Source of the DNA: a virus
Reading direction: 5' to 3' (one strand)
IMG/VR virus record: IMGVR_UViG_3300033145_001574
Coordinates: 1 to 37,264 of that record
DNA: 37,264 nt
The notes under the pieces are model-generated. The model had not been told where the DNA came from. It ran no database searches and worked only from the letters and a program-made list of their open reading frames with translations. A program made the translations under genes and the position numbers. Shown piece after piece: positions 1-37,264 of this stretch (positions are counted from its first letter, which is position 1; each line of letters opens with the position of its first letter).

Positions 1-567
1 AGTAGCGGTAATCCATATCACAAACCTGCTGGTTCATCTGCTGGAGGACAGTTTGCTAGTGCTCCTGGTGACGGATTGATAGCTGCGAGAGCTGCGAGAA
101 AAGCAGCTGGTTTAGACCCAAATTTTCGCGACCTCATTACACAAATAGAGAATTGCCCCGAGAATGTTCTCGATTCTATGTCAATTGTTCGAATAAAGGA
201 CGCGCTCGAGGAAGGACTTTATTCTGATGCTGAAGTTTTGTTAGAATTTGATGATGATCGATTGGTTGCAGCGTTGTCGTATAAAATTGAGAAAACACAA
301 TTAGGAAAACAGGAATATCGAGAAATGATTATCGGTTACGTAGGTTCTATTAGTAGAGGTGCAGGACTGAGATTAGTGAAACAAGTGTTTTCTATCGCTG
401 CAAATAAAAATGCATCAATAGAAACGGACTCTATTCACGGGAAATTGATGACAGGTTTACAGCAGAGATTCGGTTTTACTATTACTCATCGTGGCAGCAG
501 ATATCCTACAGTTTATATTAATAATACAATTGTTCGTAAGATGTGGTCGTTTTTCAAAGATAAATGA
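1..567 (+). CDS. Head-proximal tag protein with GNAT-like domain (5' partial)
   Basis: The frame is open from base 1, so the start codon lies left of the window; an internal ATG at 76 would cut off the conserved part. The visible N-terminus reads SSGNPYHKPAGSSAGGQF, the same tag that begins the next two larger genes, followed by an Ala-rich stretch (APGDG, AARKAAGL) shared with the third. The C-terminal half is paralogous to the protein at 665-1270. It resembles a GNAT acetyltransferase fold: an acidic beta segment (LLEFDDDRLVAAL), the acetyl-CoA-loop-like SISRGAGLRLVKQ, and a late QQRFGF segment. The acceptor is unknown. Its place between portal and MuF genes suggests a head-associated or injected protein. 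Fold assignment is moderate; function is inference. Confidence 0.75.
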   Translation, partial: SSGNPYHKPAGSSAGGQFASAPGDGLIAARAARKAAGLDPNFRDLITQIENCPENVLDSMSIVRIKDALEEGLYSDAEVLLEFDDDRLVAALSYKIEKTQLGKQEYREMIIGYVGSISRGAGLRLVKQVFSIAANKNASIETDSIHGKLMTGLQQRFGFTITHRGSRYPTVYINNTIVRKMWSFFKDK

Positions 568-582
568 GCAAAGGAGAATATG

Positions 583-678
583 ATGGCAGATAAAAAGGTA
601 AAGAAAAAAGAGTCTCATAGCGATTTTATAGAACTACTAATTTCATGGTTAGAGGAATTAGGTTATGAGCAGAGGTAA
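583..678 (+). CDS. Small 31-residue protein between tag genes
   Basis: A short frame starts at ATG 583, six bases after AAGGAG (571-576), and ends at TAA 676-678 inside the start of the next gene, a 14-base overlap that suggests translational coupling. The product has a Lys-rich N-terminus (ADKKVKKKES) and an amphipathic C-terminal helix (FIELLISWLEEL). No family is recognised. A comparable 33-residue frame follows the third tag gene. It could be a small partner protein or only a coupling leader for the next gene. Confidence 0.55.
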   Translation: MADKKVKKKESHSDFIELLISWLEELGYEQR

Positions 679-1270
679 TCCGTATCACGTCCCTGCTGGT
701 TCGCCTAAAGGTGGTCAATTTACGAGCGCAGCTATTGGTGCAGGAATTAGCGCTTCGTTAGCTGCAGGAGTACAACCAAATATAGCAGATATACGAACTA
801 AATTTCATGAGTATCAATTTGAACGTCCTGTAGCAAATGAAGAAGAGCAGCTCGCCGAACAGTTTATACTTAACATACTTTATAAAGCGGAAAAGTATCC
901 AGATATGTCTACTAGTTTATTTGAATTCGACGAAACAAATGATTTAGTAGGAGCATTAGAGTATACATCATATAATGATGAGTCTCATCAACTAGTATTA
1001 GATGTTAAAGCATTAGGAGCGGTATCTCGAGGCGCAGGACTAAAACTCACTAAACGGATAATAGATTTAGCGTATGAAAAAGGTGCGAGTATAACTGCAG
1101 ATTCGAGACATTTTATGCAAATGAGAGGTTTCGCGAAAAAATTTGGTTTTATGGTTAGCGAATTAGATTATTCAGGAGATACATATTCAGGAGGTGAATA
1201 CGGATTAATCAAAATTCCTAGTGCGATTGTTGGTAGTATTTATCGATATTTGAGTAAGCGAGGAAAATAA
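665..1270 (+). CDS. Head-proximal tag protein with GNAT-like domain
   Basis: This 201-residue protein begins MSRGNPYHVPAGSPKGGQF, the tag shared with both neighbours. A short low-complexity linker (Ala/Gly) follows, then a GNAT-like body at about residues 75-185. LFEFDETNDLVGALEY and GAVSRGAGLKLTKR align with LLEFDDDRLVAAL and GSISRGAGLRLVKQ in the left-edge protein, and KKFGF matches QQRFGF, so the two are diverged paralogues. The SRGAG segment corresponds to the pyrophosphate-binding loop of GNAT enzymes. The start is supported by GAGG/AGG-type sequence 5-10 bases upstream. It ends overlapping the next start (TAATG). The substrate is unknown; a virion-associated acetyltransferase is an inference from position and tag. 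Confidence 0.75.
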   Translation: MSRGNPYHVPAGSPKGGQFTSAAIGAGISASLAAGVQPNIADIRTKFHEYQFERPVANEEEQLAEQFILNILYKAEKYPDMSTSLFEFDETNDLVGALEYTSYNDESHQLVLDVKALGAVSRGAGLKLTKRIIDLAYEKGASITADSRHFMQMRGFAKKFGFMVSELDYSGDTYSGGEYGLIKIPSAIVGSIYRYLSKRGK

Positions 1271-1812
1271 TGACGAGTACAGGTAATCCATATCATGAAC
1301 CAGCAGGATCTTCGAAAGGTGGTCAATTCGCTAAAGCGCCAGGAGATGGATCGATTGCAGGAAACGCAGCTCGAAAAGCTGCAGGACTTCCAGATATTCC
1401 TCAAGCGGTTATTGATCGAAGACTAAAAGATGTGGCTACAGATGGTTTATCTTGGAGATTACGAGAAAAGAAAAAAGGACAAATAGAGCGTCCTAAAAAT
1501 GTTGAAACGTCAATTGCTGATTTAGATCGTCAAGGTAATTGTTATTATTACGCCGCTGATTTCGTAATTCGTAATGAAGGTTGGGAATTAGTACACGCAG
1601 ATATTTTTCCTATGTACGGACCTTTTATGGATACTTCGTATGCTCATGCTTTTGCGATGAAAGATGATGTGGTGTATGAACCTACGTTCAATAAGTTTTT
1701 TACCAAATCAGCATATTTCAAATTAATGGTACCTATAAACATGCGTATATACGATCGTAAAAAAATGTATAAATGGATGCTAAAAACGGAGACGTATGGA
1801 AATTGGGAATAA
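1270..1812 (+). CDS. Head-proximal tag protein with cysteine peptidase-like domain
   Basis: This 180-residue protein begins MTSTGNPYHEPAGSSKGGQF. Residues 22-40 (AKAPGDGSIA..AARKAAGL) match the left-edge protein, but the body is different. The C-terminal region has the layout of a papain/transglutaminase-like fold: GNCYYYAADFV with candidate nucleophile Cys91, TSYAHAFAM with candidate His116, and VVYEPTFN with Glu127 as possible third residue. Such folds act as peptidases, amidases, deamidases or transglutaminases; the sequence does not say which. The start overlaps the previous stop as TAATG and has GAGG upstream. The swap of enzymatic body behind a constant tag is the notable feature. Family call moderate, activity unproven. 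Confidence 0.72.
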   Translation: MTSTGNPYHEPAGSSKGGQFAKAPGDGSIAGNAARKAAGLPDIPQAVIDRRLKDVATDGLSWRLREKKKGQIERPKNVETSIADLDRQGNCYYYAADFVIRNEGWELVHADIFPMYGPFMDTSYAHAFAMKDDVVYEPTFNKFFTKSAYFKLMVPINMRIYDRKKMYKWMLKTETYGNWE

Positions 1813-1897
1813 TGTTTTTGAAATAGCTAGTATTTGCGATATTGCGGTATCAGCAGAGATATTAGCGAAAATTAGAGAACAAGTTAAAAAGGACTAA
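1796..1897 (+). CDS. Small 33-residue protein overlapping third tag gene
   Basis: ATG 1796 lies four bases after GGAG (1788-1791), inside the end of the previous gene in another frame, and the frame runs to TAA 1895-1897. The product contains FEIASICDIAVSAEILAKI followed by a charged tail (REQVKKD), so it is mainly one amphipathic helix. No family is recognised. It resembles the 31-residue frame at 583-678 in size, overlap and helix plus charged segment, though there is no clear sequence identity. Coding status is uncertain. Confidence 0.45.
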   Translation: MEIGNNVFEIASICDIAVSAEILAKIREQVKKD

Positions 1898-2000
1898 AAC
1901 AATCAAAACGAGCGTTTTGAGGCTCGCACGAATCATTCTAAGAAACTCTTGAGCGATATATATATGGTAATATACCTACAAAATCAGCGGATTAGTCAAT
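1898..2000 (+). other. Noncoding gap before MuF-kinase gene
   Basis: About 100 bases without a gene. It holds a short hairpin (CGAGC 1909-1913 with GCTCG 1922-1926, eight-base loop) and an AT-rich stretch (GATATATATATGG, about 1955-1967). I see no convincing -35/-10 pair. There is only a weak ribosome-binding site (GCGGATTAG) ahead of the next ATG, in contrast to the strong AGGAG sites elsewhere, so the MuF gene may be translated at a low level. Confidence 0.4.
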
Positions 2001-3845
2001 ATGCTAACTTTTGATAATATAGACGTATTAGTTGCCCCTGTCCTCGATTTGTTCAATGAGTTCATATCGAGTGTGATGAATGATATTGTTCGTCGATTAG
2101 TTTCATTAGATTACGCTACACCTACGGCCGCGTGGCAAGTGCAACGTTTAGTAGAGAGTGGTTTAACATACGAAGAAATATTAGAAAAACTAGTGAAATT
2201 TGTACCTAAATCTAAAGATATGCTAAAAGTAATGTTCGAAAAAGCGGGGGTAAAAGCTATAGAGTTTGATGATTTAGTGTATAAAGCCGCAGGTCTCAAA
2301 CCGTTACCACTAAATTTATCTCCTGCTATGGTTGACGTTTTAGGAATAGGATTACAGAAAACTCAAGGTTTGTTTGTTAATTTAACCAATACTACTGCGT
2401 TAAGTGGTTCGAATGCTTTTGTGCAAGCAGCAGATTTAGCATACATGCAAATTTCGACGGGAGCTTTTGATTACGGAAGTGCTATCAAACAAGCAATTAC
2501 TCGTTTAGCGAAAGATGGATTAACTACTGTAACATATACTAAAAGACGTGATAAACTTGAAGTAGCTATGAGACGCACAGTGTTAACGGGAATAGGACAA
2601 ACTGCAGGTCAATTGCAAATGACCCGAGCACTAGAAATGGAAGCAAAACATATTCAAGTATCTGCGCATATTGGAGCTAGAGATCAGGGAGAAGGACCGC
2701 AAAATCACGAGAGTTGGCAAGGAAAAGTGTACTCTTTGTTCGGAGATGACCGATATCCTGATTTTATTGAAACTACAGGATATGGAACAGGAGAAGGTTT
2801 ATTAGGTTGGAATTGTCGTCATCATTTTTATCCGTTTTTTGTGGGTATTTCTGAAAACGTGTACGATGCTAAAAATCTTCGTGAAATGGCAGATGCGACT
2901 GTTGTGTACAACGGAGAAAAATTATCTATATACGAAGCTAGCCAAAAACAGCGAGCTATTGAGCGTTCTATACGAAAAGCAAAACGAGAAGCTAAATTTT
3001 TAGAGATTGCTAAACTTGATAATACGAAACAAATAACAGAAATACGCGAATTGCAAGCTAGAATGCGAGATTTTATAAAGCAAACAGATCTTAACAGACA
3101 ATACGGTAGAGAACAGATACCTGGATCGAGAGTTAAAAAAGTAGTAGTTACACCTGAAGTTAGATTCGACATGAGAACTGCTAAATACACCGTATCTTCT
3201 ACGTCACGCGGTAGCGGATATTTCGAATCTAAATGGGTTGTATTTGATGATGGCACAGAAGCTATAATGAAACCTGATCCTGTTCAGTATTTTGCTCGAG
3301 AAATTGATAATACTACTTGTTCAGAACGAGAAGCTTTAGCATATGATATGGACCAAATTCTGGGTACTAATTTAGTACCTGAAACGGTTTATCGAAAAGA
3401 TGTAAATGCATCATTTCAAAAATATATTTCTAATGCGCCTACAGGAATTTATGCTACGCATAAAGTAAAAAATCCAGAAGATTGGGGATTAATGGCTTTG
3501 TTAGATATGGTGTTAGGAAACGAAGATCGTCATTATGGAAATTTATTGGTTAAAAACGGTAAACTTTATGCTATTGATCATGGATTAATTTTACCAGATG
3601 TTGACGACATTCAAATACCTTTTGATGAAGTATTTAGCAAAGTTTCGCGCTCTTTGTTGCCTCCACTTCGCGTGACATTAGCGCAGTTACCTTTAGATAT
3701 AGCATTCAAACGACGTTTACAGAATTTACTTCCTTCAACACAACTTCAAAAATTTGGAGAAGGCGTTATCACGTACGAAGAATGGCAATCTCTAAAATCG
3801 CGAATACAAAGAATCATCGATAATTGGGATGAGTTTTTCTACTAG
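2001..3845 (+). CDS. MuF-type minor capsid protein fused to PI3/4-kinase-like domain
   Basis: A 614-residue protein. Residues 1-300 match phage minor capsid protein 2/MuF proteins: the helical start and the signature HESWQGKVYSLF (236-247) followed by TGYGTGEGLLGWNCRHHFYPF (259-279). A charged helical linker (310-375) follows. Residues about 395-614 look like a kinase of the PI3/4K-HipA superfamily: EAIMKPD with candidate ATP-binding Lys424, SEREALAYDM as the helix-C analogue, LGNEDRHYGN with catalytic Asp509 and Asn514, and YAIDHG with metal-binding Asp526. All key residues are present, so it may be active. MuF proteins sit at the portal and can carry C-terminal effector domains; this one would be delivered by the virion. 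Substrate unknown. Confidence 0.88.
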   Translation: MLTFDNIDVLVAPVLDLFNEFISSVMNDIVRRLVSLDYATPTAAWQVQRLVESGLTYEEILEKLVKFVPKSKDMLKVMFEKAGVKAIEFDDLVYKAAGLKPLPLNLSPAMVDVLGIGLQKTQGLFVNLTNTTALSGSNAFVQAADLAYMQISTGAFDYGSAIKQAITRLAKDGLTTVTYTKRRDKLEVAMRRTVLTGIGQTAGQLQMTRALEMEAKHIQVSAHIGARDQGEGPQNHESWQGKVYSLFGDDRYPDFIETTGYGTGEGLLGWNCRHHFYPFFVGISENVYDAKNLREMADATVVYNGEKLSIYEASQKQRAIERSIRKAKREAKFLEIAKLDNTKQITEIRELQARMRDFIKQTDLNRQYGREQIPGSRVKKVVVTPEVRFDMRTAKYTVSSTSRGSGYFESKWVVFDDGTEAIMKPDPVQYFAREIDNTTCSEREALAYDMDQILGTNLVPETVYRKDVNASFQKYISNAPTGIYATHKVKNPEDWGLMALLDMVLGNEDRHYGNLLVKNGKLYAIDHGLILPDVDDIQIPFDEVFSKVSRSLLPPLRVTLAQLPLDIAFKRRLQNLLPSTQLQKFGEGVITYEEWQSLKSRIQRIIDNWDEFFY

Positions 3846-3852
3846 GAGATGC

Positions 3853-4083
3853 ATGAAAGATTTGATTATTTGTAAGCGAAATAAAAATAAAGCTCGAGAA
3901 ATAGGACGACTAACTCCTACAATGGAATGGATAGGAGATAACCGATGTCGTGAGTTTGTTCTAGAATTAGCTGCTAAACGAGAGCTGAACTTGGCACTGT
4001 CTAGTGATCGTGAGCTGTTTCTAAGGCATCTCTCAGGATCGTATATATGGGCAATTCTAGGAAACCGAAACGTCAATATATGA
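3853..4083 (+). CDS. Small basic head-region protein, unknown function
   Basis: ATG 3853 is chosen because AGGAG (3844-3848) stands four bases upstream; an in-frame ATG at 3829 lies inside the MuF gene and lacks this site. The 76-residue product is basic and probably helical (CKRNKNKAREIGRL, CREFVLELAAKREL). No family is recognised. It sits between the MuF-kinase fusion and the scaffold, where phages often encode small head or nucleic-acid-binding proteins. It could also be a partner of the kinase domain; nothing in the sequence decides this. Confidence 0.65.
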   Translation: MKDLIICKRNKNKAREIGRLTPTMEWIGDNRCREFVLELAAKRELNLALSSDRELFLRHLSGSYIWAILGNRNVNI

Positions 4084-4136
4084 TATAATATTATTATATA
4101 AACTCGCTAACCACAAGCGTAAAAAGGTGGATGCCG

Positions 4137-4152
4137 GACGGTGCTAACCGTC
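4137..4152 (+). promoter_or_regulatory. Stem-loop upstream of scaffold gene
   Basis: GACGGT (4137-4142) pairs perfectly with ACCGTC (4147-4152) around a GCTA loop and is followed by seven A residues. There is no T-run on the plus strand, so it is not an intrinsic terminator. It lies about 35 bases upstream of the scaffold start in a 104-base gap, where it could protect or process mRNA for the highly expressed scaffold and capsid genes. A TATAAT-like hexamer at 4084-4089 lacks a good -35 partner. Confidence 0.4.
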
Positions 4153-4187
4153 TAAAAAAAGCTAGGTAGAATTAAGGAGATTTGGAC

Positions 4188-4748
4188 ATGAATAAGAAAG
4201 ATTTAACGAAATTAGGACTTGAAGACGAGGACGTAATCCAAAAGATTATTGTTCTGCACGGTAAAGATATCGAAAAACGCAAACAAGATGCTGAAGCAGC
4301 TACTGCCGAAATCGCTTCATTAACTGAAATGCTTGAAACTGCAACTGCGACTATTGATGAGTTTAAGAAATTAGACATTGATGCAGTTACTAAAAAAGCA
4401 GATGAATGGAAAGTGAAAGCTGAAACTGCTCGGGAAGAGGCTGATACGCGTGTATCCAGTATCAAATTTGATTACGCTCTTGAAAAAGCTCTGATCGCTG
4501 CTAAAGTCAAAAATCCTAAAACTGTGATGACGTTACTCAATACAGAAGCTCTTGAGTTAGATAAGATAGGAGAAATTCCTGGATTAAAAGAGCAGCTTGT
4601 AAAAATTCAAGAAGATAACGATTTCTTGTTTGATAACGATGATCCAGATCCTCCGAAGATAATTGATACAACTAATATTGATGATGAAGTTAGCAATGTA
4701 ATAATCGATGCAGCTCGAGAAGCTGCCGGTGTATTACAAAAGGAGTAA
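4188..4748 (+). CDS. Capsid scaffolding protein (phage GP20 type)
   Basis: A 186-residue acidic protein with a long coiled coil (about residues 20-95: repeated Ala/Glu/Lys heptads such as EKRKQDAEAATAEIASLTEM), then VKNPKTVMTLLN, a conserved-looking segment of GP20/minor structural proteins, and an acidic tail (NDDPDPP). Such proteins form the inner scaffold around which the HK97-fold capsid assembles. ATG 4188 is preferred: AAGGAGA (4174-4180) is eight bases upstream, while the in-frame TTG 4182 is only two bases from it. It lies directly before the capsid gene, as expected. No protease gene is visible, so the scaffold may leave without cleavage. Confidence 0.87.
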   Translation: MNKKDLTKLGLEDEDVIQKIIVLHGKDIEKRKQDAEAATAEIASLTEMLETATATIDEFKKLDIDAVTKKADEWKVKAETAREEADTRVSSIKFDYALEKALIAAKVKNPKTVMTLLNTEALELDKIGEIPGLKEQLVKIQEDNDFLFDNDDPDPPKIIDTTNIDDEVSNVIIDAAREAAGVLQKE

Positions 4749-4754
4749 TGGATT

Positions 4755-5642
4755 ATGACACAGTCAATAGCTCTCGCAACTAAATTTCAACCGATTTTGG
4801 ATGAAATTTATAAATTAGCGAGTTTAACTGGACGTATGGACGCAAAGACCAAACCTATCGATTTTGCAGGTGCGGGAGTCGTCAAAATATTCAAAACCGA
4901 AGTTATCGGTATGGGTACTTATTCGCGTACTGGTGGTTATCCGAAAGGACAGATCACTGGCACATGGGAAACTCTAACTTTGGAGAAAGAGCGAGGTCGT
5001 GAGTTTTCAATTGATCGTATGGACGATGAGGAAAGTCTTGGGATGGCTTTTGGTACTCTCGTAGGTGAGTTCATGCGTACTAAAGTAATTCCTGAAGTTG
5101 ATGCTTATCGATTTGCGAAATATGCGAGTTGGTCTGGAATTTCGACTACAACCGCCGCAACACTCACAGCCACTACGATTTTAGCAGCAATTGATGCTGC
5201 AGGTCTGCAGTTAGATGAAGATGAAGTTCCTTCAGAAGGTCGTTTGTTATATCTATCCTCAACTATGAATCGGTTTCTTCGATCAGCCGTCACCCGTATG
5301 TTAGCAAATCAAAATACTGTAGATCGTCGACTAACCACTCTCGATGACATGACGGTTATTCCAGTTCCTCAAGCGCGATTTTATACTGCGATTGATTTGG
5401 ATGCTGGCGCAACGGTTGATGCTGGTGGATATTCGAAAGCTGGTGCAGGCGTGGATATCAACTTTATGCTGATTCACCCTTCTGCTGTATTGCAAGCAAA
5501 GAAACACGCAAAACTCAAAATCTTCCAACCTGATGAAAACCAACTTCTAGACGCGACTAAAGTTCAGTATCGTCTTTACCACGATGCGTTTGTGTATGAT
5601 CAAAAGGTCGATGGCGTGTATTTGCATAAGAAAGCGACCTAA
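4755..5642 (+). CDS. Major capsid protein (HK97-fold family)
   Basis: A 295-residue protein directly after the scaffold gene, with AAGGAG (4739-4744) ten bases before ATG 4755. The sequence has the look of major capsid proteins of Gram-positive siphophages: an N-terminal helix (ATKFQPILDEIYKLASLT), the beta-rich GAGVVKIFKTEVIGMGTY, the E-loop-like GREFSIDRMDDEESLG, the spine-helix segment LVGEFMRTKVIPEVDAYRF, and the C-terminal sheet FMLIHPSAVLQAKKHAKLKIF. It would form the capsid shell. There is no obvious N-terminal delta domain, which fits a separate scaffold. Position, size and pattern make the call firm. Confidence 0.92.
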   Translation: MTQSIALATKFQPILDEIYKLASLTGRMDAKTKPIDFAGAGVVKIFKTEVIGMGTYSRTGGYPKGQITGTWETLTLEKERGREFSIDRMDDEESLGMAFGTLVGEFMRTKVIPEVDAYRFAKYASWSGISTTTAATLTATTILAAIDAAGLQLDEDEVPSEGRLLYLSSTMNRFLRSAVTRMLANQNTVDRRLTTLDDMTVIPVPQARFYTAIDLDAGATVDAGGYSKAGAGVDINFMLIHPSAVLQAKKHAKLKIFQPDENQLLDATKVQYRLYHDAFVYDQKVDGVYLHKKAT

Positions 5643-5677
5643 TCGTGACTGAACTATACTCGTAAAGGAGGTATGGA

Positions 5678-6121
5678 ATGCCAATAAAAACTGTTGAAGG
5701 CATTGGTTGGCTCAAAACTATTAACAATAACTTCGAAAATTTGGCAGAAGCTGAAGGACTAATCGCAACGATTAGTGTTGGTTTAGAAGCTACTGACATT
5801 ATCAATGTTGAAGTACAACTCGTTTATCGCGGAAGTGGTGCAGATATTGATCATGTCGAAGCGTGTCACGTGTATTTGTCAGATGATTCGGCCGGAGGTG
5901 ACTTAATCTCAACCGCTCCTAGTGGTGGTTGGGCAATAGGCACTAAAGGTGTGTTGATTTCTCAAATCACGAATAAGATGGCTTTGGTGATGTGTGCTGC
6001 TGACGGTATCTTCGATATTGATATTGAAGAGTCGGGAACTAAAACGCTTTATATGGTTGTAATTGCACCTGATGGAAATGTGTACGTTTCATCCGCAATC
6101 ATATTCGCAATTGTGAGCTAA
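5678..6121 (+). CDS. Putative capsid decoration or head-fibre protein
   Basis: A 147-residue, largely beta-strand protein (VEVQLVYRGSG, CHVYLSDDSAGGDL, KTLYMVVIAPDGNVYVSSA), preceded by AAAGGAGG about nine bases before ATG 5678. The composition suggests an Ig-like or beta-sandwich fold. Its place immediately after the major capsid gene is typical for decoration proteins, which bind the capsid surface. The four genes downstream are sugar-modification enzymes, so this protein, or the capsid, is a plausible glycosylation target; that is inference. No family is firmly recognised. Confidence 0.6.
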   Translation: MPIKTVEGIGWLKTINNNFENLAEAEGLIATISVGLEATDIINVEVQLVYRGSGADIDHVEACHVYLSDDSAGGDLISTAPSGGWAIGTKGVLISQITNKMALVMCAADGIFDIDIEESGTKTLYMVVIAPDGNVYVSSAIIFAIVS

Positions 6122-6123
6122 CA

Positions 6124-7062
6124 ATGAACCCACGTTGTTTCTATATTCATGAACATTTGCATAAAGGAAAAACGTATCGAGAAGCCCTAGAGCAACGTGG
6201 GTATAAGCGTGTTAAGTATGTAAGAGACTCTGGTTTTGTTCTTCTAGATCATGACGTTAATGCGCAAGGAGCAGGACGAAGAGCTCAAGTAGTGCAAGCA
6301 TATGCTAGAAAAATCCCTTTGTTTATCTACCCTCATTCGTCGAGACCAAATGTTATGTACGACATTTGGCGTCCTTGGAAACATACAAAAGCTAGTTTTG
6401 TAATTGCAGAAGGTCATGCAGAAGTACTAAGACGAATCGATTATCCTTGTCCAATTGAGATAGTTGGTTGGACTTATACAGATATAAAACCATTTGTACC
6501 GAGTAAACCAATTGGTAAAATCAAAGTACTATTCGCACCTCTTCATCCTCTTGGAGATGGTTTTTTGCACGAAATAGACCGAGAAATTAATTTCAAAACG
6601 TATAAAATGTTATTAGGTATGGAAGATATTGACTTAACAGTTAGATACATAAATACCTTAGAACGCAACAAAATCTGGGATAGTCCAAATGCAACAATGA
6701 TTCGGGGAAAACCAGATGGAACTTTTGCGGAAATTGAGGAAGCTGATATCATTATAAGCGCATATACTCACGCGTATATGGCTGTAGCATTAGGAAAACC
6801 ATTGATTATGATGGGAGAACGAACGCTTCCGCATGCTGGTAATTCTATATGGACAGCTTGGAGTGAGCAATGGGAGAAGTACAAAACGTATATGGAATAT
6901 CCGTTCAACATTGAGGATGTAGTCGGTGAACCTAAGAAAGCATTAAAAATGATATACGAAGCGATGCGAAAAAACGCTAATGTTGAACAGTGGAAAAAGA
7001 TATTTATTGGTGAGGCATTCGATCCTAACTATTTTGTTACTACATTGGAGACATATTTATGA
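6124..7062 (+). CDS. GT-B-like glycosyltransferase
   Basis: A 312-residue protein with two Rossmann-like halves. The N-terminal half has a beta-alpha pattern ending in a Gly-rich patch (VNAQGAGRRAQV). The C-terminal half has KVLFAPLHPLG, then ADIIISAYTHAYMAVALGKPLIMMGE, the arrangement seen in GT-B enzymes and CDP-glycerol glycerophosphotransferases, where a Ser/His segment binds the nucleotide-sugar phosphates. It starts three bases after the previous stop and its stop overlaps the next start (ATGA), so the four-gene cassette is translationally coupled. Likely role: transfer of a sugar or glycerol phosphate to a virion protein or surface polymer. Fold moderate; acceptor and donor unknown. 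Confidence 0.7.
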   Translation: MNPRCFYIHEHLHKGKTYREALEQRGYKRVKYVRDSGFVLLDHDVNAQGAGRRAQVVQAYARKIPLFIYPHSSRPNVMYDIWRPWKHTKASFVIAEGHAEVLRRIDYPCPIEIVGWTYTDIKPFVPSKPIGKIKVLFAPLHPLGDGFLHEIDREINFKTYKMLLGMEDIDLTVRYINTLERNKIWDSPNATMIRGKPDGTFAEIEEADIIISAYTHAYMAVALGKPLIMMGERTLPHAGNSIWTAWSEQWEKYKTYMEYPFNIEDVVGEPKKALKMIYEAMRKNANVEQWKKIFIGEAFDPNYFVTTLETYL

Positions 7063-7682
7063 TAAGTGTGATTATTACTTCCTTTACGGATTTCGGTGAT
7101 TATACTACACCACTCATAGCTTCTATGCGTTTGATGGAAGAAAAACCTTTTGAGCTAATTGTTATTGACAATGGTTCAAAAGATCCTTATCCTCGAGGAG
7201 ATTATACGCTTGCGCGATTTGATAACCCAATCTCATGGTCTCGTATGCTAAATTATGGTGCTTCTTTAGCTGCAGAGGATTGGTTGTGTTTTCTAAATGA
7301 CGATGTTAGGTGCTTCGGTCGATTTGTAGATATTATTGAAGATATGAACAAACACGGTCTTTATGGTTCTAAGTTGAAAACAAAACCACCAACATGGCAA
7401 AATATGGGTATAGAAATTAAGTATATCCCTGCGTGGATGTTAGTAATACAAAAATCGCTTTACAATAAAATCGGCGGAATGGACGAATGGTATCCAAAAG
7501 CTGGAGTAGACGATATAGATTTTTGTTGGCGAGCGGACCAACTTGGCATACCTCTTGTAGAAGTAAAGTTCCCGTTTGCTCATCTCGCTTTCGAGAAACG
7601 CCGACGAACTAAATGGTTCGGATTCGACAAACAAATGAAAAAGTCTATTGATTATTTTAGAAATAAGGTCAATACAAAATGA
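7059..7682 (+). CDS. Family 2 glycosyltransferase
   Basis: A 207-residue GT-A enzyme. It starts ISVIITSFTDFGDY, the family 2 nucleotide-binding strand, followed by FELIVIDNGSKD, and has a DXD-type metal site FLNDDVR (NDD at 80-82) and a late GVDDIDFCWRADQLG segment that matches the catalytic base region of GT2 enzymes. It overlaps both neighbours by ATGA. No membrane segment is visible, so it acts in the cytoplasm. It probably transfers a sugar from a nucleotide donor; acceptor not determinable from sequence. Confidence 0.85.
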   Translation: MISVIITSFTDFGDYTTPLIASMRLMEEKPFELIVIDNGSKDPYPRGDYTLARFDNPISWSRMLNYGASLAAEDWLCFLNDDVRCFGRFVDIIEDMNKHGLYGSKLKTKPPTWQNMGIEIKYIPAWMLVIQKSLYNKIGGMDEWYPKAGVDDIDFCWRADQLGIPLVEVKFPFAHLAFEKRRRTKWFGFDKQMKKSIDYFRNKVNTK

Positions 7683-8332
7683 TACTCGGAATTATACCGG
7701 CTGGTGGAAAAGCGCGACGTTGGGATGGATATCCTAAAGAGTTATTACCGAGTGCTAATGGCGTTACTTTACTCGATCGTACTGTAGCAGCTATGAATCG
7801 CGGAAATGCTGATCACGTTATGCTAATTACTAATCAAGAAAAAGTACAAATGCACGTTTATCAATTAGGCGATAAAGTTAGTTATCATATTAAAAGTGAC
7901 GAAAACTTATGGGACTCAATTACAAAAAGCTTCATATATCGAGCAGATTGGTATTTGTTTGCAATGCCAGATACATATTATCCAAAAGATATTTTTACTA
8001 ATCCAAAAATGCGCGAAAGAAATTTTGGTTTAGGCGTATTTGATACGTACACTCCTGATAGATTCGGTGTGCTAATAAATGGCAAAATACGGGATAAAGA
8101 ATATTTGTCAGGCGCATTACCGTTTGAAGCTTGGGGTACATTGAATTGGTCTTCCGCAGTTGTAAATTATTGGATATCTCATCTTGACGAAATTAATTCG
8201 TTTACAGACGCTCTTAATCTCGCAATAAAGAAATTTAGTTATCATACGTGTCGAATGGATTATTATTTTGATATGGCAGATTGGCGAAAGTATGCTGATT
8301 TTGTGAGGGAAGTGACAGAATGGGAATACTAG
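7679..8332 (+). CDS. Sugar-1-phosphate nucleotidyltransferase-like protein
   Basis: A 217-residue protein beginning MILGIIPAGGKARR, with WDGYPKELLP after it. This is the NTP-binding signature of nucleotidyl transferases that make nucleotide sugars; the usual G-G-x-G-x-R appears here as AGGKARR. MPDTYYP (about residues 99-105) may supply the metal-binding Asp. It likely supplies the activated sugar used by the two preceding glycosyltransferases. Coupled to both neighbours: ATGA at its start and a 13-base overlap with the methyltransferase gene. A sugar-modifying GT-A role instead is possible. Confidence 0.78.
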   Translation: MILGIIPAGGKARRWDGYPKELLPSANGVTLLDRTVAAMNRGNADHVMLITNQEKVQMHVYQLGDKVSYHIKSDENLWDSITKSFIYRADWYLFAMPDTYYPKDIFTNPKMRERNFGLGVFDTYTPDRFGVLINGKIRDKEYLSGALPFEAWGTLNWSSAVVNYWISHLDEINSFTDALNLAIKKFSYHTCRMDYYFDMADWRKYADFVREVTEWEY

Positions 8333-8907
8333 AAAAAATCGCGCTCGAGTATGTGGATGGAAAAGGAGTTAATCATAAAGAAGGATCGAGATTAGCGAAA
8401 TTAGCTGGAACTGTTCCTATTAAAGGTGTAATAGTCGAAATCGGTTCTTACAAAGGACAATCTGCTGCATATCTTTTAGGAGGCAGCGATGAAAGCATAA
8501 TGGTTTATTTGGTTGATTTGTGGGATCGGTCGAATCTGACTATTGTGTCAGAATCTAATCAATATGCTGTAGCGAGTGAAGGACATAAAAAACTACTTCT
8601 CAAACACTTAACTCGTTTACACTTGATACACCGAGCTGTTTTATTGCAAGGATTGTCAGTTGAACACGCAGCAAAGTGGACACTACCTATCGATATGCTA
8701 TTTATTGATGCAGACCATAGTTATGAAGGAGTTAAACTTGATTTCGATTCTTGGTATCCATTTGTGCGCAAAGGTGGTATTATCGCATTTCATGATTACA
8801 GTACTACTTGGTCAGGTGTTGTTAAACTTATTGATGAAATAGAGCAATCGGAAGATTTGAAATTTGTAGATTTAGTCGATCGAATTTGGTATGGAGTAAA
8901 AAGCTAA
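8320..8907 (+). CDS. Class I SAM-dependent methyltransferase (Methyltransf_24-like)
   Basis: A 195-residue protein with IVEIGSYKGQSAAYL as SAM-binding motif I, VYLVDLWD as the acidic end of strand 2, and DMLFIDADHSYEGVKLDFD, followed by GGIIAFHDYS. This D-x-D-H-x-Y-E pattern is typical of Methyltransf_24/cephalosporin-hydroxylase-like methyltransferases that often act on sugars. ATG 8320 has GAGGGAAG upstream and overlaps the previous gene. It closes the sugar cassette and probably O-methylates the transferred glycan; that role is inference from neighbours. Confidence 0.83.
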   Translation: MGILEKIALEYVDGKGVNHKEGSRLAKLAGTVPIKGVIVEIGSYKGQSAAYLLGGSDESIMVYLVDLWDRSNLTIVSESNQYAVASEGHKKLLLKHLTRLHLIHRAVLLQGLSVEHAAKWTLPIDMLFIDADHSYEGVKLDFDSWYPFVRKGGIIAFHDYSTTWSGVVKLIDEIEQSEDLKFVDLVDRIWYGVKS

Positions 8908-8909
8908 TT

Positions 8910-9320
8910 ATGGCAACTTATACTGATTGGGACTTCTACAAGAATACGTATTTAGGGACTGATATTGACGAAGACGATTTTGTTAAATTAGCTCTAAGAG
9001 CTAGCGCGACTTTAGATGCGTTAACTTTTGATCGAATACCTGATATTATTGAAGATAACGACGATGCTGAATTAATTGCTCTAATTGAAATGGCTACATG
9101 TTCTATTGCTGACGAAATGCAAAGTTTAATTTCGGATGGTCCTGTAGTTGCTAGTGAACGCATCGGTCAGCAGTCGGTATCGTATGTTCAAAATCCTACT
9201 ATGCAATTATCCGACGACGACAAATTCAAGAGAGCTGCAAAACTTTATCTCGGTCGTACAGGGATAATGTTTCAAGGATTCGAATCTGATGAGTATGGTG
9301 GAACAGAGGATGACGAATGA
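8910..9320 (+). CDS. Head-tail connector protein (gp6-like)
   Basis: A 136-residue, helical, acidic protein that begins ATYTDWDFYKNTYLG and continues EDDFVKLALRASATLDALT, the pattern of gp6/gp15-like head completion adaptors that form the ring below the portal. An in-frame ATG at 8886 lies within the preceding methyltransferase gene; ATG 8910 just after its TAA is preferred because the protein then starts at the usual family position. Next in the usual connector-to-tail-terminator gene order. It overlaps the next gene by ATGA. Confidence 0.78.
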   Translation: MATYTDWDFYKNTYLGTDIDEDDFVKLALRASATLDALTFDRIPDIIEDNDDAELIALIEMATCSIADEMQSLISDGPVVASERIGQQSVSYVQNPTMQLSDDDKFKRAAKLYLGRTGIMFQGFESDEYGGTEDDE

Positions 9321-9673
9321 TAACAAACGCTGATTGCACATGGTACACAAAATCGGTTGTTTTAGGTTTAGAGTCATGGGCGAGCCAAATTATTCGTAAA
9401 GTAAATTGGCAGCATCGAAAAGCTGCTAACGTAATTCAATCAGGGTTACTATCTGCGAATAGTGTGAATATATATATACCGCCTCCAAACGAGGACCTTG
9501 CGGTGAATCTAGGTGATATCTTCGTGAAAGGTGCAGTAACAGACATCATCTCTCCTAGTTTTACTATCACTGATTTGAAAGAGAAATATGCTAATGTCGT
9601 AAAAGTTACTAGCGTTGATCCGATGGATTGCGATAGCCAGCGTTTGCGCCATCTTCAAATAGGAGCTTCATAA
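9317..9673 (+). CDS. Head completion / minor capsid protein
   Basis: A 118-residue beta-rich protein (SVNIYIPPPNEDLAV, GDIFVKGAVTDI) overlapping neighbours by ATGA and TAATG. Order and size match the stopper or minor capsid protein that follows the connector in siphophages of Gram-positive bacteria. ANVVKVTSVDPMDCDSQRL near the C-terminus fits this kind of protein as I remember it. Assignment rests mostly on gene order. Confidence 0.68.
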   Translation: MITNADCTWYTKSVVLGLESWASQIIRKVNWQHRKAANVIQSGLLSANSVNIYIPPPNEDLAVNLGDIFVKGAVTDIISPSFTITDLKEKYANVVKVTSVDPMDCDSQRLRHLQIGAS

Positions 9674-10068
9674 TGACTGCTCCCTTTATTCGGACACCTC
9701 GAGGTTTTGTAACTACTGGTAGAAATGGAAGAGCTAAACTAGTTTGGAACACTAAATTTCAACCTAAATGGCAAAAACGATATACTAAAGCTCAAATATT
9801 TATAGATAGTGAGGTACTTCGTCTTTGTGAACCATTTACACCATTACTTACAGGAGTAATGATAAAAACAGGAGATCTCGGTACAAAAGTAGGAAGCGGA
9901 GTAGTTTCATGGATTGCACCTTATTCAGCAGCTCAATATTACATGAAACGTAAGAATCCTAGCAAAACAGGACCTCTTCGAGGACCTTGGTGGTTTGAAC
10001 GAATGAAAGCTATTTTCAAATCAGCAATTATTCGAGGAGCGGCTAAATATGCTAAAGGCGAATTATGA
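9673..10068 (+). CDS. Minor capsid / neck protein (HK97 gp10-like)
   Basis: A 131-residue basic protein with an N-terminal KWQKRYTKAQIFIDSEVLRL helix, the segment CEPFTPLLTGVMIKTGDLGTK, and APYSAAQYYMKRK and PLRGPWWFERMK later. The pattern (helix, P-x-x-T-G/x-L, APYA-x-x-Q, WFERM) is characteristic of minor capsid protein 2 / HK97 gp10-like neck proteins. It helps join head and tail. Starts at TAATG and ends overlapping the next gene. Confidence 0.82.
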   Translation: MTAPFIRTPRGFVTTGRNGRAKLVWNTKFQPKWQKRYTKAQIFIDSEVLRLCEPFTPLLTGVMIKTGDLGTKVGSGVVSWIAPYSAAQYYMKRKNPSKTGPLRGPWWFERMKAIFKSAIIRGAAKYAKGEL

Positions 10069-10490
10069 GTATTCTTAGCAATTTACGAACGTATTTGAAA
10101 ACATATACTAATCTAAAAACCGATGCTCCTATTTGGATTAGTTACTTAGGAGCGTCACCCACAGAATATTCTATAGTTCCTTCGCCTGGTAATCAGATTA
10201 TTGAAAAGTATATAGATGGATCGTCATTACGAACATATCCATTTGCTTTTCAATCAGTTGAAAGTACTGCTGACGATTTAGAACGACTCGAAAATATTGG
10301 ATTTTATGAAGAGTTACTAACTTGGTTTGAACACCAGACTAGCGATAAAATGTTACCTAGTTTAGATGAAGGCCAAGAGTGTATAAGCATAGAAGCACTT
10401 GGGTGGGGATTTTTGTTTGCAGAAGGAATCTCCGACACAGGTATTTATCAAGTTCAGTGTCAATTAGTTTACAATCAAGAAGCGTACTAA
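10065..10490 (+). CDS. Tail terminator / minor capsid protein 3-like
   Basis: A 141-residue protein. It begins with an amphipathic helix (LSNLRTYLKTYTNL), then a beta-strand body (PIWISYLGASPTEYSIVP, RTYPFAFQSVES) with ERLENIGFYEELLTWFEHQT and a C-terminal YQVQCQLVYNQEA strand. These features and position immediately before the tail tube gene fit the minor capsid 3 / tail terminator family, which caps the tail at the neck. Overlaps the previous gene by ATGA. Confidence 0.75.
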   Translation: MSILSNLRTYLKTYTNLKTDAPIWISYLGASPTEYSIVPSPGNQIIEKYIDGSSLRTYPFAFQSVESTADDLERLENIGFYEELLTWFEHQTSDKMLPSLDEGQECISIEALGWGFLFAEGISDTGIYQVQCQLVYNQEAY

Positions 10491-10502
10491 GGAGGTACAA
10501 TA

Positions 10503-11006
10503 ATGGCAGCAACAACAGGTAAAATAAAACGAAGTTTGATCGCAACATTTGTAGATACATCTGGACCTGCTGGAAGTGAAACTTACTTTTTGCTTGGAGA
10601 AGGTGTTATTTCCGGGAAAATCAACTATAATCCTAAAACATTGGAGGAAGTGTATATCTCCGAAGATACAGCAAATATTGCTGTTGAGAGTTACGCGCCA
10701 ACTATGCCAATTCAAATGACTGCAATTGCTGGAGACGAGGTTTTTGATTATATCAATGCTTTACGCGTAGCTCGTGCAGTATTAGGTGATGCCGAAACAA
10801 CCATCGTCAATGTTTGGATGTACGAAGATGGTGGACCTGATGCGTATCCTGCAGAGCAGCAAAAAGTAAGCATTCAAATCAATGATATCGGCGATGAAGG
10901 TGGTGCAGCAGTTAAACTCAATATGGTAATCAATTATATTGACGATCCCTTAATTGGTACATTTGACGCAGAAACTGCAGCTTTTACAGAAACTGTAGTA
11001 TCGTAA
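10503..11006 (+). CDS. Major tail tube protein
   Basis: A 167-residue beta-rich protein preceded by AAGGAGG about seven bases before ATG 10503. It begins AATTGKIKRSLIATFVD and has EGVISGKINYNPKTLEEVYISED and PTMPIQMTAIAGDEVFDYI, the layout of tail tube subunits of Gram-positive siphophages. It polymerises into the tail tube around the tape measure. Position between terminator and tail chaperones supports this. A strong ribosome site fits high expression. Confidence 0.85.
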   Translation: MAATTGKIKRSLIATFVDTSGPAGSETYFLLGEGVISGKINYNPKTLEEVYISEDTANIAVESYAPTMPIQMTAIAGDEVFDYINALRVARAVLGDAETTIVNVWMYEDGGPDAYPAEQQKVSIQINDIGDEGGAAVKLNMVINYIDDPLIGTFDAETAAFTETVVS

Positions 11007-11032
11007 ATAATTTAGTTAACAGGAGATTTTAG

Positions 11033-11476
11033 ATGAATACGGAAAGTAATATTCGTATTGATGTAGGTATTAAACGTGTCATTATAAATAATGACTCGAA
11101 TCGCATAATTGAATTCAATCCCAGTGATATAGAATTCGCCGAACGATTTTATCAATTAATAGAAGACTTCGATACAAAAATGAATGATTTCGAAGAACAG
11201 GCGAAGAAATTCGTGAATATCAAAGGATTACATAAAGAAGATATTCCTGATGATATGAAAGAGCGATTTGCTTTTATGCGAGAGGTTTGTATATTCATCA
11301 AAGATCGTATCGATAATCTATTTGGAGAAGGGACATCTCAAATAGCATTTGGTAATGCTACAAATTTTGATATGTTTGTTCAATTTTTCAATGGCCTTAC
11401 ACCAATTTTCAATGATGCTCGAACTAAAAAGATCGCGAAATACATTGATAAAACTCCTAAAAAGGTAATGAAATAA
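11033..11476 (+). CDS. Tail assembly chaperone, N-terminal (gpG-like) product
   Basis: A 147-residue, acidic, helical protein (EFNPSDIEFAERFYQLIEDF, KMNDFEEQAKKFV) with AGGAG before ATG 11033. It lies between tail tube and tape measure, the usual place of the first tail assembly chaperone. It ends TPKKVMK at TAA 11474-11476, exactly where the downstream chaperone frame opens. These chaperones coat the tape measure during tail assembly and are not in the virion. A fraction may be extended by frameshifting into the next frame. Confidence 0.8.
   Translation: MNTESNIRIDVGIKRVIINNDSNRIIEFNPSDIEFAERFYQLIEDFDTKMNDFEEQAKKFVNIKGLHKEDIPDDMKERFAFMREVCIFIKDRIDNLFGEGTSQIAFGNATNFDMFVQFFNGLTPIFNDARTKKIAKYIDKTPKKVMK
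11459..11475 (+). promoter_or_regulatory. Recoding or noncanonical start site at chaperone junction
   Basis: The downstream Gp15 frame opens at 11461, directly after a stop at 11458-11460, and has no ATG, GTG or TTG until 11617. Two readings fit. A -1 slip on the lysine codons AAA AAG (11459-11464) would join the two proteins (about 338 residues). Alternatively, AAAAAGG (11459-11465) acts as a ribosome site seven bases before ATA 11473, which stands where family members start (x-NILIDQLP) and overlaps the upstream TAA as ATAA. The heptamer T-AAA-AAG is a poor tandem-slip site because the P-site shift would land on TAA. Confidence 0.6.
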
Positions 11477-12048
11477 ACATTTTAATTGACCAACTTCCAA
11501 CTGCCGTTGAAATAAATGGGCAGGAATATGCGATAGAAACGAATTTTCGTGAGTGCTTAAAAGTTATTACGGCATTTGAAAGCGAAGATCTCGTTCAACG
11601 CGAGAAATTACTTATAATGCTTACTCTTCTCTATTCTTCAATACCCAAAGACATGACACAAGCAATAGAGACAGCAATTAGATTTTTAAATGCTGGAAAA
11701 GAAACTAAATCTAGTAATGAAGTTGGTCCGCGAGTATATTCTTTTGTTTACGACGCAAGTTTTATCTTTTCAGCGTTTAGACAAACTCATAGTATAGATC
11801 TCGAACAAATCGAGTATTTGCACTGGTGGAAGTTTTTAGCCCTGTTTATGGATTTGGGAAGTGACACTGCTTTTTGTAGTTTGGTGAATCTTCGTCGACG
11901 AGTTAAAACAGGAGTAGCTTCGAAAGAAGAGTGGAAACTATCGCTTGATATGGGAGATATATTCGATCTCCCTGAACTTGATATGAGAACACCAGACCAA
12001 AAAGCTAGAGCGAAAGAGTTTATGCGACTCATTGGAAAAGGAGACTGA
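11473..12048 (+). CDS. Tail assembly chaperone, Gp15-family (noncanonical start or -1 frameshift)
   Basis: The frame encodes a phage Gp15-family protein: NILIDQLPTAVEINGQEYAI then ETNFRECLKVITAF at the N-terminus, and WWKFLALFMDLGSDTAF later. About 191 residues result if it starts at ATA 11473. Starting at the first ATG (11617) would delete the well-conserved first 48 residues, so that start is unlikely. Gene order (gpG-like, Gp15, tape measure) matches the G/GT chaperone pair, in which the second part is often made by -1 frameshifting. It acts as chaperone for the tape measure. The family call is firm; the initiation mechanism is open. Confidence 0.8.
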   Translation: MNILIDQLPTAVEINGQEYAIETNFRECLKVITAFESEDLVQREKLLIMLTLLYSSIPKDMTQAIETAIRFLNAGKETKSSNEVGPRVYSFVYDASFIFSAFRQTHSIDLEQIEYLHWWKFLALFMDLGSDTAFCSLVNLRRRVKTGVASKEEWKLSLDMGDIFDLPELDMRTPDQKARAKEFMRLIGKGD

Positions 12049-12050
12049 TT

Positions 12051-13796
12051 GTGGTAATAAGTGGTTACGATGGTTCAATCAACATTGATACCAAAATCGA
12101 TACTGACGAATTTAACGAAGGTCTCGATGAAATGGCAAAAGAAATGGAAAAAAAGTTTGCTGAAATGAGAGACTCTATCGATGATTTCGCTACTCAAGTT
12201 CGAGAAGGATCGACAACGGCGGCAGAAGGATTAACTGTTCTTCAAGCGATAATTGCAGCTATCGGCGTTGGAGTAGTTATCGTAGCTGCTCTTATACTTG
12301 TCGCCGTTGTAGCTATTATTGCAGCAATCGCCGGTGTCATCAAGATAATGATCAAATCGATGACTGCTTTGTACGATTTAGAAGGGTATGCCACAGAAGT
12401 TAAAGAGGCTTTTGAAAACCTAAAACTCGCATTTGCTACTGCTTTTCAACCTCTATTATCTGCTGCTTTACCCATTATTTTAGTTATCATTCAATGGCTA
12501 ACTAAGCTTCTATATTTTATCCAAATGGTAGTAGCCGCTTTTATGGGCCAAAAACAAATTATGATTGCTACAGCTGGAGCAACTGGAGCTGCGGCTGGAG
12601 AAGCTGGAAAATTAGCCGAGAATTACCGCGAAGCTGGAGAAGCAGCTAAAGGCGCACTAGCATCTTTCGATGAATTGAATGTACTGCAAATCGAAGAAGA
12701 GAAACCGACGGCTGGAGGTGGAGGAATTCCAATTGTTTTCGAAATGATCGATGTTGATGAAGGAATTTGGGAAGTTGTTCAAAATATAAAACAATGGTTT
12801 GCAGATGCTTGGTTATGGGTTTCTACTAAAGCTATCGACGCGTGGACTTGGATTAAAGAAACTTGGAATACTGCTAGTGAATGGTTCCTTATGATTGTCG
12901 CACTGTGGGTAGAAGCTTTTACCGCAGCTTGGAATTGGATTTCAGAACAAGCAGCAATTGCGTGGGAATGGATTTCGGCTTCGGCTATTATAGCTTGGGA
13001 ATGGATCGTAGAAATTTGGGGAAATGCGACTACTTGGTTGTATGAATACGTTATTAATCCTTATCGCGAAGCTTTTATAGCAGTTTGGAGTTTTATTGGT
13101 ATTTTAGCTCGAAATGCTTGGGCAGTTACTAAGTGGGTCTGGAGCATCGCTAAAGCTTGGTTTATAGAACATGTAATCGATCCTTGGACAGCAGCTTTTA
13201 CCGCAGCTTGGGAATGGATTTCAGAACAAGCCACAATTGCGTGGGACTGGATTGTAGAAATATGGGGAGAAGCAGTAGCATGGTATAAAGAAAACATATT
13301 AGAACCTCTCAAAGAAGCTTTTGGAAAAGCTTTGGACTGGATTAAAGAAAAATGGACTATTATTTTCGAGTCTATTCGCGAAATTGTGATAGGAATTATT
13401 AACAAATTAATTACAGGAATTAATACGTTTATAGGTCATGTTCTTGGTGGAGTAAATCGAGTAATCGATGCGCTAAATAATCTTGGAAGCGTTGTTCCTG
13501 GATGGGAAATTATACCTAATATAGGAATTCCTGTTATCCCTCCATTATTAGCAATGGGTGCAGTTATTCCTCCTAATAGTCCATTCGCAGCGATTCTTGG
13601 AGATCAAACATTTGGAACAAATATCGAAACTCCTGAAGCTCTTTTGCGTCAAATAATACGAGAAGAAGGTGGTGGAAGTAAAGATGTTATAATTAAATTT
13701 GAAGGAGATTTAGGTGCATTAGTAATGCAACTAAAACCTTTTATTGACCAAGAAAATGTTCGTATCGGAAGAAGCATGCTAAGGAGCGCTTCGTGA
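12051..13796 (+). CDS. Tape measure protein
   Basis: A 581-residue protein starting at GTG 12051, seven bases after AAAAGGAG. It has an acidic helical start (FNEGLDEMAKEMEKKFAEM), a long hydrophobic segment (about residues 68-110, Ile/Val/Ala-rich), a second hydrophobic stretch, an Ala/Gly-rich linker, a Trp-rich repeat region (about 235-450, units like AWEWISEQ and AWxWI) and a C-terminal part ending with GGSKDVIIKFEGDL. This is typical of siphophage tape measures. At about 1.5 angstrom per residue the tail would be near 85-90 nm, so rather short. No peptidase or lysozyme domain is seen. Confidence 0.9.
   Translation: MVISGYDGSINIDTKIDTDEFNEGLDEMAKEMEKKFAEMRDSIDDFATQVREGSTTAAEGLTVLQAIIAAIGVGVVIVAALILVAVVAIIAAIAGVIKIMIKSMTALYDLEGYATEVKEAFENLKLAFATAFQPLLSAALPIILVIIQWLTKLLYFIQMVVAAFMGQKQIMIATAGATGAAAGEAGKLAENYREAGEAAKGALASFDELNVLQIEEEKPTAGGGGIPIVFEMIDVDEGIWEVVQNIKQWFADAWLWVSTKAIDAWTWIKETWNTASEWFLMIVALWVEAFTAAWNWISEQAAIAWEWISASAIIAWEWIVEIWGNATTWLYEYVINPYREAFIAVWSFIGILARNAWAVTKWVWSIAKAWFIEHVIDPWTAAFTAAWEWISEQATIAWDWIVEIWGEAVAWYKENILEPLKEAFGKALDWIKEKWTIIFESIREIVIGIINKLITGINTFIGHVLGGVNRVIDALNNLGSVVPGWEIIPNIGIPVIPPLLAMGAVIPPNSPFAAILGDQTFGTNIETPEALLRQIIREEGGGSKDVIIKFEGDLGALVMQLKPFIDQENVRIGRSMLRSAS
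12914..12974 (+). repeat. Direct repeat copy A in tape measure gene
   Basis: A 61-base unit nearly identical to 13193-13253 and in the same frame, offset by 279 bases (93 codons). It encodes a Trp-rich segment of the type AFTAAWxWISEQAxIAWxW. It shows that the Trp-rich region grew by internal duplication, a known way of changing tail length. Confidence 0.8.
13193..13253 (+). repeat. Direct repeat copy B in tape measure gene
   Basis: Second copy of the 61-base unit at 12914-12974; only a few substitutions separate them (for example GAATTG versus GGAATG, and GCAGC versus CCACA). The reading frame is kept. Confidence 0.8.
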
Positions 13797-14173
13797 TATC
13801 TATCGATGGTTCAACTTTCGACGTACCAGTATTAAATATAAAGCGTTCTGCAGACGTTTTAGATAAGTATGCTGAAAGAACGATTGATGGAAAATTACAC
13901 CGAGAAATTATTGGTGTTTATTACAATTACCAAGTTGCTTTTGGCAGAACTCTTGTTGTCGCAGATTATCATGATTTATGGGATGCTCTTACAGAACCTG
14001 TAGAATTTCATACAATTATTATTCCGGATGAAGACGGTAATCGTACTTTTCAAGCATACATCACAGGAGTTAGCGACGAATTTGTCAAAGTTCTAGATGA
14101 CGACGCTACTCGTTATATGAAAAGTTTAGTGTGCAAATTTATTGCGCAATCTCCTAGTAGAACTCCAGCATGA
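13793..14173 (+). CDS. Distal tail-like protein
   Basis: A 126-residue protein starting at GTG 13793, overlapping the tape measure stop (GTGA), with AAGGAG (13781-13786) six bases upstream. It begins ISIDGSTFDVPVLNIKRSAD, continues with GVYYNYQVAFGRTL, and has a beta-rich C-terminus. The gene after the tape measure usually encodes the distal tail protein (Dit) or a small tail-tip adaptor; the belt-like strands and small size fit a minimal Dit. It would form the ring linking tube and tip. Assignment rests on order and general pattern. Confidence 0.68.
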   Translation: MISIDGSTFDVPVLNIKRSADVLDKYAERTIDGKLHREIIGVYYNYQVAFGRTLVVADYHDLWDALTEPVEFHTIIIPDEDGNRTFQAYITGVSDEFVKVLDDDATRYMKSLVCKFIAQSPSRTPA

Positions 14174-15447
14174 CAACTAATGTTCGAGTTACGTTTGGAG
14201 ATGTCGAATTCTCAGGAACAGATATTCGAGAAGCAATTGTTACTGAGGAATTTAATCCGTTAAGTATCACGTTACCTATTAGCACTTTGAATTTGTTACT
14301 CTACTCAGAAGACGCAGATTTTTCTATTCTTAATCCAGCAGGAGATTACGAAGATCTCAAGTATCGTGCGCCTCTTGCTGTCTATGCTAGTATAAATGGA
14401 GTTGAGAAATTTATTGGGCAATATTTTCTAAAGTCATGGGAAAATAAAAGCGAAACTCTAATTCGATTTCAGTGTATGGACTCAATGGGAGTACTCAATT
14501 CTCTAACAACTTATTTAGGAGGAATCTGGTTAACTCCTATAACAATGGGAGAATTAATTGATACTATATTAGGCGAAGCGGGCGTATCTTATGACCTCGA
14601 TCCTAATCTTACCGATGTAGAACTTACAGGTTGGATACCAGTATGCACTTATCGTGAGGCTTTGCAGCAAGTTTTGATTGCTGGAGGTGGTTATGCAATT
14701 TGTGCTCGTCAATTAGGAGGCATAAAAATTGGCACTATTTTAGCATTGGGCGTAACTACGAAAGGTATTATTACAGGAGTGGGAAGAACAGGACAATCGC
14801 GTAATTGGAAGAAGCGATGGCGTCCTTCGCAATGGGAAGGAGTTGTAGGAACTATATCCATTCCTCGTTCAGAACAAGGAGCTAATACAAAACCAATTTT
14901 ACGACCACTAATTACTGGAGTTGATGTTGAAGCGCATGACATCACAGAAGGAACTGGTACACGAAAACTTTTCGATGGCGAATTGGCTATTGGGGTACAC
15001 GATATTATATTCAGTCAACCGATGCATACTTTGTCTGTATCAGGCGCAATTATTTCTGCGAGTGGAGCTAATTATGCAGAACTTACAGTTGCAAGCGCTG
15101 GAGCAGTTACATTAGATGGGTCAGTATATGATGACACAGTTACTGTATTTTCTCATGGCACACCTCCTACTCCACCACAAACAGAAAACAGACTGCGATT
15201 AGAAAACGGTTCTCTTGTTAATTCTGCTAACGCAGCAACTATTGCTGAATTAGTATATAATTATTATGCAGGTAGATATAAGCAATCAGCAAAACTTATC
15301 AAACCTCTCGCTAAAATAGGCGATCCTGTGCTAATAGAAACTTTGTATGACCGAGAGATTAATGGAATCGTAGAAAAAATGGTGGTTAATTTAGCGGGTG
15401 GTTACCTCGCTCAAACAGATGTAATCGGATCAGTGGAACCTTTATAG
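14170..15447 (+). CDS. Tail-tip / baseplate hub protein
   Basis: A 425-residue beta-rich protein. N-terminal region TTNVRVTFGDVEFSGTDIREA then LNLLLYSEDADFSILNP; middle region with MGELIDTILGEAGVSYDLD and TYREALQQVLIAGGGYAIC, a pattern seen in gp27/Tal-like hub proteins; then a beta domain and a Lys-rich segment YKQSAKLIKPLAKIGDPVLI typical of the hub C-terminus. It overlaps the preceding gene by ATGA. It would sit below the distal tail ring and close the tube. No peptidase or lysozyme domain follows, so it is a minimal hub. Confidence 0.72.
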   Translation: MTTNVRVTFGDVEFSGTDIREAIVTEEFNPLSITLPISTLNLLLYSEDADFSILNPAGDYEDLKYRAPLAVYASINGVEKFIGQYFLKSWENKSETLIRFQCMDSMGVLNSLTTYLGGIWLTPITMGELIDTILGEAGVSYDLDPNLTDVELTGWIPVCTYREALQQVLIAGGGYAICARQLGGIKIGTILALGVTTKGIITGVGRTGQSRNWKKRWRPSQWEGVVGTISIPRSEQGANTKPILRPLITGVDVEAHDITEGTGTRKLFDGELAIGVHDIIFSQPMHTLSVSGAIISASGANYAELTVASAGAVTLDGSVYDDTVTVFSHGTPPTPPQTENRLRLENGSLVNSANAATIAELVYNYYAGRYKQSAKLIKPLAKIGDPVLIETLYDREINGIVEKMVVNLAGGYLAQTDVIGSVEPL

Positions 15448-15457
15448 GAGATAAATA

Positions 15458-16309
15458 ATGCCTTATGAACGAACTACTTGGGTAGACGAAATTTTAGATG
15501 ACGCGGAGCAGTTTGAAATATTAGATTCTGCAGGCGCTGCAGTTGATGCTTTCGAAGAATTAGCAACGTGTAAAATACAACTTGAAACTACCATAGATAC
15601 TCCTGGAACGCCGATTGACGCAGAACACTTGAACAATATGGAGGAAGGCATCGTCGCTTTAGCTACTGGTGCTGGTAGATCGGTAAAAGGAGTTCCATTA
15701 GGAGCAGGATCTGACGTCGAAGATATCGTAGCTGGTACTGATGGACATGTGCTAAGACGATTAGGAGCGGATATCGGATTTGGACAAACCGTTGCTGCTG
15801 GTATTGCAAATAACGCGGTTGAAACTGCTAAAATAAAAGATGCTAATGTTACTCTCACTAAATTAGCGGATGATACATTTCCAGATGCGGTATTAGCAAC
15901 TCGATCCGCAGTTCAATCAATCCCAAGTGGCACTTTGACAGAAGTGTTATGGGATACTGAAGCATATGACCATGGTGGATTGCACGATTTGGTTTCTAAT
16001 ATAGGCAGACTAACTGCGCAAAAAGATGGAATTTATATCTATACAATCAATGGTGGATTTATTCTTAATACTAATTATGATAGAAATTTATATGTATACA
16101 AAAACGGTTCGGAGGGAACAAGGATTACTCGAAGGTCGTACGGTGACACCGATGTTTACTCTTATTTTAGTTTGTCAGGAGAAATTGACCTCGATGAAGA
16201 TGATTATATAAACGTGTATGTCCACCAAAACAAAGGTTATGCGGTTGATTTCGGGCGTGACAACGATCGTTATCCCAGTTTCTCGTTACATTATGTAAGA
16301 CCAAATTAG
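15458..16309 (+). CDS. Tail fibre / receptor-binding protein with C1q-like head
   Basis: A 283-residue protein with AGGAG before ATG 15458. The N-terminus includes TPGTPIDAEHLNNMEEGI, a motif common at the start of phage tail fibres and upper baseplate proteins. The middle has a shaft-like segment (AAGIANNAVETAKIKDANVT). The C-terminal part (about 160-283: LATRSAVQSIPSGTLTEVLW, QKDGIYIYTINGGF, NLYVYKNG, FSLHYVRPN) resembles C1q/TNF-like jelly-roll domains that trimerise and bind host surface sugars. Likely a receptor-binding fibre. Confidence 0.82.
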   Translation: MPYERTTWVDEILDDAEQFEILDSAGAAVDAFEELATCKIQLETTIDTPGTPIDAEHLNNMEEGIVALATGAGRSVKGVPLGAGSDVEDIVAGTDGHVLRRLGADIGFGQTVAAGIANNAVETAKIKDANVTLTKLADDTFPDAVLATRSAVQSIPSGTLTEVLWDTEAYDHGGLHDLVSNIGRLTAQKDGIYIYTINGGFILNTNYDRNLYVYKNGSEGTRITRRSYGDTDVYSYFSLSGEIDLDEDDYINVYVHQNKGYAVDFGRDNDRYPSFSLHYVRPN

Positions 16310-16318
16310 AGGTGAATT

Positions 16319-16783
16319 ATGAATAGATATTTAATTAAGAGAGGTGTCTGGGCAACATTAGTTTTGCTAATAATTTATGGTGTTATATATAGTTTGCCAT
16401 TACCTAAAGGCGTAATAGGCGATTATAACCCCTTTCTAAAAAGAATACGGTGTTTCGATCCAAACACTTGTTTACACGAAATTGGGCATAAAATTGATCA
16501 TGAGCAGAGTTGGATTAGCAAATCTGACGAGTGGGTTGCTACAGTTAAAGCCTATTTGGATATTCAAGGTGGAGTATCTTTACAGAACGGTATTCGGGAA
16601 ATGATAATGCTTGCACCCGACACACATCTTTGGCGGACAAGAGATCAAAGAGGAGGCCATTTAGAATTGTATGCTAGTATATTAATGTATAGCAAAGGAG
16701 ATCCTACCCAGATGCCTGAACAATTTGTGGAATTTTACAATTGGGATAGAATATGGGAATTGCAGAAGGAAATAATGCAATAA
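16319..16783 (+). CDS. Membrane-anchored zinc metallopeptidase-like protein
   Basis: A 154-residue protein with an N-terminal positive patch and one hydrophobic segment (about residues 9-27, WATLVLLIIYGVIYSL), a signal anchor. The body carries HEIGH at 53-57 with a further His61, then Glu116 in GGHLELYASI as probable third zinc ligand. This HExxH...E layout is that of gluzincin-like peptidases. The anchor would place the domain outside the membrane. AGAGG stands before ATG 16319. It lies between two fibre genes rather than with the lysis genes. It could cleave fibre or host surface proteins, or act as a superinfection or entry factor. Fold likely, role unknown. Confidence 0.7.
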   Translation: MNRYLIKRGVWATLVLLIIYGVIYSLPLPKGVIGDYNPFLKRIRCFDPNTCLHEIGHKIDHEQSWISKSDEWVATVKAYLDIQGGVSLQNGIREMIMLAPDTHLWRTRDQRGGHLELYASILMYSKGDPTQMPEQFVEFYNWDRIWELQKEIMQ

Positions 16784-16784
16784 A

Positions 16785-17690
16785 ATGAACAAAAAAGATA
16801 TCTTCAAATGGAGTAGTGGATTATCTCCACAAACATTACCTGCTACAACTGCCGAAAACGATATGACTGTTGGGAATGGTGCAGGAGCATGGATAAAGAA
16901 AACGCTAGCAGAAATGATCGCTCTTTTGGCGCATAAAAATACTCATGACCCAGAAGATGGCATAGATCCACTTGACTGCGCTGCGCCTACAGAATTAGCG
17001 AATGTTCAAGCGGCAGGAGAAGGCTCAGCTCATTCATTCGCTCGAAGCGACCACCAACATCAAGTCCAACATAGTATCGTAAATAATCATATTGTAACAA
17101 TTGACGACGCTAATGTTACGGTCGCTGATTATGCTAAGTTTACCGCCAATGGGTTGGAGGGTAGAAGCTGCTCAGAAGTAAGAGATGACTTGGGGCTTCA
17201 AAGTGGCACATCGTTTCCTGGTACGCCTTCAAGCGGGGATAGATATTTCAGAACCGATTTAGGCTGGGAGTGCTATTGGGATGGCACTTATTGGCTGACA
17301 ATGCACGAGTATAGTATAGGCAATCAAATAACAATGACTGCGAACGCCAATGCCTTGATGTTTAAAATGCGTAATGATTATCGTTGGTTTGTGACCAGAT
17401 GCGCTATCGCAACTTACGTTTTTACTACCAACGAGGCAGCGCATTATTGGACAATCATCGTAAGAGGCACAAACTTGATTTATGGTGGAAGCACATCGAT
17501 TTACACATTTACAACGGCGGCGGATGGCATACCTGGTGGATACGCGCTCACAGACCACGGCAGCGACCCTTCAGCCGCTGTGCCAGAGGCGAACAGAGAC
17601 GATGAATTGGTTATATATACTTCAAAAACTGGCTCACCTGGTGATTTATCTATCTGGTCTCAAATATATTGGCGACTGATAGTTACATAA
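16785..17690 (+). CDS. Second tail fibre / receptor-binding protein
   Basis: A 301-residue protein. The N-terminal part contains LPATTAENDMTVGNGAGAWIKKTLAE and then GEGSAHSFARSDHQHQVQH, a Ser/His-rich collar motif frequent in phage tail fibres near the shaft-to-head transition. A linker with GTPSSGDRYFRTDLGWECYWDG precedes a C-terminal beta-sandwich-like domain (about 175-301) rich in Tyr, Thr and Trp. It probably recognises the host surface along with the fibre at 15458-16309. The base composition is a little richer in GC near the C-terminus than in neighbours, which may indicate acquisition of that domain by exchange. Confidence 0.78.
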   Translation: MNKKDIFKWSSGLSPQTLPATTAENDMTVGNGAGAWIKKTLAEMIALLAHKNTHDPEDGIDPLDCAAPTELANVQAAGEGSAHSFARSDHQHQVQHSIVNNHIVTIDDANVTVADYAKFTANGLEGRSCSEVRDDLGLQSGTSFPGTPSSGDRYFRTDLGWECYWDGTYWLTMHEYSIGNQITMTANANALMFKMRNDYRWFVTRCAIATYVFTTNEAAHYWTIIVRGTNLIYGGSTSIYTFTTAADGIPGGYALTDHGSDPSAAVPEANRDDELVIYTSKTGSPGDLSIWSQIYWRLIVT

Positions 17691-17702
17691 AGAGAGGACA
17701 CA

Positions 17703-18503
17703 GTGACACAACCATTCGGATTAGACTTATCTAAACACAACACTTCAGAAGATGGAACCATCAAAGTAGATTTCGATGCGATTCATCAGCATCTTCCGAA
17801 AGTGCTATTTATTGCTGCGAGATGCACGATTTCGTGGGGATATAAAGACAAGTGGTTCCCTTATTATTGGGAAAACATGAAACGAATTGCGGTAGGTCGA
17901 ATGGCTTATCATGTTGAATATCCTGCTGAATCTCCAATACGACAAATGGATAATTTCTTTAGTGGAGTAGTTAAACCTAATTGGGACCACGACCGAGCAG
18001 TTGTTGACGCAGAACTCGATCACGGACAGACTAAATATCAGATAACCAAATGTACTAATCATATTCTTCGAATCTGCAAATCTGAAACTGGTCAATACCC
18101 CTTGCTATATGCGCGTGCTGAATGGGTAAATCGATTTTTAGAAGTTGCTGACTTACCGCCAAGTTTGAATTGGTATATGGCTCAATATCTCAAAAGACGT
18201 AGATGGCCTCCCTATCTCTACACACCTGAACATCCAGGTCCACCCGACATTCCAATCGGTGTTGGCAGAGAAAAGGTACTTATTCATCAAACAGCTGAAT
18301 GGACTAAATCAATTGGCAAATCTGGAAGACGTTATATGGACTATAATCGTTGGTTAAAAAGTATCACTGAACTTTTAGCATATTTTAACTTTAACGATTC
18401 GCCTACTCCAGTTCCGGAGCCGCCGAATCTTTTAGAAGAAATAAACTTCTTAGCACAGGATATCAAAACCCTCGCTATTCAAATAGAAGAAAAAACTCAA
18501 TAG
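17703..18503 (+). CDS. Endolysin, GH25 lysozyme (muramidase)
   Basis: A 266-residue protein starting at GTG 17703 with AGAGAGGAC upstream. It begins FGLDLSKHN with Asp8, and has AVVDAELDHG (Asp102, Glu104) and VLIHQTAEW; these are the active-site strands of GH25 muramidases, which cut the MurNAc-GlcNAc bond of peptidoglycan. After the catalytic domain (about 1-215) there is only a Pro-rich linker (DSPTPVPEPP) and a short helical tail, with no recognisable wall-binding repeat. No signal peptide, so release needs the holin encoded downstream. Confidence 0.93.
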   Translation: MTQPFGLDLSKHNTSEDGTIKVDFDAIHQHLPKVLFIAARCTISWGYKDKWFPYYWENMKRIAVGRMAYHVEYPAESPIRQMDNFFSGVVKPNWDHDRAVVDAELDHGQTKYQITKCTNHILRICKSETGQYPLLYARAEWVNRFLEVADLPPSLNWYMAQYLKRRRWPPYLYTPEHPGPPDIPIGVGREKVLIHQTAEWTKSIGKSGRRYMDYNRWLKSITELLAYFNFNDSPTPVPEPPNLLEEINFLAQDIKTLAIQIEEKTQ

Positions 18504-18513
18504 GATACCTACC

Positions 18514-18951
18514 ATGGCAGATATGTCAAGAGTTGAAATAATCGTAAATCAAATAAAGAGTTCACCTAATACAAAAGCGGCAGTTAACGGTTTCGCCGAT
18601 TTGCTGCTCAATACCGAAAGTCGACGTACAGAAGATATAGAGAAAATTAATGCAGAAATAAAAGCATTGAGCGTCGTTATAACCGGCAACGGAGATCCAA
18701 CGCATTCTCTATTGGCTCGTGTAAACAGAGCAGAGAACAACCAAAAAGAAATGGAGGTAAAACATGAAAAGTTAAACACACTAGTTCGCGGGAAAGGCGA
18801 TGATATCGAAGAAGGAAGTATGCTATGGGTTGTTAGAAAAAGCGCGAAAAGTATTAGTAATTCATCGAGAGTTTCGTGGTTTTCAGCACTCACTATTCTC
18901 GGTATTGTTTTGTCCTGGATATTTAATCTATTTGGTATAAAAGGAGGTTAA
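18514..18951 (+). CDS. XhlA-like lysis accessory protein
   Basis: A 145-residue protein with a long charged coiled coil (about 25-95: RRTEDIEKINAEIKALSV, RVNRAENNQKEMEVKHEKL) and a single C-terminal hydrophobic segment (WFSALTILGIVLSWIFNLF, about 121-139). Cytosolic coiled coil followed by a C-terminal anchor is the arrangement of hemolysin XhlA-like proteins, which cooperate with holins and endolysins. It sits between endolysin and holin genes. Confidence 0.75.
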   Translation: MADMSRVEIIVNQIKSSPNTKAAVNGFADLLLNTESRRTEDIEKINAEIKALSVVITGNGDPTHSLLARVNRAENNQKEMEVKHEKLNTLVRGKGDDIEEGSMLWVVRKSAKSISNSSRVSWFSALTILGIVLSWIFNLFGIKGG

Positions 18952-18952
18952 C

Positions 18953-19279
18953 ATGTTTTTAGATATGTATAACAGTATGGTAACGTTTTTGGAAGGAAAC
19001 ATCATACTCGTCAGTCTGATCATTATTATTGTCGAGTACTTGAAGCGCTGGTTAAAACCAATAACATGGTATAAAGACTGGATGACAACTGCGTTAGCTT
19101 TTATCATCGGTTTTACTATGGTTATCCCATCGACAGGATTTGCTACTGTCGATTGGTTTGATCTTATCGCTCAAGGTTTTGGTCTTGGTTTGGTGGCGAC
19201 AGGCGTTTATAAAGTTGGTTCAACGCTCTCTCGCAAAAGTATATATCCTGCTCCAAAGAAAACGACCAAGAAAAAGTAA
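18953..19279 (+). CDS. Holin
   Basis: A 108-residue protein with two or three transmembrane segments (about 14-32 IILVSLIIIIVEYL, 46-61 TTALAFIIGFTMVIP, 70-88 LIAQGFGLGLVATGVYKV) and a strongly basic tail (APKKTTKKK). It starts two bases after the XhlA-like gene, with AAAGGAGG upstream. Size, topology, charged C-terminus and neighbours identify a holin that times lysis by forming membrane pores for the endolysin. Confidence 0.85.
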   Translation: MFLDMYNSMVTFLEGNIILVSLIIIIVEYLKRWLKPITWYKDWMTTALAFIIGFTMVIPSTGFATVDWFDLIAQGFGLGLVATGVYKVGSTLSRKSIYPAPKKTTKKK

Positions 19280-19297
19280 CAAATTTCCTCCATACAG

Positions 19298-19332
19298 CAA
19301 ATATCCCGCGAAAGCGGGATATTTGTTATTCT
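19298..19332 (+). terminator. Intrinsic terminator ending the late operon
   Basis: A perfect 12-bp stem, CAAATATCCCGC (19298-19309) with GCGGGATATTTG (19314-19325), closed by a GAAA tetraloop and followed by TTATTCT on the plus strand. It lies 19 bases after the holin stop and separates the plus-strand late genes from the convergent minus-strand early genes. The minus-strand side lacks a T-run, so it mainly serves the late transcript. The rest of the gap to 19476 has no gene. Confidence 0.9.
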
Positions 19333-19476
19333 GGAACTTAGAACTAATTTTGAACACTCTAGGGAAATTTCTTTTTTTAGGTATATAAACTAGTACCTAG
19401 TATTGGGGTGTTTCTTAGAATGACCCTACGTGTTTCAAGAATTGAAAAGGACATCCACATCATCGTGTAGTGTTAT

Positions 19477-19716
19477 CTAGAGCTTTTGTTTATCAGAAAC
19501 AGTAGCAAACGATACAAAATTTACCCATTGTTCGCAAACTTTTACTACATACTGATAATTACTCGAAATAGCTTCTAGAAAAAACTTATCTCGTTCTAAC
19601 AAAGGAACACTATGAGCTTTGAGAGCATCTCGAACTAAACCAATGGCTTCAAGCGCAGTTCCATTCTTAACCTCTTTATGAAAAACAACGGTGATATCTG
19701 GATATTTCGGTGTCAT
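19477..19716 (-). CDS. Small early protein, unknown function
   Basis: A 79-residue product read from ATG 19716, with AAGGAG upstream. The frame extends further upstream inside the next gene, but that part is a shadow without its own ribosome site. The sequence TPKYPDITVVFHKEVKNGTA and ALEAIGLVRDALKAHSVP suggests a small alpha/beta protein. No family recognised. It is the last gene of the minus-strand block; the 150 bases beyond it contain no clear minus-strand terminator. Confidence 0.7.
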   Translation of the reverse strand: MTPKYPDITVVFHKEVKNGTALEAIGLVRDALKAHSVPLLERDKFFLEAISSNYQYVVKVCEQWVNFVSFATVSDKQKL

Positions 19717-19717
19717 A

Positions 19718-19954
19718 CTATTGCTCCTTTTTATGTAATTGCATTTCTTGATCATGTCCATTATCGCAAATGCTATCGTCTGCTGGAACATGTGCTCCGC
19801 AAAGATAACAAGGATAACATAAAGGAAGTCCCATTTGCGCAAATTCTGGATCGTTGCATATATAACATTTTTCGTTATATACAGTAGGTTTACTAGTAAT
19901 TCCATCTGACAACATCCAATAAGCTGGATCTGATGGTTTCATTGCAGGACACAT
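19718..19954 (-). CDS. Small zinc-ribbon-like early protein
   Basis: A 78-residue product with Cys pairs CYIC, CYPC-YLC and a CDNGH near the C-terminus (YNEKCYICNDPEF, LCYPCYLCGAH, DSICDNGHDQ), consistent with one or two structural zinc sites. GAGGAG stands before ATG 19954. Its end abuts the next gene. Small zinc-ribbon proteins in early phage regions often bind nucleic acid or host proteins; none is recognisable here. Confidence 0.75.
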   Translation of the reverse strand: MCPAMKPSDPAYWMLSDGITSKPTVYNEKCYICNDPEFAQMGLPLCYPCYLCGAHVPADDSICDNGHDQEMQLHKKEQ

Positions 19955-19955
19955 T

Positions 19956-20207
19956 TTATTTCTCCTCTTTTAATTCGGATATTTCTTCAATTTGATCAAC
20001 CAGATTAATGTAATGGAGTGCTATTGCGTTGAAAGCTGTAGTTGGCCATTCTTCTAAAGAACTAATTTGATCATAATCTTGAGTAGGTGAAATATTATCT
20101 CTTATCATAATATAAGCAAGATCAATTATGGCAAGAGTGCGACCATGTTTAACTAACAATTTCTTAGCTTCGGTTATATAATGTTCATAAATTATGGGCA
20201 TTAACAT
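19956..20207 (-). CDS. Small early protein, unknown function
   Basis: An 83-residue mostly helical protein. ATG 20207 is chosen because AAGGAG lies seven bases upstream; an in-frame ATG at 20234 lies inside the ribozyme-like element and would include that ribosome site in the coding part. The sequence has ITEAKKLLVKHGRTLAIIDL and an acidic Glu-rich C-terminus (EISELKEEK). No family recognised. It is separated from the upstream gene by the degenerate hammerhead-like element. Confidence 0.7.
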   Translation of the reverse strand: MLMPIIYEHYITEAKKLLVKHGRTLAIIDLAYIMIRDNISPTQDYDQISSLEEWPTTAFNAIALHYINLVDQIEEISELKEEK

Positions 20208-20226
20208 TTTGGTTCTCCTTTTTGAA

Positions 20227-20284
20227 TAACTCATTAGGACAGTTCTCTGTCGATCTCTTCTTCCTCCAAAAAGAGATTTCGTTA
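20227..20284 (-). ncRNA. Degenerate type II hammerhead-like element (core G5 to A)
   Basis: Read on the minus strand: TAAC (20284-20281), GAAA (20280-20277), a 6-bp stem III (TCTCTT with AAGAGA, loop TTTGGAGGAAG), TC cleavage position (20253-20252), a 5-bp stem I (GACAG/CTGTC, loop AGAA), then CTAATGA (20237-20231) and GTTA (20230-20227), which closes stem II with TAAC. All helices and core bases match a type II hammerhead except that CTGATGA reads CTAATGA. G5 is essential in known hammerheads, so it is probably weak or inactive. Its stem III loop contains a GGAGG. Confidence 0.6.
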
Positions 20285-20296
20285 ATCAAAATTCTG

Positions 20297-20962
20297 TTAT
20301 TTGATTATTGTTAAACCTTTTGCTGCTTGTAGAATTACAACTGCTTCTTCTTCTGTCGCGTAAATTGTAGGAAGTTTTATACGCACCATTCCTGCTTCAT
20401 TGCTCTTGCTTGATACTATTCCACTCCATTTGCTCAAACCGAATTCTTTATTTATTTTGTCGACGATTATTGTGTTAACTTCTTTTATCTGCAGGTTTTT
20501 CTTTTTCGATTTTTCTTTTAGAACATAAAGATCGTGAAGTGAAAGCACTTCTGCCGCAATTTTTTCGTAACTATAAGTGCCATCTTTTTTCAGCGGGAAT
20601 CTTTTTCCATCGTAGCTACCAATTCGAAGATAAGGTTTTCCAGTACGATGATACGAATGAGAATTTGTTGTTTGCCATGTAATCGATAAATACCATGGAT
20701 TAGATTGAGCAACTCTAATACGCGGTCTATTTTGTTCTCGTACATAACACGCGTTTTTGAATCCCACTTTTTTCAGTTCATCTACGATTTTTTGAGCGTG
20801 AACTTCTTTTTCTTTATAGTCTTTATCGTACTCGAGTTGGCGTTTCTTAACGGCTTCAAGTTGTTCAGCTTTTTGAAGTTCTTTGCGCGCAATACGTTCA
20901 GCGTCTACTAATTCTTGTTTTGCCTTTGCTGCCTTTGCTTTTAGCTCTTCTATTTTATTCAT
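20297..20962 (-). CDS. Coiled-coil early protein, unknown function
   Basis: A 221-residue protein. Residues 1-60 form a highly charged coiled coil (KAKAAKAKQELVDAERIARK, ELQKAEQLEAVKKRQ). The C-terminal 160 residues have mixed alpha/beta pattern (KNACYVREQNRPRIRVA, KPYLRIGSYDGKRFPL, then EKIAAEVLSL). AAGGAG precedes ATG 20962. No family is recognised. It sits between two ribozyme-type elements: a complete hammerhead in its 5' leader and the degenerate one after its stop. Confidence 0.8.
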   Translation of the reverse strand: MNKIEELKAKAAKAKQELVDAERIARKELQKAEQLEAVKKRQLEYDKDYKEKEVHAQKIVDELKKVGFKNACYVREQNRPRIRVAQSNPWYLSITWQTTNSHSYHRTGKPYLRIGSYDGKRFPLKKDGTYSYEKIAAEVLSLHDLYVLKEKSKKKNLQIKEVNTIIVDKINKEFGLSKWSGIVSSKSNEAGMVRIKLPTIYATEEEAVVILQAAKGLTIIK

Positions 20963-20989
20963 TTCAATTCTCCTTTATTGATTATTGAT

Positions 20990-21041
20990 TAGCTCATCAG
21001 TATCGGTTTTTCCGATAGACCCTCTTTCGAGGGTTTCGCTA
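20990..21041 (-). ncRNA. Type II hammerhead ribozyme (copy 1)
   Basis: Minus strand, 5' to 3': stem II strand TAGC (21041-21038); core GAAA (21037-21034); stem III CCCTC-GAAA-GAGGG (21033-21020); TC (21019-21018) with predicted cleavage after C21018; stem I TATCGG-AAAAA-CCGATA (21017-21001); core CTGATGA (21000-20994); stem II strand GCTA (20993-20990). Every invariant hammerhead core base is present. The open helix is stem II, so it is a type II ribozyme. The stop codon TAG of the upstream gene (21041-21039) is part of stem II. Cleavage would give the downstream mRNA a 5' hydroxyl and a 5' stem-loop. Confidence 0.88.
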
Positions 21042-21254
21042 TTTCCAGTTCTTGATTTCGACTATACCAGGAAAATCTTCTTTGAAATTGCCAGCCATCC
21101 AACACGATACAGCGTTTAGAGTTAGTTTTATGTCAGCAGCAAATAATCTTGCGTCTGGTTTGAACATATTATGTGCTGGTTGTCGATTTTCTTGAGTAGT
21201 AACCGGGAGAATCGTACCATCTTTGAACATTACGAACCATTGCGCTGTTTTCAT
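21039..21254 (-). CDS. Small early protein between two hammerhead ribozymes
   Basis: A 71-residue protein (KTAQWFVMFKDGTILPVTTQ then ARLFAADIKLTLNAVSCWMAG), alpha/beta in appearance, no family recognised. ATG 21254 follows AAAGGAGTTTCAA, the same leader sequence as the next upstream small gene, which suggests duplication of a leader-ribozyme module. Its stop codon TAG forms part of stem II of the ribozyme that follows. Confidence 0.78.
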   Translation of the reverse strand: MKTAQWFVMFKDGTILPVTTQENRQPAHNMFKPDARLFAADIKLTLNAVSCWMAGNFKEDFPGIVEIKNWK

Positions 21255-21280
21255 TTGAAACTCCTTTATTAATTAGTAAT

Positions 21281-21332
21281 TAGCTCATCAGTACTGGTTT
21301 TTCCAGTAGACCCTCTTTCGAGGGTTTCGCTA
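21281..21332 (-). ncRNA. Type II hammerhead ribozyme (copy 2)
   Basis: Minus strand, 5' to 3': TAGC (21332-21329); GAAA (21328-21325); stem III CCCTC-GAAA-GAGGG (21324-21311); TC (21310-21309) with predicted cleavage after C21309; stem I TACTGG-AAAAA-CCAGTA (21308-21292); CTGATGA (21291-21285); GCTA (21284-21281). It is identical to copy 1 except for two base pairs of stem I, which change from T-A, C-G to C-G, T-A with pairing kept. It lies between the genes ending at 21330 and starting at 21254, and it again includes the upstream stop codon in stem II. Confidence 0.88.
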
Positions 21333-21506
21333 TTTATTAATTAGACGGTCATAATCTCGTTCGCATTCAAGCGTAATACTAAGAATTTGAGGTAAAAGAC
21401 GAGAATATTTATTTGGCTGCGGAGACTCTTCACTCATACGCATTAAAAAACTTTGAAAATCCTGTGTAGTATAATAATCATTTTTCACAACTTTAACTGT
21501 TTTCAT
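21330..21506 (-). CDS. Small 58-residue early protein
   Basis: Read from ATG 21506 to TAG 21332-21330. The leader AAAGGAGTTTCAA is shared with the gene starting at 21254. The product begins MKTVKVVKNDYYTTQDFQSF and ends LECERDYDRLINK; the N-terminal MKT and leader identity suggest leader duplication rather than homologous proteins. No family is recognised. Upstream of the ribosome site, TTGAGC and GCTCAA (21518-21523, 21539-21544) can form a hairpin whose end abuts AGGAG. Confidence 0.72.
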   Translation of the reverse strand: MKTVKVVKNDYYTTQDFQSFLMRMSEESPQPNKYSRLLPQILSITLECERDYDRLINK

Positions 21507-21548
21507 TTGAAACTCCTTTGAGCCTTGATTAATTAGTTGCTCAAGACA

Positions 21549-21580
21549 ATCATATCATATAACAGCGTAGTGAATGTTAA
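21549..21580 (-). promoter_or_regulatory. Possible early promoter with tandem operator-like repeat
   Basis: On the minus strand TTAACA (21580-21575) is a -35 candidate. The -10 is ambiguous: TGATAT (21557-21552) at 17 bases, or TATGAT at 15 or 20 bases. The direct repeat TTAACGTTT (plus strand 21577-21585 and 21588-21596) overlaps the -35 with an 11-bp period, about one helical turn. It would drive the small-gene/ribozyme cluster separately from the main early operon. Confidence 0.35.
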
Positions 21581-21618
21581 CGTTTTATTAACGTTTACTA
21601 AGTCTTTGCCATCCTGCG

Positions 21619-22470
21619 CTACTCTTTAACATTTACAAAATTGTGCCAAATAATACTCTTCACATCTTTAAATCGTTTATGCATTACTTCTAAAGCTTGC
21701 AAATTATTGTCAATAAGAATAAAACGACGATTTAAGTTTAAACAAACTTGTCCTAATGTACCGCTACCAGCAAAGAAATCCATTACTAAATCTCCTTGGT
21801 TTGAAGATGCTGCGACGATTCGTTCGATAATACCGACTGGTTTTTGCGTCGGATATCCAGTTTTTTCTTTACTGTTTGTACCTACAATTGTATGCCACCA
21901 TGTATCTGTAGGTAATTTCCCACGCAATGCTTTTTCTTTTCCTACTAATCCAGGAGCCATGTATGGAATACGCGCAATATTGTCTCTGTTAAATGTGTGA
22001 CATTTAGGATTTTTAGCATATAAAAGAATATTATTGTGTTTAGCAGGCCAACGATCTTTTGCTCTACCACCGAAATCATAAGCCCAAATAATCTCATTTA
22101 AAAAACACTTACGACCAAAAATTTTATCTAGCATAACTTTACAGTAATGAACTTCTCGAAAATCGATATGAAAATAAAAACTGCCATTTTCCGTTAAAAT
22201 TCGGTAAGCTTCTCGCAAGCGCGGTTCTAAAAAAACTAAATAATTATCGAACTTGTCCCGGTACGCCTTTTCACCAATAATTTGCGTTTTATAACGCTGA
22301 TCTCCAAAACCTTTCCGATCTCCCTCACTAGAGCGCGTTGTTTTGATCTGAATACGTGATTGGATTTTGCCTGTATTAAAGGGAGGATCAATATAAATCA
22401 AATCCACGCTGTTATTGGGGAGTATTTTTAAGATTTGAATATTGTCACTAAAATAAATATTATTTGTCAT
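21619..22470 (-). CDS. DNA methyltransferase, beta class (N6-adenine or N4-cytosine)
   Basis: A 283-residue protein with catalytic motif DLIYIDPPFNTG (DPPF about 28-31) before the SAM-binding motif MDFFAGSGTLGQVCLNLNRR near the C-terminus; catalytic-then-SAM order defines the beta class. ATG 22470 is preferred; upstream TTG/ATG starts at 22494 and 22491 fall deeper inside the previous gene and have no ribosome site. DPPF/DPPY supports amino-group methylation of A or C. No restriction endonuclease is adjacent, so it is probably an orphan enzyme protecting phage DNA from host restriction. Confidence 0.9.
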   Translation of the reverse strand: MTNNIYFSDNIQILKILPNNSVDLIYIDPPFNTGKIQSRIQIKTTRSSEGDRKGFGDQRYKTQIIGEKAYRDKFDNYLVFLEPRLREAYRILTENGSFYFHIDFREVHYCKVMLDKIFGRKCFLNEIIWAYDFGGRAKDRWPAKHNNILLYAKNPKCHTFNRDNIARIPYMAPGLVGKEKALRGKLPTDTWWHTIVGTNSKEKTGYPTQKPVGIIERIVAASSNQGDLVMDFFAGSGTLGQVCLNLNRRFILIDNNLQALEVMHKRFKDVKSIIWHNFVNVKE

Positions 22471-22879
22471 ACGATCTTGACCATCCTGCATCAACTAGAA
22501 TTTGCTCAATATTAGGAGGTAACCATCCTTTTGGTTTGACCACATCTAACTGATTATTGCGTTTCGATTCTCGTGCTGACGAAGCTCTTAGTTTAGTCAT
22601 ATTAGCATGTTGGACTTCTGCAAAGAGTTTTTCCCATGGAAGAAAATGAGCATGCGCAGTTCCAAGGATCACATACACAAGATCGACCAAAGCATCGGCG
22701 ATTTCAACTAAATCGTCATTGTCGTATGCATTTGTTAATTCTTCTATTTCTTCTAGCATAAAACGAAGTCGATATTTAGTATAATCAGTAGGAAGTAAAC
22801 GCGGAATATCTTGAGTTGAAGCCACATCTAAACCAAATTTACAGCGAAAATCTTTGACCGACTCGAAATTAGTTTTCAT
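22460..22879 (-). CDS. MazG-like nucleoside triphosphate pyrophosphohydrolase
   Basis: A 139-residue all-helical protein. RFMLEEIEELTNAY gives the EExxE metal-binding motif and VEIADALVDLVYVILGTAHAH the ExxD partner, both typical of MazG/PRA-PH pyrophosphatases. FAEVQHANMTK is a common companion segment in phage members. AAAGGAG precedes ATG 22879; a frame start at 22906 would overlap the polymerase gene. It could remove noncanonical or unmodified dNTPs (for example dCTP if the phage uses modified cytosine) or lower host (p)ppGpp. The substrate is unproven. Confidence 0.83.
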   Translation of the reverse strand: MKTNFESVKDFRCKFGLDVASTQDIPRLLPTDYTKYRLRFMLEEIEELTNAYDNDDLVEIADALVDLVYVILGTAHAHFLPWEKLFAEVQHANMTKLRASSARESKRNNQLDVVKPKGWLPPNIEQILVDAGWSRSYDK

Positions 22880-22889
22880 TATTTCTCCT

Positions 22890-24602
22890 TTATGCTTGCC
22901 ATACATTACCTATTTTGATTTCTGCAATTACTTTTGTAGGAAGTACTTTATGCATTCCTACAATCATAGCAGTTTGTAACTCTTTACCGTATTCTTTCGC
23001 TTCATTTGTTGGAACTGTAGAAAGCAATTCGTCATGAACTTGACCACCTAAATATTTGTCTAAACCTTGTCGTCCAACTTCAAGCATTCCATATTTGATA
23101 CCAACTGCTGCCGCTCCTTGTATCATTGTATTCAGAATGGTCGTTGATTTCTTATTGTAACCAACTAAAATACGGCGACATGAATTAGGCAATCGTATGA
23201 AAACTGGTCCAGATTTCTTAGCCAATTTAGTAGCTCGTTGTCGCATCATACGAAGACCTGTAAAAGTATTGAAAAACCGATAAACTAAATTAGTCGCTTG
23301 TTCTTGAGTCATCGAACCACCAGACATTTCAGCATAGTTATAAATGGTTTGTGCGCCTCCACCAAATAATAATGTAAACGTAGCAGCTTTAGCTAATTTT
23401 CGTTGTTTAGCGGTAACTTTCTTTTCGTCTATATTGAATATTTCAGCAGCGATGGCTCGATGGGTGTCTTCAGATTCTAGTCGTTCGATGAGAATTTTAT
23501 CTTTTGCTAAAAAAGCTGCCATTCGCACTTCAATTTGAGAATAGTCTACAGATACAACGCTCAATCCAGGAAGTCCACCAATAATATGACGACCATCTTT
23601 AGGAATTTGTTGCAAATTTGGATTTGAACAAGAAAACCGTGTTGTGCTAGTTCCAACTTGCCAAAAGTGTGGATGAACATAACTATCAACAATATATTTA
23701 TTGCGCCAAACAGGTCGATACATTTTTATTCGTTGAGCACAATGACGCCAATTCAGTATATGATTTATTAGTTCTCCGGTTGGACCACCAAAACGAGCGA
23801 TAGGAGCTAAAGTTGCTACAGCGGTGCTATCCACTTTTATTCCTATTTCGTTTAATTTCTTACGTAACTGTATAGGTGAATTTAGATTGATATCACCTAA
23901 CTTGTCTTTTAGAAAAGCAGCTGACTCTAAACTTGCTTTACGTTGGTCTTCTACATATTGTACAACGCGCGATTCTACACAAGGTAAGCCATTGATTGTC
24001 ATTTGAGCTACAATAGGAACTAAAGCCATCTCCATATCAAATGCTTCTAATTGTCTCGTTTCTTTCGCTTTTTGTAATTGCACACGTCGTAAAGCCGGAA
24101 GAGATATCACATCCTGTGCCGCATATTGTAGTTGACGATCGGTTAGCACCGGATTACTCCATTGGCCATGGTCTATGTCTTTATTAATAGTTTTACCTAA
24201 CCGACGACGAAGAGATTCTCGCAAACTTTTCGATACATCTCGTCTATTTGTACTTGCTAATATGGACTCAGCTACGAGAGAATCGTACCAAATCGATCTT
24301 CGCCATCGAACACCTGCCATGTGCAAAAAGAGTAAGTCAAAACCTACGCCGTTGTGTACTACAAAAGTTTTCCCTGACTCTAATAAATCTACAATAGGTT
24401 GAGGAACTATATTGTCGAAAACTTGAACAACGGCTAAAGTAGAAGTATCTTCACCGTACAACTGAATAAGTGCAATATTATCTTTCCACGGACTAAGACC
24501 TGTAGTTTCTAAATCCACACCAATTACTTGATCGTGTGCTAATAAGTCACATGCTTTTATAGCGTTTCGAAGTACTTCAATACCATCAATATTGGTTGTC
24601 AT
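22890..24602 (-). CDS. Family A DNA polymerase with 3'-5' exonuclease
   Basis: A 570-residue replicative polymerase from ATG 24602 (AAGGAA eight bases upstream). The exonuclease has GVDLETTGLS (Asp30, Glu32), VVHNGVGFDLLFL (Asp89) and YAAQDVISL (Asp164). The polymerase has SVDYSQIEVR (motif A, Asp353), the O-helix KLAKAATFTLLFGGG (motif B) and QVHDELLS (motif C, Asp524). There is no 5' nuclease domain. The O-helix has Phe at the position that excludes chain terminators and Phe where E. coli Pol I has Tyr766. Likely the phage replicase. It overlaps the ThyA-family gene. Confidence 0.95.
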   Translation of the reverse strand: MTTNIDGIEVLRNAIKACDLLAHDQVIGVDLETTGLSPWKDNIALIQLYGEDTSTLAVVQVFDNIVPQPIVDLLESGKTFVVHNGVGFDLLFLHMAGVRWRRSIWYDSLVAESILASTNRRDVSKSLRESLRRRLGKTINKDIDHGQWSNPVLTDRQLQYAAQDVISLPALRRVQLQKAKETRQLEAFDMEMALVPIVAQMTINGLPCVESRVVQYVEDQRKASLESAAFLKDKLGDINLNSPIQLRKKLNEIGIKVDSTAVATLAPIARFGGPTGELINHILNWRHCAQRIKMYRPVWRNKYIVDSYVHPHFWQVGTSTTRFSCSNPNLQQIPKDGRHIIGGLPGLSVVSVDYSQIEVRMAAFLAKDKILIERLESEDTHRAIAAEIFNIDEKKVTAKQRKLAKAATFTLLFGGGAQTIYNYAEMSGGSMTQEQATNLVYRFFNTFTGLRMMRQRATKLAKKSGPVFIRLPNSCRRILVGYNKKSTTILNTMIQGAAAVGIKYGMLEVGRQGLDKYLGGQVHDELLSTVPTNEAKEYGKELQTAMIVGMHKVLPTKVIAEIKIGNVWQA

Positions 24603-25368
24603 TGTCAAATTTCCTTATATGAAATGGTTTGTACACTACTGAAGGATCTCGATTAATATACGCAATCCACGAATATGCCCAATTTTTCCAAGTTTCTAAG
24701 GTATGACCAACTAAACCTAACTCAAATCGACCATATCGAAAATATCGAGTACCTCGCGATAGTTTAGTCGTATCATAAATATGAGCATTTCCAATTAAAA
24801 TACGCGAATAACTCGCAAATGCGTTTACGCATCTCGCTACAACCATAGAAATACCCGCGAATTGAATAATATCGTAAGGAAGTCCCCATACCGCATCTGA
24901 AGATCTCATAATTATAGTTGTAATGAGTTCTCGCGGAATTCTAGTACGCGAAGGTCTCAATTGAAATTGCATAGATAAAGTGCACGGTCTATTAGCTAAA
25001 TTATCTGTATGATGAGCTATCATTATAACTGCGCGTCTAGAATCTGGATCACTATTCAATTCATCAATAACATTTGCTAATTGTTCACCAACTCTTGGAC
25101 CATACGCTGATTGAGAAGTGAACAAATCCAATTGAGCTTTAGGTGCAACAGCTGCTATAGTTTTAGGATCGAATATACCTGCAATAAATTGTAGTAATTC
25201 TACGAATCCTATAGCTAAATTACACTTAGGTCGCGAATATAATATTCCAGGAAGATACTCAAAACTAGCATTGTAAAGAGCTTTAGTGGCTAATTTACGC
25301 GGCTTGCTCGATCGTCCTCCTGTTATAATATGGTCGTAATATTTTTGAAATTCATTTGTATAAGCCAT
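24586..25368 (-). CDS. ThyA-family enzyme, predicted dCMP hydroxymethylase
   Basis: A 260-residue protein of the thymidylate synthase fold: SAYGPRVGEQL, SRRAVIMI, the catalytic cysteine in NRPCTLSMQFQLR (Cys129), RSSDAVWGLPYDII and IGNAHIYD. In thymidylate synthase the GLPFN motif has an Asn that reads the uracil base; here it is Asp166 (GLPYD), the change known from T4-type dCMP hydroxymethylase. So the predicted reaction is dCMP to hydroxymethyl-dCMP with methylene-tetrahydrofolate. The kinase gene (26397) and glycosyltransferase (27419) nearby suit a pathway to glycosylated hydroxymethylcytosine DNA. AACGGAG precedes ATG 25368. Confidence 0.85.
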   Translation of the reverse strand: MAYTNEFQKYYDHIITGGRSSKPRKLATKALYNASFEYLPGILYSRPKCNLAIGFVELLQFIAGIFDPKTIAAVAPKAQLDLFTSQSAYGPRVGEQLANVIDELNSDPDSRRAVIMIAHHTDNLANRPCTLSMQFQLRPSRTRIPRELITTIIMRSSDAVWGLPYDIIQFAGISMVVARCVNAFASYSRILIGNAHIYDTTKLSRGTRYFRYGRFELGLVGHTLETWKNWAYSWIAYINRDPSVVYKPFHIRKFDNDNQY

Positions 25369-25386
25369 AGTTTCTCCGTTATTATT

Positions 25387-25620
25387 TTACCAATAGTATT
25401 TTATATTAGCCGCAACAGGCGCATAAAATAAACCACGAGCTATTTCCGGACTAAGCGCGTCACCGTGAGAAGCTACTTCTTCATCGGACCAATGAGTAAG
25501 TCCACGATAAGCTGTCCATAATTTGCCATTAGCGCTAATAACTGCGATTACTTTGAAACCCAATTTATCACCATCTTTTAGTTCATTGGGTTTAACCGTT
25601 ACAGGATTTAGAGTAGTCAT
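25387..25620 (-). CDS. Small early protein, unknown function
   Basis: A 77-residue protein with a short beta-barrel-like start (PNELKDGDKLGFKVIAVISA) and ANGKLWTAYRGLTHWSDEEV. ACAAGGAG precedes ATG 25620. No family recognised. It lies between a stable hairpin and the ThyA-family gene. Confidence 0.7.
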   Translation of the reverse strand: MTTLNPVTVKPNELKDGDKLGFKVIAVISANGKLWTAYRGLTHWSDEEVASHGDALSPEIARGLFYAPVAANIKYYW

Positions 25621-25639
25621 TTAATTCTCCTTGTGTAGT

Positions 25640-25669
25640 TATCCCCACCAACCTAAATTGGTGGGGATA
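25640..25669 (-). promoter_or_regulatory. Stable intergenic hairpin
   Basis: A perfect 12-bp inverted repeat, TATCCCCACCAA (25640-25651) with TTGGTGGGGATA (25658-25669), loop of six bases. No T-run follows on the minus strand, so it is not a standard terminator. It lies 20 bases before the next gene and could set an mRNA processing or stability boundary within the early operon. Confidence 0.65.
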
Positions 25670-25687
25670 GATCGCTTAGTATAATAG

Positions 25688-26404
25688 TTATTGTTGGATT
25701 ACAGCTACTTCTTTCAAAGCTGTTTGCAGTATATCAGGTTCTACTGTGGCAGGATTGATGATAGGAAGATAGAAAGAACCTTTACCACCAGACCGACTAA
25801 GCGAAGACATTTTTACCGCGAAATTACCCATACCATGTTGCGCGATCATGGTGTTGAGTCGTTTTCCAGTTGTGATGGATGTACGCGAAAAAGCTAAAAC
25901 AGCTAAAACACCCGCGTTAACCACATACACCATATAAGAATATGAAAACGTGCACGGTGGCGGAGAATTCTTTTCGCCTTCTTTTCCTTTTATCCATTTA
26001 GACATAGGACAATCACGACAAACACCTCCAGGATTGCCGTCGCCTGTTTTCGCGTCGCTTGATCGACAACAAACAATTCGATCAGTATCGCGCAATTCAC
26101 GTTGACGAGCCAATAGCAGTGGTATAACAATCGTTTCATCCATGGGGTCATAACCAGAAACAATCCACTGTCCTGGTTTCGCTAACCCTTCTTGTACTTC
26201 TGCTGTTAAACCTTGTGCTAATCGCAGTCGTGGTACATACATATCCGAACCATCTAAAACAGGTTTATTCGAATACGCAGATTGCGGCGCAATCAAAGAT
26301 GCCACATCCTTTACTTCTTCGGTTGATGGTTGTTCTATCATACCTTCAAAACCGGGTAAAGCATTTTGTTCAATTTCCGTAGTTTTTTCTTTTTCTTTAG
26401 CCAT
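25688..26404 (-). CDS. Early protein with cysteine cluster, unknown (possible ssDNA-binding)
   Basis: A 238-residue protein with a charged disordered start (KEKEKTTEIEQ), the segment DMYVPRLRLAQGLTAEVQEG, a Cys cluster (RIVCCRSSD, GVCRDCPMSKW, PPPCTFSYSY) likely to bind zinc, and a beta-rich C-terminus (YMVYVVNAGVLAVLAFSRTS). Beta-barrel-like strands plus zinc cluster and position in the replication block suggest a nucleic-acid-binding replication protein, but I cannot assign a family. GGAG precedes ATG 26404. Confidence 0.75.
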   Translation of the reverse strand: MAKEKEKTTEIEQNALPGFEGMIEQPSTEEVKDVASLIAPQSAYSNKPVLDGSDMYVPRLRLAQGLTAEVQEGLAKPGQWIVSGYDPMDETIVIPLLLARQRELRDTDRIVCCRSSDAKTGDGNPGGVCRDCPMSKWIKGKEGEKNSPPPCTFSYSYMVYVVNAGVLAVLAFSRTSITTGKRLNTMIAQHGMGNFAVKMSSLSRSGGKGSFYLPIINPATVEPDILQTALKEVAVIQQ

Positions 26405-27326
26405 TGTTTACTCCATATTCTATAATGTTCGCTTGAATAAAATTCACTAAATCATTTAGTCGAGTCACTTCTGCCACAGAATGTGTTTTAGACCAATGAA
26501 ATAAGTGAGGTACATCAATACATTGTATGTTGCTCACCTCCTTTATCACGTAATTCTTTATCCATAATTGTGCTTTTTGTCCACAAGCTACTAAAACTTT
26601 AGCTCTTCGTAAACACACTGGCGAAACTTCATGTGCTATCGTCCATCCAGCACGAAAAGCAAAATAACTAAAAAGTCTACCAAAAGTTATGGAAGCTCTG
26701 TTAGTAAAAGGTAGCCATCCTCCAGGTATAGTTGATTTAACACGCTTACTGCTTACAAATATAACTGATGCATTTGGAATACCACAGTAATAAGGTGGTA
26801 ATGGTCCTATCGCTAATTTTTTGTATTCTTTCATAATACGATTTACTACTTTAGTGACAGCTGTTTTCGAATGTTTATTTTCTACCATATCCCATCCATA
26901 CGAATTAGCATATTGTCTAAATAAATCACGTTCTAATCTTGGATCCACAGGCAAATCAGTATCATCACGTAATTTAGTTAGTGTAGCGACATCTGGACCT
27001 AATAACATTATTCGATATCCATTTGCTTGCGTTGCTCTACCGTGCAACCATTCACCTAACCACGCATCTTCTCGAAGTCGTCGATTACGAGGTAATAGTG
27101 TGCTATAAACATATTCGCTCGCCCACGAACGATCCCAAATGGTTACACTATCTATAGTTGTAGTATCTTCGTATAACGGATGGGCATACACGCGATCATC
27201 AGGATTTATTAGACCCCAATTTCTTACATATGTTTTTATTCCTTCTTTTTCGAGTCGACTAACTAATGCTTTGATTACTGTGGACTTGCCAGCTTTCTCG
27301 CAACCATCAATAACTATTATACTCAT
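26397..27326 (-). CDS. Thymidylate kinase-like protein fused to unknown C-terminal domain
   Basis: A 309-residue protein. Residues 1-170 are a dNMP kinase of the thymidylate kinase type: IIVIDGCEKAGKSTVI (P-loop 8-16), IWDRSWASEYVYS (DR-x-x-x-S motif) and a lid-like RLERDLFRQYA. Residues about 175-309 form a second domain (LPPYYCGIPNASVIFVSS, RAKVLVACGQKAQLW, IQCIDVPHLFHW) loosely reminiscent of uracil-DNA-glycosylase-like folds; that resemblance is weak. The kinase may phosphorylate the modified nucleotide made by the ThyA-family enzyme. AAGGAG precedes ATG 27326. Confidence 0.8.
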   Translation of the reverse strand: MSIIVIDGCEKAGKSTVIKALVSRLEKEGIKTYVRNWGLINPDDRVYAHPLYEDTTTIDSVTIWDRSWASEYVYSTLLPRNRRLREDAWLGEWLHGRATQANGYRIMLLGPDVATLTKLRDDTDLPVDPRLERDLFRQYANSYGWDMVENKHSKTAVTKVVNRIMKEYKKLAIGPLPPYYCGIPNASVIFVSSKRVKSTIPGGWLPFTNRASITFGRLFSYFAFRAGWTIAHEVSPVCLRRAKVLVACGQKAQLWIKNYVIKEVSNIQCIDVPHLFHWSKTHSVAEVTRLNDLVNFIQANIIEYGVNNG

Positions 27327-27418
27327 GCGGTCTCCTTCGTTTCATTTATAGGTATATGAACATATATATACTTTCAAGGCGTTCCTCTTGGTTATCCGTA
27401 CGAGCCTCTTTTTGAGCT

Positions 27419-28453
27419 TTAGTGTCCTAGAACTAATTTTTCTATATAATCTTCAACTTCTGATTTCGGTTGACAATTTGCAAAATACGCCCTTGATTGC
27501 TCGAGATGCAAAGTACGTAATTGCAAAGATGTCATATTCTCCATTTCAACAAGAGAATACATATATGGGGCGCTAACTCGCTCTAATCCTTGAGCATATA
27601 CAACGCATCCTGCCCAGAATGCAAACATAAATCGATTTCGCCATTGACCTTGTAGTGGCGCAGGATATGGATGAGATATCACTCCCCAATTTGGAGCATA
27701 TGCAGCATTCAAAAGATCGAGTTCATTTTTAACCAGAAAATCTTTGGTTTTTCGACATCCAAATCGTGTGATAGGCCACACTGAACCATCTTTTGTCATT
27801 TGATTGGTTACTTTCGTAAAATCGTATCTAGAAGATAGCACCCAAGACTTACGTTTTGCGAATAGACTAATCTCATTAGTCGGTACAACAGGAAACAAAT
27901 TTGTAGGATCGTACCGATGCAAAACTCCTTTTGGCCATTTGATTTTCTTTTCAGGACCGTCATTAGTTACCCAATTAAACCAAGGAATAAGTACTTTAGC
28001 TTTATTTCCCGCGAAACCACCGAAACGCAATTCGTCTAAAGTTTTTGCTATAGTAGGAATATTTTTCAAAACTAACTCTGCTGAAGGATTTTTCTTGTTC
28101 AAAAATAAGAAATGTCTTCGCAAACTTTTCTCGGTTCCGGAAAAAGGACCAAGATGCCAGTCGTCTAAATAGAAAGTTACTGGTATACCATGATCTTGAG
28201 CTTGAGATACAAGCAATAAACTCATTTCGGCTGAACCAGATACGATAGCACCAAGCGAATATAAACCACACAAAATCGCGTCAAATTCTCGTAATGCATC
28301 AACATTTTCTATTGGAGGTTTTGAATTTACTACTGTATGGCCGCGATTAGTTAACGCGTAGTATAATGCGCTTGCTCCTGAATATAGTGGATTTCTTTTG
28401 CGCAACACATTGCACTGAAACGATGTAAATCCTGTCATTAAAATTCTACTCAT
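27419..28453 (-). CDS. GT-B-like glycosyltransferase (candidate DNA glycosyltransferase)
   Basis: A 344-residue protein starting MSRILMTGFTSFQCN, a Rossmann strand and Gly loop, followed by FDAILCGLYSLGAIVSG. A second half has AYAPNWGVISHPYPAPLQGQ and FMFAFWAGCVVYAQGLERVS, like the nucleotide-sugar binding half of GT-B enzymes. Genes of this type near dCMP hydroxymethylase genes often encode DNA base glycosyltransferases. It is separate from the late sugar cassette and is transcribed early, which fits action on DNA rather than virions. AAGGAG precedes ATG 28453. The DNA-acceptor role is inference. Confidence 0.7.
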   Translation of the reverse strand: MSRILMTGFTSFQCNVLRKRNPLYSGASALYYALTNRGHTVVNSKPPIENVDALREFDAILCGLYSLGAIVSGSAEMSLLLVSQAQDHGIPVTFYLDDWHLGPFSGTEKSLRRHFLFLNKKNPSAELVLKNIPTIAKTLDELRFGGFAGNKAKVLIPWFNWVTNDGPEKKIKWPKGVLHRYDPTNLFPVVPTNEISLFAKRKSWVLSSRYDFTKVTNQMTKDGSVWPITRFGCRKTKDFLVKNELDLLNAAYAPNWGVISHPYPAPLQGQWRNRFMFAFWAGCVVYAQGLERVSAPYMYSLVEMENMTSLQLRTLHLEQSRAYFANCQPKSEVEDYIEKLVLGH

Positions 28454-28464
28454 TATTTAGCTCC

Positions 28465-29127
28465 TTATTTCCAAGCATACAACATAGAGGTCCAACGTTT
28501 ACCACAGTCTCTTTTCGCTACAATGTTAGGATAGTATTTTTCGAATTGGTCAATTAGTATTGGCCAAAGGTTGCGATCTTTAATCGCATTATGATGAAAC
28601 TCCATCACAAACTTATTAGGTAAATATTCTAAAATGGCTGGATACAAAACTTGTTCGGCTCCTTCTACATCCATTTTCACGAATGTCGGTTCAACTTCCT
28701 GCAATATCTCATAAATAGATGCAGTTACTGCCAATCGTGTACGTCGTGGAGATTTTCTAATGTATATGCTGTGAGCTCCAGTATTTTTCAGAGTATTTTC
28801 TCCATACTCAATTGAATGTCCAGTAGATGTCCAAACAGCAAAGTGTCTTGTCTCGATATCATCTAATCTGTTCAAATGAATATTCTCACGCATAATCTCG
28901 AAATTCGTTAAATCCATTTCATAAGATACTACGTGAGATGCAATTTTACCAGCTACACAAGCGAATGTTCCGATATGTCCACCAATATCTAAGACTATAT
29001 CTGTTGGTACAATATCAAAATGTTTTTCGTATAGTTTTCTACGAACCACTTCAACTACAACATATTCATCTAACGTATTAGGTCGACAAAAAAACTTTAG
29101 TCCATTACTTTCGATTATTGGTAGCAT
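28465..29127 (-). CDS. FkbM-family methyltransferase
   Basis: A 220-residue protein with IVLDIGGHIGTFACVAG (SAM motif I), VVSYEMDLTNFEIMRENIHLN and TFVKMDVEGAEQVLYP, which are the FkbM signature segments. FkbM enzymes O-methylate sugars and other small groups. It is adjacent to the early glycosyltransferase and in the same operon, so it may methylate the sugar put on DNA. AAGGAA precedes ATG 29127. Family firm, substrate inferred. Confidence 0.88.
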   Translation of the reverse strand: MLPIIESNGLKFFCRPNTLDEYVVVEVVRRKLYEKHFDIVPTDIVLDIGGHIGTFACVAGKIASHVVSYEMDLTNFEIMRENIHLNRLDDIETRHFAVWTSTGHSIEYGENTLKNTGAHSIYIRKSPRRTRLAVTASIYEILQEVEPTFVKMDVEGAEQVLYPAILEYLPNKFVMEFHHNAIKDRNLWPILIDQFEKYYPNIVAKRDCGKRWTSMLYAWK

Positions 29128-29136
29128 ACTAATTCC

Positions 29137-30195
29137 TTATTTTCGAGTTGCGATGGCTAATACCGACGCAAACGCACGTTTTTTCTCATTTGCACGCGCA
29201 CCCCAAATCGACGAATTTACTACACTCTTTGCGCCATCTCTATAATCCGCAGATTCTACTACTGCGTTATACAAAGCCCAAGCAGTATTAGCAGTTGCGG
29301 AATATTCGTCATTAAATTGACCAAACAACACACGCGCTTGTTCACGATATGCTTTTGCTCGATTACAGTAATACTCAAAAGATTGTTGAGCTTTTGTAGC
29401 TTCTTCATATAACGCGCCAACTAAAGCATTTTCTATATGCTCAGTATCTTGTAGCAACTCAGCTTTTTTAGGATATTTCGGCATAGGATAAACTGCTGTC
29501 AGCACGAAATCAATATCATTTTTAGTTAATTGGCATTTAGCTAATAACTTCAACGATGACAAAGTAAGTTCTTTCGCATTTTCTAATTGTTTTATGAGAT
29601 TTAGTCGTGAGTCAAATGCGCGATGCACATTAGCCACATGTTCCATAGCTACAGATATAATAGAAGATCGAAGACCTGTCACCAAAGTATTTTGGCAGAC
29701 TACTCTAACAGGTGTAAATGCGATTTTCATTGCAGTTCCACCATTACGAGTATCTGTTACTAAAAAGTATTGATGAATAAATTCACCTGCAATTTCAATT
29801 TCACCTGCATCTAAAGATACGAAAAGAGTTTCGCCTTTTCCTAATACTCCTACAGTTTCACAGGGCCATTTATCGGTAAGGATATCTAAACTTTTTGCGA
29901 TATCCATATTTTGGATAATTCCATATGTAGGACTCGCAAATCCGAGAAAACGATATTCTGGATCGTCTTTTGTTGGTTCTCGTAAAATCATTATGCGATC
30001 AGTAACAGAAACAGATTGTTTACCATCGACAGTTTCAACTGTACCAAAAACCGGAGTTTTAATTATACAAAAATCTGCTTTTGCTCGTATTACACCATCA
30101 ACACAGGTTTCTCCTTCTGCCATAGGTATTCCAAGTCCATGCCAGCCAGGTTCTTTCCTGTACACGAATCTTTCTCCAAATAAATTTGCACTCAT
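29137..30195 (-). CDS. DUF932 phage/plasmid protein
   Basis: A 352-residue protein with EPGWHGLGIPMAEGET, GFASPTYGIIQNMDIAKSLD, TRNGGTAMKIAFTPVRVVCQ and VCQNTLVTGLR, the signature blocks of the DUF932/phage-plasmid-related family. Its biochemical function is not established; members are common in phage early or accessory regions. AAAAGGAG precedes ATG 30195. The length is normal for the family. Confidence 0.92.
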   Translation of the reverse strand: MSANLFGERFVYRKEPGWHGLGIPMAEGETCVDGVIRAKADFCIIKTPVFGTVETVDGKQSVSVTDRIMILREPTKDDPEYRFLGFASPTYGIIQNMDIAKSLDILTDKWPCETVGVLGKGETLFVSLDAGEIEIAGEFIHQYFLVTDTRNGGTAMKIAFTPVRVVCQNTLVTGLRSSIISVAMEHVANVHRAFDSRLNLIKQLENAKELTLSSLKLLAKCQLTKNDIDFVLTAVYPMPKYPKKAELLQDTEHIENALVGALYEEATKAQQSFEYYCNRAKAYREQARVLFGQFNDEYSATANTAWALYNAVVESADYRDGAKSVVNSSIWGARANEKKRAFASVLAIATRK

Positions 30196-30287
30196 TACTT
30201 TCTCCTTTTACTAAGTTCAATTGGTCGTAGATTACTTTAGTTATATCTTAGCATCGATCCGCCATGAGGAATATGCGCACTAATATC

Positions 30288-30578
30288 TTAATTTGCTTTT
30301 CTCGCTCTGCGTTTGACTATTTGACGATATGCTAATTCTGCTTCGATTATCTCAATTTGTAATTCATTCTCTGCCGCGCGTTCAGCAAGATTATAACCAC
30401 GAAGTGTAATTTCTCCAAGTTTTATCAATCTTATACAATTAGTTAAATCGTCTTTAGCTTCTTGTTTATCTTGAAGTAAAGCTTTTTTTGAGATATCTTC
30501 GTATAATCTGTTTTCTATAACTTTTTGATAGTGTTTAGGTAATTGACTAAACTTTTGTTGAAGTAGGATGTCCACCAT
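30288..30578 (-). CDS. Small helical early protein, unknown function
   Basis: A 96-residue helical, charged protein (LQQKFSQLPKHYQKVIENRL, AAENELQIEIIEAELAYRQI) ending with a basic tail (VKRRARKAN). AAAGGAG precedes ATG 30578, which lies inside the end of the previous gene (32-base overlap). No family recognised. The 92 bases after it contain no gene. Confidence 0.75.
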   Translation of the reverse strand: MVDILLQQKFSQLPKHYQKVIENRLYEDISKKALLQDKQEAKDDLTNCIRLIKLGEITLRGYNLAERAAENELQIEIIEAELAYRQIVKRRARKAN

Positions 30579-31122
30579 TGATTATCTCCTTTATTTGAAT
30601 AAGTTGTTGCTCAGTTAGTTTATCTAAATTAGCTATTCGTATACTTTTCACTAATCCAGTTTTTGCTTGCATACGTCGTAATTGTTTACGTGATTCATTT
30701 GTTAGTTGTCGTAAATATCGAAATTCTGTCTCATCTTTTGTGTGAATTTCACCAGATGAATCAAATTCCAAATCCAAAATATTTATATCGCGCACAGTAA
30801 TTGAACCATCTGCAGCAATTTTGTCCACAACAGATATAAAAGCGTAACTTTCAGTATTGTGTATACCTACCACAATTACGCCATCACCAACATCTAAATC
30901 TGCTAACCATCCTGATCGTTTATCTTTAGTCATTAATTCCTCACTATCTGTAATTGCTTGATATACTGCTTCATACGCACTATTATAAATAGCAGTAAAT
31001 TCAATGCTTGGATGTTTAATAAAAAGCTTAATTGCTTTTGTGACATTAGGCATATATTTCTCAACTCTAATATCACTAGACCACCAACTTTTAGTTAGTG
31101 TTTTTGTTATGGTTGATTTCAT
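30547..31122 (-). CDS. Early protein with SH3-like barrel segment, unknown function
   Basis: A 191-residue protein. The middle (about 75-115: LDVGDGVIVVGIHNTESYAF and ISVVDKIAADGSITVRD) looks like a small beta barrel, and the C-terminus is helical (NESRKQLRRMQAKTG, LTEQQLIQIKEII). The ribosome site (AGAGAAAAAAG) is weak; the gene overlaps the previous one by 32 bases, so coupling is likely. Family unknown. Confidence 0.75.
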   Translation of the reverse strand: MKSTITKTLTKSWWSSDIRVEKYMPNVTKAIKLFIKHPSIEFTAIYNSAYEAVYQAITDSEELMTKDKRSGWLADLDVGDGVIVVGIHNTESYAFISVVDKIAADGSITVRDINILDLEFDSSGEIHTKDETEFRYLRQLTNESRKQLRRMQAKTGLVKSIRIANLDKLTEQQLIQIKEIINGGHPTSTKV

Positions 31123-31579
31123 CTTTTTTCTCTTTCGAAAATTCTTTTGAAAGATTAGCCGAAATAGTACCGGATGGTCTAAGTTCTAGTTGAATAAATT
31201 CAGGAAGAGACCCGCCTTTTTTGAAAAGCGTTTTGATCATATCAGCAAACATAATCTCATCAACTTTCAAAACAATCGGCATATTAGCATGTATCCATTG
31301 TAAAGTTTTTTTGTCTAAACTATATTCAACTACGAGCTTTTCACGAATATTTGCACCAGGCCACGGATGTTTATTTTCTGTCAATAAAAATTGCTCTATA
31401 GTAGCAGTTCGAATCTCATTTTCCAAGCTCGTTACTACAGGTTTGAAATCACTCACAAATTTCAAAGCTTCTTGATAAAGTAAAGACTTTTTAGCTTCTA
31501 TCAATATTTTATTCATAGTCGCTTTATTTTGCGCTATTTGCAAACGCACATTCATGAGATCTTGCAATTTTTGACGCAT
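31091..31579 (-). CDS. Helical early protein, unknown function
   Basis: A 162-residue, mainly helical protein (MRQKLQDLMNVRLQIAQNKA, MNKILIEAKKSLLYQEAL) with a Lys-rich disordered C-terminus (KEFSKEKKDEINHNKN). AAAAGGAG precedes ATG 31579. Overlaps the next gene by 32 bases. No family is recognised; position just downstream of the primase-helicase suggests an early accessory protein. Confidence 0.72.
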   Translation of the reverse strand: MRQKLQDLMNVRLQIAQNKATMNKILIEAKKSLLYQEALKFVSDFKPVVTSLENEIRTATIEQFLLTENKHPWPGANIREKLVVEYSLDKKTLQWIHANMPIVLKVDEIMFADMIKTLFKKGGSLPEFIQLELRPSGTISANLSKEFSKEKKDEINHNKNTN

Positions 31580-31614
31580 GATTTTCTCCTTTTAACTAGT
31601 TATTAAATATCTTT

Positions 31615-31866
31615 TCAATTTATGTGATTTCGAATAATCGTATATATATCAAGGTTTTTCCCTTGCTGATAAGCACGTACTGCACCTACAACCATTGGAA
31701 AACCTTTTCGCAAACGTTCAGTATTAGTCGAATCTGCGTGCATACAAGTATCTATCAACAAACAAAAAAATGAACCTGGTCGTCGACAACCTGAGGAAGC
31801 ACCAACTATAAAACCAAGAACTGCTCTTTGAACATATTCTTTATCATCAAAAACTGATTTTGTCAT
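31615..31866 (-). CDS. Small early protein, unknown function
   Basis: An 83-residue protein. ATG 31866 is chosen because AGGAG lies five bases upstream; an upstream in-frame start at 31884 is inside the helicase gene. The sequence includes VQRAVLGFIVGASSGCRRPG and LRKGFPMVVGAVRAY. No family recognised. Confidence 0.7.
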   Translation of the reverse strand: MTKSVFDDKEYVQRAVLGFIVGASSGCRRPGSFFCLLIDTCMHADSTNTERLRKGFPMVVGAVRAYQQGKNLDIYTIIRNHIN

Positions 31867-31876
31867 TATTACTCCT

Positions 31877-34069
31877 TTAACCAATGTTATAGTTCAACGA
31901 AGCATTTTCTGTTAATCGAATTCCTCTCCAAACTCGAACTCCTCGTTCTTTTACTTCTGTATCAGGTCTACTAGCAGGTAATCCACGTTTTACTCGTACT
32001 CGACGTGTAAATTTATTAGCTGTAATCACATATCGAAAACCTTGGTCTCGAGACCATTGAACAAAAGTAGAATAAAGAATTTGTCGCGAAATTGACGATT
32101 GTCCTTCTTCAACACATTCGTCGAAAAATTGATTTATGACGTCTGAATCTGTGCGGTATTCTTTTGACGCAGCTACTACAGTTTGCGGATCTTGCAAACC
32201 ATTTTTATACCAATCTTGAAAACCTCTAACTGCCCAAGCCAATATTCCTTCAGCTTCACTTAGCAACAAGGCATCAATCTCACTGCGAGGTTTGCATTTT
32301 TCGACAGGAATAGGATGAATGAAAGGAATTAGTTTTACTCGTCTCCAAAAAGCGTCTCCCGTTCCTCGAACTGTAGGTTTATTGTTGGCTCTAATCCAAA
32401 TTTTGAATGTAGGTTTGAATGTAAATGGAGCCATATAAAGTTGTTTTGCTTGCAAAGTATCTCCACCAGTTAATTGTTTTATGAGCTCTTCATCAAATAC
32501 AGCTCCTTCTGCAATTTCATTTACACACATCATTCGAATTTTGTGTAATTGTGCTAATGACGAAAGAACATGGTTACTGCGATCTGGAGATGAGATCACT
32601 CGAGCATCTGTCATCAAAGCGTAATCTTCACCAAGAACTGATTGAATAGTTTCCATCATGGTAGATTTTCCATTGTTGCCATCTGGTCCCCAACAAATAA
32701 AGAAACATTGTTCATTGAGAACTCCAGATAACGAATATCCAATTGCGCGTTGAAAATATGCTATCAAATCAGCGTCACCGTTGAAAGCTAAATTTAGAGT
32801 TTCTAACCATGTTGGACATTTAGCTTCTGAATCGTAGTTATGCGGAATGAGTCGAGTTAGTAAATGGTCTTTATTGTGAGGCAATAATTCGTTAGTAATC
32901 AAATCCAACGTACCATTAACAAAGTTCAAAAGATATTCGGTTTTCGGACCATCTAAAATACGCGAATGTTTTACAATTGCATTAGACGTAGAATACTTGG
33001 AAACCTCAATCATTGCATTTATCCGCGACATATTATGAGATGAGATGGCCCATTGCAAAATACGAAATAGTGCCGCAGCTTCTGTGCGATCTCCGGTTTT
33101 TTTGAGTTTATCTAACATGCTAATTTTCAAGTGACTCATGGTTTCGACTGCTAAATCTTTCATAATGATTTGCTCTAAATCTATTCGCCATCGACGTTTG
33201 TCCCATACATGCCAACCAATCGATGGAACATAAATTGCTTGGTCAGGAAATTGATATAGCATACGTCGCGCATTTCCTACGTCAGATGGTTCAAAATCGT
33301 CTAATGGATTTGTCTTATTTTCGATAATATCCCAATACTTATAGGCGGATTCGACAGTTGCGGTAATTTCTTCTTTGGTCATATCAGGTTCATCGGTTGT
33401 TTTACACCATATCATCATTGTATGAATTGTGAATTCAATGGCTGTGTTTTCTTTGGCAAGTTGAAGAGCTTTATAATAAATCTGGTTATTGCGTGTACCT
33501 TCTACCATTTTTTCGCCGATAGCAGCTTTTTTAGAACCACTAGCTTTTGAAGTAATAAGCGTAAGTAACCATTTAGGAGCTACAGCAATAGGAATTTCTA
33601 AAATTGACTTATTCTTTTCCCATTCATACGCTTTTCCTGATGGATGAATTGATGGTGGAATAACTACTTGTCCACCGTCACCTCTTATATCGATACCTTT
33701 TCCAATTTTACTCGCGCTATTTCGAATAGTTTTCCTAGACGGGTACACGAAATAATAATGAAGACCACCTCCACCAGTGATTACCACAGGAGTATCGGGA
33801 ATTTGATGGTCAGCAAGGAGCGCTGCCCACGATTCGATTCCGCCATTTTTAGCATCTATATCGACCACGAAAATTTTACTCTTTTTGCCAGTTACTATTC
33901 CCCAATTACAATCTGGATATTTGGAACTCCAGTCTTTGATTATTGAAAGATTTGTGCTCGCATTATTTTGCCATTGTTGAATGATTGGAATTTTATTGTG
34001 TGATTGTAAGGGGTGAATACATAACCCACGTTGAGCTAAAAGAGTGAGTTGGTCGATAACAGAAGGCAT
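31877..34069 (-). CDS. Primase-polymerase / SF3 helicase (D5-type) fusion
   Basis: A 730-residue replication protein. Residues 1-170 are an AEP prim-pol domain: KIFVVDIDAKNGG (catalytic Asp70, Asp72), ITGGGGLHYYF (His104) and KGIDIRGDGGQVV. A linker (170-260) and a D5-N-like region follow. The SF3 helicase has Walker A GPDGNNGKST (461-470), Walker B IRMMCVNEIAEG (511-522) and sensor segment KIWIRANNKPTV (556-567). The C-terminal about 100 residues are winged-helix-like. It would load at the origin, unwind and prime. First gene after the early promoter, with GAGGAG before ATG 34069. Confidence 0.95.
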   Translation of the reverse strand: MPSVIDQLTLLAQRGLCIHPLQSHNKIPIIQQWQNNASTNLSIIKDWSSKYPDCNWGIVTGKKSKIFVVDIDAKNGGIESWAALLADHQIPDTPVVITGGGGLHYYFVYPSRKTIRNSASKIGKGIDIRGDGGQVVIPPSIHPSGKAYEWEKNKSILEIPIAVAPKWLLTLITSKASGSKKAAIGEKMVEGTRNNQIYYKALQLAKENTAIEFTIHTMMIWCKTTDEPDMTKEEITATVESAYKYWDIIENKTNPLDDFEPSDVGNARRMLYQFPDQAIYVPSIGWHVWDKRRWRIDLEQIIMKDLAVETMSHLKISMLDKLKKTGDRTEAAALFRILQWAISSHNMSRINAMIEVSKYSTSNAIVKHSRILDGPKTEYLLNFVNGTLDLITNELLPHNKDHLLTRLIPHNYDSEAKCPTWLETLNLAFNGDADLIAYFQRAIGYSLSGVLNEQCFFICWGPDGNNGKSTMMETIQSVLGEDYALMTDARVISSPDRSNHVLSSLAQLHKIRMMCVNEIAEGAVFDEELIKQLTGGDTLQAKQLYMAPFTFKPTFKIWIRANNKPTVRGTGDAFWRRVKLIPFIHPIPVEKCKPRSEIDALLLSEAEGILAWAVRGFQDWYKNGLQDPQTVVAASKEYRTDSDVINQFFDECVEEGQSSISRQILYSTFVQWSRDQGFRYVITANKFTRRVRVKRGLPASRPDTEVKERGVRVWRGIRLTENASLNYNIG

Positions 34070-34101
34070 AGATTTCTCCTCTAAATAGATTTGATATACC
34101 C

Positions 34102-34131
34102 ATTATAACACATAAAAGGCGCTCTTACCAA
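34102..34131 (-). promoter_or_regulatory. Early operon promoter
   Basis: On the minus strand: TTGGTA (34131-34126), spacer of 18 bases, TATAAT (34107-34102) with an extended TG three bases before it. It lies 33 bases upstream of the helicase start and would drive the long minus-strand early operon. Confidence 0.75.
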
Positions 34132-34219
34132 CGACCTTTGCGATTAGTTTTTCGAGATGTGACCAAATAGGTTAGTGAAAATTAAGCGCTTATACTGTGG
34201 GAAAACGCATTTGATCAAA

Positions 34220-34321
34220 AAAAGACACATTTGTCACATTTCGCTCCCCAGGTATTACTTCTATCGGAGATTGGCTAGAAAAGTATTACCCCAGGGCCCA
34301 TATGTGACAAATGTGTCTTTT
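34220..34321. repeat. 20-bp perfect inverted repeat in divergent control region
   Basis: AAAAGACACATTTGTCACAT (34220-34239) and its exact reverse complement (34302-34321) flank a 62-base spacer. Each arm contains a near-palindrome GACACATTTGTC that could be a dimeric operator. A partial third site (ATGTGACCAAAT, about 34153-34164) is upstream. Inside, GTATTAC and CCCCAGG each occur twice. Candidate roles: paired operator for DNA looping between the two divergent promoters, or replication origin. No gene is convincing in 34070-34460. Confidence 0.75.
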
Positions 34322-34370
34322 ATCCGTGTGCTAAATGGCCGAAACTTTAGACCAATGAATTACGTAGTGA

Positions 34371-34399
34371 TTGAAATTAAGCGAAATATGTGATATAAT
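34371..34399 (+). promoter_or_regulatory. Promoter for terminase/portal and late genes
   Basis: TTGAAA (34371-34376), 17-base spacer, TATAAT (34394-34399) with extended TG (TGATATAAT). It is about 60 bases before the terminase start and close to a consensus housekeeping promoter. Confidence 0.82.
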
Positions 34400-34460
34400 T
34401 TCAATAGGATAATTACGCAGTGAGCGAACAGTGGATTTCACTACGCTTGATAGGATGGTG

Positions 34461-36044
34461 ATGGTAAAAAAGACAATTCCACCGGGATTAGTTCCTTTCA
34501 CAAAAAATGATCCAATTACTGGAAAGAAAGATCCCCGCATAAATCGAAAAGGTCGGCCGAAGTCTTTCAAAATGCTTCGAGAGTTGGCCAAACAAATAGC
34601 CCACGAAAAAGCTATCGATAAAAATGATGTTGAGCTTGTGGTTAATGGTCATTTGGTTACGGCAGTAGAACGCATTGTGCGGAATTGGGCGAGTAGTACC
34701 GATAAGCAAAAGCAACAAGCTTTTATAGAATTAGCATACGGTAAAACACCATTAGCTAAAGATCCTGCAAAATCAACAGGAGAATACGATTGGTTAGATG
34801 AACTAATTATGCGGTTACCTGCCGATTCCATTTCGCCTTCATTTGCTAAAGTTTATCGAGATATTGTAGACCATGGTCACACAGAATATTTATTTTACGG
34901 TGGTCGAGGTTCGACGAAATCTTCATTTGTTAGTTTAGTGATTGTCTCTACATTAATGAATGCACCTGACCAGCACGCAGTAGTCATTCGAAAAGTTGGC
35001 GCAACTCTTCGAAACTCAGCATATGCTCAAGTTGAATGGGCGATTCACGAATTAGGAGTAGAGAAATTATTCAAATGCATCAAAAATCCACTAGAAATTA
35101 CATATAAACCAACTAAACAGAAAATATATTTTAGAGGGGCTGATGATCCAGGTAAACTGAAATCTATCAAAACCTCTTTCGGATATATTAGTATGCTATG
35201 GTTCGAGGAATTAGATCAGTTTGCTGGTCCACGCGAAATTCGAGTTATTGAGCAATCGGTGATTCGTGGTGGTGACACAGCTTACATTTTCAAATCGTTT
35301 AACCCACCGCAAACAGCTAATAATTGGGCAAACAAATACACAAAAATACCTAAAGATTCACAATATCAACATTTCTCAAATTATTTACAAGTTCCAGTTG
35401 AGTGGTTGGGTCAAGTATTTTTGGATGAAGCTGCTCATTTGAAATCTGTAAATCCAGCTGCGTATGATCACGAATATGGTGGAATCGCAAATGCGACGGG
35501 TGGTTTAGTATTCAATAATGTAAAAATTAGAAAAATTACTGATGAAGAAATTGAAACATTTGACACTAACTTATTTGGTTTAGATTGGGGCTATTATCCA
35601 GATCCTGCTCACTATGTCCGAATGTATTTCAATCCTGCGAAATTAACTCTGTACATATTTGACGAGTATCGCGCGTGGAAAATGGGTAATGAAGCATTAT
35701 ACGATAAATTAGTAGAAAAAGGACTCACACCTGCAAATGTAATAATAGCAGATAGTGCGGAACCTAAAAGTATTGCAGATTTTCGAGCATATGGAGCTTC
35801 TTGTCGAGGCGCAGAAAAAGGACCTGGTTCAGTAAATTATTCGATGAAATGGCTTCAAACAATTACTATGGTTATTGACAATGAGCGTGCGCCATATACA
35901 GCAGATGAAGTTTTAGCTTATGAATTAGAACGAACAAAAGACGGCGATATAATTAGTGGATATCCTGACAAAGATAATCATGCAATAGCAGCAATTCGAT
36001 ATGGAACTAATCTTATTTGGCGTCGACGAGGTAAAGGCAAATAA
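34461..36044 (+). CDS. terL: Terminase large subunit with N-terminal small-terminase-like domain
   Basis: A 527-residue protein. Residues 1-100 (ITGKKDPRINRKGRPKSFKM, ELVVNGHLVTAVERIVRNWA) resemble DUF5681/small terminase DNA-binding domains. The ATPase follows: FYGGRGSTKSSF (Walker A about 147-155) and YISMLWFEELDQF (Walker B about 245-250). The nuclease part has LFGLDWGYYPDPAHY and NVIIADSAEPKSIADF, with candidate metal-binding Asp residues. ATG 34461 is preferred (AGGA five bases upstream); in-frame GTG 34431 and ATG 34455 are alternatives. It would cut and package DNA. No separate small terminase gene is visible. Confidence 0.92.
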   Translation: MVKKTIPPGLVPFTKNDPITGKKDPRINRKGRPKSFKMLRELAKQIAHEKAIDKNDVELVVNGHLVTAVERIVRNWASSTDKQKQQAFIELAYGKTPLAKDPAKSTGEYDWLDELIMRLPADSISPSFAKVYRDIVDHGHTEYLFYGGRGSTKSSFVSLVIVSTLMNAPDQHAVVIRKVGATLRNSAYAQVEWAIHELGVEKLFKCIKNPLEITYKPTKQKIYFRGADDPGKLKSIKTSFGYISMLWFEELDQFAGPREIRVIEQSVIRGGDTAYIFKSFNPPQTANNWANKYTKIPKDSQYQHFSNYLQVPVEWLGQVFLDEAAHLKSVNPAAYDHEYGGIANATGGLVFNNVKIRKITDEEIETFDTNLFGLDWGYYPDPAHYVRMYFNPAKLTLYIFDEYRAWKMGNEALYDKLVEKGLTPANVIIADSAEPKSIADFRAYGASCRGAEKGPGSVNYSMKWLQTITMVIDNERAPYTADEVLAYELERTKDGDIISGYPDKDNHAIAAIRYGTNLIWRRRGKGK

Positions 36045-37264
36045 ATGTTTCAGCGAATATTGGAGTGGTTACGAGGAGTAATAGATAACATGATAAGCAA
36101 ATCAAATTTGTCAAAAATTTTGAAGGTAGATTTAGCGATATCGGATACGATGGCCACAGCTCTTTTAAAGTGGTGTGATATATATCAGAATAAAGCATCG
36201 TGGTTAACGGATGATATTAAATCTATGAATCTAGCTGCCGCTATTTCTAGTGAATTAGCTCGTGCAGTTACTATTGAAATGCGAGTAGATATTACTGGAT
36301 CCGCACGCGCGGATTTTTTAGCTGAACAATTTGGATGGGTTCAGTTAAAACTTCGGCAAGCAGTTGAATACGGAGCAGCTAAAGGTGGACTAATGTTCAA
36401 GCCATATTTAGATAAAAAACAGATTGTTGTGGAGTGTATTCAAGCTGATCGATTTTATCCTATTAAAGTAAACAGTCGAGGAGAAATTATTTCTTGCGTT
36501 TTTATTGACCAAACTCAAATCAAAGCAAAATATTACACGCGACTGGAAATTCACACAATGATATCTAAAGGTTGTGAGATACGCAATTTAGCATATGTGA
36601 GTAGTAGCAAATCCAGTATAGGTCGGCCAGTTCCACTGACTACGGTTCCTAAATGGAAAGATATCAAATCGAAAGCTTTAATTACTAATATCGACAAACC
36701 ATTATTTGCATATTTCAAAATGCCTATGGCAAATAATATTGATACTACGTCAACTTTAGGTGTGTCATGTTTTGTTCGTGCTATAGACTTAATAGAACAA
36801 GCTGATATTCAGTGGTCAAATCTATTATGGGAATTCGAGAGCGGACAACGCGCTTTGTATGTCGATTTACTAGCTTTTGGTCGAGATTCTAGTGGTAAAC
36901 CTATACTTTCTAATAAACGATTATACCGGTCATTAGATGTAGCCGGTGCTGACGATGCTTTATTTAAAGACTGGTCACCTACGTTCCGCGAAGAGAGTAT
37001 TTTGAATGGATTAGACTCTATTCTAAAACGAGTTGAGTTTGCTTGTGGATTAGCATATGGTACTTTGAGTGATCCGAATATCGTAGCAAAAACTGCTACA
37101 GAAATCAAGATCTCAAAACAACGCACATATGCTACTATTACTGATACTCAAAAAGCTTTGCAGAAAGCTTTAGAACAATTAATTTGGGCTATGGATATTT
37201 GGACAACTATACATAAATTAGCTAGTTCAGGCGATTACGATATTTCGTTTGAGTTTGATGATTC
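36045..37264 (+). CDS. Portal protein (3' partial)
   Basis: The frame starts at ATG 36045 directly after the terminase stop, with AAAGG about seven bases upstream, and stays open to the right edge (at least 406 codons). The sequence has the pattern of SPP1/A118-type portals: an N-terminal amphipathic helix, RQAVEYGAAKGGLMFKPYLD, VECIQADRFYPIKVNSRGEI, and the late conserved LKRVEFACGLAYGTLSDPN then KTATEIKISKQRTYATIT. These portals form the 12-mer ring for DNA passage. The missing end probably covers tens to about a hundred residues. Confidence 0.92.
   Translation, partial: MFQRILEWLRGVIDNMISKSNLSKILKVDLAISDTMATALLKWCDIYQNKASWLTDDIKSMNLAAAISSELARAVTIEMRVDITGSARADFLAEQFGWVQLKLRQAVEYGAAKGGLMFKPYLDKKQIVVECIQADRFYPIKVNSRGEIISCVFIDQTQIKAKYYTRLEIHTMISKGCEIRNLAYVSSSKSSIGRPVPLTTVPKWKDIKSKALITNIDKPLFAYFKMPMANNIDTTSTLGVSCFVRAIDLIEQADIQWSNLLWEFESGQRALYVDLLAFGRDSSGKPILSNKRLYRSLDVAGADDALFKDWSPTFREESILNGLDSILKRVEFACGLAYGTLSDPNIVAKTATEIKISKQRTYATITDTQKALQKALEQLIWAMDIWTTIHKLASSGDYDISFEFDD

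Follow-up and report, generated by a model that had tools for sequence, protein, structure and literature searches.

Natural type II hammerhead ribozymes were described in 2011 as clustering around the genes of phages and prophages, and processing into gene-length mRNAs was proposed as a possible role for such clusters (Perreault et al. 2011, PMC3088659). Clustered phage hammerheads self-cleaved both in vitro and in E. coli, rare variants of the hammerhead core were found, and for one phage hammerhead (HHphage) the mapped 5' end of a transcript is no more than three nucleotides away from the cut site (PMC3088659). A 2017 review still treated the role of hammerheads in prokaryotes and phages as an open question (PMC6155905).

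We analyzed a window of 37,264 bases (the whole stretch of DNA considered here), which is a single virus record carrying tailed-phage genes (terminase, major and minor head proteins, tape measure, and lysin). The window represents a previously unseen phage and a further case of the known type II hammerhead clusters; the novelty implied by an earlier note on this DNA, which described two tandem hammerheads, was overstated, clustered phage type II hammerheads having been reported in 2011 (PMC3088659).

Results

Gene context of the cluster

The leftward block of the window carries genes for a primase, a DNA polymerase, a thymidylate synthase, a MazG-like protein, and a methyltransferase, and small ORFs of 58, 71, 221, and about 83 amino acids (aa) form its downstream end. 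Its gene content (primase, DNA polymerase, and so on) suggests an early operon; promoter-like sites near the operon occur at chance level (9 found versus 9.0 expected). The 71-aa ORF is bracketed by two type II hammerheads (elements 1 and 2), and a third, hammerhead-like element lies 3' of the 221-aa ORF, an arrangement that makes this a clustered phage hammerhead array. The features are as follows:

21330 to 21506, minus strand: 58-aa ORF, upstream of hammerhead 1; without PHROG or Pfam match
21281 to 21332, minus strand: type II hammerhead 1, between the 58-aa and 71-aa ORFs (core, covariance model, and fold)
21261 to 21335, minus strand: second copy of a 75-nt direct repeat, 91% identical to the copy at 20970, containing hammerhead 1 and the ribosome-binding site 3' of it
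21039 to 21254, minus strand: 71-aa ORF, flanked by hammerheads 1 and 2; without PHROG or Pfam match
20990 to 21041, minus strand: type II hammerhead 2, between the 71-aa and 221-aa ORFs (core, covariance model, and fold)
20970 to 21044, minus strand: reference copy of the 75-nt direct repeat, containing hammerhead 2 and the ribosome-binding site 3' of it
20297 to 20962, minus strand: 221-aa ORF, flanked by hammerhead 2 and the third element; without PHROG or Pfam match
20227 to 20284, minus strand: third hammerhead-like element, separating the 221-aa ORF from the next one (descriptor match)
19956 to 20207, minus strand: 83-aa ORF, 3' of the third element; without PHROG or Pfam match

The 83-aa ORF starts at the ATG at 20207, behind AAGGAG, and the mechanical ORF list places its start at 20234, inside the third element. 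No relative of the 221-aa ORF was found among the 48 viral records searched.

Two further stretches of the minus strand deserve mention. The 112-nt gap upstream of the 58-aa ORF (21507-21618) is hammerhead-free and may hold a promoter, and the leader of this ORF repeats that of the 71-aa ORF (a 23-nt identical repeat, 21497-21519 and 21245-21267). At 19477-19954, a cysteine-rich 78-aa ORF (19954-19718) overlaps a 142-aa ORF (19905-19477) in a different frame; the PHROG match of the latter (phrog_1933) is limited to its C-terminal part, and its true start may lie later than the mechanical ORF call.

Two complete type II hammerheads

Elements 1 and 2 are 52 bases long each, and the positions given for them in the earlier note (21332-21281 and 21041-20990, minus strand) proved exact. 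The RNA of element 1 reads UAGC-GAAA-CCCUC(GAAA)GAGGG-UC-UACUGG(AAAAA)CCAGUA-CUGAUGA-GCUA, in which stem II is UAGC/GCUA, stem III is A-CCCUC(GAAA)GAGGG-U with C17 at the cut, and stem I is UACUGG(AAAAA)CCAGUA; element 2 has the same sequence apart from stem I, which is UAUCGG(AAAAA)CCGAUA. In both elements stem II has 4 bp, stem III has 5 bp plus an A-U pair, and stem I has 6 bp, with loops closing stems I and III and stem II left open (type II connectivity). All fixed core positions are matched (CUGANGA, GAAA, the A15.1-U16.1 pair, and H17 at the cut), so that the claim of a full set of core bases in type II order holds position by position. Cleavage is predicted after the C at 21309 in element 1 and after the C at 21018 in element 2, the two sites that had been named. 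Each element lies between neighbouring ORFs, in agreement with the gene-junction placement that the note had described, and in each the UAG stop of the preceding ORF contributes to stem II, an uncommon feature (2 of 91 database elements, among the matches listed).

The two copies differ at 4 of 52 positions (27, 28, 38, and 39), and these four differences make up two stem I pairs in which both sides have changed (one is C-G in element 1 and T-A in element 2, the other T-A in element 1 and C-G in element 2). Two compensated pairs with none broken arose in 9.75e-5 of trials placing four random substitutions, a chance of about 1e-4 for the change on both strands that had been pointed out before. 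When folded alone, both elements take on the secondary structure of a hammerhead (z = -3.9 and -4.0). The strict consensus descriptor was matched in none of 300 dinucleotide shuffles of the window, and a loose descriptor in one.

The Rfam model RF02276 (Hammerhead_II) gives full-length matches of 33.2 and 34.3 bits to elements 1 and 2 (E-values of 5.9e-5 and 3.1e-5 in a 551-base search), both below its gathering cut-off of 37 bits. A default Rfam scan of the whole window at the gathering cut-off accordingly returns no match, and taken alone would have wrongly dismissed the two hammerheads. The same cut-off also excludes other type II elements of phages whose core is complete. It is a threshold set by a curator and describes no structural feature, and we take the low score to reflect a shortcoming of the threshold and not of the elements. 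Because the RF02276 scores fall below the cut-off, we built a phage-specific covariance model on 50 diverse phage elements, with the window's own left out; with all filters off, this model gives 59.4 bits for element 1 and 59.3 bits for element 2 (E about 6e-14). The covariance-model check that had been proposed for the two elements is thus borne out by matches to both models, and falls short as regards the Rfam cut-off itself.

Small hammerheads can arise randomly in very large databases (PMC3088659), and a chance match to a short motif is an explanation to which we assign negligible probability here: with no strict match in 300 shuffles, copies in successive junctions, and the E-value under the phage model, the shuffle controls and the model together rule out chance for elements 1 and 2. 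Architecture, core, covariance score, covariation, and junction placement all fit, supporting the conclusion that elements 1 and 2 are complete type II hammerheads.

A third element with an altered core

Both tandem elements are real, and the count of two was incomplete: a third, core-mutated copy occupies the next junction (20284-20227). Its RNA reads UAAC-GAAA-UCUCUUUUU(GGAGG)AAGAAGAGA-UC-GACAG(AGAA)CUGUC-CUAAUGA-GUUA, with stem II UAAC/GUUA, a 9-bp stem III bearing a GGAGG loop, and stem I GACAG(AGAA)CUGUC. Stems, GAAA, and UC are intact, and the position equivalent to the cut lies after 20252; the core motif is CUAAUGA, in which G5 has become A (base 20235). Tested for a complete catalytic core the element fails, and we class it as a degenerate or variant relative and not as a member. 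In hammerhead mutagenesis, changes of G5 abolish or nearly abolish cleavage, and the third element is probably inactive (or very slow) because this base is A. The simplest reading is that it is probably a related, decayed copy that lost activity through G5A.

The descriptor score of the third element was equalled by none of 300 shuffles, and the phage model places this element as the top match in the window behind the two intact elements (14.8 bits, E 0.054). Rfam gives no hammerhead match at this element; its matches there to nuoG (23.5 bits) and freshwater-2 (22.8 bits) are far under their cut-offs and were set aside as chance. No further one-mismatch elements with a score of at least 7 were found in 2.28 Mb of loci.

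Predicted processing of the leftward mRNA

We think it likely that elements 1 and 2 are catalytically competent and would split the mRNA into single-gene units with protected ends. The leftward polycistronic phage mRNA would be cut in cis by elements 1 and 2 between adjacent small accessory genes, giving an upstream product whose 3' end is the stem III hairpin with a 2',3'-cyclic phosphate, and a downstream product that begins with the stem I hairpin and a 5'-hydroxyl, immediately before its ribosome-binding site. Type II hammerheads, unlike types I and III, leave a closed hairpin on both new ends after the cut; for the window products these hairpins come to about -9.5 kcal/mol (stem III) and -5.4 to -5.9 kcal/mol (stem I). 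The outcome would be single-gene mRNAs with structured, decay-resistant ends, like RNase III processing in some other phages, and cutting at both sites would free the 71-aa ORF on a 291-nt RNA. Structure, conservation, covariation, and placement are computed here, and cleavage in the cell, protection of the ends, and benefit to the phage are what we infer.

A pseudoknot between loop I and the 3' tail speeds cleavage in many type II hammerheads (PMC3088659). In elements 1 and 2 pairing between loop I (AAAAA) and the tail is limited to 0-2 bp, and these elements may be slow at physiological magnesium because the pseudoknot is absent. Loop I-tail pairing of at least 4 bp occurs in 31% of 91 phage elements (among the matches listed) versus 15% with shuffled tails, and the pseudoknot is no defining feature of the type II hammerhead. 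Among consensus hammerheads tested in vitro, 4 of 18 were inactive (PMC3088659).

Cutting at both sites could also lead to a circle, in that the stem II ends of the excised 291-nt RNA (71-aa ORF) would rebuild a hammerhead and the RNA would be closed by the ribozyme or by an RNA ligase of the host, for example RtcB. Stem II is the same in both copies, so that the excised ends can refold as a hammerhead with the cut ends adjoining (-18.7 kcal/mol for the joined form), a geometry natural for type II; however, spliced or circular products of clustered hammerheads were sought by Perreault et al. and none was detected (PMC3088659), and we consider circularization highly improbable.

Type II hammerheads in viral contigs

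A strict pattern matched 13 sites on 12 viral contigs, with complementary stems in all 13, and the control pattern with G5 substituted (A, C, or T) matched 7 contigs, which share a single identical sequence without stems. With the stem III loop left free, the pattern gave at least 96 raw sites in viral contigs, 91 of 96 (among the matches listed) being structurally complete, with a full stem III and a stem I of at least 4 bp. All three helices covary in an alignment of 50 of these elements: 97.3% of cells are paired, versus 28.9-42.0% for slid versions, and double-change cells number 238 versus 78 in shuffles (0 of 500 shuffles as high), a count that leans to structure in that the sites were pre-filtered for it, yet 91 of 96 unfiltered sites passed (among the matches listed).

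Placement was scored on the 93 sites with enough flank (among the matches listed, the window's three included). Intergenic placement from stop to start is found at 88 of 93, versus 21% of random positions; an ORF stop lies within 60 nt upstream at 90 of 93 and a start within 60 nt downstream at 90 of 93, with median distances of 4 nt from the upstream stop and 26 nt to the downstream start. A Shine-Dalgarno-like motif precedes the downstream start at 73 of 93 sites (versus 19% of random positions), and 12 of the fetched database loci in this set carry at least two elements. Most genes downstream of other phage hammerheads have no known function, and a few give anti-restriction, HNH, or DNA-binding matches; given this diversity, we rejected a function that depends on a single type of gene.

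The stem III loop is no part of the catalytic core, and stem III lies outside the contact between stems I and II that supports fast catalysis. The stem III loop is GNRA in 46 of 91 elements and UNCG in 19 of 91, so that 65 of 91 (among the matches listed) are extra-stable, and about 5% would be expected of random tetraloops (GNRA 1/32, UNCG 1/64). This bias suggests selection for hairpin stability beyond catalysis, and folding efficiency would account for it as well; the stem III tetraloops could have been selected for folding instead of end protection.

Stem III is, in the window, a stable GNRA hairpin, and a terminator-like site lies on the plus strand at 21308-21327, both of which would suit non-cutting structural hairpins that stabilize the mRNA or act as a weak terminator for the other strand. 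Such a role leaves the conservation of GAAA, UC, and CUGANGA unexplained, however, and the two terminator-like sites in the scanned region are about what chance provides (1.8 expected). The tested pattern, moreover, turned up no G5-substituted versions of the structure in viral contigs, and we judge a purely structural role very unlikely.

Cultured Streptomyces phages and relatives of the window

Type II hammerheads number 11 in the cultured Streptomyces phage Janus (locus L248, NC_054660.1 40500-50632), 9 in Andris (L249), and 10 in phiScoe1 (L250), and none of them is annotated; we found no earlier report of unannotated arrays in cultured phages, in an incomplete coverage of the literature. 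The Janus array sits in the right-arm leftward operon, with 11 of 11 elements at gene junctions (overlapping annotated CDSs by at most 2 nt), and only one intergenic gap of at least 45 nt between 1404 and 8667 of L248 is hammerhead-free (7908-7954). A further virus record, G046 (IMGVR_UViG_2767802072_000001; L127, C1:3000-13500), whose DNA resembles Streptomyces phages, has ten type II hammerheads within 8.7 kb of one operon. That Streptomyces phages hold about ten elements within a single operon supports self-processing of the mRNA. Aminoglycosides bind a hammerhead ribozyme and, separately, block phage infection at an early step (PMC9239200); phage hammerheads as an aminoglycoside target in Streptomyces phages are a thought only.

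A DNA search of phage records, near and distant, with the window or its elements gave no useful match, and probing viral contigs with the DNA polymerase found no relative; probing with the capsid gene gave 80 loci. Among the capsid-gene relatives searched, three carry a type II hammerhead (G011, G012, and G027). The closest syntenic relatives (G001 and G002, with a homologous DNA polymerase) lack both hammerheads and any homologue of the 221-aa ORF; hammerheads are therefore not required by the lineage, and the hammerhead-gene unit, being missing from both relatives, looks like an accessory cassette.

The same absence from syntenic relatives, together with the duplication of the 75-nt unit, the altered G5 of the third copy, and the heterogeneity of the downstream genes, would fit elements that are active and selfish, passengers that spread by duplication with small accessory genes and bring the phage no benefit. 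We consider this unlikely: the elements sit precisely between a stop and a start (88 of 93, among the matches listed), covariation is seen in the stems, loop III is specifically stable, no self-mobilizing machinery was seen beside the window elements, and nearly all gapped junctions of an operon in the Streptomyces phages hold a hammerhead.

Discussion

Intercistronic self-processing, the reading that we prefer for elements 1 and 2, may extend well beyond the window. We raise tentatively, and with some doubt, the idea that in many tailed phages type II hammerheads would form a systematic intercistronic punctuation at almost every gapped junction in operons of the accessory or replication side, type II having been chosen for the protective hairpins that it leaves on both ends. 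If this were true, then ribozymes would replace RNase III-like processing and set the mRNA lifetime of each gene independently.

The window adds one case to those known, a pair diverged by compensatory change accompanied by a core-mutated third copy. Specialists are likely to take most interest in the tetraloop bias and in the arrays that stand unannotated in cultured phages. The role of phage hammerheads is now testable, given at least 91 complete elements that are placed alike and mostly have an ultra-stable loop on stem III, and given about ten unannotated copies in each of the cultured Streptomyces phages.

Comparison with known systems

In T7 early mRNA, RNase III sites split the polycistronic message into gene-sized mRNAs with hairpin ends; there a host protein makes the cut, whereas a self-cutting RNA is predicted for the window. 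Elements 1 and 2 share with RF02276 the core, the open stem II, the cut position, and the placement at junctions in phages and prophages, and they differ from it in score (33-34 bits against a cut-off of 37), in their shorter loops, in having no loop I-tail pseudoknot, and in the upstream UAG stop inside stem II. Like the clustered phage and prophage hammerheads (PMC3088659), among them the triple array around ardA in Agrobacterium, several elements here flank single genes in a phage operon. In contrast to those clusters, the window belongs to another phage with other genes, its intact copies differ by compensatory changes, and its third copy carries G5A; cleavage was demonstrated there and is predicted for elements 1 and 2. 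The placement also recalls the HHphage of haloviruses HF1 and HF2, which directly precedes the start codon of an early phage gene (PMC3088659); HHphage has an insertion in its core (and the related HHmeta needs high salt), whereas elements 1 and 2 have the consensus core.
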